Shown here: one piece after another, positions 1-64,000 of the stretch
How positions within the stretch are numbered: position 1 is the first letter of the stretch
Layout: each line of letters starts with the position of its first letter
Program-made: the position numbers and the translations under genes
From: a virus
DNA length: 64,000 bases
Strand: one strand, 5' to 3'
Virus record (IMG/VR): IMGVR_UViG_3300044835_000075
Coordinates: 1-64,000 of that record
Notes under the pieces: model-generated
The model's database searches: none
What the model saw: the letters and a program-made list of their open reading frames with translations, nothing else
What the model was told of the DNA's origin: nothing

Positions 1-743
1 TCTGCTCGCAGTTTGCGCGCGGTCGGCCCCTTCGGGCGCATGTTCGCCGTGATGGGGGTGCCGGTCGGGTAGCCCCAATACGTCGAGTCCTTGACGGTGC
101 GGGTTTTCTCCTCGATCGCGTCGGGCTCTCCGGACTTCACGGAGTGCTGGCGGGCGGCGTTGTGCGCGCCGTGCAGGACGGGCCCGTACTCGTAGAGGTC
201 GAGGTCGTGGATGTAGCGGGTCTTGCGGCGCTTCTCGTCGAGCCCGATGCGCTTCTGCTTGACGACGTAGCCGATCGAGTAGGCCGTCTTCGGGCCGTAG
301 AACTTGGCGTGCTCGTAGGCGTCGCGGCCGTCTTGGGTGCCGAGAATGTAGCGGTTCTTCGTGTACAGCGCCCCGGCCTCTTTCGGCCACGGCTCGTAGC
401 CGGTGCCGGTCCAGATCTGCTCGGGCAGCCGGGGGTCGCCGGGCATGAGTTCGATGCCGACCTCGGGCATCCCGATCGGCCGGTTCCAGTCGTGGCCGAG
501 TGCCATCTTCGGCTCAAGAGCCTTGAGGGTGCGGGTGAAAGCGCCCGGGACGATGACGTCGCCGACCTCGTCGCGGGTGCCGGTGACGGCGACGAACGCC
601 TCGACCACGCCGACGGTGTCGCCGTTCTCGTCGGTCTCGATGGTGATTGCGGGCGTTTCGGGGGTGGTGATGGTGGTGGTCGACTTGTATTCGAGCACCG
701 GCACGCCGATGGTCTTGTACTCCAGCTCGGGCGGCCTGTGCAC
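1..743 (-). CDS. HK97-type prohead protease (3' end outside window)
   Basis: Serine protease expected to process capsid and scaffold during head assembly. I read it from GTG at 743, preceded by GAGGAG. The N-terminal core has EVGDVIVPGAF near residues 59-69, GHDWNRPIG with probable catalytic His84, and AYSIGY with probable catalytic Ser156, in the order and spacing of the HK97 gp4/peptidase U35 family. The reading frame stays open to the window edge, so about 247 residues are visible. It lies downstream of portal, MuF and 2H genes, as expected of a head operon; the major capsid gene should follow outside the window. Function is confident, exact start fairly so. Confidence 0.88.
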   Translation of the reverse strand, partial: MHRPPELEYKTIGVPVLEYKSTTTITTPETPAITIETDENGDTVGVVEAFVAVTGTRDEVGDVIVPGAFTRTLKALEPKMALGHDWNRPIGMPEVGIELMPGDPRLPEQIWTGTGYEPWPKEAGALYTKNRYILGTQDGRDAYEHAKFYGPKTAYSIGYVVKQKRIGLDEKRRKTRYIHDLDLYEYGPVLHGAHNAARQHSVKSGEPDAIEEKTRTVKDSTYWGYPTGTPITANMRPKGPTARKLRA

Positions 744-779
744 TGGGTGTCTCCTCTGTGGGCGCAAGATGGAACGTCT

Positions 780-809
780 AGTATAGCCGCGCTAGCGGCG
801 GTTAATCAA
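780..809 (-). promoter_or_regulatory. promoter cassette for the prohead protease gene
   Basis: TTGATT -35, 18-bp spacer, TATACT -10. The TGA stop of the upstream 2H gene lies inside the -35. It is a variant of the repeated cassette, with the best -10 of the set. Confidence 0.6.
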
Positions 810-2209
810 TCGTCCCAGAGGGAGAACTCCGCGCGCGGCCCCGGCACTGCCGGAGTCGCCACATCGTCGTCCTCGAAGTTCTCCGCGTCGTCGCCGTCCG
901 GCCCGTCGTCCGCACGCCGCAACTCCCCCGCGCCGACCATCGTCCAGTCCACGTCATCGACCAACGCCTGCTCGTAGGCGTCGTCCTCGTCGTTCGGGTC
1001 GTCACTGCCGTCGTCGTCGGCACCCGAGTCGTCGTCGGAGCCCAGGAACGTGCTCAGCGAGTCGTCGTCGATCGAGTCGATGTCGGAGTCCGGATCCGCC
1101 ATGAGCATCGCGGCCTTGAACTCCTCGGCGGAGATCGTCAGCGCCTTGTGCGCGTTCTTCCCCGGCCACACGCCGGTGGCGAGCTTGTGGATGTTCGCGG
1201 TCAGGCCGTCGAGGATGTGCGGGTCCTGGACGAACTTGGCGAGATGCCTGCGCAGCCGCTTGAAGTCCCCCGGCGTGCCCGGCCGCCACTTCGCCGCACC
1301 CTTGCCGTGCGCCCAGTACTCGCGCAGCTTCGCGGCGTTCGGGCTCGGGCTCATGATCTTCTGCTCGATGGCCTTTTTGATCTCGAACTCAGTCAGCCCG
1401 GCGTGCTTCTTCTCCGGCGCCGCCGCGTTCCAGTCCTTCGGGAGCATGTTCGTCGCCTTGAGCCGCTTCGCGGCCGCGTTGATCACCGTCTTGCGCGCGG
1501 CCTTGTCGGCGGCCGGGACCTTCGCGAACGCCTTGATGGCAGCCGCCAGATCGCCAATGCTCTTGATCGTGTCGCCGTCGGTCGCGCCCTGCGGAGGACC
1601 GCCCTTGGCGCCCTTCTTCGGGCCCTTCTTCGCGAAGTGCGCGGCCAGACCGGCGGGCATCTTGCCCTTCGTCTCACCGTCGTCCTCGCCGTCACCGTCC
1701 CCGGAGTCGTCGACATCACCGTCGGCCGCGCCGAACGGGAAGTCGTACACCTGCTCGGGGAACTCCAGGCGCAGCCGGTCGAATGTCACCGGCCCCACCT
1801 TGGCGAGCTTGTCTGCCGACAGGCCGAACCCGGCCGTCATGTGCGGGAAGTACGGCTCATGCTGCGGTTCGTCACAGCACTGGTCGAAATGCTGCTGCAA
1901 CGCCGTGAGCAGGCCGGTGCCGCCGACCAGGTACACCGCGCACGGCTTGCGGTCGGCGAAACCGTCCGGGTTGAACGTCGCCGTGGCGAACAGCCGGGCG
2001 TCTATCGGCCCGAAATGACTCGCCACGTTCGCGACCTCGGCCGCCAGCAGGTTCCGCTGCGATGCCGTCATACCGCTGACGTCGTCGCCCAGGAACGCCA
2101 GGGTGACATGCAGCTCGGTGGGATCGTCGCCGCCGTCGACCGCGTACGTCTGTGCATCCTCCGCGCGCGGGATGAGTGCGATCATGCCGCCGTTCTGCTC
2201 GTCTGCCAT
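806..2209 (-). CDS. 2H phosphoesterase-domain head-operon protein
   Basis: 467 residues from ATG 2209 (an in-frame ATG at 2218 is also possible; neither has a strong RBS). The N-terminal ~150 residues carry the two HxT motifs of the 2H phosphoesterase (LigT / 2'-5' RNA ligase-like) fold: HVT at 34-36 and HMT at 123-125, each followed by hydrophobic residues. The rest is a Lys/Gly-rich linker, a central basic region and a very acidic Asp-rich C-terminus, resembling a scaffold or internal head protein. It sits between MuF and protease. The family includes RNA-end enzymes and the anti-CBASS nuclease Acb1; the substrate here cannot be told. Confidence 0.72.
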   Translation of the reverse strand: MADEQNGGMIALIPRAEDAQTYAVDGGDDPTELHVTLAFLGDDVSGMTASQRNLLAAEVANVASHFGPIDARLFATATFNPDGFADRKPCAVYLVGGTGLLTALQQHFDQCCDEPQHEPYFPHMTAGFGLSADKLAKVGPVTFDRLRLEFPEQVYDFPFGAADGDVDDSGDGDGEDDGETKGKMPAGLAAHFAKKGPKKGAKGGPPQGATDGDTIKSIGDLAAAIKAFAKVPAADKAARKTVINAAAKRLKATNMLPKDWNAAAPEKKHAGLTEFEIKKAIEQKIMSPSPNAAKLREYWAHGKGAAKWRPGTPGDFKRLRRHLAKFVQDPHILDGLTANIHKLATGVWPGKNAHKALTISAEEFKAAMLMADPDSDIDSIDDDSLSTFLGSDDDSGADDDGSDDPNDEDDAYEQALVDDVDWTMVGAGELRRADDGPDGDDAENFEDDDVATPAVPGPRAEFSLWDD

Positions 2210-2337
2210 GCCGCACATCGTTGCAGGAGAGAGCCCCTGCGGGCGGCTGACACGCGCAGCCGGTTTGACCTGGCGCGAATACGCACGCTAAGGTCAGGGC
2301 CTCTTCTCGATCGTGTGTCGAAGAAGCGGAACCGGCC

Positions 2338-2363
2338 AAACCCTCGCACCCCGTGCGGGGGTT
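2338..2363 (-). terminator. hairpin after the MuF gene
   Basis: AAACCC..CGCAC / GTGCG..GGGTTT inverted repeat just downstream of the MuF stop; a U-rich end forms on the minus strand. Confidence 0.55.
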
Positions 2364-2380
2364 TCGTCGTTGTGGGGCAC

Positions 2381-4507
2381 CTATGCCACCACCTGTGCAC
2401 TCACCGTGCCCGCGCCGACGCCGAGCAGCTCGAACGTCGTCCCGGCCGCCAGCACGATCGCGCCCCCGGCCACTCCGATCGCCACCCCCGCCGGAATCAG
2501 CACCGTAAGCACCACGGCCGCGTCCGACGGAATCGCCAGCCCCAGCACCGGCGTCCCCGGCATCGAGATCGACTGACCGGGCAGCGCCGCCAGCGGTGCG
2601 GTCAACGCGCGGTAGGCGATGATCGGCTGCTTGAGCGTCACCAGCGACGCCACCGGCGGCAGTCCATACCCATCCGGGGTAGGGGTAAGGGTCTCGCCCA
2701 TCGAGCGAGCCGCCGACTTCGCCACGGCCGCCGTGAGCATGTCGAGCGTCCTGCCGGGAGCGCCGGAGTCGGTGCGCGCGGACTCGGCCATCTCGTTCAT
2801 CCTGCGGGCCGCGTCGCCCGGCTTGCGGAACAGCAGTCCGCACCGGCAGTTTTTTGTAGGTATACTGTTCGCTAAGAACATCCCCGCCGTCGTCTGGAGC
2901 GTGTACACGTGGCCCCTAAACGCCTTCCTCTCGATCTTGACCACGCGGTCAAGCTCTACAACTCCGGCCAGCCTCTCCGTGAGGTCGCCTCTCATTTCGG
3001 CATGAGCCAAACCACCCTTTTCCTGAGATTTCGTGAAGCCGAAGTCCCTATGCGCATCGGATCGCAGAAGATCCTGCCCCTTCGCGTCTCGATTGATGCC
3101 GAGGAAGTCGCCACTCGTTACCGGAACGGCGAGAGCGAGAAGGCTCTCAGCGAAGCGCTCGGGGTCGACCGGTCCACCATCCGAACCCGCCTTGAGCGCA
3201 GCGGCATACAGCCACGCGGGCGCTCGGAATCCTTGCTTTTGCGTTGGTCCCGGCTCGATGTCGCCGAACGTGAGGCACTCGTTGTCGCTGCCCACATCGC
3301 CGGTCGCGGACGAATCGCCAGCACCGAAGAACTGACCCGCCGGGCTCAGTCCCGCGCCTCGCTCGACTGCTTCACCTCGCCCTGGGAAGTCGTTCTTGCT
3401 GACCTGCTCGCCGACCGAGGCGTGACGGCCGATCCGCAACGCGCTGTCCACCACTACAATGTCGACCTGGCCTGCTGGCCGGTCGCCGTGGAAATTCACC
3501 GCGACCCCGGGCATCCCCTGAACCGGCGCGCGCGTCGCCAGCGCATCGTGGACCTGCTCGATCGTGGCTGGCTTCCCCTCTACGTCTGGCTCAACCCGCG
3601 CACCAGCGCCGTGACCAACGCGTGTGCCGATCACGTAGTCGAACTCATTCAGCTCGCCCAACGTGACCCAGCCGCGTTCGGTGAGTACCGGGTGATTCGG
3701 GGTACCGGTGAGGCTGCGTCCCTGCGCAGTGCGAAGGGTCACGACCTGTCCGACATACGGCGCACGAAATGAACCTTCGACGTCGGGCCCTGCAACCTCC
3801 GTCTCCGGCACAAAGCAGTTCGCGACCTCGCCCCACGACGCGGGTAGATCCGCCGGATCGCCGGGGTGCTTGAGCTGGAACTTGCCGACCGTGAACGTCT
3901 CCCCCACCGGCCGCACCTGCCCGTCGGCGACCACGTGGGTGTGCCGGACGCGGTCGTCCCGCTTTGAGAGCCATTGAGTGTGGGTCACGCCGAGCCGCAC
4001 GGCGGTGCGCAGGGCGGCGTCGTTGACCAGCGCGTTGCCGAGTGTCCGCCCGGCCATCAGAAGCCAATTGCCCCCCCTGTCGTGCGCGGCCTTGATGTTG
4101 TCGAGCACCTCGTCGAGGTCTTCGGCGGTCTTGTCGGAGTCGAGCACGGCCGCCCGGACGACCTTGGCGTGCGCGTCGGCGACCCCGAGGATCCGGCTGA
4201 TGACGTCCTCGACGGCTGCGGTGAGGTCTCCCATGTCGAACGCGGTGAGGTCGGAGCCGCCACCCAGGTTGGACGATGTCTCTTTCGCCGCCTCGGTGGC
4301 GATCCGGAGCACGACGGGGCGGATCTCCTCGCGCAACTCCGCTTCGAGTTTGTCCGGCACCACGTAGGCCGGGTCCAGCGCTTTGAGTTCGCGGGTGAGT
4401 ACGGCCGTGCCGCCGCCCTTGGTCTCGACCTGGTCCCACCACCGGGTGTGCTTGCGCGCCTTGGGGCCCTTGACGCGGGCGGTGACGACGGCCAGCGAGC
4501 GCTGCAA
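2381..4507 (-). CDS. MuF-like minor head protein interrupted by an intein
   Basis: 708-codon frame. Residues 1-230 and 554-708 are the exteins. The first ends KHPGDPADLPASWGEVAN and the second begins CRCGLLF, together giving the NCRCG end of the SPP1 gp7 / Mu gpF head-morphogenesis domain (THTQW, RDDRVRHTH upstream). Residues 231-553 are an intein. The C-terminal extein ends in a hydrophobic Gly/Ala/Val stretch. Role by family: minor capsid protein made next to portal. Start is uncertain: TTG 4507 has no RBS, and protein-like sequence (RLVNAVDARARRAEDALTAV) continues upstream in frame into the portal end with no ATG/GTG/TTG before a stop at 4727-4729. Confidence 0.82.
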   Translation of the reverse strand: MQRSLAVVTARVKGPKARKHTRWWDQVETKGGGTAVLTRELKALDPAYVVPDKLEAELREEIRPVVLRIATEAAKETSSNLGGGSDLTAFDMGDLTAAVEDVISRILGVADAHAKVVRAAVLDSDKTAEDLDEVLDNIKAAHDRGGNWLLMAGRTLGNALVNDAALRTAVRLGVTHTQWLSKRDDRVRHTHVVADGQVRPVGETFTVGKFQLKHPGDPADLPASWGEVANCFVPETEVAGPDVEGSFRAPYVGQVVTLRTAQGRSLTGTPNHPVLTERGWVTLGELNEFDYVIGTRVGHGAGARVEPDVEGKPATIEQVHDALATRAPVQGMPGVAVNFHGDRPAGQVDIVVVDSALRIGRHASVGEQVSKNDFPGRGEAVERGAGLSPAGQFFGAGDSSATGDVGSDNECLTFGDIEPGPTQKQGFRAPAWLYAAALKAGSDGGPVDPERFAESLLALAVPVTSGDFLGINRDAKGQDLLRSDAHRDFGFTKSQEKGGLAHAEMRGDLTERLAGVVELDRVVKIERKAFRGHVYTLQTTAGMFLANSIPTKNCRCGLLFRKPGDAARRMNEMAESARTDSGAPGRTLDMLTAAVAKSAARSMGETLTPTPDGYGLPPVASLVTLKQPIIAYRALTAPLAALPGQSISMPGTPVLGLAIPSDAAVVLTVLIPAGVAIGVAGGAIVLAAGTTFELLGVGAGTVSAQVVA
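2849..3817 (-). other. intein (323 residues) within the MuF gene
   Basis: Begins at Cys1 (codon 3817-3815), has a block-B-like GTPNHPVL (Thr39, His42), a block-F-like VYTLQTTAGMFLANSIPTKN and terminal Asn323 (2851-2849) followed by Cys+1. The usual penultimate His is Lys. No LAGLIDADG motif is seen in this reading frame; the middle ~230 residues are the in-register complement of the endonuclease gene on the other strand. The C-terminal block uses AT-rich codons unlike the exteins, consistent with transfer. Splicing should restore the MuF protein; the Lys substitution leaves activity to be tested. Confidence 0.82.
2909..3772 (+). CDS. antisense Vsr-like homing endonuclease inside the intein
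   Basis: 287 residues from GTG 2909 with GGAG 9 nt upstream; lies wholly inside the intein on the opposite strand. Residues ~8-45 and ~55-105 look like two successive helix-turn-helix segments (PLREVASHFGMSQTTLFLRF and ALSEALGVDRSTIRTRLE). The C-terminal half has PWEVVLADLLADRGV, then NVDLA, PVAVEIHRDPGHP and GWLPLYVWL, the E..D..E.H order of Vsr/EDxHD-type nucleases. Known relatives act as homing endonucleases near inteins and introns. The last ~27 codons run antisense to intein block B and may be dispensable. The assignment rests on motifs read by eye. Confidence 0.75.
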   Translation: MAPKRLPLDLDHAVKLYNSGQPLREVASHFGMSQTTLFLRFREAEVPMRIGSQKILPLRVSIDAEEVATRYRNGESEKALSEALGVDRSTIRTRLERSGIQPRGRSESLLLRWSRLDVAEREALVVAAHIAGRGRIASTEELTRRAQSRASLDCFTSPWEVVLADLLADRGVTADPQRAVHHYNVDLACWPVAVEIHRDPGHPLNRRARRQRIVDLLDRGWLPLYVWLNPRTSAVTNACADHVVELIQLAQRDPAAFGEYRVIRGTGEAASLRSAKGHDLSDIRRTK

Positions 4508-4655
4508 GTAGCTGTCGAGTACGGCGGTGAGGGCGTCCTCGGCGCGCCGGGCGCGGGCGTCTACCGCGTTGACGAGCCGCTGGCGGTCGGGCCCGGGGGC
4601 GGGGCTGGGCGAGGCCTCGGCAATCGTGAGTTGCGGCGTGGCCAGCGGCGGGAAG

Positions 4656-6239
4656 TCATCGCCAGATCGAGGCGTCGGCGCTGCCGACTTCAGCTCGCGC
4701 GCGGGACTGCCTATCCTCCAGCTCGATCATCTCTTCGAGGCTGCGCTGCTCCAGCGCGCCGGGCCGGGAGTCGACCAAGCGCAGCGAGCGGGCGTTGTTG
4801 TCGTTCTCTGCGGCCTGGGCGCCCATCATGCTGCCCTGCTGGGCACCGGCCTCGGCCTCGGCGGCCGGGTCCGGGGGCGGCGGGGTGCCGAGCATTTGCA
4901 GCTTGTTGACTTCGGCGAGGTCGTCGGCCGCACCGGCTGGGACTTTGCCACCGGGGAGCATGACGACGCGGGACCACGGCTGATCGAAGGGCGGTTTGCC
5001 TGCGATGACGCGGTATTCGTCGAGGGTGCAGAGTCCGGCGGCGAAGTCGGCGGCGGCTTGGGTGATGTCACTGCGCTTGTGTCGGTTGAGGACCCATACG
5101 TCGGAGACGTCGTGCCGGAGGAACAGGGTGTCGTCGTAGTCTCCGGTGAGGATGTCCATTTGGTCGTCGAGCATTTCGAGCAGCGGGAGCATCGTCTGCG
5201 CCCAGAAGATCTCGTACTCGGCGTCGGCGTTGTCGAACGTCCGGCCGGACGCGTCGCCCAGGACGGACTCGGGCACGCCGAAGACCATGGCGATCTCGGT
5301 CCGCATCCGGTCCATCGTGTCGGCCCACTGGGTGTCCCGTGGGTTGCCGGACGTGTCGACATACTCCATCGCGTCGGCCTGGATGGCGGTGGTGCGGCCG
5401 ATACCGGCGGGGCCGCCGTTCATGCGGGTTTCGAGGATGTCGATCACGTCGGGCGAGACGTTGCCCTTGACGGCGAGGATGCCGCCAGGACGGCCGTCCT
5501 GATCCATGAAGCGGCGGTTGTACATCCGGGCGGCGCGGTCGAGATCGGCCGACATTCCAGCGGCCTGGGCGGGGCTCATGCCCCGGAACATCAACGTCGG
5601 GTGCGGCGAGCGGACCCACAGGACCGAGTTCGGCTGGTCGGCGAAGTCGGCCTTGGGGTCGTAGCGCGGGAGGTAGTTGTACGGGCCGGACTGGTCGTTC
5701 GTAGTGATGCGGAACGAGCCGAGCGGGTCGACGTACTTCTGCCCGGTCCTGCTCAGGACAGTGGTGGGGATGATCTCCACCATGTCCGGGTCGATCAAGT
5801 TCATCATCGCCACGCGGCCGCTGCGGCTGCGCACGATCTCGATGTAGACCCCGCGTGAGGACAGGAGCCATTGTGCGATGAGGCGGTACTGGAAGACCTT
5901 CGCGCGCTCCCAGCGGTTGGCCTGGATGTTCATCAGGCGCAGCAGGCCGGTGGGGTCGGCTTCGGGCAGGATCGGTTCGCCGTCCGGGGAGCCGTCGCGG
6001 ATGACCACGGTGCGGGCGATGACGGCGCAGGCGATGACGTGGACGGCCCGGTAGATCCACGGGTTGACCTCGAAGCCCTCTTTGACCGCGCGGTCGGTGT
6101 TCCAGGCCTGGTTGTAGGGCTGACCTGGGACGACGTACTGCCGGAAGAACGACCGGGCACGGCCGGACAGGCCCTTGGTCTCGATCGCCTTGCCGGTGAT
6201 CGCGCGTCGTAGAGCCGGGGCGAGCGTGCGCCGAGCCAT
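4656..6239 (-). CDS. phage portal protein
   Basis: 527 residues from ATG 6239, preceded by GAGGGGTGAGG (in-frame GTG at 6245 is the alternative). Features of the HK97-type portal family: YRAVHVIACAVIARTVV near the N-terminus, SRGVYIEIVRSRSGRV in the middle, and MVFGVPESVLGDASG then NADAEYEIFWAQTMLPLLEML towards the end, a hallmark of phage_portal proteins. Forms the dodecameric head vertex through which terminase packages DNA. First visible gene of the minus head operon; its stop overlaps the unclear start region of MuF. Confidence 0.92.
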   Translation of the reverse strand: MARRTLAPALRRAITGKAIETKGLSGRARSFFRQYVVPGQPYNQAWNTDRAVKEGFEVNPWIYRAVHVIACAVIARTVVIRDGSPDGEPILPEADPTGLLRLMNIQANRWERAKVFQYRLIAQWLLSSRGVYIEIVRSRSGRVAMMNLIDPDMVEIIPTTVLSRTGQKYVDPLGSFRITTNDQSGPYNYLPRYDPKADFADQPNSVLWVRSPHPTLMFRGMSPAQAAGMSADLDRAARMYNRRFMDQDGRPGGILAVKGNVSPDVIDILETRMNGGPAGIGRTTAIQADAMEYVDTSGNPRDTQWADTMDRMRTEIAMVFGVPESVLGDASGRTFDNADAEYEIFWAQTMLPLLEMLDDQMDILTGDYDDTLFLRHDVSDVWVLNRHKRSDITQAAADFAAGLCTLDEYRVIAGKPPFDQPWSRVVMLPGGKVPAGAADDLAEVNKLQMLGTPPPPDPAAEAEAGAQQGSMMGAQAAENDNNARSLRLVDSRPGALEQRSLEEMIELEDRQSRARAEVGSADASIWR

Positions 6240-6399
6240 CCTCACCCCTCACGTCTGGACGTTTTGCCTGATCGTGAGGGTATCCGGCGTCGGGGTGCGT
6301 TCTTGCGCAGACGCGCGGCGGAGAGCTGGACGAACTCGACCCGACGGCGTTCGTCAGCTGGGTTTCGCGACGGCATTGGCCGCCGGGTCGAGGGGCCTG

Positions 6400-6549
6400 T
6401 CAGCGGGGTGCGACGACCGTCACGGACTGGACATCCGTCGCGGTGAAGGGCAGGTCTTCGGCGCGACGTGCCTCGTCTTTTGTCATCTTCACGGGTCGAG
6501 ACTTCCCGTCGGTGGTGCGGACGGTGACTGTGTGATCCCTGTTGCCCAT
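6400..6549 (-). CDS. small protein, 49 residues, unknown
   Basis: ATG 6549 after GAAAGGCG about 10 nt upstream and a cassette promoter. Starts MGNRDHTVTVRTTDG and contains VKMTKDEARRAEDLPFTAT; basic, no membrane segment. It reads away from the transfer operon and has its own promoter. No family recognised. Confidence 0.6.
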   Translation of the reverse strand: MGNRDHTVTVRTTDGKSRPVKMTKDEARRAEDLPFTATDVQSVTVVAPR

Positions 6550-6598
6550 CGGGTGGTTCGCCTTTCGTCGGAGCTGCCTGGCGCGGCTCGATGGGAAA

Positions 6599-6628
6599 AA
6601 ACTAGCCGACTTGGTAATGGCTTGTCAA
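6599..6628 (-). promoter_or_regulatory. promoter cassette for the 49-residue gene
   Basis: TTGACA, 18 bp beginning AGCC, TAGTTT. Confidence 0.65.
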
Positions 6629-6689
6629 CCCCTGATCTTGACGGGTTTGGTATCCGACTGGACTCCGGTACCCCTACCCCGCTAGGGTA

Positions 6690-6703
6690 TGCGTAAATAC
6701 GCA
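6690..6703 (+). promoter_or_regulatory. palindrome, probable operator of the transfer operon
   Basis: TGCGTA AA TACGCA, perfect 6-bp arms, 17 bp before the first ATG of the plus-strand operon. A second imperfect repeat TACCC..GGGTA lies directly upstream (6670-6690). The position suits a repressor site for the transfer genes; the repressor itself is not identified. Confidence 0.5.
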
Positions 6704-6720
6704 CAGCTGAGGACCGGTGA

Positions 6721-6999
6721 ATGAACGACACAGCGCTCGGCACGGAGATCACGGCCACGGCCGCGCGGATCCGCGCCCTGCTCGACCTCGACGCCAGCGG
6801 CACACCCGGGGATCTCCTCCCCGAGCTGGCCATCCTGGACGAGGCCGAACGGAACCTGCGTGTCGTCCGCGACTCAGTCCTTGTCCACGTCCGCAGACGC
6901 GGAAGCTCGTGGAACACGATCGAAGCCAGCACCGATGTACCCGCCACCACCTGGCGCGGCCGCTACGTACGACACACAGAGGAGACCAGCCGACCATGA
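6721..6999 (+). CDS. small HTH-like protein heading the transfer operon
   Basis: 92 residues, ATG 6721 with a weak GAGG upstream. Helical N-terminal half (ELAILDEAERNLRVVRDSVL) followed by SSWNTIEASTDVPATTWRGRY, which resembles a helix-turn-helix; similar short proteins precede SpdB/TraB genes on actinobacterial plasmids. Stop overlaps the next start (ATGA), so it is co-translated with the membrane protein. Possibly a regulator of transfer; this is inference from position. Confidence 0.65.
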   Translation: MNDTALGTEITATAARIRALLDLDASGTPGDLLPELAILDEAERNLRVVRDSVLVHVRRRGSSWNTIEASTDVPATTWRGRYVRHTEETSRP

Positions 7000-7892
7000 T
7001 CGCCCAGACGTCGCGCTCCCGACGTTGGAAGGCCCCCAAGACACCGAAGCCGCCCAAGACCCCGCGCGTCCGGCGCAAGCCGATCGCCGCGCTCAAGGGC
7101 AAGCTGACCCCCAAGCGGGCGACGCCGGTGCCGGTGGACCTCCGCAAGCGGGAACTGGTCGCGGTCACCGCGCTGGCCGCGCTGGCAGTGCTCTCCGTCG
7201 CCGCCATCGGGTTCGTAATTAGCTACTCCCACATGCACGATTGGGCCTTGGCGAACCACGAACCGGACTGGCGCGCGAAGCTCTTCCCCCTGTCCGTCGA
7301 TGGCGCGATCCTCGCCGCCACCCTCGTGCTCTACGCCGACTCACGCGCCGGTCGCAAGGCCGACAAGCTGGCGTACTTCATCACCGCGCTGGGCATCGCC
7401 TGGTCGGTCGGGGCGAACATCGGGCACACGTGGGTGAGCGCCGGTGCGGCCATGCTGATCGCGGGCTGGCCGCCGGTGGCGATGGCGCTCTCGGTCGAGC
7501 AGCTGCTCAAGTTCCTGCGCCGGTGGCGCGGGCAGGCCGACGCCGAGGTGCGCAAGGCCGCGAAGCAGCGGACCGACCGGCCCGCCGCCGAGCCGGACAC
7601 CGTCGAGGTCGCGCCGAAGCCGGTTCCCGCGCCGCGCCCGAAGCCGTCGGCACCGAAGCAGGCTGAGGTGATGGCGCCGCACGTGGTGCCGATGGAGGTG
7701 CCGAGCTGGGTGCCCACGATCCTCAAGGCTGGCGACGCGTGCCAGGCCTATCTCACCCAGGTCAATCCGGACGCCGAGGCGCCGGAAGTCGACCGCGAGG
7801 TCGGCAAGTACATCCGCATGTCGGATGGGTACGCCCGCCGCCAGGTGCGGGTATTCAACGAGGCCCGGCAGGCCGCCGGGCAGGGAGGGTAG
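6996..7892 (+). CDS. DUF2637/SpdB-like plasmid-spread membrane protein
   Basis: 298 residues. Pro/Lys-rich basic N-terminus (~50 residues), then four membrane segments: LVAVTALAALAVLSVAAIGF, LSVDGAILAATLVLY, YFITALGIAWSVGANIGH and AAMLIAGWPPVAMALSVEQL. This four-helix pattern with VDGAI and GWPPVA is typical of DUF2637, found in spread proteins and AICE/plasmid transfer loci. The C-terminal half is soluble, Pro/Ala-rich, and ends with a helical domain containing RMSDGYARRQVRVFNEA, probably a DNA-binding HTH. Coupled to the upstream HTH gene and followed by the TraB operon. Confidence 0.8.
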   Translation: MIAQTSRSRRWKAPKTPKPPKTPRVRRKPIAALKGKLTPKRATPVPVDLRKRELVAVTALAALAVLSVAAIGFVISYSHMHDWALANHEPDWRAKLFPLSVDGAILAATLVLYADSRAGRKADKLAYFITALGIAWSVGANIGHTWVSAGAAMLIAGWPPVAMALSVEQLLKFLRRWRGQADAEVRKAAKQRTDRPAAEPDTVEVAPKPVPAPRPKPSAPKQAEVMAPHVVPMEVPSWVPTILKAGDACQAYLTQVNPDAEAPEVDREVGKYIRMSDGYARRQVRVFNEARQAAGQGG

Positions 7893-7894
7893 TC

Positions 7895-8884
7895 ATGGCG
7901 AAGCGCAGGAAGACGCGGGCGAAGCCTCGCGGGAAGGCGAGGGCGCGGACGAAAGCCCCGTCTCGCCGGTCCGTTGACAGGGCGATCCGCAAAGTCACCG
8001 ACGACGGCGGAAGTACCCGCAAGCGCAAGCGGAACGGCAAGGCCCGCAAGCCCATGGGTGACCGCCTGTGGTGGCGAATCGCCAAGGGAACCTCGAAGGG
8101 CACCGTTCGCGGCATCGCGGTCGGCACCCCGAAGGCTGTCAACGGCGTCAAGGCGGCACACGCGAAGTTCAAGGACGGCCGGACGTTCGCAACGGCGTTC
8201 GACGACGAGTACGTGCCCGATTCCGGGGAGATCCCGCCCCGCAAGTTCTCCTGGAAGTCGACTTTCACGTGCTGCGGGCGCCGGTACAAGACGGTCGAGC
8301 ACCTCAATCGGCACCACCTGGCCGAGCACGACGGCGAGTCTCCCGAGGTCGCGGCGCGGGCCCTGCCGACGCTGCATATCTCGAAGACCGCGAAGACCCT
8401 GGACAAGCGGACGGTGACCCCTGTGGCGAACACGCCGACGGGTCGGCACCGGCCGAGCAGTTCGAAACCGAAGGCAACGTCGGTGGCCGACCTGGTCGCC
8501 AAGCACCGCGCCAAGATCACCGAGATCGGAAAGAAGGCAGTCATGGATAACGAGTCCGCGCGGCTGGTTCATAACGGGTTCCTGTCCCTGGACGCCGAGC
8601 GTCCCGGGCCGCTGAGTCACATCGAGGCGACGGCGCTGGGCTTCGAGCAGGCGTTCGCCGTCGGCTCGGAGTCGATCGCGAACTACCGGCGCAAGCTGAT
8701 TCAGGCCGGTTTCGACCCGGCTCACCTTCAGCACTACACGCGTGCCCAGGCGGACCTGGAGAGCGCGGCGACGCACATGTCGTCGGCCATCGCGACCATC
8801 AAGGACGAGATGCGCAGCGACATCGCGGCGGCGAAGGCGCGGCTCAACGGCGAGAAGCCGAACGACAAAACCCTCGCGAACTGA
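7895..8884 (+). CDS. basic C2H2-finger protein of the transfer operon
   Basis: 329 residues, ATG 7895 with GGGAGGG RBS. The first ~60 residues are extremely basic (KRRKTRAKPRGKARARTK). A single C2H2-like finger lies near residues 124-145: FTCCGRRYKTVEHLNRHHLA. The C-terminal half is helical with a coiled-coil-like end. Nothing enzymatic is visible. Its place between SpdB and TraB suggests a DNA- or membrane-associated accessory factor for transfer. Confidence 0.7.
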   Translation: MAKRRKTRAKPRGKARARTKAPSRRSVDRAIRKVTDDGGSTRKRKRNGKARKPMGDRLWWRIAKGTSKGTVRGIAVGTPKAVNGVKAAHAKFKDGRTFATAFDDEYVPDSGEIPPRKFSWKSTFTCCGRRYKTVEHLNRHHLAEHDGESPEVAARALPTLHISKTAKTLDKRTVTPVANTPTGRHRPSSSKPKATSVADLVAKHRAKITEIGKKAVMDNESARLVHNGFLSLDAERPGPLSHIEATALGFEQAFAVGSESIANYRRKLIQAGFDPAHLQHYTRAQADLESAATHMSSAIATIKDEMRSDIAAAKARLNGEKPNDKTLAN

Positions 8885-8914
8885 CCAGTAACAAACTCTG
8901 AAAGGAAGATCAAC

Positions 8915-10969
8915 ATGTCCAAGCCCGAGATCAACTTGTGGGAGGTGCTCTACCGCAAGCGGCTCGGCCTCGGCCCCTTCTACGTCGGGGTCGGTGCCGC
9001 CGCGCTTGCGGGGCTCTCCTCCCTGCTCGGCGACGTCGAAACGATCATCGCCGTCGTGGCGGTAGCTCTCGCGCTCGGCGCTTGGGCACACACCCGCGTG
9101 AAGGACGGCCTGCGCCGTGGCTACGCCTTCACCGTCATCGGCTCGTCGGCGCTCTGGATCATCGTCGCCCACCTGTACTCGACCAGCCTGCTCTCCGCCC
9201 TGATCGTGGCGAACCTGTCCGCCACGCTCGTGCTGGGCATCGGCTGGTGGACCTCGCACCGCCAGCGTGCCCAGGTCCGCATGGCCGAGGCGCTCAAGGA
9301 CTGGCCGGAGCTGGTCAAGCGGATCAACTACGACAAGATCCCCGCGCCGGGTGTCACCATCTCCCCCATCGGCTACGGCGGCAAGCTCAAGTGGGCGCCG
9401 GGCGAGTACGACGTCGCCGACATCATCCGGGACAAGGGCAAGTTCGAGAACATGCTGGGCGCCGACCACGGCCAGATGCGGATGGAGCGCGACGGCAAGT
9501 CGACGAACTCGGTGAAGTTCCAGGTCATCACCAACGACCCGCACTCGCTGGCGCAGGACTGGGCGCCGCCGACGTCGGTCGTCCAGGCGACGGACCCGCT
9601 GGCGATCGGTCCGCGTGAGGACGGGATCGTCGCGACGATCCGCCGATTCGAGCGCAACTCCGGTGTCCGGCACGCCCTGATCGCGGGAGCCACGGAGTCG
9701 GGCAAGTCGAGCCTGGTCAACCTCATGGTCGCCACGGACGTCTGCTCGGATGAGGTGTTCCAGATCGGGTTCGACTTCAAGCAGGTCGAGTTGACCCCGT
9801 GGGAGCGGGCGATGGGGTTCGTGATCACCAAGGTCCCCAGCGCTGTGGAGATGGTGCGCGGGTTCGCCGCGCCGGGCGGCTTGCTGGAGACGCGGGGCGA
9901 CATCCTCGCGGAGCGTGGCCGCCGGGAAGGCAAGGGTGTCCGGATATGGGACACGAAGAAAGACGGCCCGATCATTTCCATTGTCGTCGACGAGGCGAAG
10001 GATTTGCTTGGAACGACTGATTCCAAGACGGTTGATGCCTTTGCCTTGATCGCGACAAAGGGTCGCGCGCTGGGTGTCCGTTTCGTTATCGCTACGCAAT
10101 TCCCGACGCTTGAGGCTATCGGTTCTTCGCAGATCCGCCAGCAGGTCCGGCACCGGTTCTGCTTCCGGATGCAGGACTCGGCCGGGGAGAGCTTCGTGAT
10201 GCCGGGGCACCGCGTGCGGGCCGAGGCGATCGACGCGGAGCGCAAGGGCACGTGCTACATGCTCGACGGCGACCGGCTGGAGTCGATGCCGATCCGGGTC
10301 TACTGGATCGACGACGACATGGTCGCCGCCGTCGTCGCGGCCCGCGCGGGCCGGACGCCGGAACTCGACGCGCGCAGCGCCGAGGCGATCGAGCTGTACT
10401 TCCCGGATTTCGCGAACCGCATGGTGCGCATCCCGGAGCCGACCGGGACGAGTACCGGGACTGACGGCGGGACCGGGACCGGGACTAGTCCCGGGACTGA
10501 TGACGGCGGGACCGGGACTAGTCCCGGGACGACCGGGACCGACGTCGGGACTGTCCCGGCCGGTGATGAGGAGGGCGACGCGATGGCCGGGACTGGCGAC
10601 GAGTGGGTCGACTTGAACAAGGGCCCGCAGGTGGAGATCGAGGACGTCATGGCGTCCCGGGACTCGCACCTGACCGAAGAGGAGCGGGAGCGGCTGGAGC
10701 GGGACCGGCGGGTGGCGTTGGCCGAGGTCCCGGGACAGCGGTTGAACGAGGAGCAGGCCCGGGACGCGTTGATCCGGGCGCTGGAGGCGGCGGGACCGGA
10801 GGGCGCGAAGGCGAAGGATCTTCAGGTTGCGGCTGACCGCTCGTCGAGCTGGTTCTACAAGGTCGCGGCGCAGATGGCCGAGGACGGAATCGTGAAGCGG
10901 ACGACGCGAGGCAAGTGGATGATCCTCAAGCCGAAACTGTCGTTGGTGACTACCGCACCGAAGGGGTAG
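8915..10969 (+). CDS. FtsK/SpoIIIE-type conjugative DNA translocase (TraB-like)
   Basis: 684 residues, ATG 8915 with AAAGGAAG RBS. N-terminal ~120 residues hold three to four membrane segments. The motor has Walker A GATESGKSS (~residue 258) and Walker B ISIVVDEAKDL (~352). A Gly/Thr/Pro linker (~510-548) is written in DNA as repeated ACCGGGAC. A C-terminal winged helix (~617-675, AKDLQVAADRSSSWFYKVAA) matches the FtsK gamma/TraB DNA-reading domain. Streptomyces TraB proteins move double-stranded plasmid DNA between mycelial cells with no relaxase. Family is certain; a conjugative rather than packaging role is inferred from the SpdB neighbour. Confidence 0.88.
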   Translation: MSKPEINLWEVLYRKRLGLGPFYVGVGAAALAGLSSLLGDVETIIAVVAVALALGAWAHTRVKDGLRRGYAFTVIGSSALWIIVAHLYSTSLLSALIVANLSATLVLGIGWWTSHRQRAQVRMAEALKDWPELVKRINYDKIPAPGVTISPIGYGGKLKWAPGEYDVADIIRDKGKFENMLGADHGQMRMERDGKSTNSVKFQVITNDPHSLAQDWAPPTSVVQATDPLAIGPREDGIVATIRRFERNSGVRHALIAGATESGKSSLVNLMVATDVCSDEVFQIGFDFKQVELTPWERAMGFVITKVPSAVEMVRGFAAPGGLLETRGDILAERGRREGKGVRIWDTKKDGPIISIVVDEAKDLLGTTDSKTVDAFALIATKGRALGVRFVIATQFPTLEAIGSSQIRQQVRHRFCFRMQDSAGESFVMPGHRVRAEAIDAERKGTCYMLDGDRLESMPIRVYWIDDDMVAAVVAARAGRTPELDARSAEAIELYFPDFANRMVRIPEPTGTSTGTDGGTGTGTSPGTDDGGTGTSPGTTGTDVGTVPAGDEEGDAMAGTGDEWVDLNKGPQVEIEDVMASRDSHLTEEERERLERDRRVALAEVPGQRLNEEQARDALIRALEAAGPEGAKAKDLQVAADRSSSWFYKVAAQMAEDGIVKRTTRGKWMILKPKLSLVTTAPKG
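10442..10539 (+). repeat. ACCGGGAC octamer cluster within traB-like gene
   Basis: Six copies of ACCGGGAC at 10442, 10454, 10472, 10478, 10511 and 10532, interleaved with ACTAGT-centred CCGGGACTAGTCCCGG palindromes. They encode the Gly-Thr linker. The reverse complement GTCCCGGT resembles the 8-bp TraB recognition sequence of Streptomyces plasmid pSVH1 (GACCCGGA, from memory). Confidence 0.6.
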
Positions 10970-10987
10970 TCGGAGAAGGTTCTACCG

Positions 10988-11020
10988 CGCGGGGTGAGCG
11001 AGTTCGATGCTCACCCCGCG
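10988..11020 (+). terminator. perfect 12-bp hairpin after traB-like gene
   Basis: CGCGGGGTGAGC / GCTCACCCCGCG with a 9-nt loop, 18 bp after the stop; lacks a long U tract. Confidence 0.65.
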
Positions 11021-11022
11021 TA

Positions 11023-11168
11023 ATCGTCCAGTGGACAAACTCGATCGTCCACCGGCCTCGAAATGTCCGTTTTCCATCGTCCAGTGGACAGTGGAAAGTG
11101 ATCGTTTACCTGTAATAACTCCCCCAGCCCCCTCGCTCGCGGGACAGTGGACGATCTGATCGTCCACT
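11023..11168. repeat. iteron-like GTCCAGTGGAC repeats
   Basis: ATCGTCCAGTGGAC at 11023-11036 and 11076-11089, ATCGTCCACC at 11044-11053, and a perfect 11-bp-arm palindrome at 11146-11168 (AGTGGACGATC-T-GATCGTCCACT). The spacing and palindromic core suit a replication/partition iteron array or a multi-site operator. The region is noncoding. Confidence 0.55.
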
Positions 11169-11169
11169 C

Positions 11170-11550
11170 TCACGCTCCGTGAGGCATTGCGCCCGGCTGT
11201 TCACTGTGAGCGCCGGGCGTTTCCGTGCCCGGGAGCGGACGTCTCGGGTGCCGCGCCCGCCACGCGACGCCACGAACGACGTACGCGGCGTGGCTGTCGG
11301 AAAATCCATGCTTCGGCTCGGCGTCGCTCGGTTCGGCGGGCGGCATCTCGGGAAGTCGGCCGGGGTAGCTCGCGGCGGGGTACCCGGCGTCGCGGAGCAA
11401 CTCGTCGAGCACGTCGTAGAGCGGGTCTCCGGCGTCAACCCAGAGGTGACGGTCAGTGGTCCCGCCGTTGGCGATGTAGCGGATCCGTCCCGCCTCGCCC
11501 CGGCGACGCCAGGCGTTGCGGATGACGGGTGTCCCGGTCAGTGCGGGCAT
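11170..11550 (-). CDS. unknown 126-residue protein of plasmid-like block
   Basis: ATG 11550 with AGGAAGG RBS. Contains RIRYIANGGTTDRHLWVDAG and YDVLDELLRDAGYPAASYPG; soluble, with a basic, probably disordered C-terminus. It is translated after the 11685-12044 membrane gene across a 134-bp spacer packed with octamer repeats. No family recognised; possibly an accessory spread or replication protein. Confidence 0.6.
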   Translation of the reverse strand: MPALTGTPVIRNAWRRRGEAGRIRYIANGGTTDRHLWVDAGDPLYDVLDELLRDAGYPAASYPGRLPEMPPAEPSDAEPKHGFSDSHAAYVVRGVAWRARHPRRPLPGTETPGAHSEQPGAMPHGA

Positions 11551-11840
11551 CGGGTGGTCCTTCCTGTCCCGGTGGTCCCGGGACTTCTCTGAGCTGGGAT
11601 TCCATGATGTCCCGGGACTGGTCCCGGTGGTTGTCCCGGTCTGGTCCCGGTGTCCCGGGACCGAGTCCCGGGACTTGTCCCGGTCTAGTCCCGGGTGGAG
11701 TCCCGGGACTGCGGGGGCGGGGTGAAGGTCCCGGGTGCGTCGGGGATGAACGCACCGGGATCGGGGTTGTCGGTGTCGATCTCGATGTCCCGGTCGTCCC
11801 GGTAGGACGTCCCGGTCCCGGTCCCGGGACTAGTCCCGGT
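11531..11840 (-). repeat. dense GTCCCGG(T/G) octamer cluster, candidate clt/TRS
   Basis: About 18 copies on the plus strand of GTCCCGGT or GTCCCGGG, for example at 11566, 11575, 11609, 11621, 11633, 11644, 11652, 11665, 11677, 11688, 11700, 11787, 11796, 11809, 11815 and 11833. The densest part (11551-11684) is noncoding. Orientation is opposite to the cluster inside the TraB-like gene. Directly repeated 8-mers beside a traB gene are the known form of the Streptomyces clt locus. Confidence 0.6.
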
Positions 11841-12044
11841 ACTCGGCTCGTCGGTGGAGGAGGCGAGGAACCATCCCCAGAGGACGAGGGCGAGTCCGGC
11901 GAAGAGGCTGAGCGACCAGGGACCGAATACGACGATGAAGGTGGCGACGATGGCGAGGGAGCCGAGGGCGGCGAGGGCGATGCCGGTCAGTTCGATGCGG
12001 CGGCGGCGCGCTTCGATGGCCCGTCGGTGCTGGGGTTCGGTCAT
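11685..12044 (-). CDS. two-helix membrane protein with Gly-Thr tail (Spd-like)
   Basis: 119 residues from ATG 12044 (MTEPQHRRAIEARRRRI). Two membrane helices follow: LTGIALAALGSLAIVATFIV and LSLFAGLALVLWGWFLA. The tail GTSPGTGTGTS is encoded by the octamer repeats, as in the TraB-like protein. Small hydrophobic proteins beside traB are usually Spd spread proteins; that role is inferred. Confidence 0.62.
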   Translation of the reverse strand: MTEPQHRRAIEARRRRIELTGIALAALGSLAIVATFIVVFGPWSLSLFAGLALVLWGWFLASSTDEPSTGTSPGTGTGTSYRDDRDIEIDTDNPDPGAFIPDAPGTFTPPPQSRDSTRD

Positions 12045-12063
12045 GGCGAGAGTCGTGCCTTCC

Positions 12064-12083
12064 TGTGGATAACCTGTGGATAA
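12064..12083 (-). promoter_or_regulatory. two tandem DnaA boxes
   Basis: TGTGGATAA at 12064-12072 and 12075-12083, i.e. TTATCCACA twice on the minus strand, both perfect matches to the consensus and 11 bp apart. They stand out in this GC-rich context. With the iterons 1 kb away they may mark a plasmid-type origin. Confidence 0.6.
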
Positions 12084-12091
12084 CGTGGTGT

Positions 12092-12132
12092 CGGCTCCCC
12101 GCCCGGCCAATGAGGCAGCGGGTGGGGAGCCG
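12092..12132 (-). terminator. hairpin after 12138-12341 gene
   Basis: CGGCTCCCC / GGGGAGCCG inverted repeat, just past the stop at 12138. Confidence 0.55.
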
Positions 12133-12137
12133 AGGTT

Positions 12138-12341
12138 TCAGGAGACTTTCGCACCCTTGGGGTAGTGGCGAACGGTCTCGATTTCCGCGATCATGTCCGA
12201 CGGGCGATCTGCCTTGTTGTTCTGCTCGTCGCGCAATTCTTTTGCCGTCTCGAATGACTCCGTCGTCGCCAGGGTGAATCGGTCGGAATAGCGGCCGATG
12301 TAGACGATGTAGTTCTCGTTCGCCTTTTTGTTGAGCGCCAT
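12138..12341 (-). CDS. unknown 67-residue protein
   Basis: ATG 12341 with GAGGAGACCCC RBS and a cassette promoter. Contains NYIVYIGRYSDRFTLATTES and a helical middle (KELRDEQNNKADR). Soluble; no family recognised. Confidence 0.65.
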   Translation of the reverse strand: MALNKKANENYIVYIGRYSDRFTLATTESFETAKELRDEQNNKADRPSDMIAEIETVRHYPKGAKVS

Positions 12342-12387
12342 GACGGGGTCTCCTCGGTTCGATTTGGTCGGTTGCGGAACTAGGGAT

Positions 12388-12417
12388 AGACTAGCCGACG
12401 TATAGCCGGTTAGTCAA
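12388..12417 (-). promoter_or_regulatory. promoter cassette for 12138-12341
   Basis: TTGACT, 18 bp, TAGTCT; leader includes GTTCCGCA. The spacer is itself partly palindromic (CCGGCTATACGTCGG). Confidence 0.65.
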
Positions 12418-12449
12418 CACCCGCACTCGAACGAGGAGGAACTCAACGC

Positions 12450-13307
12450 ATGATGGGACACGACCACGCCCGGTCAGGAGTACCGGCCGCCTGCGTCGCC
12501 GTACTGGTGGCGCGCGCGTTCGGCGAGGATCTGTCGGTGTTCATGATCGCGCTCAGCATCGTGCTCACCTGCGGCGCCGCACTGCTGCCCGATCTCGACC
12601 ACCCGTCCGCCACGGCCGCCCACACGTTCGGCCCGATCACGCGCGGCATCGCCGAGGTGCTCAACGGGTTCGGCGAATGGCTGTACTACCGGACGCGGTC
12701 GAACGCGGACAAGCCGCACATCAAGGACGGGCACCGGACGTTCAGCCACACCGTCGTCTTCGCTCTCCTGGCGGGGGTTTTCGTGGCCCTGGCTTGCTCT
12801 CTCGGCGGCAAATGGGCGCTTCTGGTGACCCTGTTCATCCTGGCGTCGCTGGCCCTGCGCGGCGCGGCAGGGCACCACGGGCACGGCCGACGGCGGCACC
12901 GTCTTCTGCCGCGTCTTCCACGCGGCCCGATCGGCATTTCGTTCGCCGCCGCCGCACTGAGCGCGGCCGCGTACTTCCTCATGCCGACCACGGTCAACGG
13001 CGTGTTCATCGGCATCTGCGTCGCGGTCGGCTGCATCACGCACGACCTCGGGGACGCGTGCACCCTGTACGGCGATCCGCTGTTCTGGCCGCTCCCGATC
13101 AAGGGGCAGCGCTGGTACCTGGTCGGCACGCCGCGTGCTCTTCGGTTCCGCACCGGCAACGGGCCGGAGCACGTCGGCGAGCGGCGGTTCCGGGTGCTGC
13201 TCAACATCGTCACGGTGATCCTGCTCGTGACGCTGGCGCCGGGGTCGTGGACGTGGCTGTTCGAGGTGGGGCAGCGCGGTTGGTCGACGGTTGTGGCGTT
13301 GGTCTAG
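12450..13307 (+). CDS. YdjM-type (PF04307) membrane metal-dependent hydrolase
   Basis: 285 residues, ATG 12450 with GAGGAGGAACTC RBS. Signature motifs DLDHP (~residue 50) and HRTFSHT (~93-99) bind metal in the YdjM/DUF457 family. Membrane segments occupy most of the rest, e.g. VVFALLAGVFVALACSL and FAAAALSAAAYFLMPTT, with ITHDLGDA later. The family's biochemical role is poorly defined; phage copies are common. Ends at a bidirectional terminator facing 13417. Confidence 0.75.
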   Translation: MMGHDHARSGVPAACVAVLVARAFGEDLSVFMIALSIVLTCGAALLPDLDHPSATAAHTFGPITRGIAEVLNGFGEWLYYRTRSNADKPHIKDGHRTFSHTVVFALLAGVFVALACSLGGKWALLVTLFILASLALRGAAGHHGHGRRRHRLLPRLPRGPIGISFAAAALSAAAYFLMPTTVNGVFIGICVAVGCITHDLGDACTLYGDPLFWPLPIKGQRWYLVGTPRALRFRTGNGPEHVGERRFRVLLNIVTVILLVTLAPGSWTWLFEVGQRGWSTVVALV

Positions 13308-13373
13308 GCTCGATCCCGGAGTACCCCGGAAGGTCCCTGGCGAGAGCCACATCACCGGGGTTGTGGAGACACA

Positions 13374-13405
13374 AAAGCCCCCGCCGGTCACCCGGCGGGG
13401 GCTTT
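13374..13405. terminator. bidirectional terminator
   Basis: AAAGCCCCCGCCGG / CCGGCGGGGGCTTT between convergent genes. Confidence 0.85.
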
Positions 13406-13416
13406 GTCGTTCCTGG

Positions 13417-13707
13417 CTAGCGGGGCAGGGCCGCCGCGTCTTCGGCGGCCTGGACCGGATTGGCCGACTTCGAGCCGTAGAACACGTTCGCGCCCTCGGG
13501 GGCGTCGGCCAGGATCAGCCGGACGTGGCGCCGGTCGCGGGCCGCCGCGTCGTGCCAGAGCTGCCTGGCCATGGTGAGCGTGGTGCCGGTGAAGCCGCCG
13601 ATGCGGACCCACTGGGAAAACGACTCGTTGAACGCCTGCAACTCGAAGGAGATGTTTTCCTCGACCAGGGAGGCGGTGGCGAAGGCGAAGGTTTCGGCGG
13701 CGTTCAT
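13417..13707 (-). CDS. unknown 96-residue protein
   Basis: ATG 13707 with GAGGAGAACCCC RBS and a cassette promoter of the long-leader class. Reads MNAAETFAFATASLVEENIS; later TLTMARQLWHDAAARDRRHV and VFYGSKSANPVQAAEDA. Soluble and helical; no family recognised. Confidence 0.7.
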   Translation of the reverse strand: MNAAETFAFATASLVEENISFELQAFNESFSQWVRIGGFTGTTLTMARQLWHDAAARDRRHVRLILADAPEGANVFYGSKSANPVQAAEDAAALPR

Positions 13708-13749
13708 GGGGTTCTCCTCGGTTCGGCGGGTCGCTTGCGGTACCTCTAA

Positions 13750-13779
13750 AAGATAGCCTGTTCGGGAGCGGCTTGTCAA
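13750..13779 (-). promoter_or_regulatory. promoter cassette, GGTACCGCAAGCGACC leader class
   Basis: TTGACA, 18 bp, TATCTT; serves 13417-13707. Confidence 0.75.
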
Positions 13780-13790
13780 CCCCCGAGCAG

Positions 13791-13828
13791 CAGAAAACCC
13801 CCGCCGGGTTTCGGCGAGGGCATTTCTG
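13791..13828 (-). terminator. terminator after 13833 gene
   Basis: CAGAAA..CCCCCGCCG / CGGCGAGGG..TTTCTG hairpin just past the stop. Confidence 0.75.
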
Positions 13829-13832
13829 CTGG

Positions 13833-14189
13833 TCAGAGCATACTTCCGATCATCTTCGCGAGTGCGCAACTGGTGTCGGCCATCTCAGCTCGCTTGTACT
13901 TCGCGGCGTCGGCGGCGATCCAGAGCATTTTCGCGGCGTCGGCGTTGGCTTTCGCCATCCCCTCCCGCTCAGCCTGGCGTGCGGCCAGGTGCTCGGGGGC
14001 GAAGTCCTGCGGGACCTTCTCGGCGATGAACACTTCATCGACCATGCCGGTGCGGGTGACGATCTCGCCGTTGCTCATGAGCACGGTGACCTGAGTGCCG
14101 CTGGTGCGGGCGACGACCAGGCCGTGGGCGTTCTTCTCGGGGATGTGCAGGAAGTCGCCGACGATGACGGCGGCGGGGGCGACGAGCAT
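13833..14189 (-). CDS. unknown 118-residue protein
   Basis: ATG 14189 with GAAAGAGG RBS. N-terminal beta-rich part resembles a small barrel (VIVGDFLHIPEKNAHGLVVA, TQVTVLMSNGEIVTRTG), followed by Ala-rich helices (APEHLAARQAEREGMAKANA). Second gene of a unit starting at 14616. No family recognised. Confidence 0.7.
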   Translation of the reverse strand: MLVAPAAVIVGDFLHIPEKNAHGLVVARTSGTQVTVLMSNGEIVTRTGMVDEVFIAEKVPQDFAPEHLAARQAEREGMAKANADAAKMLWIAADAAKYKRAEMADTSCALAKMIGSML

Positions 14190-14229
14190 GACGGGCCTCT
14201 TTCTCGGGGTGTGAAGTAGAGGGTGAAGT

Positions 14230-14253
14230 GGGGCCCGCGCGGCGGCGGGCCCC
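14230..14253 (-). terminator. hairpin between two co-directional genes
   Basis: GGGGCCCGC / GCGGGCCCC, no U tract; may attenuate rather than stop transcription into 14189. Confidence 0.45.
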
Positions 14254-14259
14254 GGTCGA

Positions 14260-14616
14260 CTAGGCGTTGGTGACGGGGGTGAGCAGGTAGTCGAGGAAGG
14301 TCATGCCCTCGGGCAGGACGAACGCGGGGCGGGCCGCGTCCTCGGCGGCGCGGATGGCAGCGTCGCGGTCACGATTGGCCTTGGCGGCGGCGAGGATGCG
14401 CACGGCGTAGCGGCGGACGAGGCCGGGGTTAGTGGCGGGGGTGATGGTGCCGATGTGGCCCATGGCGAAGCCGAAGACCTCGCGGCCGTACACGGTGACG
14501 GTGCCGATGGTGGTCTCGATGACCACGCCATCGCGGCCCTGGTGGCAGACGGTGTAGACGTCGACGAGGTGTGCGTCACCGATGACGGTGGCGATGGTCT
14601 GCGGGGTGAAGTGCAT
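14260..14616 (-). CDS. unknown 118-residue protein
   Basis: ATG 14616 with GAGGAGATCACG RBS. N-terminal half beta-rich (VYTVCHQGRDGVVIETTIGT, VTVYGREVFGFAMG), then RRYAVRILAAAKANRDRDAA helix and a conserved-looking end (FVLPEGMTFLDYLLTP). Soluble. No family recognised. Confidence 0.7.
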   Translation of the reverse strand: MHFTPQTIATVIGDAHLVDVYTVCHQGRDGVVIETTIGTVTVYGREVFGFAMGHIGTITPATNPGLVRRYAVRILAAAKANRDRDAAIRAAEDAARPAFVLPEGMTFLDYLLTPVTNA

Positions 14617-14653
14617 CGTGATCTCCTCGGCTGGTCGCTTGCGGTACCTCTAA

Positions 14654-14683
14654 AAGATAGCCTGTCCGGGAGCGGCTTGTCAA
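14654..14683 (-). promoter_or_regulatory. promoter cassette, GGTACCGCAAGCGACC leader class
   Basis: TTGACA, 18 bp, TATCTT; serves 14260-14616. Nearly identical to the copy at 13750. Confidence 0.75.
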
Positions 14684-14696
14684 CCCCTGGGCAGAA

Positions 14697-14725
14697 GAAA
14701 GCCCCCGCCGGGTTCCGGCGAGGGC
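14697..14725 (-). terminator. terminator after 14737 gene
   Basis: GCCCCCGCCGG / CCGGCGAGGGC hairpin with a U-rich minus-strand end. Confidence 0.75.
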
Positions 14726-14736
14726 GTCTCTGCTGG

Positions 14737-15057
14737 TCAGGCTTTCGGTTCGTACAGCGGCAGATCCTTGTCCTCCACCACCAACGCGTAGCCCCGGTAC
14801 CCGAGCATCTCGGAGGCCTTGAGGAAGCGCCAGTTCGAGACGTCGTCGTTCTCCCGGTAGACGCCGCTGGTCAGATCCAGTTCCGAGAACAGGCGGGTCT
14901 CCCCCGTCTTGCGGTGCCGGTAGAGGCTGGTCCGCATACGCATCGCCTCGGTGACCGCCTCCGTGTGGTCCTCGGTGTTGAGGAAGATCCGCTCGTGGGT
15001 CGGCAGGTCGGTGAGCAGCTTGCCGTCGTTGTCAACGGTGCGCAGAACGTGGTACAT
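14737..15057 (-). CDS. unknown 106-residue protein
   Basis: ATG 15057 with AGGAGGACCCC RBS. Mixed alpha/beta: MYHVLRTVDNDGKLLTDLPT, a helix (TEAVTEAMRMRTSLYRHRKT) and SNWRFLKASEMLGYRGYALV. Follows the leaderless gene 15092-15433 in one unit. No family recognised. Confidence 0.7.
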   Translation of the reverse strand: MYHVLRTVDNDGKLLTDLPTHERIFLNTEDHTEAVTEAMRMRTSLYRHRKTGETRLFSELDLTSGVYRENDDVSNWRFLKASEMLGYRGYALVVEDKDLPLYEPKA

Positions 15058-15091
15058 GGGGTCCTCCTGGTTGTGTGCGGAACGGGATGGG

Positions 15092-15433
15092 TCAGCGGAT
15101 GGCGAGAGTGTCGAGGATGTCCAGCTCGGCGCGGCGGGCGTCGAGGCCGGACTGCCTGCGGAAGTGCGCGAGACTGATGCGCAGGTCGGCCTCGGGCACG
15201 CCGGTCAGGGTGGCGAGTCGCTCGGCGCGCGGCGCCGGGAGGGGCAGCTTGCCGTCGACGTAGGCGAAGACGTCGTCCCATGCGGCGGCGAAGGTGTCGT
15301 AGCGGCCGACGGTGTCGCCGTCGTCGAGGCGGGCGACGGTGTAGCGGCCGCCGATCTCGGCGACGACACCGAAGTTGCCGTGTCGGGCGACTGTCAGAGG
15401 GGCTTTGCGTGTGGGGGCTGCTGTCGCGGTCAT
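15092..15433 (-). CDS. unknown 113-residue protein, leaderless
   Basis: ATG 15433 lies exactly 5 nt after a TTACTT -10 and has no RBS, so its mRNA should start at the ATG. Sequence: beta-rich start (ARHGNFGVVAEIGGRYTVAR), then AAWDDVFAYVDGKLPLPAP and a helical C-terminus. No family recognised. Confidence 0.72.
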   Translation of the reverse strand: MTATAAPTRKAPLTVARHGNFGVVAEIGGRYTVARLDDGDTVGRYDTFAAAWDDVFAYVDGKLPLPAPRAERLATLTGVPEADLRISLAHFRRQSGLDARRAELDILDTLAIR

Positions 15434-15438
15434 GAGAT

Positions 15439-15468
15439 AAGTAAACCGCGATGACAGCGGCTTGTCAA
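15439..15468 (-). promoter_or_regulatory. promoter cassette, leaderless class
   Basis: TTGACA, 18 bp, TTACTT; ATG 5 nt downstream. Confidence 0.8.
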
Positions 15469-15482
15469 CCCATGGACAGAAG

Positions 15483-15505
15483 AAAACCCCCACCGTGGCG
15501 GGGGC
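15483..15505 (-). terminator. terminator after 15521 gene
   Basis: CCCCC / GGGGG-based hairpin with AAAA on the plus strand (UUUU on minus). Confidence 0.65.
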
Positions 15506-15520
15506 TCTCCTGTCAGGTGG

Positions 15521-15772
15521 TCAGCCCGCGAAGGTCATGATCCAGATGACGGCCTCGCGGAACTGGATGATCTCGAAGTCCTGCTTCTCGCCGTCCCACG
15601 TCCGGGCGGCGAAGCCGGAGCCTGCGGCGTTGAGGACGACGTAACCCTCGGACATGCTCAGCCGTGCGGCGTCGCGGATCTTCCACTCGCCCGACTTGAC
15701 CAGGGTGACGTTGGCGACCTTGCCGTTGCCGCGTTCGCCGGTGATCTGAACTTCGAACTCGGTGTGCACCAC
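15521..15772 (-). CDS. unknown 83-residue protein
   Basis: GTG 15772 chosen because GAGGAG lies 6 nt upstream; GTG 15769 follows, and the leader ATG (15805) is in frame and could add MFRTTSAEEKP. Beta-rich: HTEFEVQITGERGNGKVANV, EGYVVLNAAGSGFAART, DFEIIQFREAVIWIMTFAG. No family recognised. Confidence 0.68.
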   Translation of the reverse strand: MVHTEFEVQITGERGNGKVANVTLVKSGEWKIRDAARLSMSEGYVVLNAAGSGFAARTWDGEKQDFEIIQFREAVIWIMTFAG

Positions 15773-15808
15773 GGGTTTCTCCTCTGCGCTCGTCGTGCGG
15801 AACATGGA

Positions 15809-15838
15809 TAGCTAACCATGCTGAGCGCGGCTTGTCAA
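15809..15838 (-). promoter_or_regulatory. promoter cassette, TTCCGCA leader class
   Basis: TTGACA, 18 bp, TAGCTA; its -35 contains the TGA stop of the upstream gene 15835-16026. Confidence 0.8.
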
Positions 15839-16026
15839 CCCTGGTGACGTTGCGAGTTCCAGCGAGTGGACTCAGAGCTGCGGGAGCACGCGCGGACGTC
15901 GTCGACGCTGGCGTGCCTGCCGTGGCAGTGCCCGCACGCGATGCGGCCGCGCTGGGGCGGCGGACTCGGGACGGGCCGCGCCGGTGGCGGGCCGGGTACG
16001 GGGCGATTGACGGCGGGTGCGGACAT
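15835..16026 (-). CDS. Pro-rich zinc-knuckle protein, 63 residues
   Basis: ATG 16026. Pro-rich N-terminus (VPGPPPARPVPSPPP) then IACGHCHGRHASVDDVRACS, a C-x2-C-x-G-x-H-x8-C pattern also seen in the 40920-41267 protein (CAHCKATHTAVEAVRRCH). The stop is embedded in the next promoter. A small zinc-binding protein of unknown role. Confidence 0.65.
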   Translation of the reverse strand: MSAPAVNRPVPGPPPARPVPSPPPQRGRIACGHCHGRHASVDDVRACSRSSESTRWNSQRHQG

Positions 16027-16034
16027 GGCGGGGC

Positions 16035-16457
16035 CTACCCGTTCTCTGCGGTGATGCGGCGGGAGAAGTCGACAGCAGTGACGTGGCCATCCTCGTCGAC
16101 ACGGACCCAGGTCTGGTAGTCGTGCGAGTCGGCGTACATGCCAGCCCAGCGCTGGATCACAGCGTCGGCTTCCTCGGCGGAGCGCCTGCCTGCCAGGATC
16201 ATCGCGGGAACTTCCACGCGGACCGTCTCGATTCGGGAATCCACCGGCCACACCTGGACGTCGTCGGGCGTGGTGACGCTCTGCGGCTCCCACTCCCCCG
16301 ACTCGTCGACGCGCGCGTCACCGAAGGCCTGGTGGCAGATCCGGCCGGGCATGTCGTCGTGGTTCTCGAAGTCCTCCAGAGCTTCCTCGGGAGACTCGGC
16401 CTCGATCCTCAAGACCGCGCTCACGGTCTGGGTGATGTGGACCAGGTAGGTGGGCAT
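16035..16457 (-). CDS. unknown 140-residue protein
   Basis: ATG 16457 with GAGGAGCCCGCG RBS. N-terminal MPTYLVHITQTVSAVLRIEA then ESPEEALEDFENHDDMPGRI, a ferredoxin-like beta/alpha arrangement common in small phage proteins. Acidic, soluble. First gene of its unit. Confidence 0.7.
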   Translation of the reverse strand: MPTYLVHITQTVSAVLRIEAESPEEALEDFENHDDMPGRICHQAFGDARVDESGEWEPQSVTTPDDVQVWPVDSRIETVRVEVPAMILAGRRSAEEADAVIQRWAGMYADSHDYQTWVRVDEDGHVTAVDFSRRITAENG

Positions 16458-16492
16458 CGCGGGCTCCTCGGGTTGTCGATGCGGAACAACCT

Positions 16493-16522
16493 AAGTAAAC
16501 CATTCTGAGAGCGGCTAGTCAA
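16493..16522 (-). promoter_or_regulatory. promoter cassette
   Basis: TTGACT, 18 bp, TTACTT; leader contains GTTCCGCA. Serves 16035-16457. Confidence 0.75.
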
Positions 16523-16608
16523 CTACCCCGGCGCGTCGAGCGCCCAACTCCCCCGCCCGGCTGGATACTGGCCAGGCATCCGGATGCCACTACCAGGGAG
16601 AACGCACC

Positions 16609-17076
16609 ATGAGCTCACTTCGGGACGCCAGCGGCAACGTCCTCAACAAGACCCAGCTGCTGGCGCTGATGACGGCCCAGACGGCCCAGACGGTCTACAC
16701 CGCGAACGCCAACGTCGACCAGCGCTTCACCTACGACGGCGGCGCGTTTGAAGACGGCGACCGGTCGCTGTTCTACGCCGGTCAGACGGGCATCACGCAG
16801 GCCTTCATCGACGGCCTCTTCCTGACGGCGACCGCCGACGCCATCGCCCCCGCGACCGGCCTCGCCGCCGGTGGCACGAACGTCGTCATCACCGGTACGA
16901 ACCTCGCCGGTTCGGCGGGCGTCACGTTCGGCGGCGTCGCGGCGACCAACTTCGTGGTCACCTCGAACACCACCATCACGTGCACCGCCCCCGCGCACGC
17001 GGCCGGTGCCGTCTCCGTGGTCGTCAAGGACGACGCGGGCGACATCACCAAGGCGGCCTTCTATACCTACACCTGA
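16609..17076 (+). CDS. IPT/TIG-domain protein, probable virion decoration
   Basis: 155 residues, ATG 16609 with AGGGAGAACGCACC RBS. N-terminal ~75 residues include TQLLALMTAQTAQTVYTANA. C-terminal ~80 residues form one IPT/TIG Ig-like domain: GGTNVVITGTNLAGSAGVTF and NTTITCTAPAHAAGAVSVVV. Such domains decorate phage heads or tails and bind surfaces. It stands alone, has no cassette promoter and ends at a strong terminator, all consistent with separate late expression. Confidence 0.75.
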   Translation: MSSLRDASGNVLNKTQLLALMTAQTAQTVYTANANVDQRFTYDGGAFEDGDRSLFYAGQTGITQAFIDGLFLTATADAIAPATGLAAGGTNVVITGTNLAGSAGVTFGGVAATNFVVTSNTTITCTAPAHAAGAVSVVVKDDAGDITKAAFYTYT

Positions 17077-17105
17077 CAGGCGGCCAGCGGACGCGCTGGC
17101 GCAGA

Positions 17106-17144
17106 AAAAAGCCCCGACCAGGTGCGCCCTGGTCGGGGCTTTTT
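17106..17144. terminator. strong bidirectional terminator
   Basis: 17-bp perfect stem AAAAAGCCCCGACCAGG with U run, between convergent genes. Confidence 0.92.
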
Positions 17145-17155
17145 CGTGCTGTCGG

Positions 17156-17317
17156 TCAGCCGCGCCGACCACTCTCGCGACGCTCGTTGATCCCGTCCGC
17201 GACCTCCTTCACGTGCGCGGACGCGCCCGACTGCTGGGCGGCCTTCCGTACGGCGTTCTCGTTGGCGATGACGGCGCGACGGTTGGCCGCGTCCTTCTCG
17301 TCGGTGCGCTGGCTCAT
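17156..17317 (-). CDS. small basic/helical protein, 53 residues
   Basis: ATG 17317 with GAAAGTGAG RBS. Starts MSQRTDEKDAANRRAVIANE and ends HVKEVADGINERRESGRRG; wholly hydrophilic. Unknown. Confidence 0.6.
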   Translation of the reverse strand: MSQRTDEKDAANRRAVIANENAVRKAAQQSGASAHVKEVADGINERRESGRRG

Positions 17318-17362
17318 GTTGATCTCACTTTCGGTTGAGGGGTTGAACTCTGGGGGCGCCGG

Positions 17363-17680
17363 TCAGCGCAGGTGCGGGAAGGTGTCCCCGACTTTGTACG
17401 TCTTGTAGTCCTGTTCGGACAGGCAGGCGTCGCCGTCCTTGTCGTCCTTGGCGTTGTGGAATTCGACGTGCCAGCATTCCGGGACGGACGTGTAGACCGG
17501 GATGCTCACGCGGCACACACCGTTGGAGCCGTAGGAAACGCACTGGCTGGAGTCGCTCTCGTCGTGCCGGGCGACGAACTTCATGCCGGTGATGGTGCCG
17601 GTCGTGGCGTCGTCGCACGCGGTAAGCGTGAGCAGTGCGGCACCGGCGAGCGCGGCCAGGGCGACAGTTCGGCGGATCAT
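17363..17680 (-). CDS. secreted lipoprotein, 105 residues
   Basis: ATG 17680 with GAGGAGAGAC RBS. Signal peptide MIRRTVALAALAGAALL with lipobox LTAC (Cys22). The mature part has four further cysteines (QCVSYGSNGVC, PECW, DACLSEQD), so probably two disulfides. Anchored outside the membrane; a role in superinfection or surface change is possible but unproven. Confidence 0.75.
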   Translation of the reverse strand: MIRRTVALAALAGAALLTLTACDDATTGTITGMKFVARHDESDSSQCVSYGSNGVCRVSIPVYTSVPECWHVEFHNAKDDKDGDACLSEQDYKTYKVGDTFPHLR

Positions 17681-17713
17681 GTCTCTCCTCGGATTGGCGG
17701 GCGGGGAATCCTG

Positions 17714-18445
17714 CTAGCGCAGGACGTTGATGCGGAACGGCGGCTCACCTTCGGCGAGGGTGCCCGGGGCGACCGGATACGGGTGGTTGGGATCGCTGGC
17801 CGGGAACACGAAATGCTCCCCGTCGCGGAACTGGTACGCGCCGGTGGCGTACTTCCCCGCGCCGACATGGCCGGTGACGACTTCGCCCCACACCGTTTTG
17901 TCGGCGTAGCGGGCGGTCATCAGCTGGCCGACGGCCCAGCGGCCGCCGGGGCCGTCGATGTCGATCGCGCGCCTGTCGTGCGGGTAGGCGAACCGGATCA
18001 CCCAGCCCTTCTCGTCGGCGGCGTCGCGCACGACGCGGGACTCGTCCTCGGTGAGCGGGAAGTACCGCAGGGTGGACTTGTAGGGCACATCGTTTCCTCT
18101 CTGTGCGAGCTGGTCGAGGTGGGCGTTTTCGATCGCGCGGATCGCCGCACCGTGAACCGGGCAGCCGTAGCGCGCGCGCCACATCAGGCAGGTGCAGCGG
18201 GGGTCGCGCGGGTAGCCGAATGCCGGGGTGATCAGTTCGTACGGACGGCACGTCTTGCACTGCGAAGTACGGCGATCGGGGGCGCCGATGCCGGTGATCC
18301 GCTGCGCCTCTTCCAGGCTGATGGGCAGCGAGTGCTTCGCGTGTCCGGCGTGGACGCAGGTGACGAGGTGGATCATGCGCCGGGTCGTGATGGACCCGAC
18401 GCATGATCCACTGTCGCGCACGACGTGGACGACGAACGCGCTCAC
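17714..18445 (-). CDS. unknown 243-residue protein coupled to WhiB
   Basis: GTG 18445 overlaps the whiB stop (GTGA). N-terminal half has several Cys/His pairs (VTCVHAGHAKH, QCKTCRPYELI, CTCLMWRARYGCPVHG), suggesting metal binding. C-terminal half (from MPYKSTLRYFPLTEDE) has RFAYPHDRRAIDIDGPGGRW and KTVWGEVVTGHVGAGKYATG. An internal ATG at about 18090 could give the C-terminal half alone. Unknown function. Confidence 0.65.
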   Translation of the reverse strand: MSAFVVHVVRDSGSCVGSITTRRMIHLVTCVHAGHAKHSLPISLEEAQRITGIGAPDRRTSQCKTCRPYELITPAFGYPRDPRCTCLMWRARYGCPVHGAAIRAIENAHLDQLAQRGNDVPYKSTLRYFPLTEDESRVVRDAADEKGWVIRFAYPHDRRAIDIDGPGGRWAVGQLMTARYADKTVWGEVVTGHVGAGKYATGAYQFRDGEHFVFPASDPNHPYPVAPGTLAEGEPPFRINVLR

Positions 18446-18735
18446 GGGTGTGTGCGCTTGCGCTTGAGGGCGCGCCGCTCGTCCTCGTCCATGCCGCCCC
18501 AGACTCCGGCGTCCTGGCCGGTGTCGAGGGCCCACTTGCGGCAGTCTTCGAGCACCGGGCAGCCCTGGCAGACGCTCTTGGCCAGCGCGGTTTGCGCCAG
18601 CGCGGGGCCGGAGATGCCGACGGGGAAGAACAGCTCGGGGTCCTCGGTGGCGCAGGCGGCGTCGAAGCGCCAGTCGGCGGGGCGGGTGACGTCGGCGAGC
18701 ACGTCGCCGAGCAGTTCGTGGGTGGACGTGGACAT
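18442..18735 (-). CDS. whiB: WhiB-family Fe-S transcription factor
   Basis: 97 residues, ATG 18735 with GAGGAGGTACC RBS. Four cluster-binding cysteines: Cys28, Cys56, Cys59 and Cys65 (CQGCPVLEDC), then GVWGG and a basic tail (RRALKRKRTHP), the full WhiB pattern. WhiB proteins bind 4Fe-4S and sigma factor; phage copies (e.g. TM4 WhiB) can act against the host paralogue. Heads a two-gene coupled unit. Confidence 0.92.
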   Translation of the reverse strand: MSTSTHELLGDVLADVTRPADWRFDAACATEDPELFFPVGISGPALAQTALAKSVCQGCPVLEDCRKWALDTGQDAGVWGGMDEDERRALKRKRTHP

Positions 18736-18770
18736 GGCGGTACCTCCTCGGTATGCGTGCGGGAAAGTGC

Positions 18771-18794
18771 GCCCCGGCCGGTGGCGGCCGGGGC
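18771..18794 (-). terminator. hairpin between 18810 gene and whiB
   Basis: GCCCCGGCCG / CGGCCGGGGC, 4-nt loop. Confidence 0.6.
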
Positions 18795-18809
18795 GGTCGA
18801 GCGGAACGG

Positions 18810-19019
18810 TTACGGGGTGACGTCGACGGTGACGTTGGTGGCGACCTCGACGGTGAAAGCCTCGGTGACCGCGACGATCGCGCCGCCGCAGTGGGTGCAG
18901 GCGATCAGGTCACCGACGGCCCGGAAGCCCATGATCTGGGCGCCGTGGCCGCAGGCGTAGTCGACCAGGGTGGCGGTCTCAGTGACGATGCCGGTGGCGG
19001 CGGTGAGCTGGGCGTTCAT
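18810..19019 (-). CDS. zinc-ribbon-like protein, 69 residues
   Basis: ATG 19019 with GAGGAGATCACG RBS. DYACGHGAQIMG and ACTHCGGAIVAV give a C-x-H ... C-x2-C site; C-terminus Val/Thr-rich. Unknown. Confidence 0.65.
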   Translation of the reverse strand: MNAQLTAATGIVTETATLVDYACGHGAQIMGFRAVGDLIACTHCGGAIVAVTEAFTVEVATNVTVDVTP

Positions 19020-19053
19020 CGTGATCTCCTCGGGGTCGCTTGCGGAACATGAT

Positions 19054-19083
19054 TAGCAAACCATGTACCGGGCGGCTTGTCAA
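19054..19083 (-). promoter_or_regulatory. promoter cassette
   Basis: TTGACA, 18 bp, TTGCTA; leader mixes both classes (TTCCGCAAGCGACC). Serves 18810-19019. Confidence 0.75.
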
Positions 19084-19086
19084 CCC

Positions 19087-19425
19087 CTAGCAGAGGTGGA
19101 TGTCAGCGAGCTGCACGACCTGGGTGGCCTGCGCCAGCGACCACACGCCCATGCTCGCAAGGCCGGTGGCGAGCTGGTCCGGATTCGCACCGGCGGCAAG
19201 TTGCTGGCACACTCCCCGGCCGGTCAACCGCTCACCCTCACCGCTCGTCGACACCGGGACACCGGCGGCCCGCAGGGCGTCCAGAAACTCGGTCATGTTG
19301 TCCACGGTCGCATCCGCGTGCGAGGGCGTCACCGACGGCGCTGGGCGCGGCGCAGGGGCGTTCTGCGCGCAGCCGGATACGGCGGCGAGCACGGCGACGG
19401 CGAGCAGGATGCGCAGACGGATCAT
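19087..19425 (-). CDS. DUF732-type lipoprotein
   Basis: 112 residues, ATG 19425. Signal peptide MIRLRILLAVAVLAAV with lipobox SGC (Cys19). Mature domain FLDALRAAGVPVS ... GRGVCQQLAAGANPDQLATG matches the DUF732 layout found in mycobacteria and relatives (F..L...G ... C..L..G). Cell-surface protein, function unknown. Confidence 0.75.
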   Translation of the reverse strand: MIRLRILLAVAVLAAVSGCAQNAPAPRPAPSVTPSHADATVDNMTEFLDALRAAGVPVSTSGEGERLTGRGVCQQLAAGANPDQLATGLASMGVWSLAQATQVVQLADIHLC

Positions 19426-19453
19426 GCGCCGATGGTAGACCCCGGACGCGACG

Positions 19454-19480
19454 AAACCCCGGCCGTTTCAGGCCGGGGTC
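19454..19480 (-). terminator. terminator after 19490 gene
   Basis: ACCCCGGCC / GGCCGGGGT, 6-nt loop. Confidence 0.75.
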
Positions 19481-19489
19481 TCGCGGGTG

Positions 19490-19624
19490 CTACCTGCCCT
19501 TGATCGCGTCGCGGAGGGCCTTGTTGGAATCCGTATTCGTGCTGGCCCTGTCGACCGCCTTGTCGGTCGCCTTGGTGGCCTTGTTGTCGCCGGAGGGATT
19601 GGTGGACTTGCCGCCGCGTGCCAT
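19490..19624 (-). CDS. small hydrophilic protein, 44 residues
   Basis: ATG 19624 with GAAAGAAG RBS. Starts MARGGKSTNPSGDNKATKA; resembles the 62575-62724 protein in composition (GGKSTNPSG versus RGSSKPSKG). Unknown. Confidence 0.55.
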   Translation of the reverse strand: MARGGKSTNPSGDNKATKATDKAVDRASTNTDSNKALRDAIKGR

Positions 19625-19650
19625 GGTGATCTTCTTTCTTCGAGGGATTT

Positions 19651-19674
19651 CGGGGGCCGGACAACCGGCCCCCG
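19651..19674 (-). terminator. hairpin between 19687 and 19490 genes
   Basis: CGGGGGCCGG / CCGGCCCCCG, 4-nt loop; weak U run. Confidence 0.55.
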
Positions 19675-19686
19675 CGTCTGTGGGGG

Positions 19687-20565
19687 TTAGCGCGTCTCGC
19701 GGACGAACTTGGTCTCGACCCGCTTCGCCAGCGCCGCGCGCTCGGCCTCGACGTCCGTGCCGCGCTTGTGGGCGAGGGCCGTCAGGCAGAGGGTGATCGT
19801 CTTTTCCCACTCCGGAGTGGCGGGGTGGGCGGTGCTGTAGTGGGCGGTGTCGTTGTACCAGCGGATGCTGAACGCTGCCTCGCTGGCGGCGCGCTGGGCG
19901 GCGATCTCGGTCTTGATCGTGCGTCCCTGCGTGCCGTCGGGGATGACCAGCGTCGAGCCGTCCGGGTTGGTGATGGCCTTCGCGGCGGCGGCGGCGCGCT
20001 TGTCCGCCTTCGCCTTGGCGTCGGCCTCGCGCTGCTCGCGGGTCCTGGTCATGCGCGGAGTCTCGACGCGGCAGGGGCGACCGGCCTCGATTTCGGCGCG
20101 CTGGCCGGGGAAGCAGGTGAGGCACGAGAGTTCACCGGCCTGCTCGACGGCCTCGTCGGCGGTCAGGCCCGACAGTCCGGTCATCCAGTACCACTCGGTG
20201 GTCGGGTAGGTGTTGCGGCATTCGGTGTGCGTGTGCAGGTGGCCATTGTTGTTGTCGACCATGTAGTAGCGGGTCCAGCCGCCGCGACGGTTGTACTCGG
20301 CGTTGAGCGGCATGAGCTGCTCGGTGCGGATGCGGTTGGCCTTGGCGTAGGCGGTCTCGGCGTCGCGGTTGGCCCCGGCCCTCTTCTCGCGGTAGTAGAC
20401 CAGCGTCTCCTCGTCGAGGTTCTCCCCGAGCTTCTCCAGATCCTTGACGAGGCTCACGATGAGCCTCTCGGCGCGGGCAGCGTTGGCGCTCCAGTAGGCG
20501 ATCTCTCCGCCGATGCGGGCGATCTCGGTGTCGATCTCGGCGGGGGTGGCGGTGGTGAGCTGCAT
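19687..20565 (-). CDS. coiled-coil/metal-binding protein, 292 residues
   Basis: ATG 20565 with GGGAGATCGAG RBS (a leader GTG, reading VFRKRDTREIE, is in frame). Residues 1-75 coiled coil. Middle HLHTHTECRNTYPTTEWYW and LSCLTCFPGQRAEIEAG form a probable zinc site. Then a Lys/Ala helix and a C-terminal domain SIRWYNDTAHYSTAHPATPE. This layout is familiar from unassigned actinophage proteins; no function known to me. Confidence 0.7.
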   Translation of the reverse strand: MQLTTATPAEIDTEIARIGGEIAYWSANAARAERLIVSLVKDLEKLGENLDEETLVYYREKRAGANRDAETAYAKANRIRTEQLMPLNAEYNRRGGWTRYYMVDNNNGHLHTHTECRNTYPTTEWYWMTGLSGLTADEAVEQAGELSCLTCFPGQRAEIEAGRPCRVETPRMTRTREQREADAKAKADKRAAAAAKAITNPDGSTLVIPDGTQGRTIKTEIAAQRAASEAAFSIRWYNDTAHYSTAHPATPEWEKTITLCLTALAHKRGTDVEAERAALAKRVETKFVRETR

Positions 20566-20601
20566 CTCGATCTCCCTGGTGTCTCTCTTGCGGAACACCA
20601 T

Positions 20602-20631
20602 TAGCTAACCATGCTGACAGCGGCTTGTCAA
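20602..20631 (-). promoter_or_regulatory. promoter cassette, TTCCGCA leader class
   Basis: TTGACA, 18 bp, TAGCTA; serves 19687-20565. Confidence 0.8.
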
Positions 20632-20696
20632 CTATCTGGCCAGAAAAGATCCCGGCGCCGCGTGCCGACGAGCACGCGGGACCGGGAAATCGCAGG

Positions 20697-20873
20697 TCAC
20701 TCCCGGTCGCGGTGGCAGCCGTGGATGTGCAGCTCGGCGGGGCAGGTGCCGGATCCGTCGCAGGTGGACAAAGCGGTGACCTCGTCAGGGGTCGCGGTGC
20801 CGGGCGTGTCGTCGCGGTGGACGGTTCGCCCGGTCTCCAGGTCGATTCCGAGTGGGCGTTGCGTGGTGCGCAT
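20697..20873 (-). CDS. small Cys/His protein, 58 residues
   Basis: ATG 20873 with GGAAGGGACGCGCCC RBS. Ends STCDGSGTCPAELHIHGCH, a probable metal site. Unknown. Confidence 0.6.
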   Translation of the reverse strand: MRTTQRPLGIDLETGRTVHRDDTPGTATPDEVTALSTCDGSGTCPAELHIHGCHRDRE

Positions 20874-20901
20874 GGGCGCGTCCCTTCCTTGTTCGTACCG
20901 T

Positions 20902-20931
20902 AAGTAAACCAGTGTCGGCGCGGCTAGTCAA
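20902..20931 (-). promoter_or_regulatory. promoter cassette
   Basis: TTGACT, 18 bp, TTACTT; serves 20697-20873. Back to back with the plus-strand cassette 16 bp away. Confidence 0.75.
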
Positions 20932-20946
20932 CCCGTGGACAGATAG

Positions 20947-20976
20947 TTGACAAGCCTCGCTGGCCATGGTTAGCTA
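20947..20976 (+). promoter_or_regulatory. promoter cassette, TTCCGCA leader class
   Basis: TTGACA, 18 bp, TAGCTA; serves 21011-21466. Marks the switch from minus to plus transcription. Confidence 0.8.
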
Positions 20977-21010
20977 TCCATGTTCCGCACCGATACCCCG
21001 AGGAGACCCC

Positions 21011-21466
21011 GTGACCGAGCTGCTGACCACCCGGGCCATCGACCACGCGAACCTGCTGCGCCGCCTGGCTTTCGTCGCCCGGCACCCCGAGCCGGAGCAG
21101 ATCTACGGCCCGGCGCCGATCACCGACCCGGTCGTCGGCGACCTCGCGCTCGTCGATGTCCGGGGCAAGTGGCGCTACGGCATCGTGACCGCGATCGGCG
21201 ACACGGAGGCGACGATCACCTACGTCACCGTCGCCGGTCTGAACAAGGCCCGTCGGGACGCGCACTACCACCAGAACGTCAAGCTGGACGGTTACCCGGA
21301 GCAGATGCGCGACCGGGCGCCGGAGGCCAAGCGTGACGCCGTGTTCGCGGCCGCACTGATCGAGCAGTACGCGACCCGCATCGTCACCACCGAACCGTGG
21401 GTCGCGTGGACTCCGCTGGCCACGAAGATCGTCGAGCTGGACGAACTGATCGTCATCCGGGGCTAG
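21011..21466 (+). CDS. unknown 151-residue protein
   Basis: GTG 21011 with GAGGAGACCCC RBS. Core VVGDLALVDVRGKWRYGIVT and EATITYVTVAGLNKARRDAH looks like a small beta-barrel (SH3/KOW-like) domain, then helices. Soluble. No family recognised. Confidence 0.7.
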   Translation: MTELLTTRAIDHANLLRRLAFVARHPEPEQIYGPAPITDPVVGDLALVDVRGKWRYGIVTAIGDTEATITYVTVAGLNKARRDAHYHQNVKLDGYPEQMRDRAPEAKRDAVFAAALIEQYATRIVTTEPWVAWTPLATKIVELDELIVIRG

Positions 21467-21469
21467 GGG

Positions 21470-21499
21470 TTGACAAGCCGCGCTCATAGCGGCTATCTT
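21470..21499 (+). promoter_or_regulatory. promoter cassette, GGTACCGCAAGCGACC leader class
   Basis: TTGACA, 18 bp, TATCTT; abuts the upstream stop; serves 21546-21911. Confidence 0.78.
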
Positions 21500-21545
21500 T
21501 CAGAGGTACCGCAAGCGACCCACCCACCACCTCCCGGAGGTCACC

Positions 21546-21911
21546 ATGAACAAGCGCCCCGCCCCCGCCGCTTTCGCCCGGATCGTCGCCAACGTCGCGA
21601 CCTACCCAGTCGGAATCGAGACCTACTTCGGGATGGGCGCCGCGTTCGTCGAGGTGTGGCGCCCCACCGAAGGCGTGTGGGTCTTCCACCTCGTCGAGGT
21701 GACCGACGACCTCGAAGAGATCAACCGCCTCAAGACGGTCGCCGTCACCCCCAGCGAGTACCGGGGCCACGACGTCATCGGCGGCGACGGCACCTTCGCC
21801 TACGCCACCGACTTCCGGGGCATCGAGACGGCGATCGGCTACGCGTTCGACGAGCTGGCCGCCGAGGTGTGGCGCGGCTCGCAGAACGAGCACGACCCCG
21901 TCGCCGTCTAG
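21546..21911 (+). CDS. unknown 121-residue protein
   Basis: ATG 21546 with CCCGGAGGTCACC RBS. Contains YPVGIETYFGMGAAFVEVWR and EEINRLKTVAVTPSEYRGHD, then GGDGTFAYATDFRGIETAIG. Soluble alpha/beta. No family recognised. Confidence 0.7.
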   Translation: MNKRPAPAAFARIVANVATYPVGIETYFGMGAAFVEVWRPTEGVWVFHLVEVTDDLEEINRLKTVAVTPSEYRGHDVIGGDGTFAYATDFRGIETAIGYAFDELAAEVWRGSQNEHDPVAV

Positions 21912-21920
21912 GCGACACCA

Positions 21921-21946
21921 GCCGGGCGCACACGCGCCCGGCTTTT
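21921..21946 (+). terminator. intrinsic terminator
   Basis: GCCGGGCGC / GCGCCCGGC followed by TTTT. The next gene has no visible promoter, so read-through is likely partial. Confidence 0.75.
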
Positions 21947-21967
21947 GTGGACCGAGAGGAGAAACCC

Positions 21968-22456
21968 TTGCCCGCCAAGACGATTTACCCCTGCCCCGAA
22001 TGCGAGACCGGAGACTGCGTCTGCGGCGTCGGCTGCGCGGACTGCGGCTACACCCGGATGTGCTCGAACTGCGCGGGCACCGGCGACGTCGAGATCCCGG
22101 TTATGGTCCCGAAGCAGCCGAAGGCGCCCGGGATCACGTTCAACGTCCCGTCCGACCTCGTGGACCGGCGGGGCGGCGGCAAGCCTCGCAAGCATCCCCG
22201 CTGCGTCGAGTGCAACCGGTTCATCTCGGCCCGTCCGGACAGGGATCCGATGGCGCTCATGACGATCGAAGAGCGGCACAAGCATGTCGGCGGAGACCCG
22301 CGCCAGCGGCACCTGCCGCGCTGCTCGGGGTGCGCCAGGCCGTTCCGCCTGATGGTGTCGGAGCACGCGCGGCAGGCTCGTACGCGCGGCGCGGTGCAGC
22401 TCTGGTCGTACTACAGCAACGGCAAGACCAGTGTGCGCACCATGAGCCGTAATTGA
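21968..22456 (+). CDS. multi-zinc-finger protein, 162 residues
   Basis: TTG 21968 after GAGGAGAAACCC. N-terminus has a DnaJ-like run of C-x2-C pairs (CPECETGDC, CGVGCADCGY, CSNCAGTGDV). Two further sites, HPRCVECNRFI and RCSGCARPFRL. Nucleic-acid or protein binding is likely. Stop lies next to the following promoter. Confidence 0.68.
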   Translation: MPAKTIYPCPECETGDCVCGVGCADCGYTRMCSNCAGTGDVEIPVMVPKQPKAPGITFNVPSDLVDRRGGGKPRKHPRCVECNRFISARPDRDPMALMTIEERHKHVGGDPRQRHLPRCSGCARPFRLMVSEHARQARTRGAVQLWSYYSNGKTSVRTMSRN

Positions 22457-22482
22457 CAAGCCGCTTTGAGAGTGGTTCACTT
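22453..22482 (+). promoter_or_regulatory. promoter cassette
   Basis: TTGACA, 18 bp, TCACTT; leader with GTTCCGCA; serves 22520-23275. Confidence 0.75.
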
Positions 22483-22519
22483 ATCTAGTACGACGTTCCG
22501 CACGACCGAGAGGCACACC

Positions 22520-23275
22520 GTGACCGACCAGGACGACAAGATCCGCGAACGCGTCCGCAAGATGCTCGCACTCGCCGAAGACGAGGGCACCACCCAGGGA
22601 GAGCGCGACAGCGCCTTCGCCCGCGCGACCCAGCTCATGGCGCGCCACCAGATCGAGCGCCAGATGCTCGACGACACCGCCCCGCGCAAAGAGGCCGTCG
22701 GTCAGCGCGATTTCACCTTCGATGCCCCCTACACGCGGCAGAAGTGCGACCTGCTCTGCTGGACGGCGAACGCCATGGGGATGCGCTCAATCGTCTACCG
22801 CCGAGGCGCCGAGGTCACCCGGACAATCATCTACGGGTTCGAGTCGGACTTGGAAATTCTCGACATGCTCTACACATCCCTGCTGTTGCAGCAGGTAAGC
22901 GGACTACGCAAAGCCGCCGTACCCGAATACCTGTCCGGAAGCTCGGTCGCCATGTGGCGCCGCGACTGGCAGAGCGCCTTCGCCAACACCGTGCACTTCC
23001 GGATCAAGTCGGCCCGGGAGAGCGAAGTGAAAACCTACGACCGGGAGCACACCGGCGGCGGCGGCGGCGGCGCGGCTCTCGTACTGGTCGATCGGTCCAA
23101 GGCAGTCGAGTTGCGTGTCGCCGAACTTCACCCGAATCTCGGGAAACCGCTCAAGTCGCGCTCGATCGGCCACCAGAGCGCGAGAATCTCCGGCCAGGAA
23201 GCCGGACGCAACGCCGACATCGGCGGCGGCAACCGCGTCCGCAACGTCGACCGCACCCAGATCGGGAGCCGGTGA
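22520..23275 (+). CDS. DUF2786-domain protein
   Basis: 251 residues, GTG 22520 with GAGAGGCACACC RBS. N-terminal DUF2786 domain: RERVRKMLALAEDEGTTQGE and ARATQLMARHQIERQML. The larger C-terminal domain (FTFDAPYTRQKCDLLCWTAN ... LDMLYTSLLLQQVSGLRKAA) is the one usually following it. Ends in a Gly-rich loop and SGQEAGRNADIGGGNRV. Common in phages; function unknown. Coupled to the next gene (TGATG). Confidence 0.85.
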   Translation: MTDQDDKIRERVRKMLALAEDEGTTQGERDSAFARATQLMARHQIERQMLDDTAPRKEAVGQRDFTFDAPYTRQKCDLLCWTANAMGMRSIVYRRGAEVTRTIIYGFESDLEILDMLYTSLLLQQVSGLRKAAVPEYLSGSSVAMWRRDWQSAFANTVHFRIKSARESEVKTYDREHTGGGGGGAALVLVDRSKAVELRVAELHPNLGKPLKSRSIGHQSARISGQEAGRNADIGGGNRVRNVDRTQIGSR

Positions 23276-23517
23276 TGAACGAGACCGCGAACGGCGTCCA
23301 GGTGCGCCAGAGCTACGGCACCCGAATCGCCGAGGCCGAGATCTTCATGGCCGCGTGGACCGGGCGCGACGAAGACGAGCGCAACCCGGACGCCGGTCTG
23401 ACCGACTTGCGCGCGCAGCTGGCCGAGTCGAACGACCGGGAACTCGCCGAACTGCGCGACGCGGCCGATGCGTTGCACCGGGAGGTGGAGAACGAGCAGA
23501 TGCGGCGTCGCCTGTAG
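23275..23517 (+). CDS. small coiled-coil protein, 80 residues
   Basis: ATG 23275 overlaps the preceding stop. LTDLRAQLAESNDRELAEL and DAADALHREVENEQMRRR form a coiled coil. Probably acts with the DUF2786 protein. Unknown. Confidence 0.65.
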   Translation: MNETANGVQVRQSYGTRIAEAEIFMAAWTGRDEDERNPDAGLTDLRAQLAESNDRELAELRDAADALHREVENEQMRRRL

Positions 23518-23554
23518 TCAGAATAGTTGAACACCAACGAAAAAGGAGCACAGC

Positions 23555-23695
23555 ATGTCGGTAATCAAGGACGCGATCGACGCGGCCAAGGAACTCACGA
23601 AGTTGACCGTTCGGGACTTCCGGGAGACGCAGCCGCGAAGTCCTGGATCGGCCCGGAAGCTCGAAGGCACCAAGGCGCCTCGCCGGAAGGCGTAG
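23555..23695 (+). CDS. small basic protein, 46 residues
   Basis: ATG 23555 with AAAAAGGAGCACAGC RBS. MSVIKDAIDAAKELTKLTV amphipathic helix then a Lys/Arg-rich tail ending KAPRRKA. Unknown; possibly nucleic-acid binding. Confidence 0.6.
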   Translation: MSVIKDAIDAAKELTKLTVRDFRETQPRSPGSARKLEGTKAPRRKA

Positions 23696-23704
23696 TCGGA
23701 CGCG

Positions 23705-23739
23705 AAAAGCCCCCGCCGAAGAATCCGGCGGGGGCTTTT
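23705..23739. terminator. bidirectional terminator
   Basis: AAAAGCCCCCGCCG / CGGCGGGGGCTTTT between convergent genes. Confidence 0.9.
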
Positions 23740-23753
23740 CTGTCGTGTGTGGA

Positions 23754-23942
23754 CTAGTGGAAAATGCCCCAGGTCTGAATCCAGCCGACGAACTTGTTCA
23801 GATTGGTGGTGATCCACACACCGGCGGGCGTTGCAGCGCAGAGAATACCGGCGACGAACACCACGGCGCCGGTGATCCATTCCTTGTTGCGGACGGTGAG
23901 GATGATCGCCGCGACGATGGCAATCAGTGCGAGAGGAACCAT
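23754..23942 (-). CDS. small membrane protein, 62 residues
   Basis: ATG 23942. Two membrane helices: LALIAIVAAIILTV and GAVVFVAGILCAATPAGVW. Isolated minus-strand gene; no clear promoter. Unknown. Confidence 0.6.
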   Translation of the reverse strand: MVPLALIAIVAAIILTVRNKEWITGAVVFVAGILCAATPAGVWITTNLNKFVGWIQTWGIFH

Positions 23943-24043
23943 GCTGGTCGTTGTCTCCAAAGGTCGAGGGGTAGGCGGAACCTGACTGAGTGTAGCCGGT
24001 CCGGGCCCGGTGATCAAAATGACCCCTCGACCTGCGGTTCTCT

Positions 24044-24072
24044 TTGTGATCCGGCCCCAGCGCGGCTAGTAT
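24044..24072 (+). promoter_or_regulatory. divergent promoter, not cassette type
   Basis: TTGTGA, 17 bp, TAGTAT; serves 24105-24545. Confidence 0.5.
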
Positions 24073-24104
24073 AGAGGCAAGCCTCACCGACCACAGGAGA
24101 CTCA

Positions 24105-24545
24105 GTGACCACGGAAACCGACTACGCCACGGGCATCCAGTCCCGCATCCGGGCGGCGCTCAAAGACGTCGCCGACGAGGTGGCCGTCAAGAGCACCCGC
24201 ATCGCCATCGCCGTTCCGGGCCAGGAGATCGCCGCCGCCATGTGGAAGATCTTCAACGACGTTCCCCACATTCCCGACTACGACCCCGAGAACGGCAAGC
24301 GCACCTGGTCGTCCGCCGTCGAGTTCGCCAGCGACGAGATCCCTGAGGACCCGGCGGAGGTCAGCGTGCGCGCGACCACCGGCGATCTCTACGAGCAGCG
24401 GGTCACCATCACCCTCAAGACCGCCGACGGCGTCCATGAGGTCGAACTGGACCGAGCGCAGGCCGAGGAATTCTTCCTCACCGGGTTGTCCGCGACCACG
24501 TTCCTACTCTCCCTCGGGGGACGCGGCGCACCCGAAGTTGACTAA
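24105..24545 (+). CDS. unknown 146-residue protein
   Basis: GTG 24105 with AGGAGACTCA RBS. N-terminal helix (SRIRAALKDVADEVAVKSTR), IAAAMWKIFNDVP, then a beta-rich part (DLYEQRVTITLKTADGVHEV). Acidic. The stop TAA is inside the next promoter. Confidence 0.68.
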   Translation: MTTETDYATGIQSRIRAALKDVADEVAVKSTRIAIAVPGQEIAAAMWKIFNDVPHIPDYDPENGKRTWSSAVEFASDEIPEDPAEVSVRATTGDLYEQRVTITLKTADGVHEVELDRAQAEEFFLTGLSATTFLLSLGGRGAPEVD

Positions 24546-24567
24546 CCACGCCGGTATCGGCTATTCT
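24538..24567 (+). promoter_or_regulatory. promoter cassette overlapping upstream stop
   Basis: TTGACT, 18 bp, TATTCT; serves 24615-25187. Confidence 0.7.
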
Positions 24568-24614
24568 TTCCAGTAAGGCGCATCCCGCGCACACGAAAGG
24601 AAGTGAACACCCAG

Positions 24615-25187
24615 ATGAAGAGCCGAGCACGATGGGCAGAAGACGCCATCGACCTGAGCACCAACCTCGCCAAGGCCGCCGAGCAACTCCACATCGGGAT
24701 GCTTGCCGACAAGACCGGCCTGAGCGTCCGCACGATCGAGGACTCCCTCACCCGGGAGAAGATCACCGCACCCGACAACCCGCGCGGCGCGCTCGACCGG
24801 CCCGCCTACATGGTCGGCGGCGACCCGCTGTGGAGCCACGAACAGCTGACCGAGTACTACCGGCGGATGTCCGCCACCGCCGACCGCAAGGACGTCAAGG
24901 TCGACCTCCCGCTCGTCACTCCCGAGGAGGCGCGTGAGCGCGGCCTCGTGACCACCAGCGCCGTCGGCAAGCTGCTCAAGGTCCACGACCAGACCGTCCG
25001 CCGGTGGGAGGCCAACTACCAGAACTACCCGCCCAAGGTCGCCCGCCAGTCCCGCAACGGCCTGCCCGGCGTGCCGGAGCACATCCGCGAACTGGCGAAG
25101 ATCATCGAGTGGGCCATCGCGCGCAACGAAGAGCGGCGCGGAACCGACGTGCCGCTGATCGAGATCCCGGCCGACGCGACCGCATGA
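24615..25187 (+). CDS. DNA-binding HTH protein, 190 residues
   Basis: ATG 24615 preferred; GTG 24603 overlaps the AGGAAG site. Two candidate HTH units: IGMLADKTGLSVRTIEDSLT and VTTSAVGKLLKVHDQTVRRW, the latter MerR/excisionase-like and followed by EANYQNYPPKV. Likely regulator or DNA-organising protein; coupled (ATGA) to the next gene. Confidence 0.7.
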   Translation: MKSRARWAEDAIDLSTNLAKAAEQLHIGMLADKTGLSVRTIEDSLTREKITAPDNPRGALDRPAYMVGGDPLWSHEQLTEYYRRMSATADRKDVKVDLPLVTPEEARERGLVTTSAVGKLLKVHDQTVRRWEANYQNYPPKVARQSRNGLPGVPEHIRELAKIIEWAIARNEERRGTDVPLIEIPADATA

Positions 25188-25885
25188 AAATCGTAGGAAG
25201 TCCGCTCATCCCGCTGGGTAGGGCGTTCATCGCGCTCGACCCGGCGGGATCGGACCCCGAAAATGAAGGGATCGTTTTCGTGAACGACGTCGACGAACCG
25301 ACTGCCGGAAAGCGGCTGGACTTCCAGGATCTCGCCCGGCGCGCCCGAGTGGGCGAAATTATCGACCCGCTTCCGGGGCCGCCGATCGCCATGGTCATCG
25401 ACGAGGCACGGGCATTGCTGCCCCACCCCGGGGGCTACACGGAGGACTTCCGCAGAATGCTCAAGGGCATCCGCAAGCCCGGTGTCGCCGCCCTGCCCGC
25501 CCTGCCGTCGACGACTCAGTTCGGCAACCTGGCCGCCCTGATGGCCTCGATCGGCGAGACGTTCCGGGACTTCGCCGTCTCGATCACCCCGCCGCCGCCC
25601 GCCTACGTGCGGCCGGTGCCGCCCCTGGCGTGCCGGTACGCGTTCCCCGAGCATGTCGGCTGCCCCCTGCTGGACTGCGACGCGAACTGCCAGCACTCGC
25701 CTGCCGACCACGCGCACCTGCGCGCGGCCCGGACGGCGAAGCTGCGCGAGCGGCGCCGCGCGATCCGGCGCAACGCCAAGCATGTCCGCAAGTTCGGTCG
25801 GCCCCGCCGACTTCCGAAGATCAAGATCAGCAGTGTCGACGACCGCGCCGACGCGCTGATGTACGCGTTCGACCCCAAGTCCTGA
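25184..25885 (+). CDS. unknown 233-residue protein
   Basis: ATG overlaps the HTH gene stop. N-terminal half: LIPLGRAFIALDPAGSDPEN and PIAMVIDEARALLPHPGGYT. C-terminal half has Cys/His pairs (YAFPEHVGCPLLDCDANCQH), and a strongly basic tail (RERRRAIRRNAKHVRKFGRP). Possibly nucleic-acid binding. No family recognised. Confidence 0.66.
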   Translation: MKIVGSPLIPLGRAFIALDPAGSDPENEGIVFVNDVDEPTAGKRLDFQDLARRARVGEIIDPLPGPPIAMVIDEARALLPHPGGYTEDFRRMLKGIRKPGVAALPALPSTTQFGNLAALMASIGETFRDFAVSITPPPPAYVRPVPPLACRYAFPEHVGCPLLDCDANCQHSPADHAHLRAARTAKLRERRRAIRRNAKHVRKFGRPRRLPKIKISSVDDRADALMYAFDPKS

Positions 25886-25920
25886 CCAGAGCACCAACCC
25901 GAGAGGATCCTTTACCCGCC

Positions 25921-26028
25921 ATGGCAAATCAGGCCAAGTCCGAGTATCACTGCAACGCGTGTGGCCACGTCTCCCGGTCGGCCAGCGAGGCCGATGCCCA
26001 CAACGACACGGTGCACGGCGACGAGTAG
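25921..26028 (+). CDS. single C2H2 zinc-finger microprotein, 35 residues
   Basis: ATG 25921 with AGAGGA upstream. YHCNACGHVSRSASEADAHN then DTVHGDE: one complete C-x2-C-x12-H-x4-H finger makes up nearly the whole protein. Likely DNA/protein binding. Confidence 0.68.
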   Translation: MANQAKSEYHCNACGHVSRSASEADAHNDTVHGDE

Positions 26029-26038
26029 CGAGACCTTG

Positions 26039-26085
26039 CCCGGCCCCTCTGACCTGCGTGGTTAGGTGGGGCCGGGTTTCTTTTG
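26039..26085 (+). terminator. intrinsic terminator
   Basis: CCCGGCCCC / GGGGCCGGG, long loop, followed by TTTCTTTT. Confidence 0.65.
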
Positions 26086-26094
26086 CCCAGATAG

Positions 26095-26124
26095 TTGACA
26101 AGCCGCTGCCAGAGAGGCTATCTT
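26095..26124 (+). promoter_or_regulatory. promoter cassette, GGTACCGCAAGCGACC leader class
   Basis: TTGACA, 18 bp, TATCTT; serves 26163-26924. Confidence 0.78.
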
Positions 26125-26162
26125 TCAGAGGTACCGCAAGCGACCAGCCCGAGGAGATCCCC

Positions 26163-26924
26163 GTGAACGACACGATCACCGCCCCCGCCGTCCCGAAGGA
26201 CCTGGAAACCCGCACCAACGCCAACGGCGTCGAGGTCATCTTCGAGGCCTGCGGCCGCTGCGGTGGCACCGGCGCCTTCGGCCCCATGGTCGTCTTCGGC
26301 GGGCAGTGCTTCGACTGCCAGGGAAAATGCGGCACCTGGGTCACTCTCGCCGACCACAACCGGCGCAAGCACAATCGCGAACTCGCCGCCGCCCGCCGGG
26401 CTCGCAAGGCCGCCGCGTTCGCCCAGGACGCCGCCGCGCGCCAGGCCGACCTGGTCGCCGCTCACCCGCTGCTGGCCGACATGTTCGCCGAGGGCCGCAA
26501 CTACGCGGGCATCGTCGGGGAGATGCGCGGTACCTTCGAGCGCCTGGGCAAGCTCACCGAAAAGCAGATCGCGTTCGCCGAAAAGTTGATCACCAGGGAG
26601 CGCGCGTTCGCCGAGTCGGAGGAGGTCAGGAAAGCCGCCAAAGTGGAGAAGATCGTCGCGTCGGGCCCGATCGGCGAAGTTGGCCAGCGCCGCGACTTCA
26701 CCGGCACTGTCCGATGGACCGGGCAGTACAGCAACGCTTTCAATGGCTACACGGTCGTCGTCTTCGAGACCGCCGAGGGCACCGTGAAGCTCACGCTTTC
26801 GCGGCTCGTCCGGTTTGAAAAGGATGCGACGATCACCTTCAAGGCGACGATCAAGGCGCACACGGAGTACGCCCGTGACGAATCGATCACCACCGAGGTC
26901 TTCCGCGCCAAGTTCGCGGACTGA
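26163..26924 (+). CDS. zinc-ribbon protein with beta-rich C-terminus, 253 residues
   Basis: GTG 26163 with GAGGAGATCCCC RBS. Zinc site CGRCGGTGAFG ... CFDCQGKCGTW near residues 31-58. Helical middle with RNYAGIVGEMRGTFERLGKL and KQIAFAEKLITRE. C-terminal ~75 residues look like an OB-type barrel (RRDFTGTVRWTGQY, YTVVVFETAEGTVKLTLSR). Possibly nucleic-acid binding. Confidence 0.7.
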   Translation: MNDTITAPAVPKDLETRTNANGVEVIFEACGRCGGTGAFGPMVVFGGQCFDCQGKCGTWVTLADHNRRKHNRELAAARRARKAAAFAQDAAARQADLVAAHPLLADMFAEGRNYAGIVGEMRGTFERLGKLTEKQIAFAEKLITRERAFAESEEVRKAAKVEKIVASGPIGEVGQRRDFTGTVRWTGQYSNAFNGYTVVVFETAEGTVKLTLSRLVRFEKDATITFKATIKAHTEYARDESITTEVFRAKFAD

Positions 26925-26937
26925 CCTTCCCCACGCA

Positions 26938-26967
26938 CCCCGGCCGGGATCGCCCCGGCCGGGGCTT
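26938..26967 (+). terminator. GC hairpin between genes
   Basis: CCCCGGCC / GGCCGGGG; no U run, so it may be an attenuator before 26989. Confidence 0.5.
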
Positions 26968-26988
26968 CCCCATAGAGAGGACCCCGCC

Positions 26989-27531
26989 ATGGGTTTCAGG
27001 GATTGGCTGCGCAAGAGAATCGGGACGTTCGACCAGCAGGTCGAGTCGCACAACGCGCCGGTGAGCGACCCCGCGTTCGACCGGCCGACCGAGGTCCGCG
27101 CGCGCGGATACGGCAAAAGCCAGGCACCGATCGGCCGTCAGTCCGCGTCGCCGCGCCAGCCGCGCCACCGGCTCGGAGAGCCGCCCGCGCGCCAGGCTCC
27201 GACACCGCGCACCCTGCGCCGGTTGCGGGACGAGGACGACGGCCTGGGCGGCCTGGACGTGTACGCCTCGCCGTTCGGCGTCTCCCCGTTCGGTGAGCCG
27301 TCGGCGTTCGGCGTCGGTTCGTGGACGGATCCGTTCTACTCGGAGCCGGAGCAGCCTGCCGCGCCGGTGGATCCGGCGCCGTCCAGTGACGGGCAGTGCT
27401 TCGCCGACAGCAGCGGCACCGTGGACACCGGCCCGGCGTACGACCCGCCGAGCTATGACCCGGGGCCGAGTTGCGACCCGTCGCCGAGCTACGACTCCTC
27501 GTCGGATTCGGGCAGCTACAGCGGCGAGTGA
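26989..27531 (+). CDS. low-complexity Pro/Ser protein, 180 residues
   Basis: ATG 26989 with AGAGAGGACCCC RBS. Amphipathic start MGFRDWLRKRIGTFDQQVES, basic middle, and disordered tail with repeated DPSYD/DPPSYDPGPS-type units ending SGSYSGE. Unknown. Confidence 0.62.
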   Translation: MGFRDWLRKRIGTFDQQVESHNAPVSDPAFDRPTEVRARGYGKSQAPIGRQSASPRQPRHRLGEPPARQAPTPRTLRRLRDEDDGLGGLDVYASPFGVSPFGEPSAFGVGSWTDPFYSEPEQPAAPVDPAPSSDGQCFADSSGTVDTGPAYDPPSYDPGPSCDPSPSYDSSSDSGSYSGE

Positions 27532-27548
27532 ACGCCGTTTACTGATCA

Positions 27549-27580
27549 GGGCCGGGCGGCCGCGACGGCGCCCGGCCCTT
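27549..27580 (+). terminator. intrinsic terminator-like hairpin
   Basis: GGGCCGGGC / GCCCGGCCC. Confidence 0.6.
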
Positions 27581-27596
27581 GCCGTACGATCCGTAG

Positions 27597-27626
27597 TTGA
27601 CAAGCCGCTCTGAACGTGGTTAGCTA
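27597..27626 (+). promoter_or_regulatory. promoter cassette, TTCCGCA leader class; operon promoter
   Basis: TTGACA, 18 bp, TAGCTA; the only recognised promoter before a seven-gene chain ending at 31480. Confidence 0.8.
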
Positions 27627-27668
27627 TCCATGTTCCGCACGACGACACGAACCCGAAGGGCCCCCGCC

Positions 27669-28358
27669 ATGACGACGCTCAAGATCTACACCGCCACCGA
27701 CCTCTACGTCTCCCACGACATCGTCGGCATGGTCGGACACGCCAGCATCGGCGCGACCGTCGGCTCCCACCAGGTTTTCGTGGCCGCCGAGTCCAAGGCC
27801 GCCGCCGCGTGCGCCATCGCCGACGCGACCATGAACCCCACCGCTGCGGGCACCGCGCGGAAGGTGCTCAGGATCGCCACCAACACCTACTCCAAAGTCC
27901 TCATCGCCGCCGGTCTGCTCAGTGACGCGGACGACGTCGTCATCATCCACCGCGATGGACACGGCAACGTCGTCCAGGCGAAGGGCCTGCCCGGCCGCGA
28001 CCCCGAGATCGTCGGCCGCTGGGACAGCCGCAGGGACGAGGACGGTTACCTCACTCGCACGCTCGTCACCCTCGACGGCACCGTGCGCGACCTGCCCGAC
28101 CTTGGCGCCAAAGCGTTCTACCTGAAAACGAAAGCGCAGGAAGCCGCCGAGCGCGCCGCCAAGCTGGCCCTGACCAACGCTATCGACCGGGTCACCGCCT
28201 ACGTCCAGGAGTACGAGCAGCGCGCGGCCGTGCACGGCACCACCCTCGACCCGGATTCGGTGCACGCGTTCGCCCCCGTCGACACCGGCCACAACGCCTT
28301 CATCGAACTGACCGTCACCGACCTGCGGGCCCTGCTGGCCGCCGCCCAGAAGGACTGA
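27669..28358 (+). CDS. unknown 229-residue protein, operon gene 1
   Basis: ATG 27669 with AAGGGCCCCCGCC upstream; leader ATG (27630) is in frame. N-terminal VSHDIVGMVGHASIGATVGS and QVFVAAESKAAAACAIADAT, middle VVIIHRDGHGNVVQAKGLPG, then a long helix and AFIELTVTDLRALLAAAQKD. No family recognised. Confidence 0.7.
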   Translation: MTTLKIYTATDLYVSHDIVGMVGHASIGATVGSHQVFVAAESKAAAACAIADATMNPTAAGTARKVLRIATNTYSKVLIAAGLLSDADDVVIIHRDGHGNVVQAKGLPGRDPEIVGRWDSRRDEDGYLTRTLVTLDGTVRDLPDLGAKAFYLKTKAQEAAERAAKLALTNAIDRVTAYVQEYEQRAAVHGTTLDPDSVHAFAPVDTGHNAFIELTVTDLRALLAAAQKD

Positions 28359-28363
28359 AAGCC

Positions 28364-28681
28364 GTGCGCGTCAGCGTGTTCAACGGCGAGGAATGGGTCG
28401 AGATCCCGCCCTTCGCCCAAGCCGCCGAACTTGCACTGGTCGTCGCCAGCAGCGAACACCCGCCCGGGTGGAACGTCATCGGCGCCGACCAGCGCGAGTT
28501 CGACCGCATCGCGGCCGCGCTCTCGGAACTATCTCCCGGGCAGCTCAAGACCGTGGCCACCGCCGCGCACATCCTCGAATACACCGCCGAGAAGCTCGCA
28601 GCCGAGAAGCACCACGCCGAGATGGGCGCCGGACTTGCCGAGATCCTCGCAGAACGCCGAGCGAAAGGTTTAGACCAGTGA
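28364..28681 (+). CDS. unknown 105-residue protein, operon gene 2
   Basis: GTG 28364, 5 nt after the preceding stop. MRVSVFNGEEWVEIPPFAQA start; SPGQLKTVATAAHILEYTAE helix. Shares the LxxLLAAA/VASSEHPPG style of short operon proteins. Unknown. Confidence 0.68.
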   Translation: MRVSVFNGEEWVEIPPFAQAAELALVVASSEHPPGWNVIGADQREFDRIAAALSELSPGQLKTVATAAHILEYTAEKLAAEKHHAEMGAGLAEILAERRAKGLDQ

Positions 28682-29325
28682 GCAGGCACTTCCCCAAGGT
28701 CCGCATCTCCCCCGACGGCAAGATCGCCGCCGTCCACGACGGCACCGACCACCCTTACCCGTGGGACGGCACCAGCGCCGAGAACTACAGCGACGCCGGA
28801 GTCGCCAATTGGCTGCCCGCGTTCGGCTCACCCGTTCACGGCGACGAGGGCGGCCCGGTCGCCGCCGCCGCCGGTCACGCCTTCGATGCCTGGGCGGCCG
28901 TCTACCCGCCGAGCACCGGCAACGGTGAGCCGGACATGGGCAAGGTCCGCGCTGTGCTCGCCGGTCTGCCGCCCGCTGATCTCGAACTGTTCGCGCTGGC
29001 CATGTCCGACGCGAAAGACATCGCCTGGGACCTGCGCAAAGAGAAGCTGATCGCCGAGATGAAAGTCGAGCGCGAATCGAAGTTGATCATCGCCGAGGTG
29101 ACCGTCAACGCCAAAGGCCAGGTCACCGACTTCAGCACCGTCACCGTGCACGGCGTATCCGAACCGCTGCCCCTGGTGTCCGACAACGGCATCCGCATGG
29201 CCGCCGTCCGGATCGGCCAAGCACTGGCGAAACTCGGCTACCGGGCAGTGCCGTCCGCCCCCACCGTCGACAACGTCGACGGCTCCGGCGTTTACCGCAT
29301 GGCCGTCGAGGCACTCGATGCCTGA
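28678..29325 (+). CDS. unknown 215-residue protein, operon gene 3
   Basis: GTG overlaps the upstream stop. FPKVRISPDGKIAAVHDGTD beta hairpin, a helical section (PADLELFALAMSDAKDIAWD), then IIAEVTVNAKGQVTDFSTVT. Unknown. Confidence 0.66.
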   Translation: MSRHFPKVRISPDGKIAAVHDGTDHPYPWDGTSAENYSDAGVANWLPAFGSPVHGDEGGPVAAAAGHAFDAWAAVYPPSTGNGEPDMGKVRAVLAGLPPADLELFALAMSDAKDIAWDLRKEKLIAEMKVERESKLIIAEVTVNAKGQVTDFSTVTVHGVSEPLPLVSDNGIRMAAVRIGQALAKLGYRAVPSAPTVDNVDGSGVYRMAVEALDA

Positions 29326-29956
29326 ATCCGTGGTGATGATCCGTCTGTCCTGCCAATTCCGGCCATGCAGGCACACTTTCGACCTACCCGACGACGTGTT
29401 CGACGCCCCAGACTTCGCCGAGCGGTCATGCTGCCCGCAGTGCGGCGGCAACCGCGTCACTCTCGCCGACATCCAGCCGCGTCCGGCACTGTGGTGGTCC
29501 GAAACCTACGGCCTGATCACCCAGCAGGCCCGTCGTCACGGACTCGACTCGCGACACCTCACCTGGCACGAAGCTGGAATCGGCGTACGGATCCTCGCCC
29601 AACTGCCCACCGACGCCATCGCGCTGGCACCGATCCCCGCCCGGCACGACGCCGAGCGGATCGTGCGTGACGAGTACTCGATGGTGTTCGAGAACTCCCA
29701 CAGGACACGGGGCGACCACGATCGGGCGATCCGGCACGCCGTGAGCGTGCTCTACGGCGCCGCCCCGCCGCTCGAACACGGACCGTTGCAGCAGTGGACC
29801 GTGCGGCACCCCGATGTCGACCCGGTCGCGCACTGCTCGCTGGCGTCGGCGGAGTTCACTCTCTCGCAACTGCCCGGCGGGAAGATCCTCACCCGCACCA
29901 GGAAATCCGCAAGCGACCCGTGGCCGGACTGGCCCACGACCGAAGGAGAGTCATGA
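29318..29956 (+). CDS. zinc-binding protein, 212 residues, operon gene 4
   Basis: ATG 29318 overlaps the previous gene by 8 nt. Cys/His sites near the N-terminus (SCQFRPCRH, CCPQCGGNRVTL). Then RHLTWHEAGIGVRILAQLPT and IRHAVSVLYGAAPPLEHGPL. Unknown. Confidence 0.66.
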   Translation: MPESVVMIRLSCQFRPCRHTFDLPDDVFDAPDFAERSCCPQCGGNRVTLADIQPRPALWWSETYGLITQQARRHGLDSRHLTWHEAGIGVRILAQLPTDAIALAPIPARHDAERIVRDEYSMVFENSHRTRGDHDRAIRHAVSVLYGAAPPLEHGPLQQWTVRHPDVDPVAHCSLASAEFTLSQLPGGKILTRTRKSASDPWPDWPTTEGES

Positions 29957-30507
29957 CCTTGACCGAAGCGGGCGCGGAGGTGCTCGACCTCGCGAAGGCG
30001 GCCGCCGAGCGCGGCGGGCACGACGATGACGTGGCGACGCTGGCGCTGCGCAACGCCGTCGAGGCGAAGTTCTTCCCGTCGGAGGCGGGCAAGCTCGCCG
30101 CCGCCGCTGAGCTGCTCGCCAAGGTGGCCCGGTCCATCGCCAGCAGCGAACCGCCGCCGCCCGGCTCTGCGGACCGCCAGCGCGCCGCTGACCGGCTCAC
30201 GGCCTACCTCGACGAGTACGAGGAGCACGCCAGCGGCTCGGAGGTTCTCGATCCGGGCACGATGCAGATGCTCCCGGACCTTGATCCGATCCGGCTCCCC
30301 GACCTGCGCCTGCTGACCGAGGCCGCGCCGCCGCTGGACCCGAAGTGGTCGGCGCCGCTGGCGTCCGCCGCCGGGTGCGTCGTGATCGTGGTGAGCGACC
30401 AGGACACAGGCGTGCTCTACGCGTCCAGCAGCGAGGACAAAGTCGCCGACTTCCGGCTCGACCACGGTCGCAAGACCGACGTCACGCACATCGTGGTGGA
30501 CGGATGA
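29953..30507 (+). CDS. unknown 184-residue protein, operon gene 5
   Basis: ATG 29953 (ATGA overlap, GGAGAG RBS). Helical N-terminal half (EAGAEVLDLAKAAAERGGHD), C-terminal beta-rich GCVVIVVSDQDTGVLYASSS. Unknown. Confidence 0.66.
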   Translation: MTLTEAGAEVLDLAKAAAERGGHDDDVATLALRNAVEAKFFPSEAGKLAAAAELLAKVARSIASSEPPPPGSADRQRAADRLTAYLDEYEEHASGSEVLDPGTMQMLPDLDPIRLPDLRLLTEAAPPLDPKWSAPLASAAGCVVIVVSDQDTGVLYASSSEDKVADFRLDHGRKTDVTHIVVDG

Positions 30508-31229
30508 ACGCGCCGGACGCCGACGAGACGGTGTATCTCGCACTCAACCGGGCCAACTTCGCCGAGTTGACCGAGGCGACACGCAACTACCTGGACTCGA
30601 ACGCCGATCCGGAGGCGTTGCTGCGCCGGTGGTTGTCGATCCAGGCAGCGAGCACTGAACTTGCCGTGACGCCGGGGTCCACAAAGGACTCACAGGCCGA
30701 AATCACGGGGCTGCTCAAGGCGATCGAGAAACTGCAACACCTCGTCGAGGGTCCCGAAACACGTCACGTGACGTGGACCGGACCGGATGGCGCGACGATT
30801 CACCCGACGTGGTGCCGGGAGTGCCGGGTCACTCGGATCATGAATGGTGTCCAGCTGGCGCTGGCCGAACTGCGGAAGCACACTGACCGGCCGCAGTGGG
30901 AGTCGCAGCCTGAGACGGCGAACATCTGCCGCCGCGTCGAGCGGTATCTGACGAGCTTCAATCAGCAGCCCGGTCCGGTCGAGCCGGAGAACGTCGGATT
31001 GAGTGAGATTCGTGCGCTGATCGGTTCCCGGGTAAAGGTCGGCAAGGGCTACGACGACAAATACCCATGGATTCCGACCATCGAAGCGGTGCATGAACTG
31101 CTGGGTGTCATGGACGCCATGGACAGGACGATCAAACGTCGGGGGGCGTGGCGACTGGCTGCTGAACGGAAGCTCGCCATGCTCGGACACCCGATGACGG
31201 ACGCGGACAGGAAGAAGTACTCGTCATGA
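30504..31229 (+). CDS. unknown 241-residue protein, operon gene 6
   Basis: ATGA overlap. Helical throughout; TWCRECRVTRIMNGVQLALA in the middle and KYPWIPTIEAVHELLGVMDA near the end. Unknown. Confidence 0.66.
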   Translation: MNAPDADETVYLALNRANFAELTEATRNYLDSNADPEALLRRWLSIQAASTELAVTPGSTKDSQAEITGLLKAIEKLQHLVEGPETRHVTWTGPDGATIHPTWCRECRVTRIMNGVQLALAELRKHTDRPQWESQPETANICRRVERYLTSFNQQPGPVEPENVGLSEIRALIGSRVKVGKGYDDKYPWIPTIEAVHELLGVMDAMDRTIKRRGAWRLAAERKLAMLGHPMTDADRKKYSS

Positions 31230-31480
31230 TTTTTGGTAAGCGCAAGGTCAAGGTTGAGCCGGTGTCGGTGCTTGTCGATGCTCCTGGGCTGGTGAAGTTG
31301 ATCAAAGCTGTGTGGGATTCGTCGTCGCATTTGTCGGAACTCTCACGCGGCAAGGTGTTCCTCATCCGGCCGTCGATGCAGGATGAGGGCTACTGGGTGG
31401 TGAACTTGTCCAGTTGGCAGGTCAAGGGGTTGATGGCGATGGTGCCGGAGATCAGTATCAAGGACCGTTTCGGCGCCTAG
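31226..31480 (+). CDS. unknown 84-residue protein, operon gene 7
   Basis: ATGA overlap. VSVLVDAPGLVKLIKAVWDS and KVFLIRPSMQDEGYWVVNLS; soluble. Codons here are less GC-rich than in neighbours. Ends 6 nt before a new promoter. Confidence 0.66.
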   Translation: MIFGKRKVKVEPVSVLVDAPGLVKLIKAVWDSSSHLSELSRGKVFLIRPSMQDEGYWVVNLSSWQVKGLMAMVPEISIKDRFGA

Positions 31481-31486
31481 GTCAGT

Positions 31487-31516
31487 TTGACTAGCCGGTG
31501 TGGACATGGTTTAATA
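31487..31516 (+). promoter_or_regulatory. promoter cassette, TTCCGCA leader class
   Basis: TTGACT, 18 bp, TTAATA; serves 31561-32729. Confidence 0.78.
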
Positions 31517-31560
31517 ACCGTGTTCCGCACCGGCTTTCGCCACCAACAGAAAGAGAAGTC

Positions 31561-31830
31561 GTGAATCCCAAAGAGGCCGTCGGACTCGTGTTCGTCGCCA
31601 TTCTGGCGCTGTCTTTAGTCATCGGATTGGTATACCTCGCGATCTCCCGCAACGCGGGTATTCGGCGCAAGGAATATCACGCGATGCTCGATGAACGAGA
31701 CGTTGTACTGGACGCTCTCTACTCCATCGAAAAAGAATGCGACGACAACCCCGGTGACATGTTTGTCATCGGGACACTCCGACCCATTATCCGTGATTAC
31801 AAAGAGAAGCGAAGGGCACTCCGCATATGA
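31561..31830 (+). CDS. single-pass membrane protein, 89 residues
   Basis: GTG 31561 with AAAGAGAAGTC upstream. One membrane helix (VGLVFVAILALSLVIGLVYL) then a cytoplasmic helical tail. Coupled (ATGA) to the SPFH lipoprotein, so probably a partner. Confidence 0.68.
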   Translation: MNPKEAVGLVFVAILALSLVIGLVYLAISRNAGIRRKEYHAMLDERDVVLDALYSIEKECDDNPGDMFVIGTLRPIIRDYKEKRRALRI

Positions 31831-32729
31831 ACCGTAAGCGCACCGTCGGAATCGCCGCACTGGCATTGGCGACCCTCACCGTCGTCACCGGCTGCTCGGT
31901 CGGCAACACCACCGCCAGCGAGGTCGCACTCCAGTACGGCGGCGGCCCGTTCGACTCCAAGGCGTTCGTGCAGTGCATCGGCGAAGGGCAGCACACCTTC
32001 AACGATGTCAACGACGTGCACTACTACTACCCCGCCGGGCAGCGCGATTTCACCTTCTCCCCCGACAAGAGCGCCGACTCGGCGCCGCTGACCTCGACCA
32101 CGAGCGACGCGCAGGAAGTCCAGGTGACCGGCACGGTCAAGTTCACCCTGAACACCAGCTGCGCCGACTTCAAGGACTCGACCGGCAAGGACTGGCCGGG
32201 TGGCCATTTGCAGATGTTCCACGAGCTGATCGCCAGCAAGTACAACGCCGCGCCGACCGACGGCGGGCAGAACATGAACGACGGCTGGGACACGCTGCTG
32301 CGGAACTACCTCGGGGCGGCAGTCGACCGGGCCACGGACAACGAGGCGCTCAAGTACACCTGGGAAGACCTCTACACGAACACCGCGAAAAAGGCCCAGT
32401 GGGAGAAGGACGTGCTCGGCCAGCTGCCGAGCATCCTCAAGACCCTGACTCAGGGCGAGGACATGCTCACGATCAACGCGGTGCTCTTGCAGAAGCCCGG
32501 GATCTCTCCGGCGTTGCAGTCCGGGCTGACCGACAAGCAGGCTGCCGAGTTGCGCAGTCAGGCCGCCGACGTCGACAAGCAGGCCGCGCAGAGCTTCCCC
32601 GGCGGCATCGTGGGCTACCAGGCCTACCAGCAGCAGCAGGCGCTCAACCAGGCCATCAAGGATGGCAAGGTGCCGATCATCCCGGTTCCAATGGGGTCTG
32701 GCCTGAACATCCAGGTGCCGAACAAGTAG
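31827..32729 (+). CDS. SPFH/Band-7-like lipoprotein
   Basis: 300 residues. Signal peptide with lipobox VTGC (Cys23). Residues ~70-200 fit an SPFH domain (VQVTGTVKFTLNTSCADF; LRNYLGAAVDRATDNEALKY), ending MLTINAVLLQKPGISPALQS, then the typical DKQAAELRSQAADVDKQAAQ helix. SPFH proteins organise membranes; band-7-like genes occur in actinophages. A lipid anchor instead of a membrane helix is unusual. Confidence 0.72.
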   Translation: MNRKRTVGIAALALATLTVVTGCSVGNTTASEVALQYGGGPFDSKAFVQCIGEGQHTFNDVNDVHYYYPAGQRDFTFSPDKSADSAPLTSTTSDAQEVQVTGTVKFTLNTSCADFKDSTGKDWPGGHLQMFHELIASKYNAAPTDGGQNMNDGWDTLLRNYLGAAVDRATDNEALKYTWEDLYTNTAKKAQWEKDVLGQLPSILKTLTQGEDMLTINAVLLQKPGISPALQSGLTDKQAAELRSQAADVDKQAAQSFPGGIVGYQAYQQQQALNQAIKDGKVPIIPVPMGSGLNIQVPNK

Positions 32730-32744
32730 TACCCGAGTGAAGCG

Positions 32745-32778
32745 CGGCCCGGCCGGGAATCTCCTGGTCGGGCCGTTC
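32745..32778 (+). terminator. intrinsic terminator-like hairpin
   Basis: CGGCCCGGCC / GGTCGGGCCG followed by TTCTC. Confidence 0.6.
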
Positions 32779-32790
32779 TCGGTTCCGAGG

Positions 32791-32820
32791 TTGACTAGCC
32801 GCTGCGAGCGTGGTTTACTT
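32791..32820 (+). promoter_or_regulatory. promoter cassette
   Basis: TTGACT, 18 bp, TTACTT; short leader with GGAGAAAGG; serves 32849-33347. Confidence 0.75.
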
Positions 32821-32848
32821 ACGTGGTTCCCGGAGAAAGGGGCACGCG

Positions 32849-33043
32849 ATGGAAGACGAGTGGACCCGCGACCCGGACGGGAGCTACGTCAACGCCACCA
32901 AGTGGCGGATCAAGCTGATCGGCCGCGACTGCTGGCAGATCACCCGGCCCAACGGCTTCCGCGCCGACGCCTACGTCTACCCCACCCTGGCCGCCGCACA
33001 AGCCCGCGTCACCACCGTCTACGCCGTCCAGAACGTCGCCTAG
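32849..33043 (+). CDS. unknown 64-residue protein
   Basis: ATG 32849 with GAAAGGGGC RBS. KWRIKLIGRDCWQITRPNGF then AYVYPTLAAAQARVTTVYAV; small alpha/beta. Unknown. Confidence 0.65.
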   Translation: MEDEWTRDPDGSYVNATKWRIKLIGRDCWQITRPNGFRADAYVYPTLAAAQARVTTVYAVQNVA

Positions 33044-33056
33044 AAAGGACCACGTC

Positions 33057-33347
33057 GTGAGCAAATCCCTGGCGTACACCAAAAACCGGCACCTCGTGCT
33101 CCGCAAACTCGCCAATGAGGGTGCGACCCTGCAACGCAACGGCGCGCTTGAGCCGAGCTGGCTCGACCGCAAAATGAGCTTCCACAACAAGAACTTCACC
33201 AACACCGCGCACGACCTCGAAGTCGCCGGACTGCTGGTCTTCCCGCAGCGTGCGATGTACGGGCTGAGCCTCGGCAAGCCGAAGCTCTCCGAGGCCGGTT
33301 CGGCGCTGCTGGCGAAGTGGGACGCTGCCCGACCGTTAGTTGACTAG
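33057..33347 (+). CDS. winged-helix-like protein, 96 residues
   Basis: GTG 33057 with AGAAAGGACC RBS. HLVLRKLANEGATLQRNG, then FTNTAHDLEVAGLLVFPQRA and GLSLGKPKLSEAGSALLAKW fit a winged helix (regulator-like). The stop TAG is inside the next promoter. Confidence 0.62.
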   Translation: MSKSLAYTKNRHLVLRKLANEGATLQRNGALEPSWLDRKMSFHNKNFTNTAHDLEVAGLLVFPQRAMYGLSLGKPKLSEAGSALLAKWDAARPLVD

Positions 33348-33369
33348 CCGCGCCCAGCGTGGTTTAATT
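33340..33369 (+). promoter_or_regulatory. promoter cassette, leaderless class
   Basis: TTGACT, 18 bp, TTAATT; contains the upstream stop; ATG 5 nt after the -10. Confidence 0.8.
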
Positions 33370-33374
33370 ACCGA

Positions 33375-33569
33375 ATGAACTTCTCCCCGCGCCACCGCCG
33401 GTCCCTCTACCGCCTCGCCGCCGTCTCGTTCCTGCTGGCCGCTCTGCTCTGCTTCGCAGGCTGGGTGATCCACGGTCACGACCTGTACAGGCTGGTCGCG
33501 GCCGTCCTGTTCGTCATCAGCGCCCTCGGCACCAACCGGGCCGCCAAGGCCTCGCCCCAGGTCAAGTGA
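33375..33569 (+). CDS. two-helix membrane protein, leaderless, 64 residues
   Basis: ATG 33375 is 5 nt past the -10; no RBS. LAAVSFLLAALLCFAGWVI and LYRLVAAVLFVISALG membrane helices with a basic start. Coupled to the next membrane gene. Confidence 0.7.
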   Translation: MNFSPRHRRSLYRLAAVSFLLAALLCFAGWVIHGHDLYRLVAAVLFVISALGTNRAAKASPQVK

Positions 33570-33730
33570 GGATCACGCGGCGCCTGCTCTGGCGCCACGC
33601 GACCGTCACCGTCCTCGTGCTCGCCCTCCTGTCCGCGCTCGCCGCGACCGGCGGGCACCCGATCTACGCCGGACTCGCCGTCGCGTTCGGCATCCTCACC
33701 ATCACCTTCGGAAGGAGGGCGTTTCGATGA
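33566..33730 (+). CDS. small membrane protein, 54 residues
   Basis: GTG 33566 overlaps the previous stop (GTGA). TVTVLVLALLSALAAT and YAGLAVAFGILTITFG helices. Its 3' end supplies the GGAAGGAGG RBS for 33727. Confidence 0.65.
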   Translation: MRITRRLLWRHATVTVLVLALLSALAATGGHPIYAGLAVAFGILTITFGRRAFR

Positions 33731-34608
33731 CACTCACCGATGTCGGCATGTACTTCCTCGACAAGAGGGTCGAGCGCCACCGCCTCGTGACCGTGGCCGA
33801 CTCCGCGCCGGTCCGGCTGCGCAGCGGCCGGGGCAAGAGCGAGAAAGTCCACGTCGTCCCCGCCGAAGAGCAGGAAGGCGATACGTGCTCCGCGCTGTGC
33901 GGCGGCAGGACCGAACGCCAGAACTACCCGCCAGTAGTGAAACCGTGGCGCTGGACCAGCGACGACGTCGATTGCGGTGCCTGCCTGAAAGTCATCCGGG
34001 ATGCCGTCGGCCGGGGCAAGATCGCCTTTGCCACCGACGAGATGATGACCACGCGCCGCAAAGAGGCCGTCGACGCGATGTACGCCCGCCTGCGAGAGAT
34101 CTCGCCGGTCGTCCCCAGCGACATGCTGGGCCGCCTCGCAGCATCTCGGCGCCCCGCTCGCGTCGGCACTTCCGGCGCGACGTGCGTCCATCTGGTCGAG
34201 CACGCCGAATGTGGCCGGTCGGCGTGCGGGGTGCGGCCGGATCGCGGCGGAAACCAGTGGCGATGGACTGATGAGGGCCTGTCGTGCGCGAACTGCCTGT
34301 ACTTCCTGGTCGCCGACCTGTCCGACAAGGCTCGCCGCGCCGCCCTGGTCCGTACTCGTGGGGTGATCCCGTCCGGTACCGGCGGTTCGTTCGCCGCGAA
34401 CGGCGCCAGTGAGGCAGCCGGTGACGCCTGGTATGCCGCCGGGTGTCCGTCGGTGGCGTCGATGGCGCTGGAAGAGCTGAAGCCCCGGGAGCACTACCCG
34501 CAATGCGTGCTCGACGGCAACCCGTACCGGCTCGATCTGGCCACCGCGCGGTGCTCTTGCTATGACGATGACGAGCAGGACGAGGTCGACACCGACGTCG
34601 AACCGTGA
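33727..34608 (+). CDS. Cys-rich protein, 293 residues
   Basis: ATG 33727 (ATGA overlap). Two similar modules, each with a Cys/His cluster followed by a W-rich strand and C-x2-C: DTCSALCGG ... WRWTSDDVDCGACLKVI and TCVHLVEHAECGRSACG ... WRWTDEGLSCANCLYFL. The internal duplication suggests two zinc-binding domains. Function unknown. Confidence 0.68.
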   Translation: MTLTDVGMYFLDKRVERHRLVTVADSAPVRLRSGRGKSEKVHVVPAEEQEGDTCSALCGGRTERQNYPPVVKPWRWTSDDVDCGACLKVIRDAVGRGKIAFATDEMMTTRRKEAVDAMYARLREISPVVPSDMLGRLAASRRPARVGTSGATCVHLVEHAECGRSACGVRPDRGGNQWRWTDEGLSCANCLYFLVADLSDKARRAALVRTRGVIPSGTGGSFAANGASEAAGDAWYAAGCPSVASMALEELKPREHYPQCVLDGNPYRLDLATARCSCYDDDEQDEVDTDVEP

Positions 34609-34638
34609 TTGACAATCCGCCCTCACAATGGTTAGATA
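34609..34638 (+). promoter_or_regulatory. promoter cassette adjoining upstream stop
   Basis: TTGACA, 18 bp, TAGATA; long leader to 34706; serves the sortase pair. Confidence 0.75.
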
Positions 34639-34705
34639 ACCGGCGAACCCCCTGTTTCTCCGCCGCGTTCGCGGCCGGAGTTTCCCCGAAAAAAGGACAC
34701 CCGCA

Positions 34706-35434
34706 ATGCGCCCTGTTCGCCTGATCGCGGCCACCCTGGCCGCCTTCCTCCTCGCGGTCCTCGCGCTGGCGCTCCCCGCCACCGCGACGGCCGCCACCGC
34801 GCCGGTCTGCTCGCCGACCGCCGTCGTGGCCACCTTCCACACCGCCGTCTCCGCCGACCAGGACAGCGGCAACCACGGCGATTGGGCCGTCGACGCGTTC
34901 GTCCGCACCACCGAGATCTACAACCTCTGCGACGGCACCTACCGCGTCAACGTCTCCGACTCCGGCGCCTTCACCACCAAAGCCGGTGCCCTGTCGCCGA
35001 CCGCCGGTCTCCCGCTGCCCTCGACCCCGGTCGTCGGCAAGTTCGCGGGCACCGACACGTTCCTCGTCACCAGCGAAACCGCACCCGTCCTCACCGCACC
35101 GGCCGCCGTCGTCGGCAGCCCGAGCACCTCGACGTGGCCGAGCCGGTTCTTCGCCGGTAACAACGGTGTCGGTGGCGCGTGGGGCTGGACGTACACCACC
35201 GCGTGCGAGAAGTGGGTCAACGCTGCCAGCGGGAACACCGGTGACATCACCGGCAAGGTCTGCCCGACCAAGCCCGCGCCGCCGACCAGCACCACCCCGG
35301 CGCCGCCGACGACCGTGACGAAGCCCGCCCCGGCGCCGGTGACGAAGGTCGTCACCGTCACCAACCCGGGTCAGTTCGCCACGGTCCCGAACGTCGCCAA
35401 GGGCGTCGACACCGGTGACGGCTCGCTCGCATGA
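34706..35434 (+). CDS. secreted protein, probable partner of the sortase
   Basis: 242 residues, ATG 34706 with AAAAAGGACACCCGC RBS. Signal peptide (LIAATLAAFLLAVLALALPA, cut after ATA). Globular part with three Cys, then a PT-rich linker (PAPPTSTTPAPPTTVTKPAP) and a short C-terminal PNVAKGVDTGDGSLA. No LPxTG and no C-terminal membrane helix. The TGDGS end directly before a class F-like sortase suggests it may be the substrate. Overlaps the sortase start (ATGA). Confidence 0.7.
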   Translation: MRPVRLIAATLAAFLLAVLALALPATATAATAPVCSPTAVVATFHTAVSADQDSGNHGDWAVDAFVRTTEIYNLCDGTYRVNVSDSGAFTTKAGALSPTAGLPLPSTPVVGKFAGTDTFLVTSETAPVLTAPAAVVGSPSTSTWPSRFFAGNNGVGGAWGWTYTTACEKWVNAASGNTGDITGKVCPTKPAPPTSTTPAPPTTVTKPAPAPVTKVVTVTNPGQFATVPNVAKGVDTGDGSLA

Positions 35435-36030
35435 GTAAGCGGCTGATCGCCCTCATCGCGGTCGGCCTGGTAACCCTGGTCGGGTGCGGCACCACTGCCG
35501 CGCCCGACCGGGCCCCGGTGCCCGACCAGGCTGCGCCCGTCGCCGCTCCCGCCACTCCCGCAGTCACACCCGCGTACACCGTGGACGTGCCGCCGTCGCA
35601 CCTGTCGATCCCGAGCATCGGGGCCGAGTCGAGTTTCGTGCCGGTTGGCACGAACGCCGACGGCAGTCTCGCGGTCCCGTCGGTGCACACCCCGAAGCAA
35701 GCGGCGTGGTTCGAGCCGGGCCCTGAGCCCGGCCAGAACGGCCCGGCCGTGATCGTCGGACACATCGACGGCGACCACATCGAAGGCGTCTTCTGGAAGC
35801 TCAAGGACGTGAAGGACGGCGACGCGGTGAACGTCACCCGCGCCGACGGCAAGGCGCTGCACTTCGTGGTCTACCGCACTGAGCTGGTTGCGAAGGACGC
35901 CTTCCCGGCGTCCGACGTGTTCGGCTACGCGGCCGACCCTGAGTTGCGGTTGATCACGTGCGGCGGGTCGTTCGACGCGGCCGCGCATTCGTATCGTGGG
36001 AACACGATCGTCTTCGCGAAGCTCGTCTAG
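35431..36030 (+). CDS. lipoprotein sortase (class E/F-like)
   Basis: 199 residues. N-terminus carries lipobox LVGC (Cys19) instead of a plain membrane helix, then a Pro/Ala linker. Sortase fold LSIPSIGAESSFVPVG; catalytic His111 (VGHIDGD), Cys177 (LITCGG) and Arg189 (SYRGN). It should catalyse transpeptidation of a surface substrate, most likely the upstream secreted protein. Sortase pairs of this form are known in actinobacterial chromosomes; on a phage they are unusual. Confidence 0.85.
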   Translation: MSKRLIALIAVGLVTLVGCGTTAAPDRAPVPDQAAPVAAPATPAVTPAYTVDVPPSHLSIPSIGAESSFVPVGTNADGSLAVPSVHTPKQAAWFEPGPEPGQNGPAVIVGHIDGDHIEGVFWKLKDVKDGDAVNVTRADGKALHFVVYRTELVAKDAFPASDVFGYAADPELRLITCGGSFDAAAHSYRGNTIVFAKLV

Positions 36031-36040
36031 CGTCTGCGCT

Positions 36041-36074
36041 AGAAAGCCCCTGACCTGCTGGTCGGGGGCTTTCT
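36041..36074 (+). terminator. intrinsic terminator
   Basis: AGAAAGCCCCTGACC / GGTCGGGGGCTTTCT. Confidence 0.88.
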
Positions 36075-36086
36075 CCGGTCCCGGGG

Positions 36087-36116
36087 TTGACAAGCCGGGC
36101 CGAGAGTGGTTAGCTA
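36087..36116 (+). promoter_or_regulatory. promoter cassette, leaderless class
   Basis: TTGACA, 18 bp, TAGCTA; ATG 5 nt downstream; heads the eight-gene chain to 38966. Confidence 0.8.
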
Positions 36117-36121
36117 TCTAC

Positions 36122-36538
36122 ATGCGCAACAACGTCCAGCTCAAGCGCCAGCCCACCGGCTGCCCCGTGTGCGGTCACACCGAGCACCACCGCACCAAGA
36201 CCGGCAAATGGGCCTCCTACAACCCCGGCATCGACGTCCTCACCGGAGTCGTCGCCACCTACACGAAATGCCCCGCATCCGGGCTGAACGACGCTGGCGT
36301 CGACGAACTCTTCCGCACCTTCGAGTCCTGGGACAACCCCGGCTCCGCCACCGGCGAGACCTACCACGAACAGCTGATCGTCAAGGACAACGCCGACTCG
36401 ATCGTCCTGGCCACTGAGCTGCGACTCGGCCGGAACCTGCCCACGACGACCCTTGAGGTCCGCATCGCCCCGAAAGACGTCCCCCGGCTGCTCGCCGAGC
36501 TGACCGCCATCGCCCAAGAACGAGGCCTGATCGCATGA
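36122..36538 (+). CDS. zinc-binding protein, paralogue A, 138 residues
   Basis: Leaderless ATG 36122. TGCPVCGHTEHH and a distant CPASG, then DELFRTFESWDNPGSATGET and PRLLAELTAIAQERGLIA. The next gene repeats this plan, indicating tandem duplication. Confidence 0.7.
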   Translation: MRNNVQLKRQPTGCPVCGHTEHHRTKTGKWASYNPGIDVLTGVVATYTKCPASGLNDAGVDELFRTFESWDNPGSATGETYHEQLIVKDNADSIVLATELRLGRNLPTTTLEVRIAPKDVPRLLAELTAIAQERGLIA

Positions 36539-36960
36539 CAACGAAGCCGCTCACGCGCCACTTCACCGGCTGCCCGGTCTGCGCGCTCCACATCCCGCTC
36601 ACCAAATCCAGCCGGTGGCCGAAGCACTTCCTCGGACACGGCACCGACGTCCACGTCCGGCAGAAATGGGGCAACGTCTGCCCCGCGTCCGGCAAGACCG
36701 ACACCGAAGTCGACGACCTGCTGCGCACCTTCGACAGCTGCGACGACCTGAGCACCGGCATCAAGGGCGAGAGCTACCAGCGCACCGTGACAATCCACGA
36801 CACCGGCGACGAACTCACCCTCGTGTCGTCGATGTTCATCGGAAGCATCGACGTCGGCGGTCAACTCGTATCCCGCGTGGCCGTGCGCATCGACGCGCAA
36901 GACACCTACCGCCTGATCTCGGAACTGACCCGCGTTGCGGAAAAGAGGGGCCTGCTATGA
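36535..36960 (+). CDS. zinc-binding protein, paralogue B, 141 residues
   Basis: ATGA overlap with A. TGCPVCALHIPL, CPASGKTDTEVDDLLRTFDS and RLISELTRVAEKRGLL align end to end with paralogue A. Function unknown; coupled also to the DUF262 gene. Confidence 0.7.
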   Translation: MTTKPLTRHFTGCPVCALHIPLTKSSRWPKHFLGHGTDVHVRQKWGNVCPASGKTDTEVDDLLRTFDSCDDLSTGIKGESYQRTVTIHDTGDELTLVSSMFIGSIDVGGQLVSRVAVRIDAQDTYRLISELTRVAEKRGLL

Positions 36961-37526
36961 CCCGCCAGACCACCCGCCCACTGCGCGAGTACAGCATGAA
37001 CGTGCTCGCCGGAGTCCCCTACGAGATCGTCAACTCGATGCGCGAGTTCCTCATCCTCGACCCGCCCTACCAGCGCGGCACCGTGTGGACCGAAGACCAG
37101 CGCATCGCCCTGGTCAAGTCGTGGCTGATGGGCACGCCGATCCAGGCCGTCATCATGAACGACCGGCGGCGGCAGGCGTGGACCGGCGAGGCGCCGGGAC
37201 TCGACCACATCGCCGTCATCGACGGCAAGCAGCGGATCGAGACCGCCATCGCCTGGTTCGACGGCCAGCTCGCCGTACCGGCATCCTGGTTCGACGCCGA
37301 ATGGTATGAGTCCACCGTGGACACCGACGACGGCCCATACCTGACGTACGACAACCTCACCCCGGCGGGCAAGCGGTTCTGCAAGTTCCAGTGGAAGCTG
37401 CCCCGCATCGAAACCGAGCTGGGCACGGAAGCCGACGAGGCCGAGCTGTACCTGCTCGTCAACGGCGGCGGCACCGCACAGACAGCGGCCGACATGGCGA
37501 ACGCGGCAAGGGTGGCAGGACGATGA
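36957..37526 (+). CDS. DUF262/GmrS-N-type protein
   Basis: 189 residues, ATGA overlap. Motifs DPPYQRGTVWTEDQRIALV, LMGTPIQAVIMNDRR and VIDGKQRIETAIAWFDGQL are diagnostic of DUF262 (ParB-like nucleotide-binding/nuclease domain of GmrSD-type systems). Only the N-terminal domain is present; no HNH half follows. The ELYLLVNGGGTAQT end is also conserved in the family. May act as a small nucleotide-dependent switch or defence-related factor. Confidence 0.8.
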   Translation: MTRQTTRPLREYSMNVLAGVPYEIVNSMREFLILDPPYQRGTVWTEDQRIALVKSWLMGTPIQAVIMNDRRRQAWTGEAPGLDHIAVIDGKQRIETAIAWFDGQLAVPASWFDAEWYESTVDTDDGPYLTYDNLTPAGKRFCKFQWKLPRIETELGTEADEAELYLLVNGGGTAQTAADMANAARVAGR

Positions 37527-37951
37527 CCGAACCGATGCGCCTTGTCGAGATCTGCTCCGCCGACGGCGACGCACTGGACTACCCGAGCATCCACCTGCTT
37601 CGCCTGCCCGCCGTGCCGCGCGTCGGCGACGACGTCGTCGTCAAGGGCGCGACGCGACGGGTAACCCGCGTTCTGCTGGGCAATTCGGGCATCGGGGTCG
37701 GGATACAGGCCTGGACAGAGTCGTTACCGGCTCGGCAGGCGTGCCCGAACTGCGGTTCGCAGGACCTGACGTGGTCGGCGTTCGTGAAGTCCACGGCGCC
37801 GGTCGCGGTCAACCGGCTCAACACCGGTGACGTGTCCGCCCAGTTCGCGCTGGGCTGCGAGGAGTGCTCGGAGACCGTCAAGATCGTGTCCGCCCAGGCG
37901 GTCGCGGCGGTGCTCAACGAGCAGGGGATCGACGTCTCGGAGGTGGAGTAG
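37523..37951 (+). CDS. unknown 142-residue zinc-ribbon protein
   Basis: ATGA overlap. Barrel-like start (PRVGDDVVVKGATRRVTRVL) then ACPNCGSQDLTWSAF ... LGCEECSETVKIV, a complete four-Cys zinc ribbon. Unknown. Confidence 0.68.
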   Translation: MTEPMRLVEICSADGDALDYPSIHLLRLPAVPRVGDDVVVKGATRRVTRVLLGNSGIGVGIQAWTESLPARQACPNCGSQDLTWSAFVKSTAPVAVNRLNTGDVSAQFALGCEECSETVKIVSAQAVAAVLNEQGIDVSEVE

Positions 37952-38548
37952 ATGGCCGACTCGCATGACCTGTTCACCGTTAACGGCACCCGGTTCGCTT
38001 TCCCGAAACTGCCTGAGCCGCTGGAGGACTACGGACCGGCCGCCTACAAGATGCGCGACAGGCGGGACAGATTGCTCGCCGAGGCGCGTACGACACGATT
38101 CGTGAAACCCCGCGAGGTGCGGCCGCTGCCCTGCCCGAAGCCGGGCATCGGCGACTTCGCCCCGAAGCCGGGAGCGCCGGGCGCCGCGATCGAGCTGGAC
38201 GACGGCACGGTCGGGGAGGTCTGGGCGCTGGCTCCGAAAGGGCGCCGGTGGGTGGTGCGTGGCGGCGAGTACGTCGAGATCACCCCGAGCGGCCGGGTGC
38301 TGATGACGCACACCGGCGAGGGGCAGCGGCAGGCGATCGTCGCGGAGTTGCAGCGGCGCTACATCAACGCCGTGATGCGGCAGGTCATGCCGGTCACCCC
38401 GCCGATGCCATGGCGGACCGATGAGATGGCCGCATGGTTGGCGGCCACCGAACCGGCGCGCCGCTGGGCGTGTGCGTACTTGGCGAACAAGCTGTACCCG
38501 GCGGTGTATCCGCACCCCGGTGACTTCGAGCTCAAGGAAGCCTCATGA
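37952..38548 (+). CDS. unknown 198-residue protein
   Basis: ATG follows the previous stop directly, GGAGG upstream. Beta-rich AAIELDDGTVGEVWALAPKG, RRWVVRGGEYVEITPSGRVL, then a helical C-terminus (RRWACAYLANKLYPAVYPHP). Unknown. Confidence 0.66.
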   Translation: MADSHDLFTVNGTRFAFPKLPEPLEDYGPAAYKMRDRRDRLLAEARTTRFVKPREVRPLPCPKPGIGDFAPKPGAPGAAIELDDGTVGEVWALAPKGRRWVVRGGEYVEITPSGRVLMTHTGEGQRQAIVAELQRRYINAVMRQVMPVTPPMPWRTDEMAAWLAATEPARRWACAYLANKLYPAVYPHPGDFELKEAS

Positions 38549-38808
38549 TCAGCGAACGGACGTTGCTGTTGACGTTGCAGACGATGCCGACAGTGTTTCC
38601 CGAGGCGCCTGCCGGTGACGTCCGCGACCACGTCGAGCACCGCGCGAAGGACCAGGTGCATCTGTGCGTGCGGTGCGGCCGCCGGTCGCAGTGCGCGCAG
38701 GTGGCCGGGACGGCGGCGGGGCCGCGCTGGCTCGACCTGTGCGCCAGCTGCAAGAACGACTTCCTGGCCTACCTGGCCACCCAGGAGCAGCCGAGCGTGT
38801 GGGAATGA
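38545..38808 (+). CDS. zinc-binding protein, 87 residues
   Basis: ATGA overlap. HLCVRCGRRSQCAQVAG and LDLCASCKNDFLAYL form a four-Cys site. Unknown. Confidence 0.66.
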   Translation: MISERTLLLTLQTMPTVFPEAPAGDVRDHVEHRAKDQVHLCVRCGRRSQCAQVAGTAAGPRWLDLCASCKNDFLAYLATQEQPSVWE

Positions 38809-38966
38809 GCGGCGACGCGGTGGAGTTCGTCGATGACGACGGCATGGCCGGGTGGTTCCAGATCTTGACCGGCGCCGCCCGGCAGGGTGCCGACAGTGTC
38901 CGGGGGCCGGACGGGGTGCGCGGTCCGGCTGGTGACCAGCGGCCGGACGGGGTGCGCGGAGACTAG
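38805..38966 (+). CDS. small protein with duplicated tail, 53 residues
   Basis: ATGA overlap. Starts MSGDAVEFVDDDGMAGWFQI; C-terminus GPDGVRGPAGDQRPDGVRGD arises from a 19-bp direct repeat (38905-38923 and 38941-38959). TAG stop abuts the next promoter. Unknown. Confidence 0.58.
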   Translation: MSGDAVEFVDDDGMAGWFQILTGAARQGADSVRGPDGVRGPAGDQRPDGVRGD

Positions 38967-38996
38967 TTGACAAGCCGCTGCCAGCGTGGTTGACTA
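38967..38996 (+). promoter_or_regulatory. promoter cassette abutting upstream stop
   Basis: TTGACA, 18 bp, TGACTA; leader with GTTCCGC; serves the helicase. Confidence 0.78.
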
Positions 38997-39033
38997 ATGG
39001 TGTTCCGCCCGAAGAGCACCGAGAGGACACCAC

Positions 39034-40443
39034 ATGCGCCGCACCGCTGAGCAGCAGGCCGTCGTCGACGCCCGCATCGCCAACCACGCCAACCTGATCG
39101 TCGAGGCCGGAGCAGGAAGCGGCAAGACCACCACTCTCAAAGAGGCCGCGAACGCCAGCCCCAACGCCAAAGGCCTCTACATCGCGTTCAACAAGTCCAC
39201 CCAGGTCGAGGCCGCCGCGTCGTTCCCGAAGACCGTCCAGTGCCGCACCGGCCACTCGCTGGCCTACGCCACCCACGGCCGCCTCTACCGCGAGAAAATG
39301 GACTTCGCGCCGCAGAGCTACGAGACCACGGCGAACATCCTGCGCCTGCGGCCGCTCGACCTGGGCCGCGACGAGGATATCCAGCCGGACATGCTGGCCC
39401 GCCTCGCGCAGACCACCGTCCAGCGCTACGCCCGCTCCGCCGACCCCGTCATCGGCCGCGAACACGCCGCCTACCACCCGGCCCTGCGCACCGACGACGA
39501 GAAGGACGAGATCGTCCGCATCGCCAACCTGATGTGGGCCGACCTCACCGCCGTCGGCAAGGGCAAGCTCCGCTTCGCCCACGACTACTACCGCAAGCTC
39601 TGGGCGCTCACCGAGCCGAAGCTGCGCGTCGACTACGTCATGCTCGACGAGGCGCAGGACACCGCGCCGGTCCTCGCGCACGTAGTGCGCAGCCAGATCC
39701 ACGCGCAGCAGATCGCCGTCGGCGACTCCGCCCAGCAGATCTATCGGTGGGCCGGTGCCGTCGACGCCCTGAAGAACTGGGGTGATGACGCGGAGCGGCT
39801 GTTCCTCACCAAGTCGTGGCGCTTCGGCCCGGCCGTCGCCGACGAGGCGAACAAGTGGCTGGCGCAGCTGGACACCGAGATGCGGATCACCGGCAACGAG
39901 GCGCTCCCCACGGTGCTGGGCGACGTCGACGAGCCGGACGCGATCCTGTGCCGGACGAACATGGGCGCGTTCTCCGACGTGCTCTCGCAGCTGGCGCAAG
40001 GCCGCCGGGTCGCGCTCAAAGGCGGCGGCAAGGCGATGATGATGCTCGCCAAAGGCGCGCAAGACCTCATCGACGGCCGCCGGACCACGATCACCGAGCT
40101 GTCGACATTCCGCTCGTGGGGCGAGGTTCAGGCCTACGCGGAGGGCGACGGCGCGGAGGCCTCGATCAAGCAGATCGTGCGGCTGGTCAACGACTTCGGC
40201 GCGGCGGCGATTGGCGAGACGATGCGCCGCCTGGTCGACGAGCGCGACGCGGACGTCGTCGTCTCGACAGCCCACAAGGCGAAGGGCGGCGAGTGGGCGA
40301 AAGTCCGTGTCGGCAACGACTTCCCGACCCCCGATGAGGGGCAGGCCATCCCGACCGAGGACGCGAACCTGGCGTACGTGTCGGTGACGCGGGCGATGCT
40401 GGAGCTGGAGCGGGGGCCGCTGAGCTACATCGACGAGTACTGA
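39034..40443 (+). CDS. UvrD/Rep-like superfamily 1 helicase
   Basis: 469 residues, ATG 39034 with GAGAGGACACCAC RBS. Motif I EAGAGSGKTTTL (~24-35), Ia YIAFNKSTQVEA, II YVMLDEAQDTAP, III GDSAQQIYRWAGA, IV LTKSWRFGPAVA, V VVSTAHKAKGGEWAKV and VI YVSVTRAMLELE, all in order. Shorter than cellular UvrD and without 1B/2B-sized insertions. Likely 3'-5' helicase in phage replication or recombination. Monocistronic. Confidence 0.9.
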   Translation: MRRTAEQQAVVDARIANHANLIVEAGAGSGKTTTLKEAANASPNAKGLYIAFNKSTQVEAAASFPKTVQCRTGHSLAYATHGRLYREKMDFAPQSYETTANILRLRPLDLGRDEDIQPDMLARLAQTTVQRYARSADPVIGREHAAYHPALRTDDEKDEIVRIANLMWADLTAVGKGKLRFAHDYYRKLWALTEPKLRVDYVMLDEAQDTAPVLAHVVRSQIHAQQIAVGDSAQQIYRWAGAVDALKNWGDDAERLFLTKSWRFGPAVADEANKWLAQLDTEMRITGNEALPTVLGDVDEPDAILCRTNMGAFSDVLSQLAQGRRVALKGGGKAMMMLAKGAQDLIDGRRTTITELSTFRSWGEVQAYAEGDGAEASIKQIVRLVNDFGAAAIGETMRRLVDERDADVVVSTAHKAKGGEWAKVRVGNDFPTPDEGQAIPTEDANLAYVSVTRAMLELERGPLSYIDEY

Positions 40444-40453
40444 GAGGACAGTC

Positions 40454-40484
40454 GCCCCCGCCGGATGCACCGGCGGGGGCTCAC
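40454..40484 (+). terminator. intrinsic terminator
   Basis: GCCCCCGCCGG / CCGGCGGGGGC after the helicase. Confidence 0.8.
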
Positions 40485-40501
40485 TCGTGGAAAGGGTTGC
40501 T

Positions 40502-40870
40502 GTGGAACGAAATGAGACGTTCGACATCCTGGCCGGGCAGGTCGGGCGGGACGTGAAACTGACGGATGCGCTGGGTGCGACGATGCGCGGCGTGCTGCTG
40601 TACGTGTCGGCGCCAGGCTGGGATGGCCGGGTTGGTGCCTCGATCGAGGGTCCGCAGGTGGAGGTGATGTTCGGCGCGTCGGTGGCGGGTTCGGCTGGCC
40701 GCCGGTCGGGGCCGGTGGCTGACGCGGTGTCGGCCAGCGATTGGCGGATGACGCTGAGCACCGACGGCGGCGAGTTCGAGGATGTGGAGGGGTTGCAGGG
40801 GTCGTCGAACCACGGGCGGACGTGGTTCTCCGTGGCGGTCCCTCCGCAGATAGTTGACAAGCCGCTCTGA
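40502..40870 (+). CDS. unknown 122-residue protein
   Basis: GTG 40502 chosen (GGAAAGGG upstream); GTG 40487 is in frame. Beta-rich: VKLTDALGATMRGVLLYVSA, ASIEGPQVEVMFGASVAGSA. The last codons (VDKPL, stop) are the -35 and spacer of the next promoter, so the gene end and promoter share DNA. Confidence 0.6.
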   Translation: MERNETFDILAGQVGRDVKLTDALGATMRGVLLYVSAPGWDGRVGASIEGPQVEVMFGASVAGSAGRRSGPVADAVSASDWRMTLSTDGGEFEDVEGLQGSSNHGRTWFSVAVPPQIVDKPL

Positions 40871-40883
40871 GCGTGGTTGACTA
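40854..40883 (+). promoter_or_regulatory. promoter cassette overlapping upstream CDS
   Basis: TTGACA, 18 bp, TGACTA; serves 40920-41267. Confidence 0.78.
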
Positions 40884-40919
40884 ACGGTGTTTCGCACGAG
40901 AGACACCGAGGAGAACCCC

Positions 40920-41267
40920 ATGGCCACCATCACCTGCGCCCACTGCAAGGCCACCCACACCGCCGTCGAAGCCGTCCGCCGCTGTCACGCCGACGAGACC
41001 TTCACCTGCGGCTGGCAGTACCAGGCCCGTGACCGCTACGGCGTCCTGCGCGACGAAGACGGCCAGGAAATCATCCTCGAATGCGACGCCCTCGCCTGGG
41101 ACAACGGCCGCGCGATCGTCTGCGAAAACGGCCACGAACACGTCAACGCCGAAGCCCGCCACCGCGAAGGCTGGGACTACGCCGACGAAGAAGAAGGACC
41201 CGGACTCATGCGGGCCGGAGTTTTCCCCATCGCCATGGACGGCACCGGCCTCGCCTGCACCGTCTGA
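40920..41267 (+). CDS. zinc-knuckle protein, 115 residues
   Basis: ATG 40920 with GAGGAGAACCCC RBS. ITCAHCKATHTAVEAVRRCH matches the motif of the 15835-16026 protein; a second site ILECDALAWDNG ... IVCENGHEH follows. Ends with VFPIAMDGTGLACTV. Unknown. Confidence 0.7.
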   Translation: MATITCAHCKATHTAVEAVRRCHADETFTCGWQYQARDRYGVLRDEDGQEIILECDALAWDNGRAIVCENGHEHVNAEARHREGWDYADEEEGPGLMRAGVFPIAMDGTGLACTV

Positions 41268-41280
41268 GACCCGCCAGCAC

Positions 41281-41309
41281 CCGGCCGCCGGACACCCGGC
41301 GGCCGGTTT
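41281..41309 (+). terminator. intrinsic terminator
   Basis: CCGGCCGCCGG / CCGGCGGCCGG, 4-nt loop, TTT. Confidence 0.75.
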
Positions 41310-41334
41310 CGTACCCACCGAAAGGATCCGCCCC

Positions 41335-41610
41335 GTGGAACTCAAGTCGATCACGTTCACCAAGGACGAGCAGGACGGCGACGTCGTGCCCGAATCCGCC
41401 GTCTTCGAGCTGACCATCCAGGAGATCGCCTACCTCGCGACCCTGCTCGGCCAGCAGACCGGCATCACCGCCAGTGCCGTCATGCCCGGCGGCGACGGCG
41501 TCAACTCCAGCATCTGGAACTCGCTCAACGGCGATGTCATCAACCGCTACTACGACGACGGCATCGACGACTGGAAGCTCGCCAAGTTCCTCACGCGCGC
41601 CGATAGTTGA
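41335..41610 (+). CDS. unknown 91-residue protein
   Basis: GTG 41335 with GAAAGGATCCGCCCC RBS. SAVFELTIQEIAYLATLLGQ and NSSIWNSLNGDVINRYYDDG; stop is inside the next -35. Unknown. Confidence 0.66.
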   Translation: MELKSITFTKDEQDGDVVPESAVFELTIQEIAYLATLLGQQTGITASAVMPGGDGVNSSIWNSLNGDVINRYYDDGIDDWKLAKFLTRADS

Positions 41611-41636
41611 CAAGCCGCTCCCGGCATGGTTAGCTA
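41607..41636 (+). promoter_or_regulatory. promoter cassette overlapping upstream stop
   Basis: TTGACA, 18 bp, TAGCTA; serves 41670-41981. Confidence 0.8.
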
Positions 41637-41669
41637 TCCATGTACCGCGCACAACACGAGGAGCCCGCC

Positions 41670-41981
41670 ATGACGACCGTCCGCCACGCCCCCAACGCCA
41701 AGGCCAACGCCGAATTGCGCACCGCCAACAAGGTCGCCGAAGCCATCGCCGCGTTCTACTCGACCATCGGCTACGACGTCGCCTGCTCGGACCTCTTCGC
41801 CGCCGACCACACCCACGAGCAGCTGGCGCCCGGCGGCGCGTCGGTCGCCTGGGAAGGCGGAGTCGAGGACTGGGTCTTCAACTGGCCGCGCACCAACGCG
41901 GGCAAGAGCTGGGGCGCCAAACTCGGCGTCTGGTTCGAGCCGGTCAACGCCTGCACTCTCGCGATCTACCCGGTCAACTGA
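41670..41981 (+). CDS. unknown 103-residue protein
   Basis: ATG 41670 with GAGGAGCCCGCC RBS. NKVAEAIAAFYSTIGYDVAC helix, then FNWPRTNAGKSWGAKLGVWF. Unknown. Confidence 0.68.
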   Translation: MTTVRHAPNAKANAELRTANKVAEAIAAFYSTIGYDVACSDLFAADHTHEQLAPGGASVAWEGGVEDWVFNWPRTNAGKSWGAKLGVWFEPVNACTLAIYPVN

Positions 41982-41991
41982 CCGAAACGTG

Positions 41992-42021
41992 AAGCCCCCG
42001 CCGGACACCGGCGGGGGCTTT
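41992..42021. terminator. bidirectional terminator
   Basis: AAGCCCCCGCCGG / CCGGCGGGGGCTT between 41981 and the terminase stop. Confidence 0.88.
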
Positions 42022-42026
42022 GTCGT

Positions 42027-43526
42027 CTACGCAATCAGCCGGACCTCGGTTCCGGACTTGATCCCCAAGTTGGGCATCAACTCGACACCTGCCCACACGC
42101 TGGCGTCGAGCCGGTCGGGGCTCGTCTGCCCGGACCCCGGCACCCAGGCCTGCCATTGGTCTTCGAGGTGCTTGAGCGACCCGACGACGTGCGCCCGGTG
42201 CTGCTGCCACACGCCGCCGACCGGCTCGGCGCGGGTCCGCTTCCCAACGCTGGCGTGCACGTTCTTCAAGTGCGGGACCTTGTGCCCCTCGGCGCGCGCG
42301 ACCATCTGAGCCATCGTAAAAACGAGGTCTCCGCCCTGGTTTACCTCGGCGGTGATGCAGTCCGCCCCCCAGTCCTCGGCGGCGACCAGCGCGCGGCGCG
42401 CCCACGTCTCCGGCGTCGCCCGCAGCGAGCAGTCCTCAAGCCAGTAGATGTGTGCCGAGTTCGCCAGCGACTTCGGCGCGGTGTGCGGCGGCTCCCAGTC
42501 GATCGGCGCAGGCCCGATCCCGGCGACCATGATGCCGCACTCGTCTGAGTCCTCGGTCGAGGTGACGGCCGGGTCGACGGCGACGACGACACGCCAGAAA
42601 TCCGGCACCTGGGGCGCCAGCAGGCGCGTGTGCTCGATGATGTCGAGCGTGATCAGCGCGCCCGGGACCGCGCGCAGCAGCTCCCCGTCGAGTTCCTGGC
42701 GCCCGAGGGCGGTGCCTTCGAACTCCTCCTCGATCTCCTGCAACCACTCGGCCGAGAGGTTGGCCGCGTTGTCGCGGGTCCGGCCGCGCGTGAGGTGGGT
42801 GTTCGCGGCAAGGCCGCCGAGGATCGAGCCCCCGGCGAGCAGGAAGGCGTCGAGCAGCTTGACGAGAACCTTGTTGCCGCGCGTCGGCGTAGTGGTGATG
42901 ACGATGCGGGGGTCGCCGATTCGGGTGGCGAACTTGATGCCCTCGTTCCACACCTTGGGGTCGCGCCACGAGCCGACCTCGTCGCACCACACGCCGCGCA
43001 GGTTCCAGCCTCGGATGCGGTCGGGCGCGTCGGCGGAGCCGAGCACGATGCGCGACCCGTTCTTCAGGGTGATGACGTACTCGGACCGGTTGTAGTCGCG
43101 GATCTCGGAGTCCGGGCCGGTCTCGCCGCCGAGCGCGACGAGCAGGCCTGACGGGCCCTCGACGCAGATCTTCTTCGCGTCGCCGAGTGTGGGGGCGACG
43201 ACCGCGTAGTCGCCGACTTCGGTCAGCGCCCATTCGGCGACGACGTTGGCGCCGGTGAACGTCTTGCCCCATCCTCGACCGGCCATGATCAGCCAGTGCC
43301 GCCAGCGGCCGCACGGCGGGATCTGCTCGGGGCGGGCGGTCTTGCGCCAGGGCCGGGGGATGGGCGGCACGAGTTCGTGCAGCGCCATCTTCTGGATGCC
43401 TGCCCAGATCTCGTCTTCGAGGTCGTAGAGCAGGGGGTCGGCAAGGTCGACGTAGCCGGACAGCGTGACGGGGTCCATGCGGGGCGCATCGGCCCATAGC
43501 TGGGCGAGTTCGCTATCGGTGAGCAT
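42027..43526 (-). CDS. terL: terminase large subunit
   Basis: 499 residues from ATG 43526 (TGATG overlap with the upstream gene). Packaging ATPase: Walker A AGRGWGKT (82-89), Walker B GVWCDE with Glu183, motif III ITTTPTRG (~211-217). Nuclease: Asp318 (VAVDPAVTS), Glu394 (TAEVNQGG) and Asp474 (DRLDASVWAG). Length and motifs are normal, so it should be functional. It lies 36 kb from the portal gene in this window, an unusual separation. Confidence 0.95.
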   Translation of the reverse strand: MLTDSELAQLWADAPRMDPVTLSGYVDLADPLLYDLEDEIWAGIQKMALHELVPPIPRPWRKTARPEQIPPCGRWRHWLIMAGRGWGKTFTGANVVAEWALTEVGDYAVVAPTLGDAKKICVEGPSGLLVALGGETGPDSEIRDYNRSEYVITLKNGSRIVLGSADAPDRIRGWNLRGVWCDEVGSWRDPKVWNEGIKFATRIGDPRIVITTTPTRGNKVLVKLLDAFLLAGGSILGGLAANTHLTRGRTRDNAANLSAEWLQEIEEEFEGTALGRQELDGELLRAVPGALITLDIIEHTRLLAPQVPDFWRVVVAVDPAVTSTEDSDECGIMVAGIGPAPIDWEPPHTAPKSLANSAHIYWLEDCSLRATPETWARRALVAAEDWGADCITAEVNQGGDLVFTMAQMVARAEGHKVPHLKNVHASVGKRTRAEPVGGVWQQHRAHVVGSLKHLEDQWQAWVPGSGQTSPDRLDASVWAGVELMPNLGIKSGTEVRLIA

Positions 43527-44191
43527 CAGGTGCCGCCGATGATGCGGGAGCGCTCCGTGTCGCTCAGGGCCGGGCCGACGCGTTCCATGCTGGCGACCAT
43601 CTCGCCGCCGCCGGTGCGGGCGGCGACGATCGCGCGGGACGCGGCGCGGCGGGTGGCCTCGTCGTCCCACGGGATGCCGAGCTGCTGGCAGAGCATCTTG
43701 AGGGAGGCGACGACGGTGTGGCCGTAGCCGCGCATGACGTCGACGTGCTTGGCTTCGATACCGATGCGCAGGCCGTCTTTGATGAGGCGGGCGGCGCGGT
43801 CGCGTTCGCGCTCTTCCATCGCGGCGAGGCCGCGTGTCTCCTCGGAGACCTCGTAGATCTCGCCGAACTTGTCGGAGTCGTACTTGTGGCCGACCAGGGA
43901 GCCGAGTCCTTCGTTCTCGTAGGCCTGGGCGAGCTTCTCCCCGAGGAACTCGGCGCGGGCCATGGACACGGCGACGAGCCGGGCGTAGGCCTCGGCGAAC
44001 TGGATGGGCCGGATGCCTTCGGATCCGAGGTGAGGCAGGCTGGCGGCGAGAGCTTTGACAGTGCGCTTCTCGACGTCGTCGGCGGCACCGGGCGGCGGGA
44101 GGGTGGGGTCGTCGTAGGCCGCGTACGCGGAGACGCCCGAGAGGCCTCGGGGCCACTCGTCCGGGTCGTGTTCGTCGTCGTTCTCGGCCAT
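43526..44191 (-). CDS. probable terminase small subunit
   Basis: 221 residues, ATG 44191. Directly upstream of and overlapping terL. Acidic N-terminus (MAENDDEHDPDEWPRG), then helical: IQFAEAYARLVAVSMARAEF and YGHTVVASLKMLCQQLGIPW. No clear HTH by eye; call rests mainly on position, size and helical character. Confidence 0.65.
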   Translation of the reverse strand: MAENDDEHDPDEWPRGLSGVSAYAAYDDPTLPPPGAADDVEKRTVKALAASLPHLGSEGIRPIQFAEAYARLVAVSMARAEFLGEKLAQAYENEGLGSLVGHKYDSDKFGEIYEVSEETRGLAAMEERERDRAARLIKDGLRIGIEAKHVDVMRGYGHTVVASLKMLCQQLGIPWDDEATRRAASRAIVAARTGGGEMVASMERVGPALSDTERSRIIGGT

Positions 44192-44222
44192 GGCGCCAGC
44201 ATAAGCGGGGTGCGCATACAGG

Positions 44223-44256
44223 CACGCCCGCCGCGCTGGTCGGCGTGGCGGGCGTG
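44223..44256 (-). terminator. hairpin after 44262 gene
   Basis: CACGCCCGCC / GGCGGGCGTG. Confidence 0.6.
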
Positions 44257-44261
44257 AGCGG

Positions 44262-44813
44262 CTAGTAGGTGACGTCGTATTCGACGCGGGTGCCGCCGTC
44301 GAGGCAGCGGGCGGCGACGATCTTGCCGTCCTGGTCGCCGCACTCGGAGACCGTGACCCGGTCGCCTCTGGTCACGATGGGGACGATGGCGCCGACGGCG
44401 GCGGCGACGTCGTCGGCGTTGAACGTCTCGCCGGGCTCGGCGTGCACGGTGATGGTGGCCTGTTCGGCGGCGGGCCGGGCCCTGCGGGTGTTGGGGATGC
44501 GGCGGGTGACGGCGAGGTGGGTCGTGCCGAAGAATTCACCGTACTCGGGGTGGGGGGCAGTGGTGCATTCGACGTGGTAGCCGCCGGTTTCGAGGATCTC
44601 CTGGGCGCGCTGGGCGAGGCGTTCGCGGTGGGCGGGGGCGTCGATGGAGACAATCACGCTGACGAGGGTGGTCCTGCGGCCGCCGCCGCTGATGTAGATG
44701 CCTTCGGGCATCGCTCGGCGGTGCCGGTGGGTGGTCATGAGACCGTTTTCCTTGAGCAGGCGGGAGACGCCGGAGGCGGTGATGGGGATGGGGGCGTTCG
44801 GGGTTTCGGTCAC
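44262..44813 (-). CDS. unknown 183-residue protein
   Basis: GTG 44813 with GGAGGACACC RBS. GVSRLLKENGLMTTHRHRRA, then a beta-alpha module (RRTTLVSVIVSIDAPAHRER; LETGGYHVECTTAPH) and VAAAVGAIVPIVTRGDRVTV. First segment may be an HTH. Unknown. Confidence 0.68.
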   Translation of the reverse strand: MTETPNAPIPITASGVSRLLKENGLMTTHRHRRAMPEGIYISGGGRRTTLVSVIVSIDAPAHRERLAQRAQEILETGGYHVECTTAPHPEYGEFFGTTHLAVTRRIPNTRRARPAAEQATITVHAEPGETFNADDVAAAVGAIVPIVTRGDRVTVSECGDQDGKIVAARCLDGGTRVEYDVTY

Positions 44814-44845
44814 GGTGTCCTCCGGGTTGCTGGGCGGAACAACGT

Positions 44846-44875
44846 AAGTAAACCACTCTGGGCGCGGCTAGTCAA
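44846..44875 (-). promoter_or_regulatory. promoter cassette within a large palindrome
   Basis: TTGACT, 18 bp, TTACTT; serves 44262-44813. Its -35 and spacer form half of the hairpin 44856-44891. Confidence 0.78.
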
Positions 44876-44891
44876 CTAGCCGCGCCCAGAG
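44856..44891 (-). terminator. 16-bp perfect inverted repeat fused to promoter
   Basis: CTCTGGGCGCGGCTAG and its exact complement flank TTGA; begins 3 bp after the stop of 44894-45001. Probably terminator and next promoter built from the same DNA. Confidence 0.7.
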
Positions 44892-44893
44892 CC

Positions 44894-45001
44894 CTACTCC
44901 TCCAGCGCGTCGGCGAGGCGCTGCGCCTCCTCGGCCTCCGAGGCCTGCTTGTCCGTCGCGGCCTTCGCCGCCTCGCGGATCTCCTTCTCCGTGAACGTCA
45001 C
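44894..45001 (-). CDS. small acidic helical protein, 35 residues
   Basis: GTG 45001 overlaps the upstream stop (GTGA). TFTEKEIREAAKAATDKQAS then EAEEAQRLADALEE: one continuous helix. Unknown. Confidence 0.6.
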   Translation of the reverse strand: MTFTEKEIREAAKAATDKQASEAEEAQRLADALEE

Positions 45002-45633
45002 GTGATCACCTCCCCTGCTGCCTTGCGCACGACCAGGGCTTCGAGGTCGGCGAGAGTGAGCTGGATCATCGGCTCCGGCGAGTCCGAATACATCAGGCGA
45101 CCGAGGCGCACGCCGACCTCTTCCGCGACCCGCTCGATCGCCTCATAGCGCCTGAGGGCCTCCAGCTGCCTGTCCCGCTTCTCCTGCGCGGCGGCGCGGG
45201 CGGCCAACGACTCCTCGGCTCGCTTGATCGCGGCGGGCTGGTAGGCGCCGACGACCTTGCGGGCAGAGAGGGTCTTCCACACCCAGCCCTCGGGGGCGGG
45301 CTCACGGGGCAGGTCGACCTCCTCCCCGTTCTCGATCCGCTCCCCCAGCGCGAAGGCCACCCTGCGGTGCTCGTCGGTGACGGGGTCGTTCGCCGTGGTC
45401 TCCAGCACCGCCCAGTGCGCGATGTCCTTGACCATCTCGCCGGTCGCGGCGAGCAGGAGGAATTCCGCGTAGTTCCCGACATCGGTGCGGTGGTGGTAGA
45501 CGCGCTTCTCCTTGAGCCTTGTCGACACCCACAGCGGCCCGATGGCTAATGCGGGCATGAGCTTGGGCTTGATGGCCCAGCCGTTTTCCTCGTAGCCGAC
45601 CAGGAGGCCGGGCAGAACGTCCTTTTTGCGCAT
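44998..45633 (-). CDS. unknown 211-residue protein
   Basis: ATG 45633 with CTAGGAGGCACACC RBS. MRKKDVLPGLLVGYEENGWA, RVYHHRTDVGNYAEFLLLAA, then a helical C-terminus (KRAEESLAARAAAQEKRDRQ) and MIQLTLADLEALVVRKAAGE. Unknown. Confidence 0.68.
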   Translation of the reverse strand: MRKKDVLPGLLVGYEENGWAIKPKLMPALAIGPLWVSTRLKEKRVYHHRTDVGNYAEFLLLAATGEMVKDIAHWAVLETTANDPVTDEHRRVAFALGERIENGEEVDLPREPAPEGWVWKTLSARKVVGAYQPAAIKRAEESLAARAAAQEKRDRQLEALRRYEAIERVAEEVGVRLGRLMYSDSPEPMIQLTLADLEALVVRKAAGEVIT

Positions 45634-45643
45634 GGTGTGCCTC

Positions 45644-45994
45644 CTAGGCGTGGATGGGAGTGAGGTCGGTGATCTGTCCGTTTCGGACGATGACGTAGCG
45701 GTTGCGTCCAGCGGCGGATCCGGCTTCGAGGGCGGGGATCCCGGCGGCGGCAAGGGCTTTGTTGCACTCGTCGAGCTGGGCGTTCCCGTGTCGCATGTAG
45801 ACCAGCGTGGCGGGGTCGGTGGCGACGATGAGGGTGTTCCAGGTGTAGCGGCCCCGGGTGCGCGTCTGAGTGAGGTGGACGTAGCCGGGCCGATTTCCGG
45901 TGGGCGGGACGACCTCGTCCACTACCCAGGTGCCGCCTCGGCCGGTCACGGTCACGGTGTCGTCGGCGGCGATGTCGGGGCCTCGGAAGGCCAT
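45644..45994 (-). CDS. unknown 116-residue protein
   Basis: ATG 45994 with GAGGAGAAGACC RBS. Beta-rich start DDTVTVTGRGGTWVVDEVVP resembling an SH3-like barrel, end AGRNRYVIVRNGQITDLTPI. Unknown. Confidence 0.68.
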   Translation of the reverse strand: MAFRGPDIAADDTVTVTGRGGTWVVDEVVPPTGNRPGYVHLTQTRTRGRYTWNTLIVATDPATLVYMRHGNAQLDECNKALAAAGIPALEAGSAAGRNRYVIVRNGQITDLTPIHA

Positions 45995-46029
45995 GGTCTT
46001 CTCCTCGGGTTCGTCGGGCGGAACGTAGT

Positions 46030-46059
46030 TAGCTAACCACGCTCCGCCCGGCTTGTCAA
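46030..46059 (-). promoter_or_regulatory. promoter cassette, TTCCGC leader class
   Basis: TTGACA, 18 bp, TAGCTA; serves 45644 and the coupled genes to 44894. Confidence 0.8.
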
Positions 46060-46069
46060 CCCGGTGGTG

Positions 46070-46387
46070 CTAGTGGAAGGCGGGGACTTCCTCGTCGGCC
46101 GAGTAACCCTCGACCGGCGAGGCATCCACGGCGTCGGTATCGACGTCGGGCTGCCCGTCCTCGTCGTCGCCCTCGGTCGCGGCGACGTCGACACCCTGCG
46201 CGGCCTGGACGGCCTTCGAGATGTGCGAGACGCGGCACGCGTAGAACTCCGCATTGCCGCCGTCGGGCAGGTTCACCAGGCCGCTGGTGCCCTTGGACGG
46301 CGGACGGCCGTCCTCGTCCGGCCGGGCGACGTCGCACTCGGGTGCGTCGCATCCGTACATGACGACCTCTTTGGTCGATGTGGCCAT
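46070..46387 (-). CDS. acidic protein with Cys pair, 105 residues
   Basis: ATG 46387 with GAGAGGAATATTCC RBS. MYGCDAPECDVARPDEDGRP near the start; Asp/Glu-rich tail (EGDDEDGQPDVDTDAVDASP). Unknown. Confidence 0.65.
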   Translation of the reverse strand: MATSTKEVVMYGCDAPECDVARPDEDGRPPSKGTSGLVNLPDGGNAEFYACRVSHISKAVQAAQGVDVAATEGDDEDGQPDVDTDAVDASPVEGYSADEEVPAFH

Positions 46388-46443
46388 GGAATATTCCTCT
46401 CATCGTTGCCCGTCCGCGCGGTGCGGACGGCGCGGGACCCCGA

Positions 46444-46473
46444 TAGTTAACCACGTCGGGCGCGGCTTGCGAA
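46444..46473 (-). promoter_or_regulatory. degenerate promoter cassette
   Basis: TTCGCA in place of TTGACA, 18 bp with AGCCGCG intact, TAACTA; leader TCCCGC. Serves 46070-46387; likely weak. Confidence 0.65.
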
Positions 46474-46475
46474 AC

Positions 46476-47504
46476 TCAGCCGACGCGGTAGACCCGGTGG
46501 GGCGGCCGGTAGTCCGGCGGATCCTCCGGCCCGTACTCGTAGGACTCGATCGTCACCGTCTTGCGCAGGCTCCGACCGGGCCCGTACGCCTGCTGGCGGG
46601 TGTGTTCGCGAACGTGCACCCGGTGTTCCACCGGCGCCCGCGTGCCCGGCGTGCGATCGGGATCCGGTTCCACGCGGCGACGCGGCGAATGCAGCGCGAC
46701 CTCGCACACGGTGGGCGACGTGAGGCCCTCGTTGCGGGCCCGGCGGGCGGCGGTCTTGCGGACATGCTCCTGGCCCGGCAAGGCACCGGGCGCCTCGGGG
46801 ATGCGACCCATGAGGTCCCACAGGCCCATGATCATGCGGCCGATGGAGACCACCAGGTCTTGCGGGACCTCGCCGCGTGCGCGGATCTGGGCCTTGTTCA
46901 CTTCTTTCACCTCGATAATCATCTGTCCGGCGGGGAGTTCGTTGAAGTAGTGGACGAACTGGATCGGGAAGTACAGGCCTCCTCGGCGCAGGCGGGGCAG
47001 GTCGCCGCGCTTCTCCGCGTCACGCAGGATGACCTTGCTGTAGTAGTCCGGTTCACGGTTCGCGTCGTTCCACAGCAGTGCCATGGTCCCGAAGCGGGGT
47101 TCGCTGTCGCTGGTGCTGTCGATGTAGGCCAGCGGCACCCAGGTGATCACGTGCACGAGCTGCTCACGGCCACTGTTCTCGGTGAACGCGAAGGGCTTTT
47201 CCAGCACCGCGACACCCATCGGGTGCGGGGGTGGAAAGTGTCCGGCGACCATGTCGTCGGAGTGGGACTCGGCGGTCGGCCGGATCGCGTCGGTGACGGA
47301 TTCACGGACGCGGTAGGTGGTGGCTTCGCCCAGGACGGCGCGGAACGACTCGGAGGCGGAGACGGTTCCGTGCTCGGCGTTCTCGGCGGTCGGCAATCCT
47401 GCCTCGACAGCGGCGTTGTCGACGAGCCGGGTGATGATGTTGCCGGGCTCGTTGAACCGCGCGAACAGGTCGAGGTGGATGTCGAGCACCTCTTCCGCGC
47501 GCAT
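46476..47504 (-). CDS. unknown 342-residue protein
   Basis: ATG 47504 overlaps the upstream stop (TGATG). N-terminal LDIHLDLFARFNEPGNIITR; middle AGHFPPPHPMGVAVLEKPFA and PVQFVHYFN-like GLYFPIQFVHYFNELPAGQM; C-terminal basic part KTAARRARNEGL ... VEHRVHVREHTRQQAYG. Similar C-termini occur in actinophage proteins of unknown function. I see no catalytic motif. Confidence 0.68.
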   Translation of the reverse strand: MRAEEVLDIHLDLFARFNEPGNIITRLVDNAAVEAGLPTAENAEHGTVSASESFRAVLGEATTYRVRESVTDAIRPTAESHSDDMVAGHFPPPHPMGVAVLEKPFAFTENSGREQLVHVITWVPLAYIDSTSDSEPRFGTMALLWNDANREPDYYSKVILRDAEKRGDLPRLRRGGLYFPIQFVHYFNELPAGQMIIEVKEVNKAQIRARGEVPQDLVVSIGRMIMGLWDLMGRIPEAPGALPGQEHVRKTAARRARNEGLTSPTVCEVALHSPRRRVEPDPDRTPGTRAPVEHRVHVREHTRQQAYGPGRSLRKTVTIESYEYGPEDPPDYRPPHRVYRVG

Positions 47505-48151
47505 CAGCGGGCGCCGAACGCGGCCGCGAAGCCGCCGGGGAGGTACTTGTCGGCGGCCTCGCCGGGGGTGAGCGGCTCACCGGCGACGATGTAGGCGGTG
47601 CGGCCCTGGTGCTGGCCGATCTCCCAGGCGATGCCGTGGGCGGCGAAGAACTCACGGAGCTGGGTGGCGATCGACCGGCGGGTCCGCGTGACGGTGACGC
47701 CGGGGGTCGGCCGGTCGGCGGCGAGGATCGCGGCGCACTCGGCGTCGACGATCTCCTCGTAGCCCTTCTGGAAGGCGAGCATGATCTCTGTGCCGCCGCC
47801 GCCGACGGGGATGCCGTCGAGCGCGGCCATGACGACCGGGTTGAGGGCGGGCGCGCCGTGCTGGCCGTCGCGGCGGGCTTGGCGGCCGACCTCGACGAAG
47901 TCGGTGACCGGCGCGGCGACGGGCTCGGTGTGCAGGACGAACCAGCGGTTGCCGTGGATGTTGATGTTGTAGGTGCCGTTCTCGTTGTCTACGAGCCGGG
48001 CGAAGTCGTAGGTAGCGAGGTCATGCCACGCGCCTTCGGTGTTGACGATGGGGACCATCGCGCCCCGGTTCTGGTCGTACATGGTGATGTGGTCGATCGT
48101 GGCCTTGAGGGCGGCGATCTTGCGGGTGGCGGTGCGGGCGATGGTCTTCAC
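47504..48151 (-). CDS. unknown 215-residue protein
   Basis: GTG 48151 with GAAGGAGTTACC RBS. MYDQNRGAMVPIVNTEGAWH, then TEIMLAFQKGYEEIVDAECA helix and FFAAHGIAWEIGQHQGRTAY. Coupled to 46476 gene. Unknown. Confidence 0.68.
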   Translation of the reverse strand: MKTIARTATRKIAALKATIDHITMYDQNRGAMVPIVNTEGAWHDLATYDFARLVDNENGTYNINIHGNRWFVLHTEPVAAPVTDFVEVGRQARRDGQHGAPALNPVVMAALDGIPVGGGGTEIMLAFQKGYEEIVDAECAAILAADRPTPGVTVTRTRRSIATQLREFFAAHGIAWEIGQHQGRTAYIVAGEPLTPGEAADKYLPGGFAAAFGAR

Positions 48152-48185
48152 GGTAACTCCTTCGGGCTGTCGAGCGGAACACCAA

Positions 48186-48215
48186 TAGATAACCATGCTC
48201 AGCGGGGCTTGTCAA
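48186..48215 (-). promoter_or_regulatory. promoter cassette, TTCCGC leader class
   Basis: TTGACA, 18 bp, TATCTA; serves 47504 and 46476 genes. Confidence 0.78.
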
Positions 48216-48232
48216 CTGTGTTACCGTGAGCC

Positions 48233-48856
48233 ATGCGAATTTACGCACCCCTGGTGCTCATAGCCCTCGCCCTCGCCGGATGCACACCGACCGGCGTCGC
48301 CGACACCCTCACCGCCCCGCCGACCGGCACCCTCTCCCAGCTGACCGTCAACGACGGTCACGCGCCGAGCGGCTACGTCCGCAGCCTGTTCGGCACCGCG
48401 TGGGCCGACACCGACCACAACGGGTGCGACCAGCGCGAAGACGTCCTCATCCGCGACACCGGCGCGGTCAAGACCACGCGCAAGGGCAGCTGCTACGCCG
48501 ACGCCTCCGCGATCCACTACGCGAGTCCGTACACGGGGCAAGTCCTCACCGTGCGGGCCACGATCCAGATCGACCACATCGTGCCGCTGGGCGACGCGTG
48601 GAAGTCCGGCGCGAATGCCTGGACTCCGGCGCAGCGTCTCGCGTTCGCGACCGACGAGACGAACCTGTGGGCCGTGGACGGGAAGTCGAACGAGGCCAAG
48701 AGCGACAAGACGCCGGATGCGTGGAAGCCGCCGCTGCACGCGACGTGGTGCGCCTACGCCCAGCGCTACATCGCCAGCAAGGTCAAGTACCACCTGAGCG
48801 TGACGTCGGCGTCGCGCGACGCGCTGGGCTCGATGCTCGGGACCTGCTCGGGATAG
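48233..48856 (+). CDS. secreted HNH nuclease lipoprotein (DUF1524 type)
   Basis: 207 residues, ATG 48233. Signal peptide with lipobox LAGC (Cys17). The mature domain has ATIQIDHIVPLGDAWKSGA (~108-126), AFATDETNLWAVDGKSNEAK and KTPDAWKPP, the HNH signature of the DUF1524/GmrSD C-terminal family in its secreted actinobacterial form; flanking Cys may form disulfides. Expected to cut DNA at the outer cell surface. The start is only 17 nt from the divergent promoter's -35 and no RBS is evident. Confidence 0.82.
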   Translation: MRIYAPLVLIALALAGCTPTGVADTLTAPPTGTLSQLTVNDGHAPSGYVRSLFGTAWADTDHNGCDQREDVLIRDTGAVKTTRKGSCYADASAIHYASPYTGQVLTVRATIQIDHIVPLGDAWKSGANAWTPAQRLAFATDETNLWAVDGKSNEAKSDKTPDAWKPPLHATWCAYAQRYIASKVKYHLSVTSASRDALGSMLGTCSG

Positions 48857-48886
48857 TTGACAAGCCGGGGCGGGCATGGTTTACTT
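48857..48886 (+). promoter_or_regulatory. promoter cassette, leaderless class
   Basis: TTGACA, 18 bp, TTACTT; TAG of the nuclease gene directly precedes it. Confidence 0.8.
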
Positions 48887-48891
48887 ATCTC

Positions 48892-49125
48892 ATGACCACG
48901 AACGAGACCCCCGCCCCGGCCCGCACCGTCCGCAACGACCTCCCCGTCATCGCCGCCGCCCTCGTCATCCTGGCCCTCGTCTTCATCTTCCCGGCCACCC
49001 GCCACATCGTCGTCCCCGCACTCACCACCGCCTGGACCGTCCTGTTCAACTACCTCGTCACCGCCGTCGGCACCGTCATCGGCGGCGTGGTCCTCCTGTT
49101 CGACGCCGTCACCGGACTGCTCTGA
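48892..49125 (+). CDS. two-helix membrane protein, leaderless, 77 residues
   Basis: ATG 5 nt past the -10. VIAAALVILALVFIFPA and YLVTAVGTVIGGVVLLFDAV helices. First of five short genes. Unknown; holin-like size, but not placed with a lysin. Confidence 0.7.
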   Translation: MTTNETPAPARTVRNDLPVIAAALVILALVFIFPATRHIVVPALTTAWTVLFNYLVTAVGTVIGGVVLLFDAVTGLL

Positions 49126-49610
49126 TGCGCCGGTGGGTGCTCGGCAAACTCGGCGCACTCGCCTGGCTCGACGACCTGACCGAGTTCGGCCGCCGCGTGC
49201 TGGAGGCAGAAGACCGCCGCGACCGGTGGCGCGCCCGCGCCGAGGAAGCCGAAGCACGGGTCGCTCTCACCGAACAGGACACAGCCGCCGCGATCCGGCT
49301 GCTCGTCGAGCCTCCGCCGACGCTGAAATGCATCAAGATCCGGTGCTACAGCCAGGACATCGCCGACAAACTCGCACGCAGCGTCGAACGGCAATCCCGC
49401 TGGGAGCCGAACGCGATGCACGCCTACAAGTGCGACCGGTGCCCGCTGCAACCCGTCACCGGCGAACGCTGGTGGCACATCGCGATGACCGACCCTTCGA
49501 TGCGCGGGAACGGCAAGTTCGAGCACTGGAACCGGCCCCTGCACCAGCACCCGATCCAGTCCGAGCAAGGCGATGCGCTGCGCGCCCGGCTGTTCGGCGA
49601 AGCCGGATGA
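49125..49610 (+). CDS. unknown 161-residue protein
   Basis: ATG 49125 (TGATG overlap). Helical start (RRVLEAEDRRDRWRARAEEA), then LKCIKIRCYSQDIADKLARS and CDRCPLQPVTGERWWHIAMT with a Cys pair. Unknown. Confidence 0.68.
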   Translation: MRRWVLGKLGALAWLDDLTEFGRRVLEAEDRRDRWRARAEEAEARVALTEQDTAAAIRLLVEPPPTLKCIKIRCYSQDIADKLARSVERQSRWEPNAMHAYKCDRCPLQPVTGERWWHIAMTDPSMRGNGKFEHWNRPLHQHPIQSEQGDALRARLFGEAG

Positions 49611-49810
49611 GTCGCCGCGTCCAGCTGGTCAACCCGTTCACCTCGCCACCCCGGGTGCTCGTCCTCATCCTGCTCTTCCCCGCCGTCGCCTTCACCCTGG
49701 CCGTGGTCATCATGGCGATCAACCCGGTCGCCGGGTACGACTACCCCGTCACCCCGCTCGCCCCGCCGACCGTCACCCGGACGATCGTGCACTCCCCCGT
49801 GGACCGCTAG
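49607..49810 (+). CDS. single-pass membrane protein, 67 residues
   Basis: ATGA overlap. LVLILLFPAVAFTLAVVIMA helix, short outer tail. Unknown. Confidence 0.66.
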   Translation: MSRRVQLVNPFTSPPRVLVLILLFPAVAFTLAVVIMAINPVAGYDYPVTPLAPPTVTRTIVHSPVDR

Positions 49811-49819
49811 GAGCCCGCC

Positions 49820-49969
49820 ATGAAGGAAGTACCCCCCGAGATCGCCGAACTGGTGAAGTCGCTCGGCGCCGCCATCGCGGCCGCGACCGAGGAATTCGAC
49901 GCGCTCTGCGAGAAGCTCGACGAGATAGACCCGCGCTGGGACAGCGCCGAAGCGTCCGAAGGGAACTAG
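49820..49969 (+). CDS. small helical protein, 49 residues
   Basis: ATG 49820 with TAGGAGCCCGCC upstream. PEIAELVKSLGAAIAAATEE helix. Unknown. Confidence 0.6.
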   Translation: MKEVPPEIAELVKSLGAAIAAATEEFDALCEKLDEIDPRWDSAEASEGN

Positions 49970-49972
49970 GCG

Positions 49973-50302
49973 ATGCACCTCGACAAAAAGCCCACCGTCA
50001 CCCTGACTCCCGGTACCTACGTCAAGCACATGCGCTGCTGGTACCTGCTCACCGGCGTCCTCGCGCACGGCGAAGGCGAGCACCGGTTCCAGGCGCTCAC
50101 GCCGGAAGGTGTGGTCGTGGCGATCAGCATCTACCAGGGCATGACCGAAGTCGGCGCGCCGAACTGGCTGCCCGGCCCGTTCACCCCCGCGACGCTGCGC
50201 TTGCGGGCCCGCAAGGATGACGAGAAAGCGGTGATGTACGCCGAGGCCGCGCGGTCGCGGCGCACGTTGGCCGACCGGCTGGACCCGCTCGGCCGATCGT
50301 AA
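49973..50302 (+). CDS. unknown 109-residue protein
   Basis: ATG 3 nt after the previous stop. CWYLLTGVLAHGEGEHRFQA and GVVVAISIYQGMTEVGAPNW beta-rich, helical end. Unknown. Confidence 0.66.
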   Translation: MHLDKKPTVTLTPGTYVKHMRCWYLLTGVLAHGEGEHRFQALTPEGVVVAISIYQGMTEVGAPNWLPGPFTPATLRLRARKDDEKAVMYAEAARSRRTLADRLDPLGRS

Positions 50303-50313
50303 TCCGGATACGA

Positions 50314-50352
50314 CAGAAGCCCCTCCCGACTGCTGCACGGGAGGGGCTTCTG
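50314..50352. terminator. strong bidirectional terminator
   Basis: 15-bp stem CAGAAGCCCCTCCCG with complement. Confidence 0.9.
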
Positions 50353-50362
50353 TGCGTCGAGG

Positions 50363-51106
50363 CTACGCCCTAGGGACGGGGCAGGTCACATCCCCGTTTT
50401 GTTTAAGCAGGTAGGTAAACTGCTTAACCGTCATCCGGAACCGGCCCTTGTCGCCCCAGGTGTCCGACCACGAGTTGTCGAACGTGAGCACCCCGGCCGA
50501 CAGGGTCTTGCCGGGCTCGTACTCGCGACACATGATCTCGTGGCCACCCTCGACCTTGCCGGACAGGGAGACGAATCCCTTCGAGTCGGGCTGGTCCATG
50601 CCGGAGAGCCACACCGTGCCGAAGATGAACGGGGCGCGTTCGAGCGCGGCCAGCGCGGCCGAGACGCTGAACGCGTGCTCGTAGCGGTCAATGATGCCTC
50701 GGTTTTTCAGGACCGTAGCGATGGCCAGACCGTTCGATCCGGTGTCCATCGGGGGATAACTTCCCGGCTGGTCGTCGGCCTTGGTGGCGTCGCTGTAGAG
50801 CTTGACGGCGTAGGCCTCATTGAGTGAGAGCCCGCGTACCGGGGTCGTATCGAAGAACGGTTCGCAGCCGAGCATCCCGGTGCCCGCGTTGCCGGTGCAG
50901 GATCCGAGGTTGCCCTGGTCGAGGATCGGGGTGCGGCGCTCGTGCAGGATGGCGACCGGCTTCGGCGCGGACGCGTGCATGACGGGGTAGGCGAGTGATC
51001 GGGGGTCGTGTCTGACGTAGCGGCCGAGGGCCATTCCTTCGGGGCGCGGACGGCCCGGGATCAATGCGACAATTGGGTCGTGACCTGGGATTTCTTCGAG
51101 GTTCAT
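50363..51106 (-). CDS. papain-like (C1 family) cysteine protease
   Basis: 247 residues, ATG 51106. Oxyanion Gln64 and nucleophile Cys70 (LDQGNLGSCTGNAG), His189 (VEGGHEIMC) and Asn211 (FDNSWSDTWGDKGRF) give a complete C1 catalytic set. No signal peptide. Such soluble C1 peptidases occur in phages and bacteria; targets unknown. Single gene between plus-strand units, without a clear RBS or cassette promoter. Confidence 0.82.
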   Translation of the reverse strand: MNLEEIPGHDPIVALIPGRPRPEGMALGRYVRHDPRSLAYPVMHASAPKPVAILHERRTPILDQGNLGSCTGNAGTGMLGCEPFFDTTPVRGLSLNEAYAVKLYSDATKADDQPGSYPPMDTGSNGLAIATVLKNRGIIDRYEHAFSVSAALAALERAPFIFGTVWLSGMDQPDSKGFVSLSGKVEGGHEIMCREYEPGKTLSAGVLTFDNSWSDTWGDKGRFRMTVKQFTYLLKQNGDVTCPVPRA

Positions 51107-51158
51107 GGGTTCAGCGTCGCATCGGTTGCGGGCATCTGGTCGGCGGCGCGCCGGTGAG

Positions 51159-51188
51159 TTGACTAGCCGCCGTCATGGTGGTTTACTT
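51159..51188 (+). promoter_or_regulatory. promoter cassette, TTCCGCA leader class
   Basis: TTGACT, 18 bp, TTACTT; serves 51231-51665. Confidence 0.78.
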
Positions 51189-51230
51189 ACCATCCTACCC
51201 GTTCCGCATCCCGAGCCCGAAAGGTCCGCA

Positions 51231-51665
51231 ATGGACGCCTTCTTCAAGTTCATCACCGACAACCTCGGATGGATCATCGTCCTCCTGTTCGTGTTCGGCG
51301 GCGCCATCCTGGAGGTCTTCTCCGACTGGATCGGCGCACTCGTCAAAAGCCTGTCCGGGCGCGGGAAGAACCGGCAACTCAAGGCCTCGATCAAAGCCAA
51401 GGACGCCGAACTGGCGCGGGCGCACGACCTGCTCACCGCCATGGGGCCGGGGCGGGCGATCGTGATGCCGCCGCCGGATCCCCGCATCGAGACGGCCGCG
51501 CGGATGGCTCGTCTGCTCGACAAGGTGCAGGAGGCCGACACCGCGCTACCGCAGCTGAACAGCGAGTTGCGCGCGCAGATCGACGCCGAGCTTGAGCAGT
51601 TCCACGTCCAGCCTGACCCGCTGGTCATGCCCGACTGGTCCGCCCGGAAGCATCGGCGCCGGTAG
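51231..51665 (+). CDS. membrane-anchored coiled protein, 144 residues
   Basis: ATG 51231 with GAAAGGTCCGCA RBS. One helix LGWIIVLLFVFGGAILEVFS, then a long cytoplasmic helix (RQLKASIKAKDAELARAHDL) and a soluble tail. Unknown. Confidence 0.7.
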   Translation: MDAFFKFITDNLGWIIVLLFVFGGAILEVFSDWIGALVKSLSGRGKNRQLKASIKAKDAELARAHDLLTAMGPGRAIVMPPPDPRIETAARMARLLDKVQEADTALPQLNSELRAQIDAELEQFHVQPDPLVMPDWSARKHRRR

Positions 51666-51695
51666 TTGACAAGCCGGGCTCACGGTGGTTTACTT
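51666..51695 (+). promoter_or_regulatory. promoter cassette, leaderless class
   Basis: TTGACA, 18 bp, TTACTT; abuts the upstream TAG; ATG 5 nt downstream. Confidence 0.82.
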
Positions 51696-51700
51696 ACCTC

Positions 51701-52195
51701 ATGACCGAGACGCGCACCGCCCCCGCCACCGCCCCTCGATTCCGCTACATCGGAACGACAGACGAGTGCGTGGATTGCGAGCGCCCCGGCTGCCCGAAGG
51801 TCAACCTCAAGGCCACCATCGTGCTGATGATGCTCGACGCGGAAGGCAACGACGACGACGTCACCTACTACGGCTCGACCTGCGCGGCCAAAGTGCTCGG
51901 CATGACCGGCCGGGGGCAGGGCGCGAAGGTGCTCGACAAGGCCCGCTTCGCCCACCAGAAGACCATTGAGGCCGCGAAAGACGCGCGCCGGATGCTCGGC
52001 CACTACGGCCTTCCGGAGACCGGTCAGCCGGACGTCGAGGCCATGATGACCGCCGTCGACCGCTTCCAGGACGCGCACCGAGTGGCCATCTGGTTCAACG
52101 AGAAGACGCGCGGCGACTGGTTCGACATGGTCCGCGACATGCTCGCGCGGCGACAGGCGCAGATCGCGGACGCGAAGCTGATCGGCTTCGCCTGA
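51701..52195 (+). CDS. unknown 164-residue protein, leaderless
   Basis: ATG 51701, no RBS. TTDECVDCERPGC Cys cluster, beta part KATIVLMMLDAEGNDDDVTY, YYGSTCAAKVLGMTGRGQGA, then long helices. Metal binding likely. Unknown. Confidence 0.7.
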   Translation: MTETRTAPATAPRFRYIGTTDECVDCERPGCPKVNLKATIVLMMLDAEGNDDDVTYYGSTCAAKVLGMTGRGQGAKVLDKARFAHQKTIEAAKDARRMLGHYGLPETGQPDVEAMMTAVDRFQDAHRVAIWFNEKTRGDWFDMVRDMLARRQAQIADAKLIGFA

Positions 52196-52252
52196 TCCAC
52201 CCGGCCGGGGGCATCCGCCTCCGGCCTCGCTTCCCCAAACCCGGAGGGCATC

Positions 52253-52528
52253 ATGCACACCGCTTATATCAACGTCTCCCGGCACTACAGTCTGCGCGGC
52301 GACATCCGCACCAACCGGGAAATCCAGGTCGAGTCCGGTCCCGACGAGGGCCGCACCCAGACCGATGACGCCGCAACGTCGATCCAGGTTTTCAGCTGCA
52401 CCACCGGTGCCCCGATCGGCGGGCAGAGTGTGCTCGACCTTGCGCAGCTGACCGAGTTGCGCGACGCGCTGAGTGCGCGAATCGCCGAGTTGGCTCCAGC
52501 TGCCGAACCCGCCCGCGACGCCGACTGA
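52253..52528 (+). CDS. unknown 91-residue protein
   Basis: ATG 52253 with CCGGAGGGCATC RBS. Beta-rich N-terminal half, SVLDLAQLTELRDALSARIA helix. Coupled (TGATG) onward. Confidence 0.66.
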   Translation: MHTAYINVSRHYSLRGDIRTNREIQVESGPDEGRTQTDDAATSIQVFSCTTGAPIGGQSVLDLAQLTELRDALSARIAELAPAAEPARDAD

Positions 52529-52749
52529 TGGGCGCGCTCAACCGCCGCCACCGAACAGCCGACATCGACAAGATCACGTTGAGCGCGGAGACGCTACTGG
52601 TGCTGCCCGCCGTCGCCGACTTCCTCGACGAGACAGGCAAGGGGATGCGGCTCAAGGCTGAACGGGAAGGCCTCTCGCTGGCCGCCGACATCCTGCGCGC
52701 CGAGTTGCTCGGCCCCGCGCTCGGCCTGTCTGCCCCGGGCGCCGACTGA
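52528..52749 (+). CDS. unknown 73-residue protein
   Basis: TGATG overlaps both sides. ITLSAETLLVLPAVADFLDE and LSLAADILRAELLGPALGLS. Helical. Unknown. Confidence 0.64.
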   Translation: MGALNRRHRTADIDKITLSAETLLVLPAVADFLDETGKGMRLKAEREGLSLAADILRAELLGPALGLSAPGAD

Positions 52750-53153
52750 TGGCCGTGACGTTCGCCGCGTTCATGCTCGCGATGCTCACCGCCCACCAGC
52801 TCGGCGACCACTGGGTGCAGACCGACCACCAGGCCAACGGGAAGGGCGCCCGGGACTTCACCGGCGCCGTCCTGTGCGCGCGTCACGTCGGCACCTACAC
52901 GGCCACGACGGCCGTGTTCGGGGCGCTGGCGTGGTGGGTGCTCGACCTCGACATCACCGTCGTCGGATTCGTCGCCGGGCAGGCCGTGTCGGCGCTCACG
53001 CACTACTGGGCTGACCGGCGCTTCACGCTCAAGTGGCTTGCCCGCAAGACTCGGCACGGCGCGTACTACGACCGGGGCGGCGCATACCAGCTCGACCAGG
53101 CCTACCACTGGTCGTGGCTGTTCGTCGCGGCCCTGCTGACCGCTGCCCTGTGA
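52749..53153 (+). CDS. DUF3307-like membrane protein
   Basis: 134 residues. AHQLGDHWVQTDHQANGKG is the DUF3307 signature; membrane helices TTAVFGALAWWVLDLDI and VGFVAGQAVSALTHYWADRR follow. Function of the family is not established. Confidence 0.72.
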   Translation: MAVTFAAFMLAMLTAHQLGDHWVQTDHQANGKGARDFTGAVLCARHVGTYTATTAVFGALAWWVLDLDITVVGFVAGQAVSALTHYWADRRFTLKWLARKTRHGAYYDRGGAYQLDQAYHWSWLFVAALLTAAL

Positions 53154-53160
53154 ATGCGGC

Positions 53161-53196
53161 AAACCCCCCTCGACCGAGACCAGGTGAGGGGGGTTT
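53161..53196. terminator. bidirectional terminator
   Basis: AAACCCCCCTC / GAGGGGGGTTT. Confidence 0.85.
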
Positions 53197-53207
53197 GTCG
53201 TCGGGTG

Positions 53208-53471
53208 TTACGCGTCGGGGGAGTCCGGCGCGTCGGGGGTGGGGTTCGCCGCAGGCGCGAGGCCGGAGAGCTTCGCGGTCTCCGCGCGGATCGCGTCGGC
53301 GGTCTCGCTGTCGATATTCTCGTCGGCTGCGACGATGGCGTCGATGCGCTGCCCGAGGGCGACGATGGCGGTGTCCTGCTCGGCAATGGCGTCCTGGGCT
53401 TCGGACATGTGGCGCTCCAGTCTGTCGATACGGTGGAAGATCCTGATTTTGCTGAGCAATCGCTCGAACAC
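53208..53471 (-). CDS. small coiled-coil protein, 87 residues
   Basis: GTG 53471 with GGAG upstream. FHRIDRLERHMSEAQDAIAE then DTAIVALGQRIDAIVAADEN form a trimer-type coiled coil; Pro/Asp-rich tail. Start uncertain because the frame is open further upstream. Confidence 0.6.
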   Translation of the reverse strand: MFERLLSKIRIFHRIDRLERHMSEAQDAIAEQDTAIVALGQRIDAIVAADENIDSETADAIRAETAKLSGLAPAANPTPDAPDSPDA

Positions 53472-53522
53472 GGTGCCACGATACTCCGCCCTGGCCTGCG
53501 GGAAAGCCTTCGACGCGCCGAG

Positions 53523-53552
53523 TTGACAAGCCGCTGCCAGCATGGTTGAATA
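53523..53552 (+). promoter_or_regulatory. promoter cassette, TTCCGCA leader class
   Basis: TTGACA, 18 bp, TGAATA; serves 53587 onward. Confidence 0.78.
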
Positions 53553-53586
53553 ATGATGTTCCGCAGACAACCCGAGGAGAACCGCC

Positions 53587-53844
53587 GTGGCCACCGAAAC
53601 CGCCCAGTACCTGACCATCGACGCCACCACCACCGTCAACGACGTCGGCCCCGAGACCATGGACGCCCTCGAAAAGGCCACCCTCGACATCGTCGACGGC
53701 TGGTACGAGGGCGTACAGATCGACTGGGAAGACGTCTGGGACCGCCTCGACAACGCCGACCTCCCCGACGACCGCAAACTCGACCTGATCGTCATCCACG
53801 GCCCCGTCGTCAACGCCCTCAAGCGCCGAATCTACGGCCGCTGA
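53587..53844 (+). CDS. unknown acidic 85-residue protein
   Basis: GTG 53587 with GAGGAGAACCGCC RBS. ETMDALEKATLDIVDGWYEG and DLIVIHGPVVNALKRRIYGR. Unknown. Confidence 0.66.
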   Translation: MATETAQYLTIDATTTVNDVGPETMDALEKATLDIVDGWYEGVQIDWEDVWDRLDNADLPDDRKLDLIVIHGPVVNALKRRIYGR

Positions 53845-53876
53845 ACAGCACCCGACCTCGACCGAAAGAGACCGTC

Positions 53877-54125
53877 GTGACCACCTGCTTGTGGCACCGC
53901 GCCGTGCCCGCCGTCGTCATCTGGGAGACCCAGGCCTGCCAGCGGGTGCCGCTCTGCGGCGACTGCCTCACCGAATGGCGCAAGCGGTCCGCGACCACGC
54001 CGGAGACCGCGAAGATCTTCGGCTACCGCAAGCTCACCCATCTCAACCAGGACAACGAGGTGTCCGGCCAGATCGGCCGCCCCGTCCCGCTCACCTCCGC
54101 GCGCAAGCGCCGACCCCGAAAGTGA
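53877..54125 (+). CDS. zinc-binding protein, 82 residues
   Basis: GTG 53877 with GAAAGAGACC RBS. CLWHRAVPAVVIWETQAC and VPLCGDCLTEW: C/H ... C-x2-C site as in phage small zinc proteins. Unknown. Confidence 0.66.
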   Translation: MTTCLWHRAVPAVVIWETQACQRVPLCGDCLTEWRKRSATTPETAKIFGYRKLTHLNQDNEVSGQIGRPVPLTSARKRRPRK

Positions 54126-54133
54126 ACCCCGCC

Positions 54134-54379
54134 ATGCTCCGCGCCGTCATCATGTTCACCACCGCAGCCGCCGCCGTCCTCGCGCTCACGGCCTGCCAGC
54201 CGAACGCCCGCGACAACTCCGACTCTGTGATCGGCCAGGTCAATGGCGGCCCCGGGCTCAAAGGCGACGCCTACGTCGAATGCGTCAACCCGGTGAACGT
54301 CTTCCACGTCTCCGTGGACCCGTCCCGCATCCACCTCATGCACGAGGGCGGCGTCTGCCCGGACGGACGGCACTGGTGA
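54134..54379 (+). CDS. secreted lipoprotein, 81 residues
   Basis: ATG 54134. Signal peptide MFTTAAAAVLALTAC with Cys21. Mature part has two more Cys (YVECVNPVN, GGVCPDGRHW). Unknown. Confidence 0.68.
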   Translation: MLRAVIMFTTAAAAVLALTACQPNARDNSDSVIGQVNGGPGLKGDAYVECVNPVNVFHVSVDPSRIHLMHEGGVCPDGRHW

Positions 54380-54546
54380 GCCTGCCCATCACGCTCACCC
54401 AAGAGCAGATGGACATCGTGAACGACGTCGTGATCCTCGACCCGGACCCGCCGTGGCGCGACAAGGTGCTCTCGATCCCCGGCCGCCACATCGTGCGCGT
54501 CGACACCGTCGAGGAGTCGACGCCCTACCTCGAAGGCCTGCTCTAG
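54376..54546 (+). CDS. unknown 56-residue protein
   Basis: GTGA overlap. TLTQEQMDIVNDVVILDPDP then HIVRVDTVEESTPYLEGLL. Its stop overlaps the convergent fibre gene stop by 4 nt. Confidence 0.62.
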   Translation: MSLPITLTQEQMDIVNDVVILDPDPPWRDKVLSIPGRHIVRVDTVEESTPYLEGLL

Positions 54547-56270
54547 GGAGCGAGGGAGAACCAGGCCAGACGGCCGGACGCGACGAACGACGCGGACACG
54601 TCGAGCGTTGTCGCGGGCAGTGCCGTCTGGCCTGACCGGCCGCCGGTGATCGTCTGCGCCGCCGTCGGGTTGAGCAGGTCCGGAGTCGGCGGCCCGGCCA
54701 GCGTGGAGACCGCCGGGTCCGTGCCCGCGTTGGTGTGGATGAACCCGAGGTAGACAAACTCGCCCTTGACGACCGTGAGCGCCGAGATCACCAGCTCTTT
54801 GAGCCCCACCGCGCCGAACGACGAGGTGACGACGGTGTCGGCGATGACCTTGGTCAGCGCCGCCCGGTTCGTGCCCTTCCACAGGGCCATGGTCACGATT
54901 CCCGGCGAGCCGACCGCACCCCGGCAGTGGAAGCGCAGCTTGGTCGCGGTGAACGTCGACCGGAGCGCGAGCCCGCCGTAGATCGTCGACCAGCCGTTGC
55001 TCAGTGAGTCCTGGCTGGTCGCCGCGTAGCGCGGCATGGACTCGAAGAAGTCACCGAGGATCGCCGAGTCCGTCGAGGCGATGGCCTCGTCGTCGAGGTT
55101 GGTCTGAAGGTTCGTGACATCGGCGATCGTGTGCACGTGGGCGAGGGGCGTCCGCGCGTCGGACAGGCGCGAGTCATTGCCGATCGCCACCGTGCTCGAC
55201 GTCGCGCCGGTCGGGATCTGCGCGATCGGGATCTTGGTCGAGCCGTCCAGCGTCGCCACCCCGGACGCGGCGGCACGCTGGGTGAGCGGGATCTGCAACG
55301 CGATGGCCGTGGCCTGCGCGGTGCTGACCGGCTTCGCGGTGTCGGCGGTGTTGTCGACGCTGCCCAGGCCGACGTTCGACTTGGCGAGCACGACCACGCC
55401 GGTCTGCCCGTTCACCGAGGTGACCGCGTCCGGCGGGGTGGGCAGGAGTTTCCAGTTCGCCAGCGTCGAGGCGGGTGCGGCGGCAAGGATGTAGGTGACC
55501 GACGTGTCAGTCCGCACCGCGACATCGCCGCGCTCCGCAGTCAGCGCCAGCATGGCCGTCTGGCTGGCCACCGTGAACACGTCCGTGATCGACAGCGACG
55601 GCAGGGCCGAGGTCGCGATCAGGCCCGACGCGTCGAGTCCCGCCACCCCGTTGACCGCGTTGATCCGCGCGTTCGAAACGTATGAGCCGTCGATCGGATC
55701 CGCACCGCCCGGCGCGTGCCTGCTGGCGTGCGCGGGCGGGTGGTTCTCCAACGTCACCGTGCGCGCTGTGAGCGCGTCGAGGGCGACCTGGGTGGCGTAC
55801 CCGGCGCCGATCTCCGTGAGGTCGTCGGCGGTGAGCGCCACGTTGCCGTCCAGACCCGGGAACACCCCGGCCACCGAGCGGACCCGGAACTGCGACTCGC
55901 CGACGGTGTCGACGCGGGTCAACGCGCGCAGCGTGACCGCCGGTACGGCCGCGTCCAGCACGACACTCCAGGTATCGCGCACCCACGCGTCGACACCGAG
56001 CGCGCCGGAGGATCCGGGCGGACCGAGGATGAGGGTGACCTCGTAGGTCCAGCCCTGCGGGGTGACGCCGGTGGAGTTGGGCGCGATCAGGACGACAGTC
56101 AGGTTGCCGCCGCTGATGCGCGCCACGACCGGGTTCCTCGTGATCGTTCCGTCCGGCGTCTTCGACGTCACCGACGGCCGGAACTCGGCGCGCCCGTCGA
56201 GGGGTGCACCGCCGCTGTCGGTGAAGTAGTCGGTGATGGTGACGGTCTGCGGAACGAACGGCGAGGGCAC
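54543..56270 (-). CDS. tail fibre / receptor-binding protein
   Basis: 575 residues, ATG 56270 with AGGAGACCCC RBS. N-terminal beta domain (VTITDYFTDSGGAPLDGRAE). Middle has fibre features: HASRHAPGGADPIDGSYVS, VTSVNGQTGVVVLAKSNVGL, LGSVDNTADTAKPVSTAQAT and HVHTIADVTNLQTNLDD, repeated in many phage side-tail fibres. C-terminal ~180 residues are a beta-rich tip, the probable receptor contact. Last of the minus tail block. Confidence 0.82.
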   Translation of the reverse strand: MPSPFVPQTVTITDYFTDSGGAPLDGRAEFRPSVTSKTPDGTITRNPVVARISGGNLTVVLIAPNSTGVTPQGWTYEVTLILGPPGSSGALGVDAWVRDTWSVVLDAAVPAVTLRALTRVDTVGESQFRVRSVAGVFPGLDGNVALTADDLTEIGAGYATQVALDALTARTVTLENHPPAHASRHAPGGADPIDGSYVSNARINAVNGVAGLDASGLIATSALPSLSITDVFTVASQTAMLALTAERGDVAVRTDTSVTYILAAAPASTLANWKLLPTPPDAVTSVNGQTGVVVLAKSNVGLGSVDNTADTAKPVSTAQATAIALQIPLTQRAAASGVATLDGSTKIPIAQIPTGATSSTVAIGNDSRLSDARTPLAHVHTIADVTNLQTNLDDEAIASTDSAILGDFFESMPRYAATSQDSLSNGWSTIYGGLALRSTFTATKLRFHCRGAVGSPGIVTMALWKGTNRAALTKVIADTVVTSSFGAVGLKELVISALTVVKGEFVYLGFIHTNAGTDPAVSTLAGPPTPDLLNPTAAQTITGGRSGQTALPATTLDVSASFVASGRLAWFSLAP

Positions 56271-56282
56271 GGGGTCTCCTGC

Positions 56283-56492
56283 TTACGGCTCGGGGTCGGG
56301 TTCCGGCGTGACGATGTTCAACTCGACACCGTACGGAACGGTGCGGGTGGTGACGCCCTGGTCGAGTGCCCACCTCACCATGAGGTCGACATGAGTGGGG
56401 CCGAACTGGGTTTCGGTGACGGTGTAGACGAGGTTGTCGTCGGCGTCGAGCAGCTGGTCGCCGACCAGGAAGTCCTCAGTGAGTTTCGACAT
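56283..56492 (-). CDS. small tail-block protein, 69 residues
   Basis: ATG 56492. LTEDFLVGDQLLDADDNLVY and PTHVDLMVRWALDQGVTTRT; acidic Pro tail. Lies between fibre and LamG genes, so likely a virion or assembly protein. Confidence 0.64.
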   Translation of the reverse strand: MSKLTEDFLVGDQLLDADDNLVYTVTETQFGPTHVDLMVRWALDQGVTTRTVPYGVELNIVTPEPDPEP

Positions 56493-56541
56493 GGGCTCAT
56501 CATCAAGTACGCCAGGTCAGCGGCCGCATTCGGCGCGCCGG

Positions 56542-57234
56542 TCACGCGGCGAAGAAGAACGACGACGGTCGGAACGTCGGTCCGTTCGGCGGCTCGGCTT
56601 CCGTCGCCGGAGTGGTGGCGTTGGCGACCAGGTGGTGCACGTTGCCGGAGTGGTCGGTGAGGTCTGTCGCGACCGTGAGTGGCCAGTTCGCGAACAAGGC
56701 CGCTGTGACAACCGGCGTCGTCGACGCCCATTCGGCCTCGATCTGCGCTTGCGTGAGCACACTGGACCAGATACGGGCCTGCGACAGCCGCATGTCGCAG
56801 TACTCGGTCGCGTCCGTCGGCGAACGGGCGCCGAAAGTGCAGCCGGTCGGCGTCCCGCCGGGGGTGATCGTCGCCGTGTAGAGGACGGTCGTGCCGGTGG
56901 CGCCGATCATGTACAGCTTGCCGGACGTGCCGGTCAGCGTGTAGCCGACGCGGTACCAGTTGCCTGCCGTCATCGTCGGACCCGTCGCGGTACCCGAGGC
57001 CGAGTAGAGGCCCATCGCGGTGCCGGAGGCCAGCGCGCCTAGGGTCAGCGTGGTGTTCGCGCCCGCCCCGTTGTGAATGCGGAGCAGGTCGGACCAGCCG
57101 TTGGGGCTGGCCTGCGCGCCGGTGACGAAGTAGACCCACGCGGTGAAGGTGATGCCCGATCCGGGCGGCGGGATGGCGGCCGTACACGTGAGCCGGTTCG
57201 CGCCGCTGGTTGCCTTGTCGAATCGGACGCTCAT
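56542..57234 (-). CDS. LamG/concanavalin-like virion protein
   Basis: 230 residues, ATG 57234. One laminin-G-type jelly roll: FTAWVYFVTGAQASPNGWSD, NWYRVGYTLTGTSGKLYMIG and RIWSSVLTQAQIEAEWAST, then GPTFRPSSFFFAA end. Such proteins bind glycans; likely a receptor-binding component beside the tailspike. Confidence 0.8.
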   Translation of the reverse strand: MSVRFDKATSGANRLTCTAAIPPPGSGITFTAWVYFVTGAQASPNGWSDLLRIHNGAGANTTLTLGALASGTAMGLYSASGTATGPTMTAGNWYRVGYTLTGTSGKLYMIGATGTTVLYTATITPGGTPTGCTFGARSPTDATEYCDMRLSQARIWSSVLTQAQIEAEWASTTPVVTAALFANWPLTVATDLTDHSGNVHHLVANATTPATEAEPPNGPTFRPSSFFFAA

Positions 57235-57235
57235 G

Positions 57236-60200
57236 TCACACGCTCGGCTCGAAGGCGATGACGCACCACCGCGCGCCGCCGGTGTAGCTGGCGTCGTAGA
57301 TGGCGGTCATATAGCAGACCTTGCTGGCCGTAGTGACCGGCGTGGTGTTCGCGATCTGCGAGCCGAGCACGAAGCCGCCGGTGCCTGTGGCCAGGGTGAA
57401 CGACCGGCCGCCGGTGGCGTCCTGGCGGAAGCGCCATGTTCTGCGCATACCGTCGCGGGCGTTCGTCGGGGCGCCGAGTATCCGGGTGTTGCCGATCGCC
57501 GAGGTCGCGTCGAGCGCGAAGACATCGGCCGCGCTGGCGTCGGTGGCGACGGTCGCCGCGTCGACCAGCGCGCCCGGTGTCGGGGCGGTCAGCGGTCGAG
57601 CGGCTCCGGCGGTGCCGAGCCAGAGCAGATCGCCGCCGCTGGCGTAGAGCACGCCGCCGCCGGTCGGGTTGCCGGTGGGCGGTGTGGTGGCGTTGGCCAG
57701 CGCGACGACACCGACGCCGCCGGACAACTGCGAAGTCTTGAGCCGGAGGTCGCCCTGCACGTGGGCGGTGCTGTCGAGGACGATCGTCTGCCCGGCCGAC
57801 GTGGTTCCGGCGGCGGGCCCGAGGTTGTGGGACCAGACGCCGCCGGTGATGGCCGAGGCGGATTGGAACAGCGCCCCGGTGAGGTTGCCGTTCAGGTTGT
57901 TGTCGAGCACGGTGCCGGTGGCGATGGTGCCCGGCGAGGTGACGTAAATGCCGTAGGTCTGCGTCTTGGTGGTCTGGTTGTCCCACAGGCGGTTGCCGAC
58001 GATGGTCGGGGAGTTGCATGGGCTGGCTATGGACAGGCCTGCGCGAAGGTCGGTGGTCTGCGCGGTCGCGGTGCCGTTGTTGCGGATGCGGTTGCTGATG
58101 ATCGAGCTGTCGGTGAAGGTCGATCCGATGTGGATTCCGGCTTGGCCGTTGGCGAAGATCTCGTTGTCGGCGAGGGTGATCTCCTGCGCGACGGCGGCGG
58201 AGGTGATGGGGTTGGCGAAGTTGATGCCGTGGCGGACGTTGTCGTGGATCTGGTTGCCCTGGACCACGTAGCGGCTGATGCCGTCGCCGATGGTGAGACC
58301 GTCGGTTCCGTTGCCGTTGATGACGCATCCGTTGATGACGCCGCCCTTGCCGACGGTGGTGCCGACGCCGTTTTTGGAGACGTCGAATCCGGCGGCGGTG
58401 TTGTTGATCATCGTGCAGCCTTGCACGATAAGGCCGTCCGCGCCCCAGTCGGAGATGCCCCGCACATTGGCCTCGACGTGGCAGCCGATGATCCGGATGC
58501 CGCGCGGCGGAGTCCACGCTGCGTTCTGGAGTTCGACGAAGATGCCGGATGTCCCGTTGCTCTTCGCGATGCAGTCGATGACGGTGGTGCGCTCGATGTC
58601 ACCCCAGCCGCCGATGCCGATCCCGATTCCGGCGCCGCCTGCCTGGGTGCCGTTGTTCAGCCGTCCGTTGCTGTTGGCGACGACGCGCTCGATGATGCTG
58701 TCTTGCAGGAAGTCGCAGCCGAGTCCGGTCGCGCCGCATCCGTGGATGTAGAGGTTCGAGAACCTCGCACGGACCATGTATTGCAGCACGAACGCCTTGG
58801 CGCCGGTGGAGTAGCTGGCCAACGAGACGCCGGATCCGTCGACCTCGAAGTCGGCAAAAACGCAGTCGGTGAGAGGCGCGGAAGTGCTGGCGCCGTCGAA
58901 CGCGGCGGTGTAACTGGCGAAAGGTGTGGGATTGGCAGTGGCTACGGGGTTGCTCAGCAGGATCCGGCTTGTGCCCGGCCCGGCGCCGCGTACGCCGACG
59001 CCGGATTTCCAAACGATGCCGCCGTCCTTCACCGCGTAGTTACCAGCCGGTAGGTAGATCATGCGGGGACGGCCGTCTGCCGCGTACGCCGTGCCGAGCG
59101 TGTTGACCAGCGTCTGAAACGCAGCCTTGTTGTTCGTCGTCCCATCGCCCACGATGCCGTAATCGGTGGCGTTGTACTCCACGGCCGCGCTGCCCGCCGG
59201 GCCGGTCGCCCCCGTAGCGCCCGTCGCCCCGGTCGCACCGACGGCCCCGCCGAGCCCCATCGCCCCGACCCACGGGACAGCGCCGAGCACAGCCGCCCCC
59301 TCGCGGACCGGGTGAGTGTTGTCGGTCGAGACGAGATCGGCCAGCATAGTCGACGGCGCGGCCGGGTTGCGGATCGCGAGATCGAAGTCGAACACGGCTT
59401 CCAAGCCGTCTGGAACAGCGCGCATGAACGCGTTGAACGCGACCCGGTTCGTCTCCGGCGTGCCGGTCAGGGAGCGCGGCGGAATGGTGCACCCGAAGAT
59501 CCGCTTGATGCCCAGTCCGCGCAGGTTGGTGACCATGGTGGCGTAGTTCGCGATGATCGTCGACAGGCTCGTGCCGAGGTTCAGGTCGTTGCTGGCCATG
59601 CTGCCGATGATCGCGACGTCCGGCACGGTGGTGGCGAGGTCGAAACGGGCGAACGGACGGGCCGTGGTGGACGTCCAGTCGGTGGTGGCGGAGCCGTTGA
59701 GCCCGGCATTGATGACGTGGAAGCCCTGCCGTGTCGCCCACTTCGAGGGCCACGCGTCGAGTGGGTCGTTCAGGGCGCGCGGCGCGGCGGAGAGGTCGCC
59801 GGTGGGCGTGTATCCGGACTCGCCGGACGCCCCGATGACGAGCGCCACGAGGTCGTCGGTGTTGGCCTGGAATTCGTATTCGAGCCGGATGTCGAACATG
59901 AATCCGGAGTAGTTGTAGCCGCTGCCCGGGACGCCGACCCCGGCCTGTCCGGCCGAGGCGCCGCCGTACTGGATGCCGCCGTAGCAGTCGGACATGAGGA
60001 CGCCGGACCCACCGGCGCCGGGGGTGGCGCCGAGAGACAGGACGAACGGGGTGAGTTCCTTGATCTCTCCGGCGTTGGTGATCCAGCCGGTGGTGAGGTC
60101 GGGGGTGGCGCCGGAGGTGGGGAGCGCGCCGCCGCCGCTGTAGACCTGCACGGGGCTGGCCATGTTCCCGAGCCACTTGCCGTTGTGCGCGGTGTCGTCG

Positions 60201-60529
60201 TAGAGAGGTGTGCCGATCCAGAGCGAGTTGAGGGTAATCGGGGTACCCGCGTAGGCGCCGTTCTGCGCGCCGACGTTGGCGATCTTGAACCGGTAGCGGG
60301 TCGGCGTGGCGTTGATGACGTTGAGCGCGCGGGCGGTGATCTGGTTGGAACCGATCGCCAGCGGCGGCTGATTCGCGGACCCGAACGTCAGGTCGACGCG
60401 TTTGGTGACCGTGGCCACCGGCGTACCCGGCGCGCCCGGCGTACCCGGCGCGCCGGTCGCCCCCGCAGCGCCCGCCGCGCCGGTGGCGCCAGTCGGCCCC
60501 CGGAGATTGCCGCTTATCGTCCACGTCAT
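57236..60529 (-). CDS. tailspike with collagen, SGNH hydrolase and beta-helix domains
   Basis: 1,097 residues, ATG 60529. Collagen-like GPTGATGAAGAAGATGAPG near residue 12. SGNH esterase/lipase: block I LVIGASGESG (~230), block III IGSMASNDLN (~310) and block V DNTHPVREG (~405). A second collagen stretch GATGATGATGATGPAG (~430) joins a right-handed beta-helix (~450-880) of the pectate-lyase-3 type beginning YGIVGDGTTNNKAAFQTLVN. The C-terminus has a further beta domain. Likely deacetylates and/or cuts host cell-surface polysaccharide at adsorption. Confidence 0.88.
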   Translation of the reverse strand: MTWTISGNLRGPTGATGAAGAAGATGAPGTPGAPGTPVATVTKRVDLTFGSANQPPLAIGSNQITARALNVINATPTRYRFKIANVGAQNGAYAGTPITLNSLWIGTPLYDDTAHNGKWLGNMASPVQVYSGGGALPTSGATPDLTTGWITNAGEIKELTPFVLSLGATPGAGGSGVLMSDCYGGIQYGGASAGQAGVGVPGSGYNYSGFMFDIRLEYEFQANTDDLVALVIGASGESGYTPTGDLSAAPRALNDPLDAWPSKWATRQGFHVINAGLNGSATTDWTSTTARPFARFDLATTVPDVAIIGSMASNDLNLGTSLSTIIANYATMVTNLRGLGIKRIFGCTIPPRSLTGTPETNRVAFNAFMRAVPDGLEAVFDFDLAIRNPAAPSTMLADLVSTDNTHPVREGAAVLGAVPWVGAMGLGGAVGATGATGATGATGPAGSAAVEYNATDYGIVGDGTTNNKAAFQTLVNTLGTAYAADGRPRMIYLPAGNYAVKDGGIVWKSGVGVRGAGPGTSRILLSNPVATANPTPFASYTAAFDGASTSAPLTDCVFADFEVDGSGVSLASYSTGAKAFVLQYMVRARFSNLYIHGCGATGLGCDFLQDSIIERVVANSNGRLNNGTQAGGAGIGIGIGGWGDIERTTVIDCIAKSNGTSGIFVELQNAAWTPPRGIRIIGCHVEANVRGISDWGADGLIVQGCTMINNTAAGFDVSKNGVGTTVGKGGVINGCVINGNGTDGLTIGDGISRYVVQGNQIHDNVRHGINFANPITSAAVAQEITLADNEIFANGQAGIHIGSTFTDSSIISNRIRNNGTATAQTTDLRAGLSIASPCNSPTIVGNRLWDNQTTKTQTYGIYVTSPGTIATGTVLDNNLNGNLTGALFQSASAITGGVWSHNLGPAAGTTSAGQTIVLDSTAHVQGDLRLKTSQLSGGVGVVALANATTPPTGNPTGGGVLYASGGDLLWLGTAGAARPLTAPTPGALVDAATVATDASAADVFALDATSAIGNTRILGAPTNARDGMRRTWRFRQDATGGRSFTLATGTGGFVLGSQIANTTPVTTASKVCYMTAIYDASYTGGARWCVIAFEPSV

Positions 60530-60574
60530 GCGCGGAAGACTACGGGCGGCCGGGGGCCGAGAGGGTGAGGCGCG

Positions 60575-60940
60575 CTAGCTGACCGGCGTCTTCGCCGCCT
60601 CCGTCGGCTTGTGCGGGTCGCCGTACTGCGGTGTCCGGTCGTCGACGTAGTAGTACGTCTTGCCGCCGTCGTGCGACATCGCGGCCGAGTCCCGCGTCGA
60701 CTGCCACAGCGGGGTGCTGCTCATCTCGCTTCGGTCCTGCCACTCCTCCGGATCGGCAGTCAGCGGAGTGAGCGGCCGGAATGCCAGCAGGTCAGCGAGC
60801 TGTTCGGTGGCGACCATCATGGATCCGCCGGAGTGCCCGAAGGAGGTGAGCGCGGCGATGGCCGCGACCAGTGAGGCCGAGTAGGCCGGGTCCTCGCCGA
60901 GCAGTTCGAGTTCGCGGCGGGCGTGGTCAACGAGGCTCAC
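60575..60940 (-). CDS. unknown 121-residue tail-block protein
   Basis: GTG 60940 (GTGA overlap). VDHARRELELLGEDPAYSAS helix and GHSGGSMMVATEQLADLLAF are features of a widespread actinophage protein of unknown role; C-terminal TYYYVDDRTPQYG. Confidence 0.7.
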   Translation of the reverse strand: MSLVDHARRELELLGEDPAYSASLVAAIAALTSFGHSGGSMMVATEQLADLLAFRPLTPLTADPEEWQDRSEMSSTPLWQSTRDSAAMSHDGGKTYYYVDDRTPQYGDPHKPTEAAKTPVS

Positions 60941-61164
60941 GGGGTGTCGCCTTTCAGGGTCGGGAAGTCCTCGCACTGGTGTGCCTGGAACGCTTCTTCG
61001 AGGGCCGCGAGGGCGCGGTCCTGTTCGGTGTCCCCTTCCGCTTCGGTGAGCTGTTCGGCGTCGACAAGGTGCGTCCACGCGCAGTCTGCGCAGCGGGCGC
61101 CGGTCGAGTCCTTGTCGACGACGTAGGAGCCGTGCCGCCGGGGCTGCTTCTCGGGTTCCGTCAT
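60937..61164 (-). CDS. zinc-binding protein, 75 residues
   Basis: ATG 61164. ARCADCAWTHLVDAEQL, helix AALEEAFQAHQCEDF: C-x2-C ... H-x-C site. Unknown. Confidence 0.66.
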   Translation of the reverse strand: MTEPEKQPRRHGSYVVDKDSTGARCADCAWTHLVDAEQLTEAEGDTEQDRALAALEEAFQAHQCEDFPTLKGDTP

Positions 61165-61346
61165 AGGCCCATCCCTTCGATGTCCTTCGCCGTGATCCGG
61201 ATGGACCACAGGCCGGTCTTGGGGTCGGCGGGCGCGGTGGTGCCGATGTTGACGCTCTCGCCGTCGTCGTTCTCGACCTCGACGAACACCGAGTCGGGAT
61301 TGTCCTCGTTCGCGCGGAAGATGATGTTGATCGCGGGCTCGGTCAC
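61161..61346 (-). CDS. unknown 61-residue protein
   Basis: GTG 61346 (GTGA overlap). INIIFRANEDNPDSVFVEVE and GLWSIRITAKDIEGMGL. Small beta protein. Unknown. Confidence 0.64.
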   Translation of the reverse strand: MTEPAINIIFRANEDNPDSVFVEVENDDGESVNIGTTAPADPKTGLWSIRITAKDIEGMGL

Positions 61347-62533
61347 AGCAGCGGCTCCGCCGGTGCGGGCATCTCGGAAAGCTCCTTCATGACCCACGAC
61401 GCGCGCGTCGCGTCGGCCATGCTGTGGCGGCCCAGGCCGCACGCGGTGGCGACCGCGACGGCCTGCCGACCGGCGGCCTCCTCGAACAGAGTGAGCGCCT
61501 TGCGCGAGGCCTCGGGGTTGTTCTCGTCGACGACCCCGGCGACCAGGTCGTAGGAGTCCGAGAGGCGCGCGAGGCCCTCGTAGAACGCGGGGTCGAGCGG
61601 CGGCGGCTGGTGGCCGAACGCGGCCGGGATGTGCGTCCTCGGGGTCTTCGCGCCGACGGCCTTCAACTCCACTTCGAGCGGGTTGAGGAACATCGTGACC
61701 TCATCCATCGACGACGGGTCGATGACCTGCTCGTCGTCGAGGTTGCCGTAGCACAGGTGCAGCCAGAGGGCGGGCACCCAGAGGGTCGAGATGAACGACG
61801 CGACCTGCTTGGCCAGCAGCTTCGCCAGCGTCGGGCGCATCCAGCGCGGGACCAGGTTGAGCGCGTAGAGCACGGCGGGGCTTTCGAGGTTCCACACGAT
61901 CGGCACTTCGGCGTCGGAACCGTCCATGGGCAGCGGCACGCCGGAGTCCGTGGAGTACACCTCGTTGTCGGCGAACGCCTGCACTTTGGCGGTGTCGTTG
62001 ACGGCGGCGGTGATGAACTTCCGCAGGTGGCGCAGCGCGAGGTAGGCGCCGCGCAGGGTGCGGATCGGGTGGCGCTTGAAATCGACCTTGCCGCAGAAGA
62101 CGAACAGCGCGAGGTCGAGCGGGTTGGGCAGGCTCAGTTGCAGCGGCGGCAGGGCGCCGTCGGTGGTCTCCGACCGGAGTTCGCGGTAGGCGTTGATGAC
62201 GCCGACGAGCTTGTAGTAGCGGTCCATCGAGACGTCGAGGGCGTTGAGCTTGTGGCCTTTGGCGACGCGGTAGATGGGCATCTGGTCGTAGTTCGACGAG
62301 TCACCGGCGCGCAGGGTGCGGAAGGCGTGGCCTTCGCGGGTGTCGGCGCCGAGGTGGTCGAGGTAGTCGATGATCCACCGGGTGTCGATGTCGCATGGGA
62401 CGGAGTCGAAACTGCGGTCGTACTCGTCGGCGTACTCGTCGATGCTGATGGCCCAGGCCATGGCGGCCTTCGGTCCCTGGTCGGTGAGTTCGGCGGGCAG
62501 GCTGCCGACGTAGTGGAGTTGGCGCGGGGGCAC
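61343..62533 (-). CDS. unknown 396-residue protein heading the tail block
   Basis: GTG 62533 with GGAAGGACGCCA RBS. N-terminus RQLHYVGSLPAELTDQGPKA then AMAWAISIDEYADEYDRSFD; long helical middle (YLALRHLRKFITAAVNDTAK) and WMRPTLAKLLAKQVASFIST; C-terminus VAVATACGLGRHSMADATRA. Found, to my knowledge, only as an unassigned actinophage family. GTGA couples it to the next genes. Confidence 0.7.
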   Translation of the reverse strand: MPPRQLHYVGSLPAELTDQGPKAAMAWAISIDEYADEYDRSFDSVPCDIDTRWIIDYLDHLGADTREGHAFRTLRAGDSSNYDQMPIYRVAKGHKLNALDVSMDRYYKLVGVINAYRELRSETTDGALPPLQLSLPNPLDLALFVFCGKVDFKRHPIRTLRGAYLALRHLRKFITAAVNDTAKVQAFADNEVYSTDSGVPLPMDGSDAEVPIVWNLESPAVLYALNLVPRWMRPTLAKLLAKQVASFISTLWVPALWLHLCYGNLDDEQVIDPSSMDEVTMFLNPLEVELKAVGAKTPRTHIPAAFGHQPPPLDPAFYEGLARLSDSYDLVAGVVDENNPEASRKALTLFEEAAGRQAVAVATACGLGRHSMADATRASWVMKELSEMPAPAEPLL

Positions 62534-62574
62534 TGGCGTCCTTCCGGTCGTGATTCGCGAATCGCGATTCGTGG

Positions 62575-62724
62575 CTAGTTGGGGTGGCGGGGCGGCTTGC
62601 CCTTGGCCTGGTCCTGGACGTTCTCGAACCACTTTTTGGTGTTGGCGGGCGGTCCCTGGCGGGGGGCTTCCTTGCCGGTGGGCTGGACGCCCTTGGACGG
62701 CTTCGAGCTGCCTCGGTTGACCAT
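62575..62724 (-). CDS. small basic protein, 49 residues
   Basis: ATG 62724 with GAGAGGACCGACACC RBS. RGSSKPSKGVQPTGKEAPRQ; disordered and basic. Unknown. Confidence 0.58.
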   Translation of the reverse strand: MVNRGSSKPSKGVQPTGKEAPRQGPPANTKKWFENVQDQAKGKPPRHPN

Positions 62725-62973
62725 GGTGTCGGTCCTCTCGTCTCGTGTGTGCCGGTGGTGCGGAACGGGGCGGAACCGGGCCCGGGGTTGCGGCAAGAGT
62801 GGCTGACGGCTCGGGGCACCGGCGCCGTCGGTGTGCGTCCTGCACTCCGGGTCGTGTAGTTCCTGGTCGGCGCGCCGTGCCCGTTTCCTGGGGCGCGTCG
62901 GCCTGCGGGCGGGTTATCGCCGCTCGCGCCCGGTTGGTTCTCAGGGCGGCCGGGCGCCACCACGTGCGGGGGT
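62725..62973. other. intergenic stretch without a supported gene
   Basis: About 250 bp, very GC-rich. A GTTCCGCAC leader fragment lies near 62757 on the minus strand but no -35/-10 pair precedes it. I see no other signal. Confidence 0.5.
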
Positions 62974-63300
62974 CTAGCGGACGGGCAGGTGCAGGACCAG
63001 CTCCCAGGGGTCGGTCATGCGTTCGAGGTCGATGGGGGTTCCGTAGACGCGGGTGAGGTTGCAGACCTGACCGATGATCTTGATCTGGCGCTGCTCGGCG
63101 TCGGTGAAGCGGACGTCGAGGGTGGGCACGGAGATCCGGATCGAGTCGTGGCCTCCGGGGGTGATGCTGCATTTGGCCTTGATGCCGTAGTGCTTGAGGC
63201 GGCCCCGGACGTGCGCGGCGAGCTGCTTGGCGTTCATCGCGTAGCCGAGCTGGCCGTCGATGACGGCTTGGACTTCGGCGGTGGGTGTGGTGTGCAGCAT
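62974..63300 (-). CDS. unknown 108-residue protein
   Basis: ATG 63300 with CCGGAGGCCGCGCCC RBS; leader ATG (63333) is in frame. VRGRLKHYGIKAKCSITPGG and DSIRISVPTLDVRFTDAEQR resemble a small alpha/beta domain seen in phage and plasmid proteins. Unknown. Confidence 0.68.
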   Translation of the reverse strand: MLHTTPTAEVQAVIDGQLGYAMNAKQLAAHVRGRLKHYGIKAKCSITPGGHDSIRISVPTLDVRFTDAEQRQIKIIGQVCNLTRVYGTPIDLERMTDPWELVLHLPVR

Positions 63301-63336
63301 GGGCGCGGCCTCCGGGGTGTCGGTGCGGAACATGTT

Positions 63337-63366
63337 TAGTAAACCACGTTCGGCGCGGCTAGTCAA
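63337..63366 (-). promoter_or_regulatory. promoter cassette, TTCCGCA leader class
   Basis: TTGACT, 18 bp, TTACTA; serves 62974-63300; back to back with the next. Confidence 0.78.
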
Positions 63367-63382
63367 CTGGGCATCTGGGTGA

Positions 63383-63412
63383 TTGACAAGCCGCGCTCAG
63401 AGTGGTTGACTT
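63383..63412 (+). promoter_or_regulatory. promoter cassette, leaderless class
   Basis: TTGACA, 18 bp, TGACTT; ATG 5 nt downstream. Confidence 0.8.
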
Positions 63413-63417
63413 ACATC

Positions 63418-63654
63418 ATGAACGAAACGCGCACCGCCACCCGGGCCACCGCCGAGTACCTCGGACGCAAGCTCACCGCCAAGCCCGTGAAGAACAAGAC
63501 CACCGGCGCCCGCCACTTCGAGATCCGCTGCAACGGACGCTTCTGCTGGAACGGCACCGAAACCACCGCCGACGCCGCGCTCGACATGGCCAAGAGGTAC
63601 GTCGACGAGGCCGAGCTTCGCCCCGCTGCCTACCCGGACCTCCGCGCGGCTTGA
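63418..63654 (+). CDS. unknown 78-residue protein, leaderless
   Basis: ATG 63418, no RBS. RATAEYLGRKLTAKPVKNKT, HFEIRCNGRFCWNGTETTAD with two Cys, then helix. Unknown. Confidence 0.68.
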   Translation: MNETRTATRATAEYLGRKLTAKPVKNKTTGARHFEIRCNGRFCWNGTETTADAALDMAKRYVDEAELRPAAYPDLRAA

Positions 63655-63659
63655 TCACC

Positions 63660-63833
63660 ATGGCCGAGACGCGCACCGCTGAAGTCGTACGCACTGCGAT
63701 CACGACCCATGGGCCACCTGCTCCCGTCATCTACGCACCGCGCTGGCCCGCCGACCACCACCCGTGGACCATTCAGCCGGGCACCATCCGGTACGCGAAC
63801 TATGAGGTGAGGGAAACGACGCCCGCTCAGTGA
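63660..63833 (+). CDS. unknown 57-residue protein
   Basis: ATG 63660, 5 nt after the previous stop, no clear RBS. APRWPADHHPWTIQPGTIRY near the end. Unknown. Confidence 0.58.
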   Translation: MAETRTAEVVRTAITTHGPPAPVIYAPRWPADHHPWTIQPGTIRYANYEVRETTPAQ

Positions 63834-63845
63834 CCGCCACACGAC

Positions 63846-63876
63846 AACGCCCCCGCCGGATACCGGCGGGGGCGTT
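63846..63876. terminator. bidirectional terminator
   Basis: AACGCCCCCGCCGG / CCGGCGGGGGCGTT. Confidence 0.85.
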
Positions 63877-63887
63877 CGACGTACGAA

Positions 63888-63940
63888 GGCCCGGAGTCTC
63901 CCCCGGGCCCGCGCTGCTCTACCAATTGAGCTACACGACC
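63888..63940 (-). tRNA. tRNA-like sequence lacking a normal 3' half
   Basis: Minus strand starts GGTCGTG-TA and a perfect D arm (GCTCAATTGGTAGAGC, 63931-63916). It then has a hairpin GGCCCGG / CCGGGCC whose loop does not give a standard anticodon arm. No T arm and no acceptor partner (CACGACC) follow before the terminator. Either a degraded tRNA or a tRNA-like RNA. Confidence 0.4.
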
Positions 63941-63949
63941 GGCTGCCGC

Positions 63950-64000
63950 TGGCCGCGCCCGGACTTGAACCAGGAACCACCGGCGACACTACCGGACGCG
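63950..64000 (-). tRNA. 3' part of a tRNA-like gene (5' part outside window)
   Basis: T arm CCTGG-TTCAAGT-CCGGG (63974-63958), acceptor CGCGGCC and discriminator A at 63950. The upstream stem CCGGT / GCCGG closes on a 6-nt loop AGTGTC rather than the usual 7, so the anticodon cannot be assigned. No encoded CCA. Confidence 0.5.

Follow-up and report, generated by a model that had tools for sequence, protein, structure and literature searches.

Can one stretch of phage DNA encode a splicing intein on one strand and, in the same codon register, a homing endonuclease on the other? The question is raised by a minor head gene in the window, the 64,000-nucleotide stretch analysed here, which is part of a 107-kb virus record. 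The first-pass annotation, made from the sequence alone, described a 323-codon intein in a minus-strand MuF gene and, wholly inside it, a 287-codon plus-strand gene that uses the same triplet boundaries. Both descriptions hold. We conclude that the element is very likely a mobile intein of MuF genes, with a separately expressed homing endonuclease (HEN) encoded antisense in exact register; its splicing, cleavage site, and homing are inferred.

The host gene and its intein

The MuF-like minor head gene occupies positions 2381–4507 of the minus strand, where 4507 marks a TTG start chosen by the ORF finder and the true start is possibly further upstream; the frame runs without a break from upstream of 4507 down to 2381. 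Its product matches the head protein family phrog_15127 (9e-40), the exteins, once joined, show weak similarity to PF04233 (Phage_Mu_F; E = 0.003), and a portal gene lies directly upstream. The neighborhood has features of its own. Directly downstream of the MuF gene, 806–2218 encodes a domain of the 2'-5' RNA ligase superfamily (PF13563); Gordonia phage Vivi2 likewise has an annotated RNA ligase close to its MuF gene. Next to the head genes in the window lies an FtsK/SpoIIIE-type ATPase gene (8915–10969, plus strand).

The intein spans 2849–3817 on the minus strand, 323 codons from Cys1 (3815–3817) to Asn323 (2849–2851), and is followed directly by Cys-Arg-Cys, the first of these being Cys+1 of the restored NCRC. 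Its landmarks include block B with its TPNH (TGTPNHPVLTERGW; 3668–3709, minus strand), an FHGD motif (3482–3493, minus strand), block F (GHVYTLQT; 2891–2914, minus strand), and the C-terminal SIPTKN. Pfam family PF14890 matches the window intein at E = 8e-7, below the curated cut-off of the family, and matches 60 of 61 intein homologues; the intein model has its top Foldseek match in the Mtu RecA intein (E 5e-4). The similarity to Hint domains on which the first-pass annotation depended is therefore present. Across the complete clusters of relatives described below, Cys1 is present in 113 of 116, with Asn|Cys at the junctions.

Empty sites complete this identification. The MuF genes of the Salmonella phage SEW_9 and the Gordonia phage Jabberwocky are close relatives that lack the insert, and their two parts meet precisely at N|C, which supports the N|CRC junction proposed in the first-pass annotation. 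By its nucleophile and junction residues, its Hint similarity, and these exact empty sites, the insert is a Hint-type intein; that it splices is inferred. In the structural model, both Hint halves are predicted with pLDDT above 90, and the linker between them is predicted to be disordered (pLDDT below 50), apart from an ordered middle segment around residues 80–122. The FHGD motif falls in this ordered segment and is kept beyond the needs of the antisense nuclease. In the intein reading frame, domain searches of the window intein and its homologues gave no match to any nuclease family.

The antisense gene, its relatives, and selection on both frames

The HEN gene (2909–3772, plus strand) runs from a GTG at 2909 through 287 codons to a stop at 3770–3772. 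The AlphaFold model of its product (mean pLDDT 90) predicts two helix-turn-helix (HTH) units and a mixed alpha/beta nuclease domain. The HTH segments comprise residues 10–43 and 64–97 (2936–3199, plus strand), and the nuclease domain comprises residues 158–264 (3380–3700, plus strand), with conserved E160, D186, and E195 that are invariant or nearly so across the family. Profile comparisons match HEN to the HTH protein Cbp1 (1.4e-7), to I-Bth0305I (PDB 3r3p; 2.7e-5), and to the endonuclease-like protein NGO0050 (3hrl; 1e-4), and match Vsr (1cw0) at only 1.2. Pfam family MTES_1575 is recognized in 41 of 66 HEN relatives. The nuclease domain of the window taken alone has no Pfam match, and Foldseek against the PDB returns agreeing but weak matches, none with E < 0.001. 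The first-pass description of two HTH-like segments and a Vsr/EDxHD-like core thus holds in part: nuclease similarity is present and the EDxHD type fits by profile, but the His of the EDxHD signature is not conserved within the family. On profile and model evidence, HEN is predicted to be a PD-(D/E)XK/I-Bth0305I-like nuclease with two HTH motifs; DNA cleavage is inferred. In two relatives (L020:2174–2977 and L124:2857–3846), a Cys-rich, zinc-ribbon-like N-terminus replaces the first HTH.

Relatives reveal how widespread the arrangement is. In protein searches of phage records, an intein query and an antisense-protein query both match the same MuF genes, from phages of Gordonia, Salmonella, Pseudomonas, Vibrio, Klebsiella, Haemophilus, Edwardsiella, and other hosts. 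Both frames are open and in the same register in 21 of 22 annotated loci; in those 21, annotation across the insert covers the MuF strand only. Scans of virus contigs and genomes raised the total to about 210 loci, forming 134 clusters at 70% identity. These scans returned no loci when the single window protein served as query, and succeeded with sub-alignments as queries. The antisense protein was their sole selection criterion, and the sample was therefore not biased by design toward open intein frames. Profiles recognize both intein halves in 125 of the 134 clusters, and the remainder are truncated at contig ends or are free-standing genes.

Wherever the intein ends can be placed exactly (116 clusters), neither frame contains a stop in any cluster. 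The GC content of these clusters ranges from 0.37 to 0.71, with 37 below 50% GC. A null built from HEN amino acids and local codon usage expects about 115 of 125 to carry at least 1 antisense stop. The first-pass annotation had noted that the window gene avoids TTA, CTA, and TCA codons. It does, but with its amino acids and the codon usage of the region taken into account, the probability of this is about 0.08; avoidance in a single GC-rich gene is weak evidence alone, and the comparative data lie far beyond chance. Some apparent exceptions were set aside: locus L109 reflected alignment run-on and is actually nested and open, and in 5 loci with an apparent HEN stop the alignments had overrun the natural stop codon.

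Free-standing relatives provide natural controls. Four are known in this sample (L014:2453–3343; L124:2857–3846; L130/L131, with L131:2929–3801; and L201:2794–3660; all plus strand), each a convergent gene directly 3' of an intein-less MuF gene. Their antisense frames contain 12, 4, 2, and 5 stops, respectively. Some of these genes overlap the MuF end tail to tail, and as a group they resemble a collaborative-homing or escape stage. They are scattered over the family tree and, because they fall in different parts of it, the nested and free-standing states appear to have been exchanged more than once; some placements are weakly supported, and the direction of exchange is unsettled.

Both frames are under protein-level selection, as shown by substitutions counted by codon position in 55 independent pairs. 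Where the HEN core lies over the linker, the fastest position is the HEN third position (0.455 versus 0.323); in the parts that encode intein only, it is the intein third position (0.50 versus 0.24 and 0.41 versus 0.18). The zone over block B, which lies opposite the YRVIRGTG motif at the HEN C-terminus, is constrained in both frames. HEN synonymous sites are frozen there: the codon for Val262, which faces the block B His, is GTG in all 84 of 84 cases where 26.7 are expected. Similarly, synonymous sites are frozen in the HEN active-site codons VAVE (residues 192–195) opposite the intein FHGD motif.

Expression, mobility, and competing explanations

The signals for expressing HEN lie within intein codons. 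Read on the opposite strand, the block F His codon becomes the HEN start codon and the codons next to it become the Shine-Dalgarno, exemplified by CTGGAGGTTGTACACATG opposite HVYNLQ. In the window, the Shine-Dalgarno GGAG (2896–2899, plus strand) lies 9 nt before the GTG, antisense to the block F Leu-Gln codons. Across the family, the block F His codon is CAT, which yields a HEN ATG, in 75 of 90 cases (37 expected), and the Shine-Dalgarno-bearing Leu codon is CTC in 65 of 84 (19 expected). Further upstream, a -10-like TATACT (2861–2866, plus strand) lies 42 nt before the HEN start, antisense to the intein Ser-Ile-Pro codons, and scores in the 97–99th percentile of synonymous shuffles. The family has a TATAAT-like box at preferred distances of 45, or 26–30, nt before the HEN start. 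Scored against synonymous shuffles, this box ranks on average at the 83rd percentile, whereas control stretches of the same genes reach the 42nd–43rd percentile and ordinary inteins the 25th (a small sample, n = 8). The window yields no promoter in a generic sigma-70 scan. Computation thus shows that HEN expression signals are conserved, on statistical grounds and with a -10-like box only. This supports the earlier suggestion that the nuclease is expressed independently of the head operon, for which there are no transcript data.

Evidence for homing is indirect and comes from empty sites, gene location, and co-inheritance; cleavage, splicing, and homing themselves are inferred, partly from what is known of these protein families and partly from where the insert is present or absent. 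Almost every HEN relative is located either within this intein or immediately next to a copy of the target gene that lacks the insert. HEN divergence correlates more strongly with that of the Hint domain (rho 0.50) than with that of MuF (rho 0.27). The intein with its antisense HEN is also found in a dCMP deaminase gene (L018:745–1632, minus strand) and in a terminase large subunit gene (L123:2752–3651, minus strand).

We propose the following mechanism, on a computational basis only, without biochemical, proteomic, or transcript data. The minus strand would be read as MuF, intein, MuF; the Hint halves would fold together, splice, and restore NCRC, and the middle of the intein would be mostly a disordered linker, a shadow cast by the codons of the endonuclease. 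HEN would have its promoter, ribosome site, and start codon within the codons of blocks F and G and, with start signals of its own, could therefore be made apart from both the head operon and the intein protein. It would most likely cut around the N|CRC codons of MuF genes that lack the intein, and repair of the cut would then copy intein and HEN gene together. A bolder reading, which we regard as likely with all its parts taken jointly, is that these loci represent a widespread, undescribed class of mobile inteins: a cis-splicing intein and its HEN on opposite strands in exact register, with HEN signals within the catalytic codons of the intein, in phages of many bacterial groups and in at least 3 kinds of host gene (MuF, dCMP deaminase, and terminase).

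Other explanations deserve consideration. The plus-strand frame could be a chance open frame, of the sort common antisense to GC-rich genes. The window is GC-rich and holds many long spurious ORFs, and the probability of 0.08 for its own gene does not dismiss the idea. It is all but excluded by the family: homologues are open both ways down to a GC content of 0.37, substitutions track the HEN frame, the antisense protein is modeled with high confidence, the codon-usage null predicts far more closed frames than are seen, and the free-standing controls do carry stops. A different view holds that the intein is dead or split, is not spliced as one chain, and has its halves merely separated by the antisense gene. 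In its favor, the middle of the intein is predicted to be disordered, so the Hint halves could behave like those of a split intein. We judge this very unlikely. In-register antisense stops are absent from every complete cluster, even at low GC, and the continuous intein frame is therefore under selection; Cys1 and the Asn|Cys junctions are retained. No split frames of host gene or intein were found, and MuF, intein, and MuF form one unbroken frame.

A different task for the nuclease is harder to dismiss, though in our view still unlikely. The antisense protein might be a nuclease or DNA-binding regulator that excludes rival phages or regulates head genes and has no part in intein mobility. It has two HTH motifs, its nuclease activity is only inferred, and homing endonucleases can exclude rivals too (PMC7468147). 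Against this stand its near-constant location inside the intein or beside an intein-less target, the exact presence/absence polymorphism between close phages, and its closer co-inheritance with Hint than with MuF. The reading we prefer remains that of a mobile intein with an antisense endonuclease.

Significance and relation to known systems

In this family, two partners share one DNA stretch in opposite directions, and the intein and HEN consequently constrain each other codon by codon. The loci offer a natural example of long antisense dual coding that is unusually clean, with both products identifiable, and a testable answer to how the timing of intein nuclease expression could differ from that of the host gene. 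Since annotation pipelines keep one strand, more than 100 phage genomes seem to hold an overlooked nuclease gene. The predicted disordered linker also suggests compact cis-splicing inteins as tools.

The first-pass annotation knew of no precedent. We likewise found no description of an antisense endonuclease within an unbroken intein in the literature searched, of which coverage is incomplete and excludes the fractured-gene paper discussed below, but the arrangement is a widespread family and not unique to the window. In papers on phages of Salmonella and E. coli, the MuF intein is described but the antisense gene is not, and the database annotations searched make no mention of it.

Inteins and homing endonucleases are well known, and their union is usually viewed as either a fusion in frame or a set of split genes. 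Like canonical inteins (such as PI-MtuI RecA, VMA, and DnaB), the element described here has a Hint domain, Cys1, an Asn|Cys junction, a conserved insertion site, and a nested endonuclease; unlike them, it places the endonuclease outside the intein protein, on the other strand and with its own start signals, and most of its in-frame linker is predicted to lack order. Fractured genes are reported to carry a Vsr/EDxHD-type endonuclease gene between split-intein halves (Dassa et al. 2009, cited in PMC3229294). They share with this family a separate EDxHD/Vsr-like endonuclease gene between intein halves, whereas here the intein frame is unbroken, in cis, and the nuclease gene overlies it antisense, base for base.

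Other systems resemble the family in single features. I-Bth0305I (PDB 3r3p; PMC3943268) is a homing endonuclease of the EDxHD type that belongs to a group I intron; its catalytic domain gives the profile match reported above, and in both proteins the DNA-binding segments are apart from the nuclease. HEN differs in residing antisense in an intein, in lacking a conserved EDxHD His, and in binding DNA, as predicted, through HTH repeats. Free-standing endonucleases beside their targets, and collaborative homing, have been described (PMC2988022, PMC10448857) and are paralleled by the 4 convergent relatives directly 3' of intein-less MuF genes, whereas in most loci the HEN gene lies antisense inside the element. 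Finally, ambigrammatic narnaviruses keep a long reverse-complement frame open alongside an essential gene (PMC6884476). The phages share this long open reverse frame, but they are DNA phages, and both of their proteins have recognizable folds and likely functions.

Follow-up and report, generated by a model that had tools for sequence, protein, structure and literature searches.

A putative TraB-type DNA transfer module with a candidate clt-like array on a tailed actinobacterial phage

We analyzed a 64,000 nt stretch of DNA (the window), which covers positions 1 to 64,000 of the virus record IMGVR_UViG_3300044835_000075. The record spans 107 kb, is incomplete and belongs to a phage of actinobacteria (soil bacteria). 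Family searches identified portal, head protease, terminase, tail and endolysin genes, and both ends of the record are cut within minus-strand virion genes. The locus described here is bordered on the left by the portal gene (4,656-6,239, minus strand; Pfam Phage_portal, E = 2.8e-41), the product of which is 37% identical to the portals of the Streptomyces phage Gilgamesh and of 125-132 kb Streptomyces plasmids. On its right lies a gene for a YdjM-like membrane hydrolase (12,450-13,307, plus strand; Pfam YdjM, 2.2e-20; phrog_20744, 6.8e-32). These matches bear out the phage genes that a previous sequence-only reading had placed on either flank. The same reading assigned the module to the promoter family of the phage genes, but the TTGACA-type repeats at 6,622 and 12,410 point leftwards; any transcription from them would serve the minus-strand neighbours rather than the module, which is on the plus strand. 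No close relative turned up when viral and genome collections were scanned with the translocase or the portal as single-protein queries, and an alignment of the translocase was too heterogeneous to serve as a query.

Just upstream of the module is the palindrome TGCGTAAATACGCA (6,690-6,703), which is present in a single copy in the 107 kb; the operator role proposed for it is possible. The following 92-aa ORF (6,721-6,999, plus strand) had been taken for an HTH protein. This assignment is weak, as the ORF has no significant match in the Pfam, phrog and NCBIfam searches (best phrog E = 0.02) and its codon use is atypical (z = -2.8), but it is coupled by an ATGA overlap to the gene of a DUF2637 membrane protein (6,996-7,892, plus strand; Pfam, 5e-17). 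The closest DUF2637 protein (48% identity) is encoded directly upstream of the TraB gene in a Kribbella AICE. While the DUF2637 assignment holds, we do not adopt the name SpdB suggested with it, since neither SpdB of pIJ101 nor its pSGL1 counterpart matches the DUF2637 profile. The next gene (7,895-8,884, plus strand) encodes a conserved protein with a homologue at the same place in a second virus contig, G399 (31-32% identity over about 100 aa); the zinc finger predicted in it is unsupported (zf-C2H2_4 at E = 0.65 only). Finally, the small ORF at 11,685-12,044, regarded earlier as an Spd-like membrane protein of the module, lies on the minus strand, has one predicted transmembrane helix and gave no family match in profile searches. 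Its membership in the module is not supported.

The gene at 8,915-10,969 (plus strand) encodes a 684-aa TraB-like dsDNA translocase with two N-terminal transmembrane helices (hydropathy peaks at residues 37-55 and 80-98), an FtsK/HerA-type ATPase core and a putative winged-helix-like C-terminus, the last of which is alignable across G000, G399 and G400. Pfam FtsK_SpoIIIE scored above its cut-off (1.9e-8), with the Walker motifs GATESGKS and VVDEA in the alignment. In agreement with the FtsK/TraB-like translocase named by the sequence-only reading, the best profile was that of full-length plasmid TraB (NCBIfam NF041214; 2.2e-29), which aligned residues 41-675 to positions 36-636 of the 639-position model, compared with 1e-9 for EccC and 4e-8 for FtsK. 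Chromosomal FtsK and phage FtsK-like controls showed the reverse order, FtsK scoring better than TraB. The 102 bits of the translocase are far below the 800-bit equivalog cut-off of NF041214, and we therefore call the protein TraB-like, not TraB; as pIJ101 Tra itself has no match to NF041214, this cut-off marks a subfamily.

An array of CGGGAC/GTCCCG words (10,444-11,838) overlies the 3′ end of the translocase gene and gathers 50 of the 150 copies in the record within 1.4 kb. About 22 copies, mostly CGGGAC, are located in the translocase gene and about 25, mostly GTCCCG, at 11,531-11,838, where they run into the 3′ part of the small membrane ORF. All ten GTCCCGGGAC palindromes of the record fall in the array. 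CGGGAC is the top clustered hexamer of the 107 kb (score 49 versus 5-7 for shuffles), and its density in the translocase gene exceeds that of synonymous shuffles (0/1000), indicating that the array goes beyond synonymous codon choice. Directly behind the translocase gene, a non-coding stretch (11,018-11,170) contains five TCGTCCA words and CTGTAA...CCCAGCCCC, and is partly conserved in G399. The array is best read as a candidate clt-like loading site of a TraB-type module; a precedent for its position is the clt of pWTY27, located at the traA end together with 159 adjacent bp and containing 7-bp repeats (PMC3583192). The guess that the palindrome corresponds to the sps site of pIJ101 was ruled out because sps is CGTCACGTGACG. 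A palindrome pair was tried as a general marker of traB and rejected, because chromosomal hits with two palindromes were mostly unrelated to traB. The array had gone unmentioned in the sequence-only reading.

The same word recurs in AICEs of the Kribbella lineage. In the closest AICE locus, CGGGAC is the most clustered hexamer, is located at traB and exceeds synonymous shuffles (0/1000), and four further traB genes of this lineage carry it as well (z = 5.3, 5.4, 2.3 and 2.5). More distant AICE traB genes and the genes for chromosomal FtsK and EccC showed no enrichment of CGGGAC. A second gene common to the record and its relatives encodes a DUF3307 membrane protein (52,749-53,153, plus strand; Pfam, 4.9e-6), with identities of 51% to the Kribbella AICE L030, 39% to G399, 38% to the virus contig G400 and 36% to the Streptomyces plasmid pS1D4-14.2. 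As in L030, the record has a TraB-type gene with DUF2637 and DUF3307; no integrase match was found in it.

G399 and G400 were retrieved by DNA-word search alone. G399 harbors DUF2637, the conserved protein, TraB (32% identical to the translocase over 688 aa), a YdjM-like gene near the module (37%), DUF3307 and the array together. The 89 kb G400 carries DUF2637, TraA-like and TraB (1.6e-89) genes as well as portal, capsid, terminase, tape measure, endolysin and ParA genes, and its array extends from within the DUF2637 gene to the region before it, at a distance of 0.8 kb from traB. This contig is syntenic with pS1D4-14.2 (TraB 67%, capsid 80%, ParA 78%), in which the top word cluster is CGAAAG, 0.6 kb from traB. 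In a Thermobispora plasmid, an array of CGGTAC words follows the TraB-like gene at a distance of about 1 kb. Another virus found by word match, G401, contained only a tandem repeat with 22-bp spacing and 52% GC but no module, and was set aside. The earlier comparison with conjugative actinobacterial plasmids and AICEs is thereby sustained: DUF2637 directly precedes TraB in a Kribbella AICE, and the same module is present in further virus contigs and in a phage-plasmid from a cultured host.

Taken together, a TraB/AICE-type module on a phage is a well-supported reading: it draws on the genes and their phage setting, the TraB homology, a gene order that is conserved, and word arrays that recur at a corresponding position in several elements. 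We consider it probable that the locus corresponds to the module with which actinobacterial conjugative elements transfer dsDNA, here on a tailed phage and equipped with a clt-like loading site. The translocase would be anchored in the membrane via its N-terminal helices, and its winged-helix-like C-terminus, or alternatively the DUF2637 protein, would recognize the CGGGAC words at and behind the translocase gene. A translocase hexamer might then load at the array and pump unprocessed double-stranded phage DNA into an adjacent cell, across the septum or a tip contact, with the DUF2637 protein and the conserved protein of 7,895-8,884 possibly aiding loading or spreading. Relatives with ParA and virion genes could plausibly persist as plasmids and move both by contact and as virions. 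The phage-plasmid lifestyle proposed earlier applies to the relatives (ParA in G400 and pS1D4-14.2) but is unproven for this virus, because searches for par and integrase genes came back empty: ParA, ParB_N, Phage_integrase (tyrosine) and Resolvase (serine recombinase) had no match in the incomplete 107 kb record, in which a check for circularity found no end repeats.

Could the translocase act inside the cell? An FtsK-like motor that resolves, segregates or packages phage DNA, or moves it across host septa, is an unlikely alternative. Phages with an FtsK-like gene but no transfer module are common, such as mycobacteriophages like Thibault and Bacillus phages, whose FtsK-like proteins group with chromosomal FtsK, and no plasmid maintenance genes were found in the record. 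In the tree, which addresses the clustering named by the sequence-only reading as a possible refutation, the translocase was placed weakly on the TraB side (49/72); the AU test rejected kinship with EccC (p = 0.037) but not with chromosomal FtsK (p = 0.134). However, the best profile of the translocase is full-length plasmid TraB, in contrast to the phage proteins just named, and its companions (DUF2637, the array and the DUF3307 gene in common) are of the kind seen in conjugative elements. Moreover, the terminase gene is 31 kb away from the module and has no array of its own.

A somewhat less likely alternative takes the array to be the target of a different protein, such as the DUF2637 protein or a partition protein, and to work as a centromere, origin or operator, with a role in stability or spread rather than as clt. 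The position of the G400 array at the DUF2637 gene fits this explanation, as does the sharing of CGGGAC although the AICE TraB proteins differ strongly from that of the phage. DUF2637 genes can also carry a C-terminal HTH, as on plasmid p7, where the gene lies two genes behind traB, and a different palindrome of pIJ101, bound by SpdA2, affects stability only (PMC4170104). On the other hand, the arrays follow traB across elements with different words (CGGGAC, CGAAAG and CGGTAC), as expected of element-specific clt sites, and the ParA genes of G400 and pS1D4-14.2 are far from the array. Lastly, an AICE or plasmid fragment joined to the phage by an assembly error or a recent useless insertion is highly improbable: despite the genes in common with an AICE and a deviating tetranucleotide use at 9-12 kb (z = 2.6), this deviation is the array itself, GC is even along the record, codon use of the module genes is phage-like (DUF2637 z = -0.1, traB z = -1.1), so that the chimeric junction feared earlier left no sign, the module recurs with YdjM and DUF3307 at 32% identity in the independent contig G399, and pS1D4-14.2, from a cultured strain, also has a TraB module that includes a membrane protein.

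Returning to the TraB-type transfer module, a broader generalization is possible, at slightly less than even odds. Actinobacterial phages and phage-plasmids may include a class that has a complete module of this type and uses as its loading site a dense array of one short word, specific to the element, in and next to traB. Such arrays might represent the clt sites so far undefined for AICEs and be findable from sequence alone, and the same genomes would spread as virions and, by contact, as naked dsDNA. Typing by relaxase and T4SS genes is blind to TraB transfer, and both pS1D4-14.2 and the Thermobispora plasmid were typed as non-mobilizable. If phages carry TraB transfer, virion and contact transfer would be joined in one genome and gene flow via actinobacterial phage-plasmids would be underestimated. 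The arrays offer a tangible candidate for the cis site that can be read from the sequence, and a strain carrying such an element is in culture, which makes the question testable.

The combination of phage, plasmid and conjugation is not new. The precedent is pZL12/phage ZL12 (GQ919031) of Streptomyces, for which plasmid replication, conjugative transfer and phage formation are reported (cited in PMC4487206), with a tra locus cited in PMC3583192. It has ParA, ParB, an FtsK/SpoIIIE-like gene and virion genes, but its FtsK-like gene is only distantly similar to the translocase, and it has neither a DUF2637 match nor a strong array (best score 7.7, near the shuffle level). In the literature searched, we found no paper that treats TraB together with DUF2637, or phage-plasmids together with FtsK and conjugation. 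Gilgamesh and its 125-132 kb plasmid relatives resemble the record in the portal and in having an FtsK-like translocase in a phage; Gilgamesh has ParA/ParB. This group has no DUF2637 by the translocase and no array, the strongest word cluster of Gilgamesh being 63 kb from its translocase. TraB proteins of pSVH1, pIJ101 and other Streptomyces plasmids recognize 8-bp repeats through a winged helix (PMC4170104, PMC3583192). They have the FtsK-like core and membrane N-terminus in common with the translocase, which matches the TraB profile, but these plasmids are small, lack virion genes and use other repeat words in far fewer copies at clt/TRS. The Kribbella-type AICEs (L030, L149-L152) have DUF2637 directly before TraB and CGGGAC in traB, and differ in possessing integrase, Prim-Pol and Rep, in lacking virion genes and in a TraB only about 19% identical overall to the phage translocase. 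pS1D4-14.2 (Streptomyces sp. S1D4-14, NZ_CP041606, 98.8 kb) differs in its word, its tyrosine integrase, its TraB and capsid of the G400 lineage and its membrane protein without a DUF2637-profile match, but likewise combines a TraB homologue, preceded by a small TraA-like protein and the membrane protein, with a word array at the same place, virion genes, ParA, ParB and DUF3307.

The module consists of three plus-strand genes flanked by the minus-strand portal gene and by minus-strand small genes: a DUF2637 gene (6996-7892), a gene for a conserved protein with no assigned function (7895-8884) and a gene for a 684 aa translocase of the FtsK/SpoIIIE ATPase family (8915-10969). The best profile for the translocase is the NCBIfam plasmid transfer protein TraB (2.2e-29; colinear over residues 41-675), with EccC and FtsK profiles well behind. 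The controls, chromosomal FtsK and phage FtsK-like proteins, preferred the FtsK model and matched TraB in the core only. Since its TraB score is far under the NCBIfam equivalog cut-off, the translocase is a distant relative; the experimentally known Tra protein of pIJ101 gives no match to the same model. A 35-row tree gave the translocase a weakly supported place on the side of TraB, and AU tests rejected its kinship to EccC (p 0.037) but retained that to chromosomal FtsK (p 0.134). The clustering with TraB rather than chromosomal FtsK, on which the sequence-only reading depends, is only leaned towards.

CGGGAC is the top clustered hexamer of the whole record, with 50 of 150 copies in 10444-11838 (Poisson score 49 versus 5-7 in shuffled sequence), and the record's ten GTCCCGGGAC palindromes all fall inside this interval. 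The array spans the linker region preceding the translocase C-terminus, non-coding DNA and a portion of a small ORF on the opposite strand. The translocase gene contains 23 CGGGAC versus 5.5 in synonymous shuffles, and protein composition does not account for this excess because none of 1000 shuffles reached 23 copies. The CGGGAC:GTCCCG ratio is 17:5 in the gene part of the array and 6:19 in the second part; between them, directly after the translocase stop codon, lies a stretch with TCGTCCA words that is partly kept in a second virus. The shuffle and cluster tests measure enrichment at the DNA level; the array is a candidate binding site.

The association of array and traB was first seen on this record and afterwards checked on other elements. 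A DNA-only search for two GTCCCGGGAC ≤30 bp apart returned 23 virus stretches, two of which, G399 and G400, carry the module; having been picked by the word, their arrays are not independent evidence, whereas the module beside them is. G399 (18.9 kb) encodes DUF2637, the conserved unknown protein, the translocase (32% over 688 aa), YdjM and DUF3307, and its array is at the same place as in the window. G400 (89.5 kb) encodes DUF2637, a TraA-like protein, TraB (1.6e-89) and ParA (5.8e-42) together with terminase, portal (5e-124), major head protein (3e-116), tape measure and endolysin, and its array is located within and upstream of the DUF2637 gene. G400 is syntenic throughout with the 98.8-kb plasmid pS1D4-14.2, whose Streptomyces host has been cultured and which carries portal, capsid, tape measure, terminase, ParA, ParB and integrase genes; a 'hypothetical protein' of this plasmid is 67% identical to G400 TraB. 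Only this plasmid was reached via protein similarity and then scanned whole regardless of word; its top cluster, CGAAAG, lies 0.6 kb from traB, the same place with another word. The 145-kb Thermobispora bispora plasmid NZ_CP039125, with portal, capsid, ParA and GntR regulator genes, has 72 of 89 CGGTAC, one base from CGGGAC, within 1.25 kb (17820-19067 of its locus L221; 31 kb around the TraB-like gene scanned), about 1 kb behind that gene.

Three further loci were noted. Behind traB in G399, an HNH-like frame (about 6490-7000 of locus L212, minus strand) seems to have a final domain resembling the TraB C-terminus (RRRSWVYARLKDL...RRGRWSL versus ARSWTYAKLTEM...KRGNWAL), as if an endonuclease had borrowed the putative array-reading domain. 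Virus contig G401, of 52% GC, has nine GTCCCGGGAC, mostly at 22-bp spacing (11218-11460 of locus L214), and no DUF2637 or TraB. In IMGVR_UViG_3300022666_000342, a virus contig of 54% GC, a stretch of no more than 7 kb (locus L021, 4477-9391) encodes DUF2637 and an FtsK/TraB-like ATPase along with a DnaB-like helicase; the contig gave no portal match and has no CGGGAC, and this is possibly another, non-actinobacterial form of the module.

In a scan of 84,980 genomes, the nearest DUF2637 (48% identity over the aligned part) was that of Kribbella catacumbae, encoded immediately upstream of a TraB-type gene in an element that also encodes a GntR regulator, Prim-Pol-like and Rep-like proteins and a tyrosine integrase and, judged by this gene content, is an actinomycete ICE (AICE). 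A DUF3307 gene precedes DUF2637 there and has a 51% homologue in the phage record (52749-53153). CGGGAC is the top hexamer of this AICE, with 26 of 33 copies within 1.5 kb at traB, exceeding synonymous shuffles; four more AICEs with DUF2637 in front of a TraB 53-56% identical to that of Kribbella also show CGGGAC, with z scores of 5.3, 5.4, 2.3 and 2.5. No CGGGAC enrichment was found in AICEs whose TraB is more distant, in pIJ101, in Gilgamesh-type phage-plasmids, or in chromosomal FtsK and EccC genes. The GTCCCGGGAC palindrome alone was rejected as a traB marker, pairs in same-order chromosomes being mostly unconnected with traB. DUF2637 alone is likewise no transfer marker because several actinobacterial elements and phages have it without TraB; in the small plasmid p7, the order is traB, a small gene, then DUF2637. 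In the Streptomyces phage Gilgamesh (MN234216.1), 53 of 471 CGCGCC words occur in 1.5 kb (about 71985-73454) adjoining an AAA-ATPase gene, 63 kb from the FtsK-like gene.

The record of 107,374 bp, of which the window covers the first 64 kb, encodes a minus-strand portal (Phage_portal 2.8e-41), 37% identical to those of Gilgamesh and several 125-132 kb Streptomyces plasmids, a head protease that also has a 2'-5' RNA ligase domain, an intein-interrupted MuF-type head morphogenesis protein (2381-4507, minus strand; Intein_splicing 5e-6), the terminase large subunit (42027-43478), tail proteins, endolysin and replication proteins. The record is linear and has no direct or inverted end repeats; each end interrupts a minus-strand virion gene, as it would if the genome were circular, or circularly permuted, and a capsid-tail piece were missing. 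The virion genes and the TraB-like module agree with the proposed phage-plasmid, but the 107-kb record, a genome fragment from an uncultured source, gave no match to ParA, ParB_N (including beyond the window) or integrase families, so the plasmid state is a candidate only. Relatives and GC content (65-71% over most of the window) suggest an actinobacterial host. A promoter-like TTGACA-type word (TTGTCAAC or its complement) occurs 25 times in the record, upstream of many genes (in the window, e.g., at 6622, 13773, 14677, 15029, 15462, 20946 and 53522) and mostly oriented with transcription; the strongest tetranucleotide outlier of the record (65000-70000; z 3.3-3.7) has few called genes.

DUF2637, rather than the translocase, may read the array: the G400 array sits close to DUF2637, and AICE and phage TraB are only about 19% identical overall while the DUF2637 proteins share 48% over the aligned part. 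Most likely, a TraB-like hexamer would load at the array and the loaded hexamer would pump double-stranded phage DNA into a neighbouring cell. We found no literature report joining TraB, DUF2637 and phages. Passages in PMC4487206 and PMC3583192 cite pZL12 as a Streptomyces plasmid-phage that conjugates; unlike the virus studied here, its genome has no DUF2637 match and no strong array. Loading and pumping by the hexamer are proposed because the arrays fit the pattern of published clt sites in where they lie, in the length of the word and in its variation from element to element: TraB systems load at clt, a cis site of short repeats whose words vary among plasmids; the pSVH1 repeats are 8 bp and are read by the TraB C-terminal winged helix, and the pWTY27 clt overlaps the transfer gene by 16 bp and occupies another 159 bp alongside (PMC4170104, PMC3583192).
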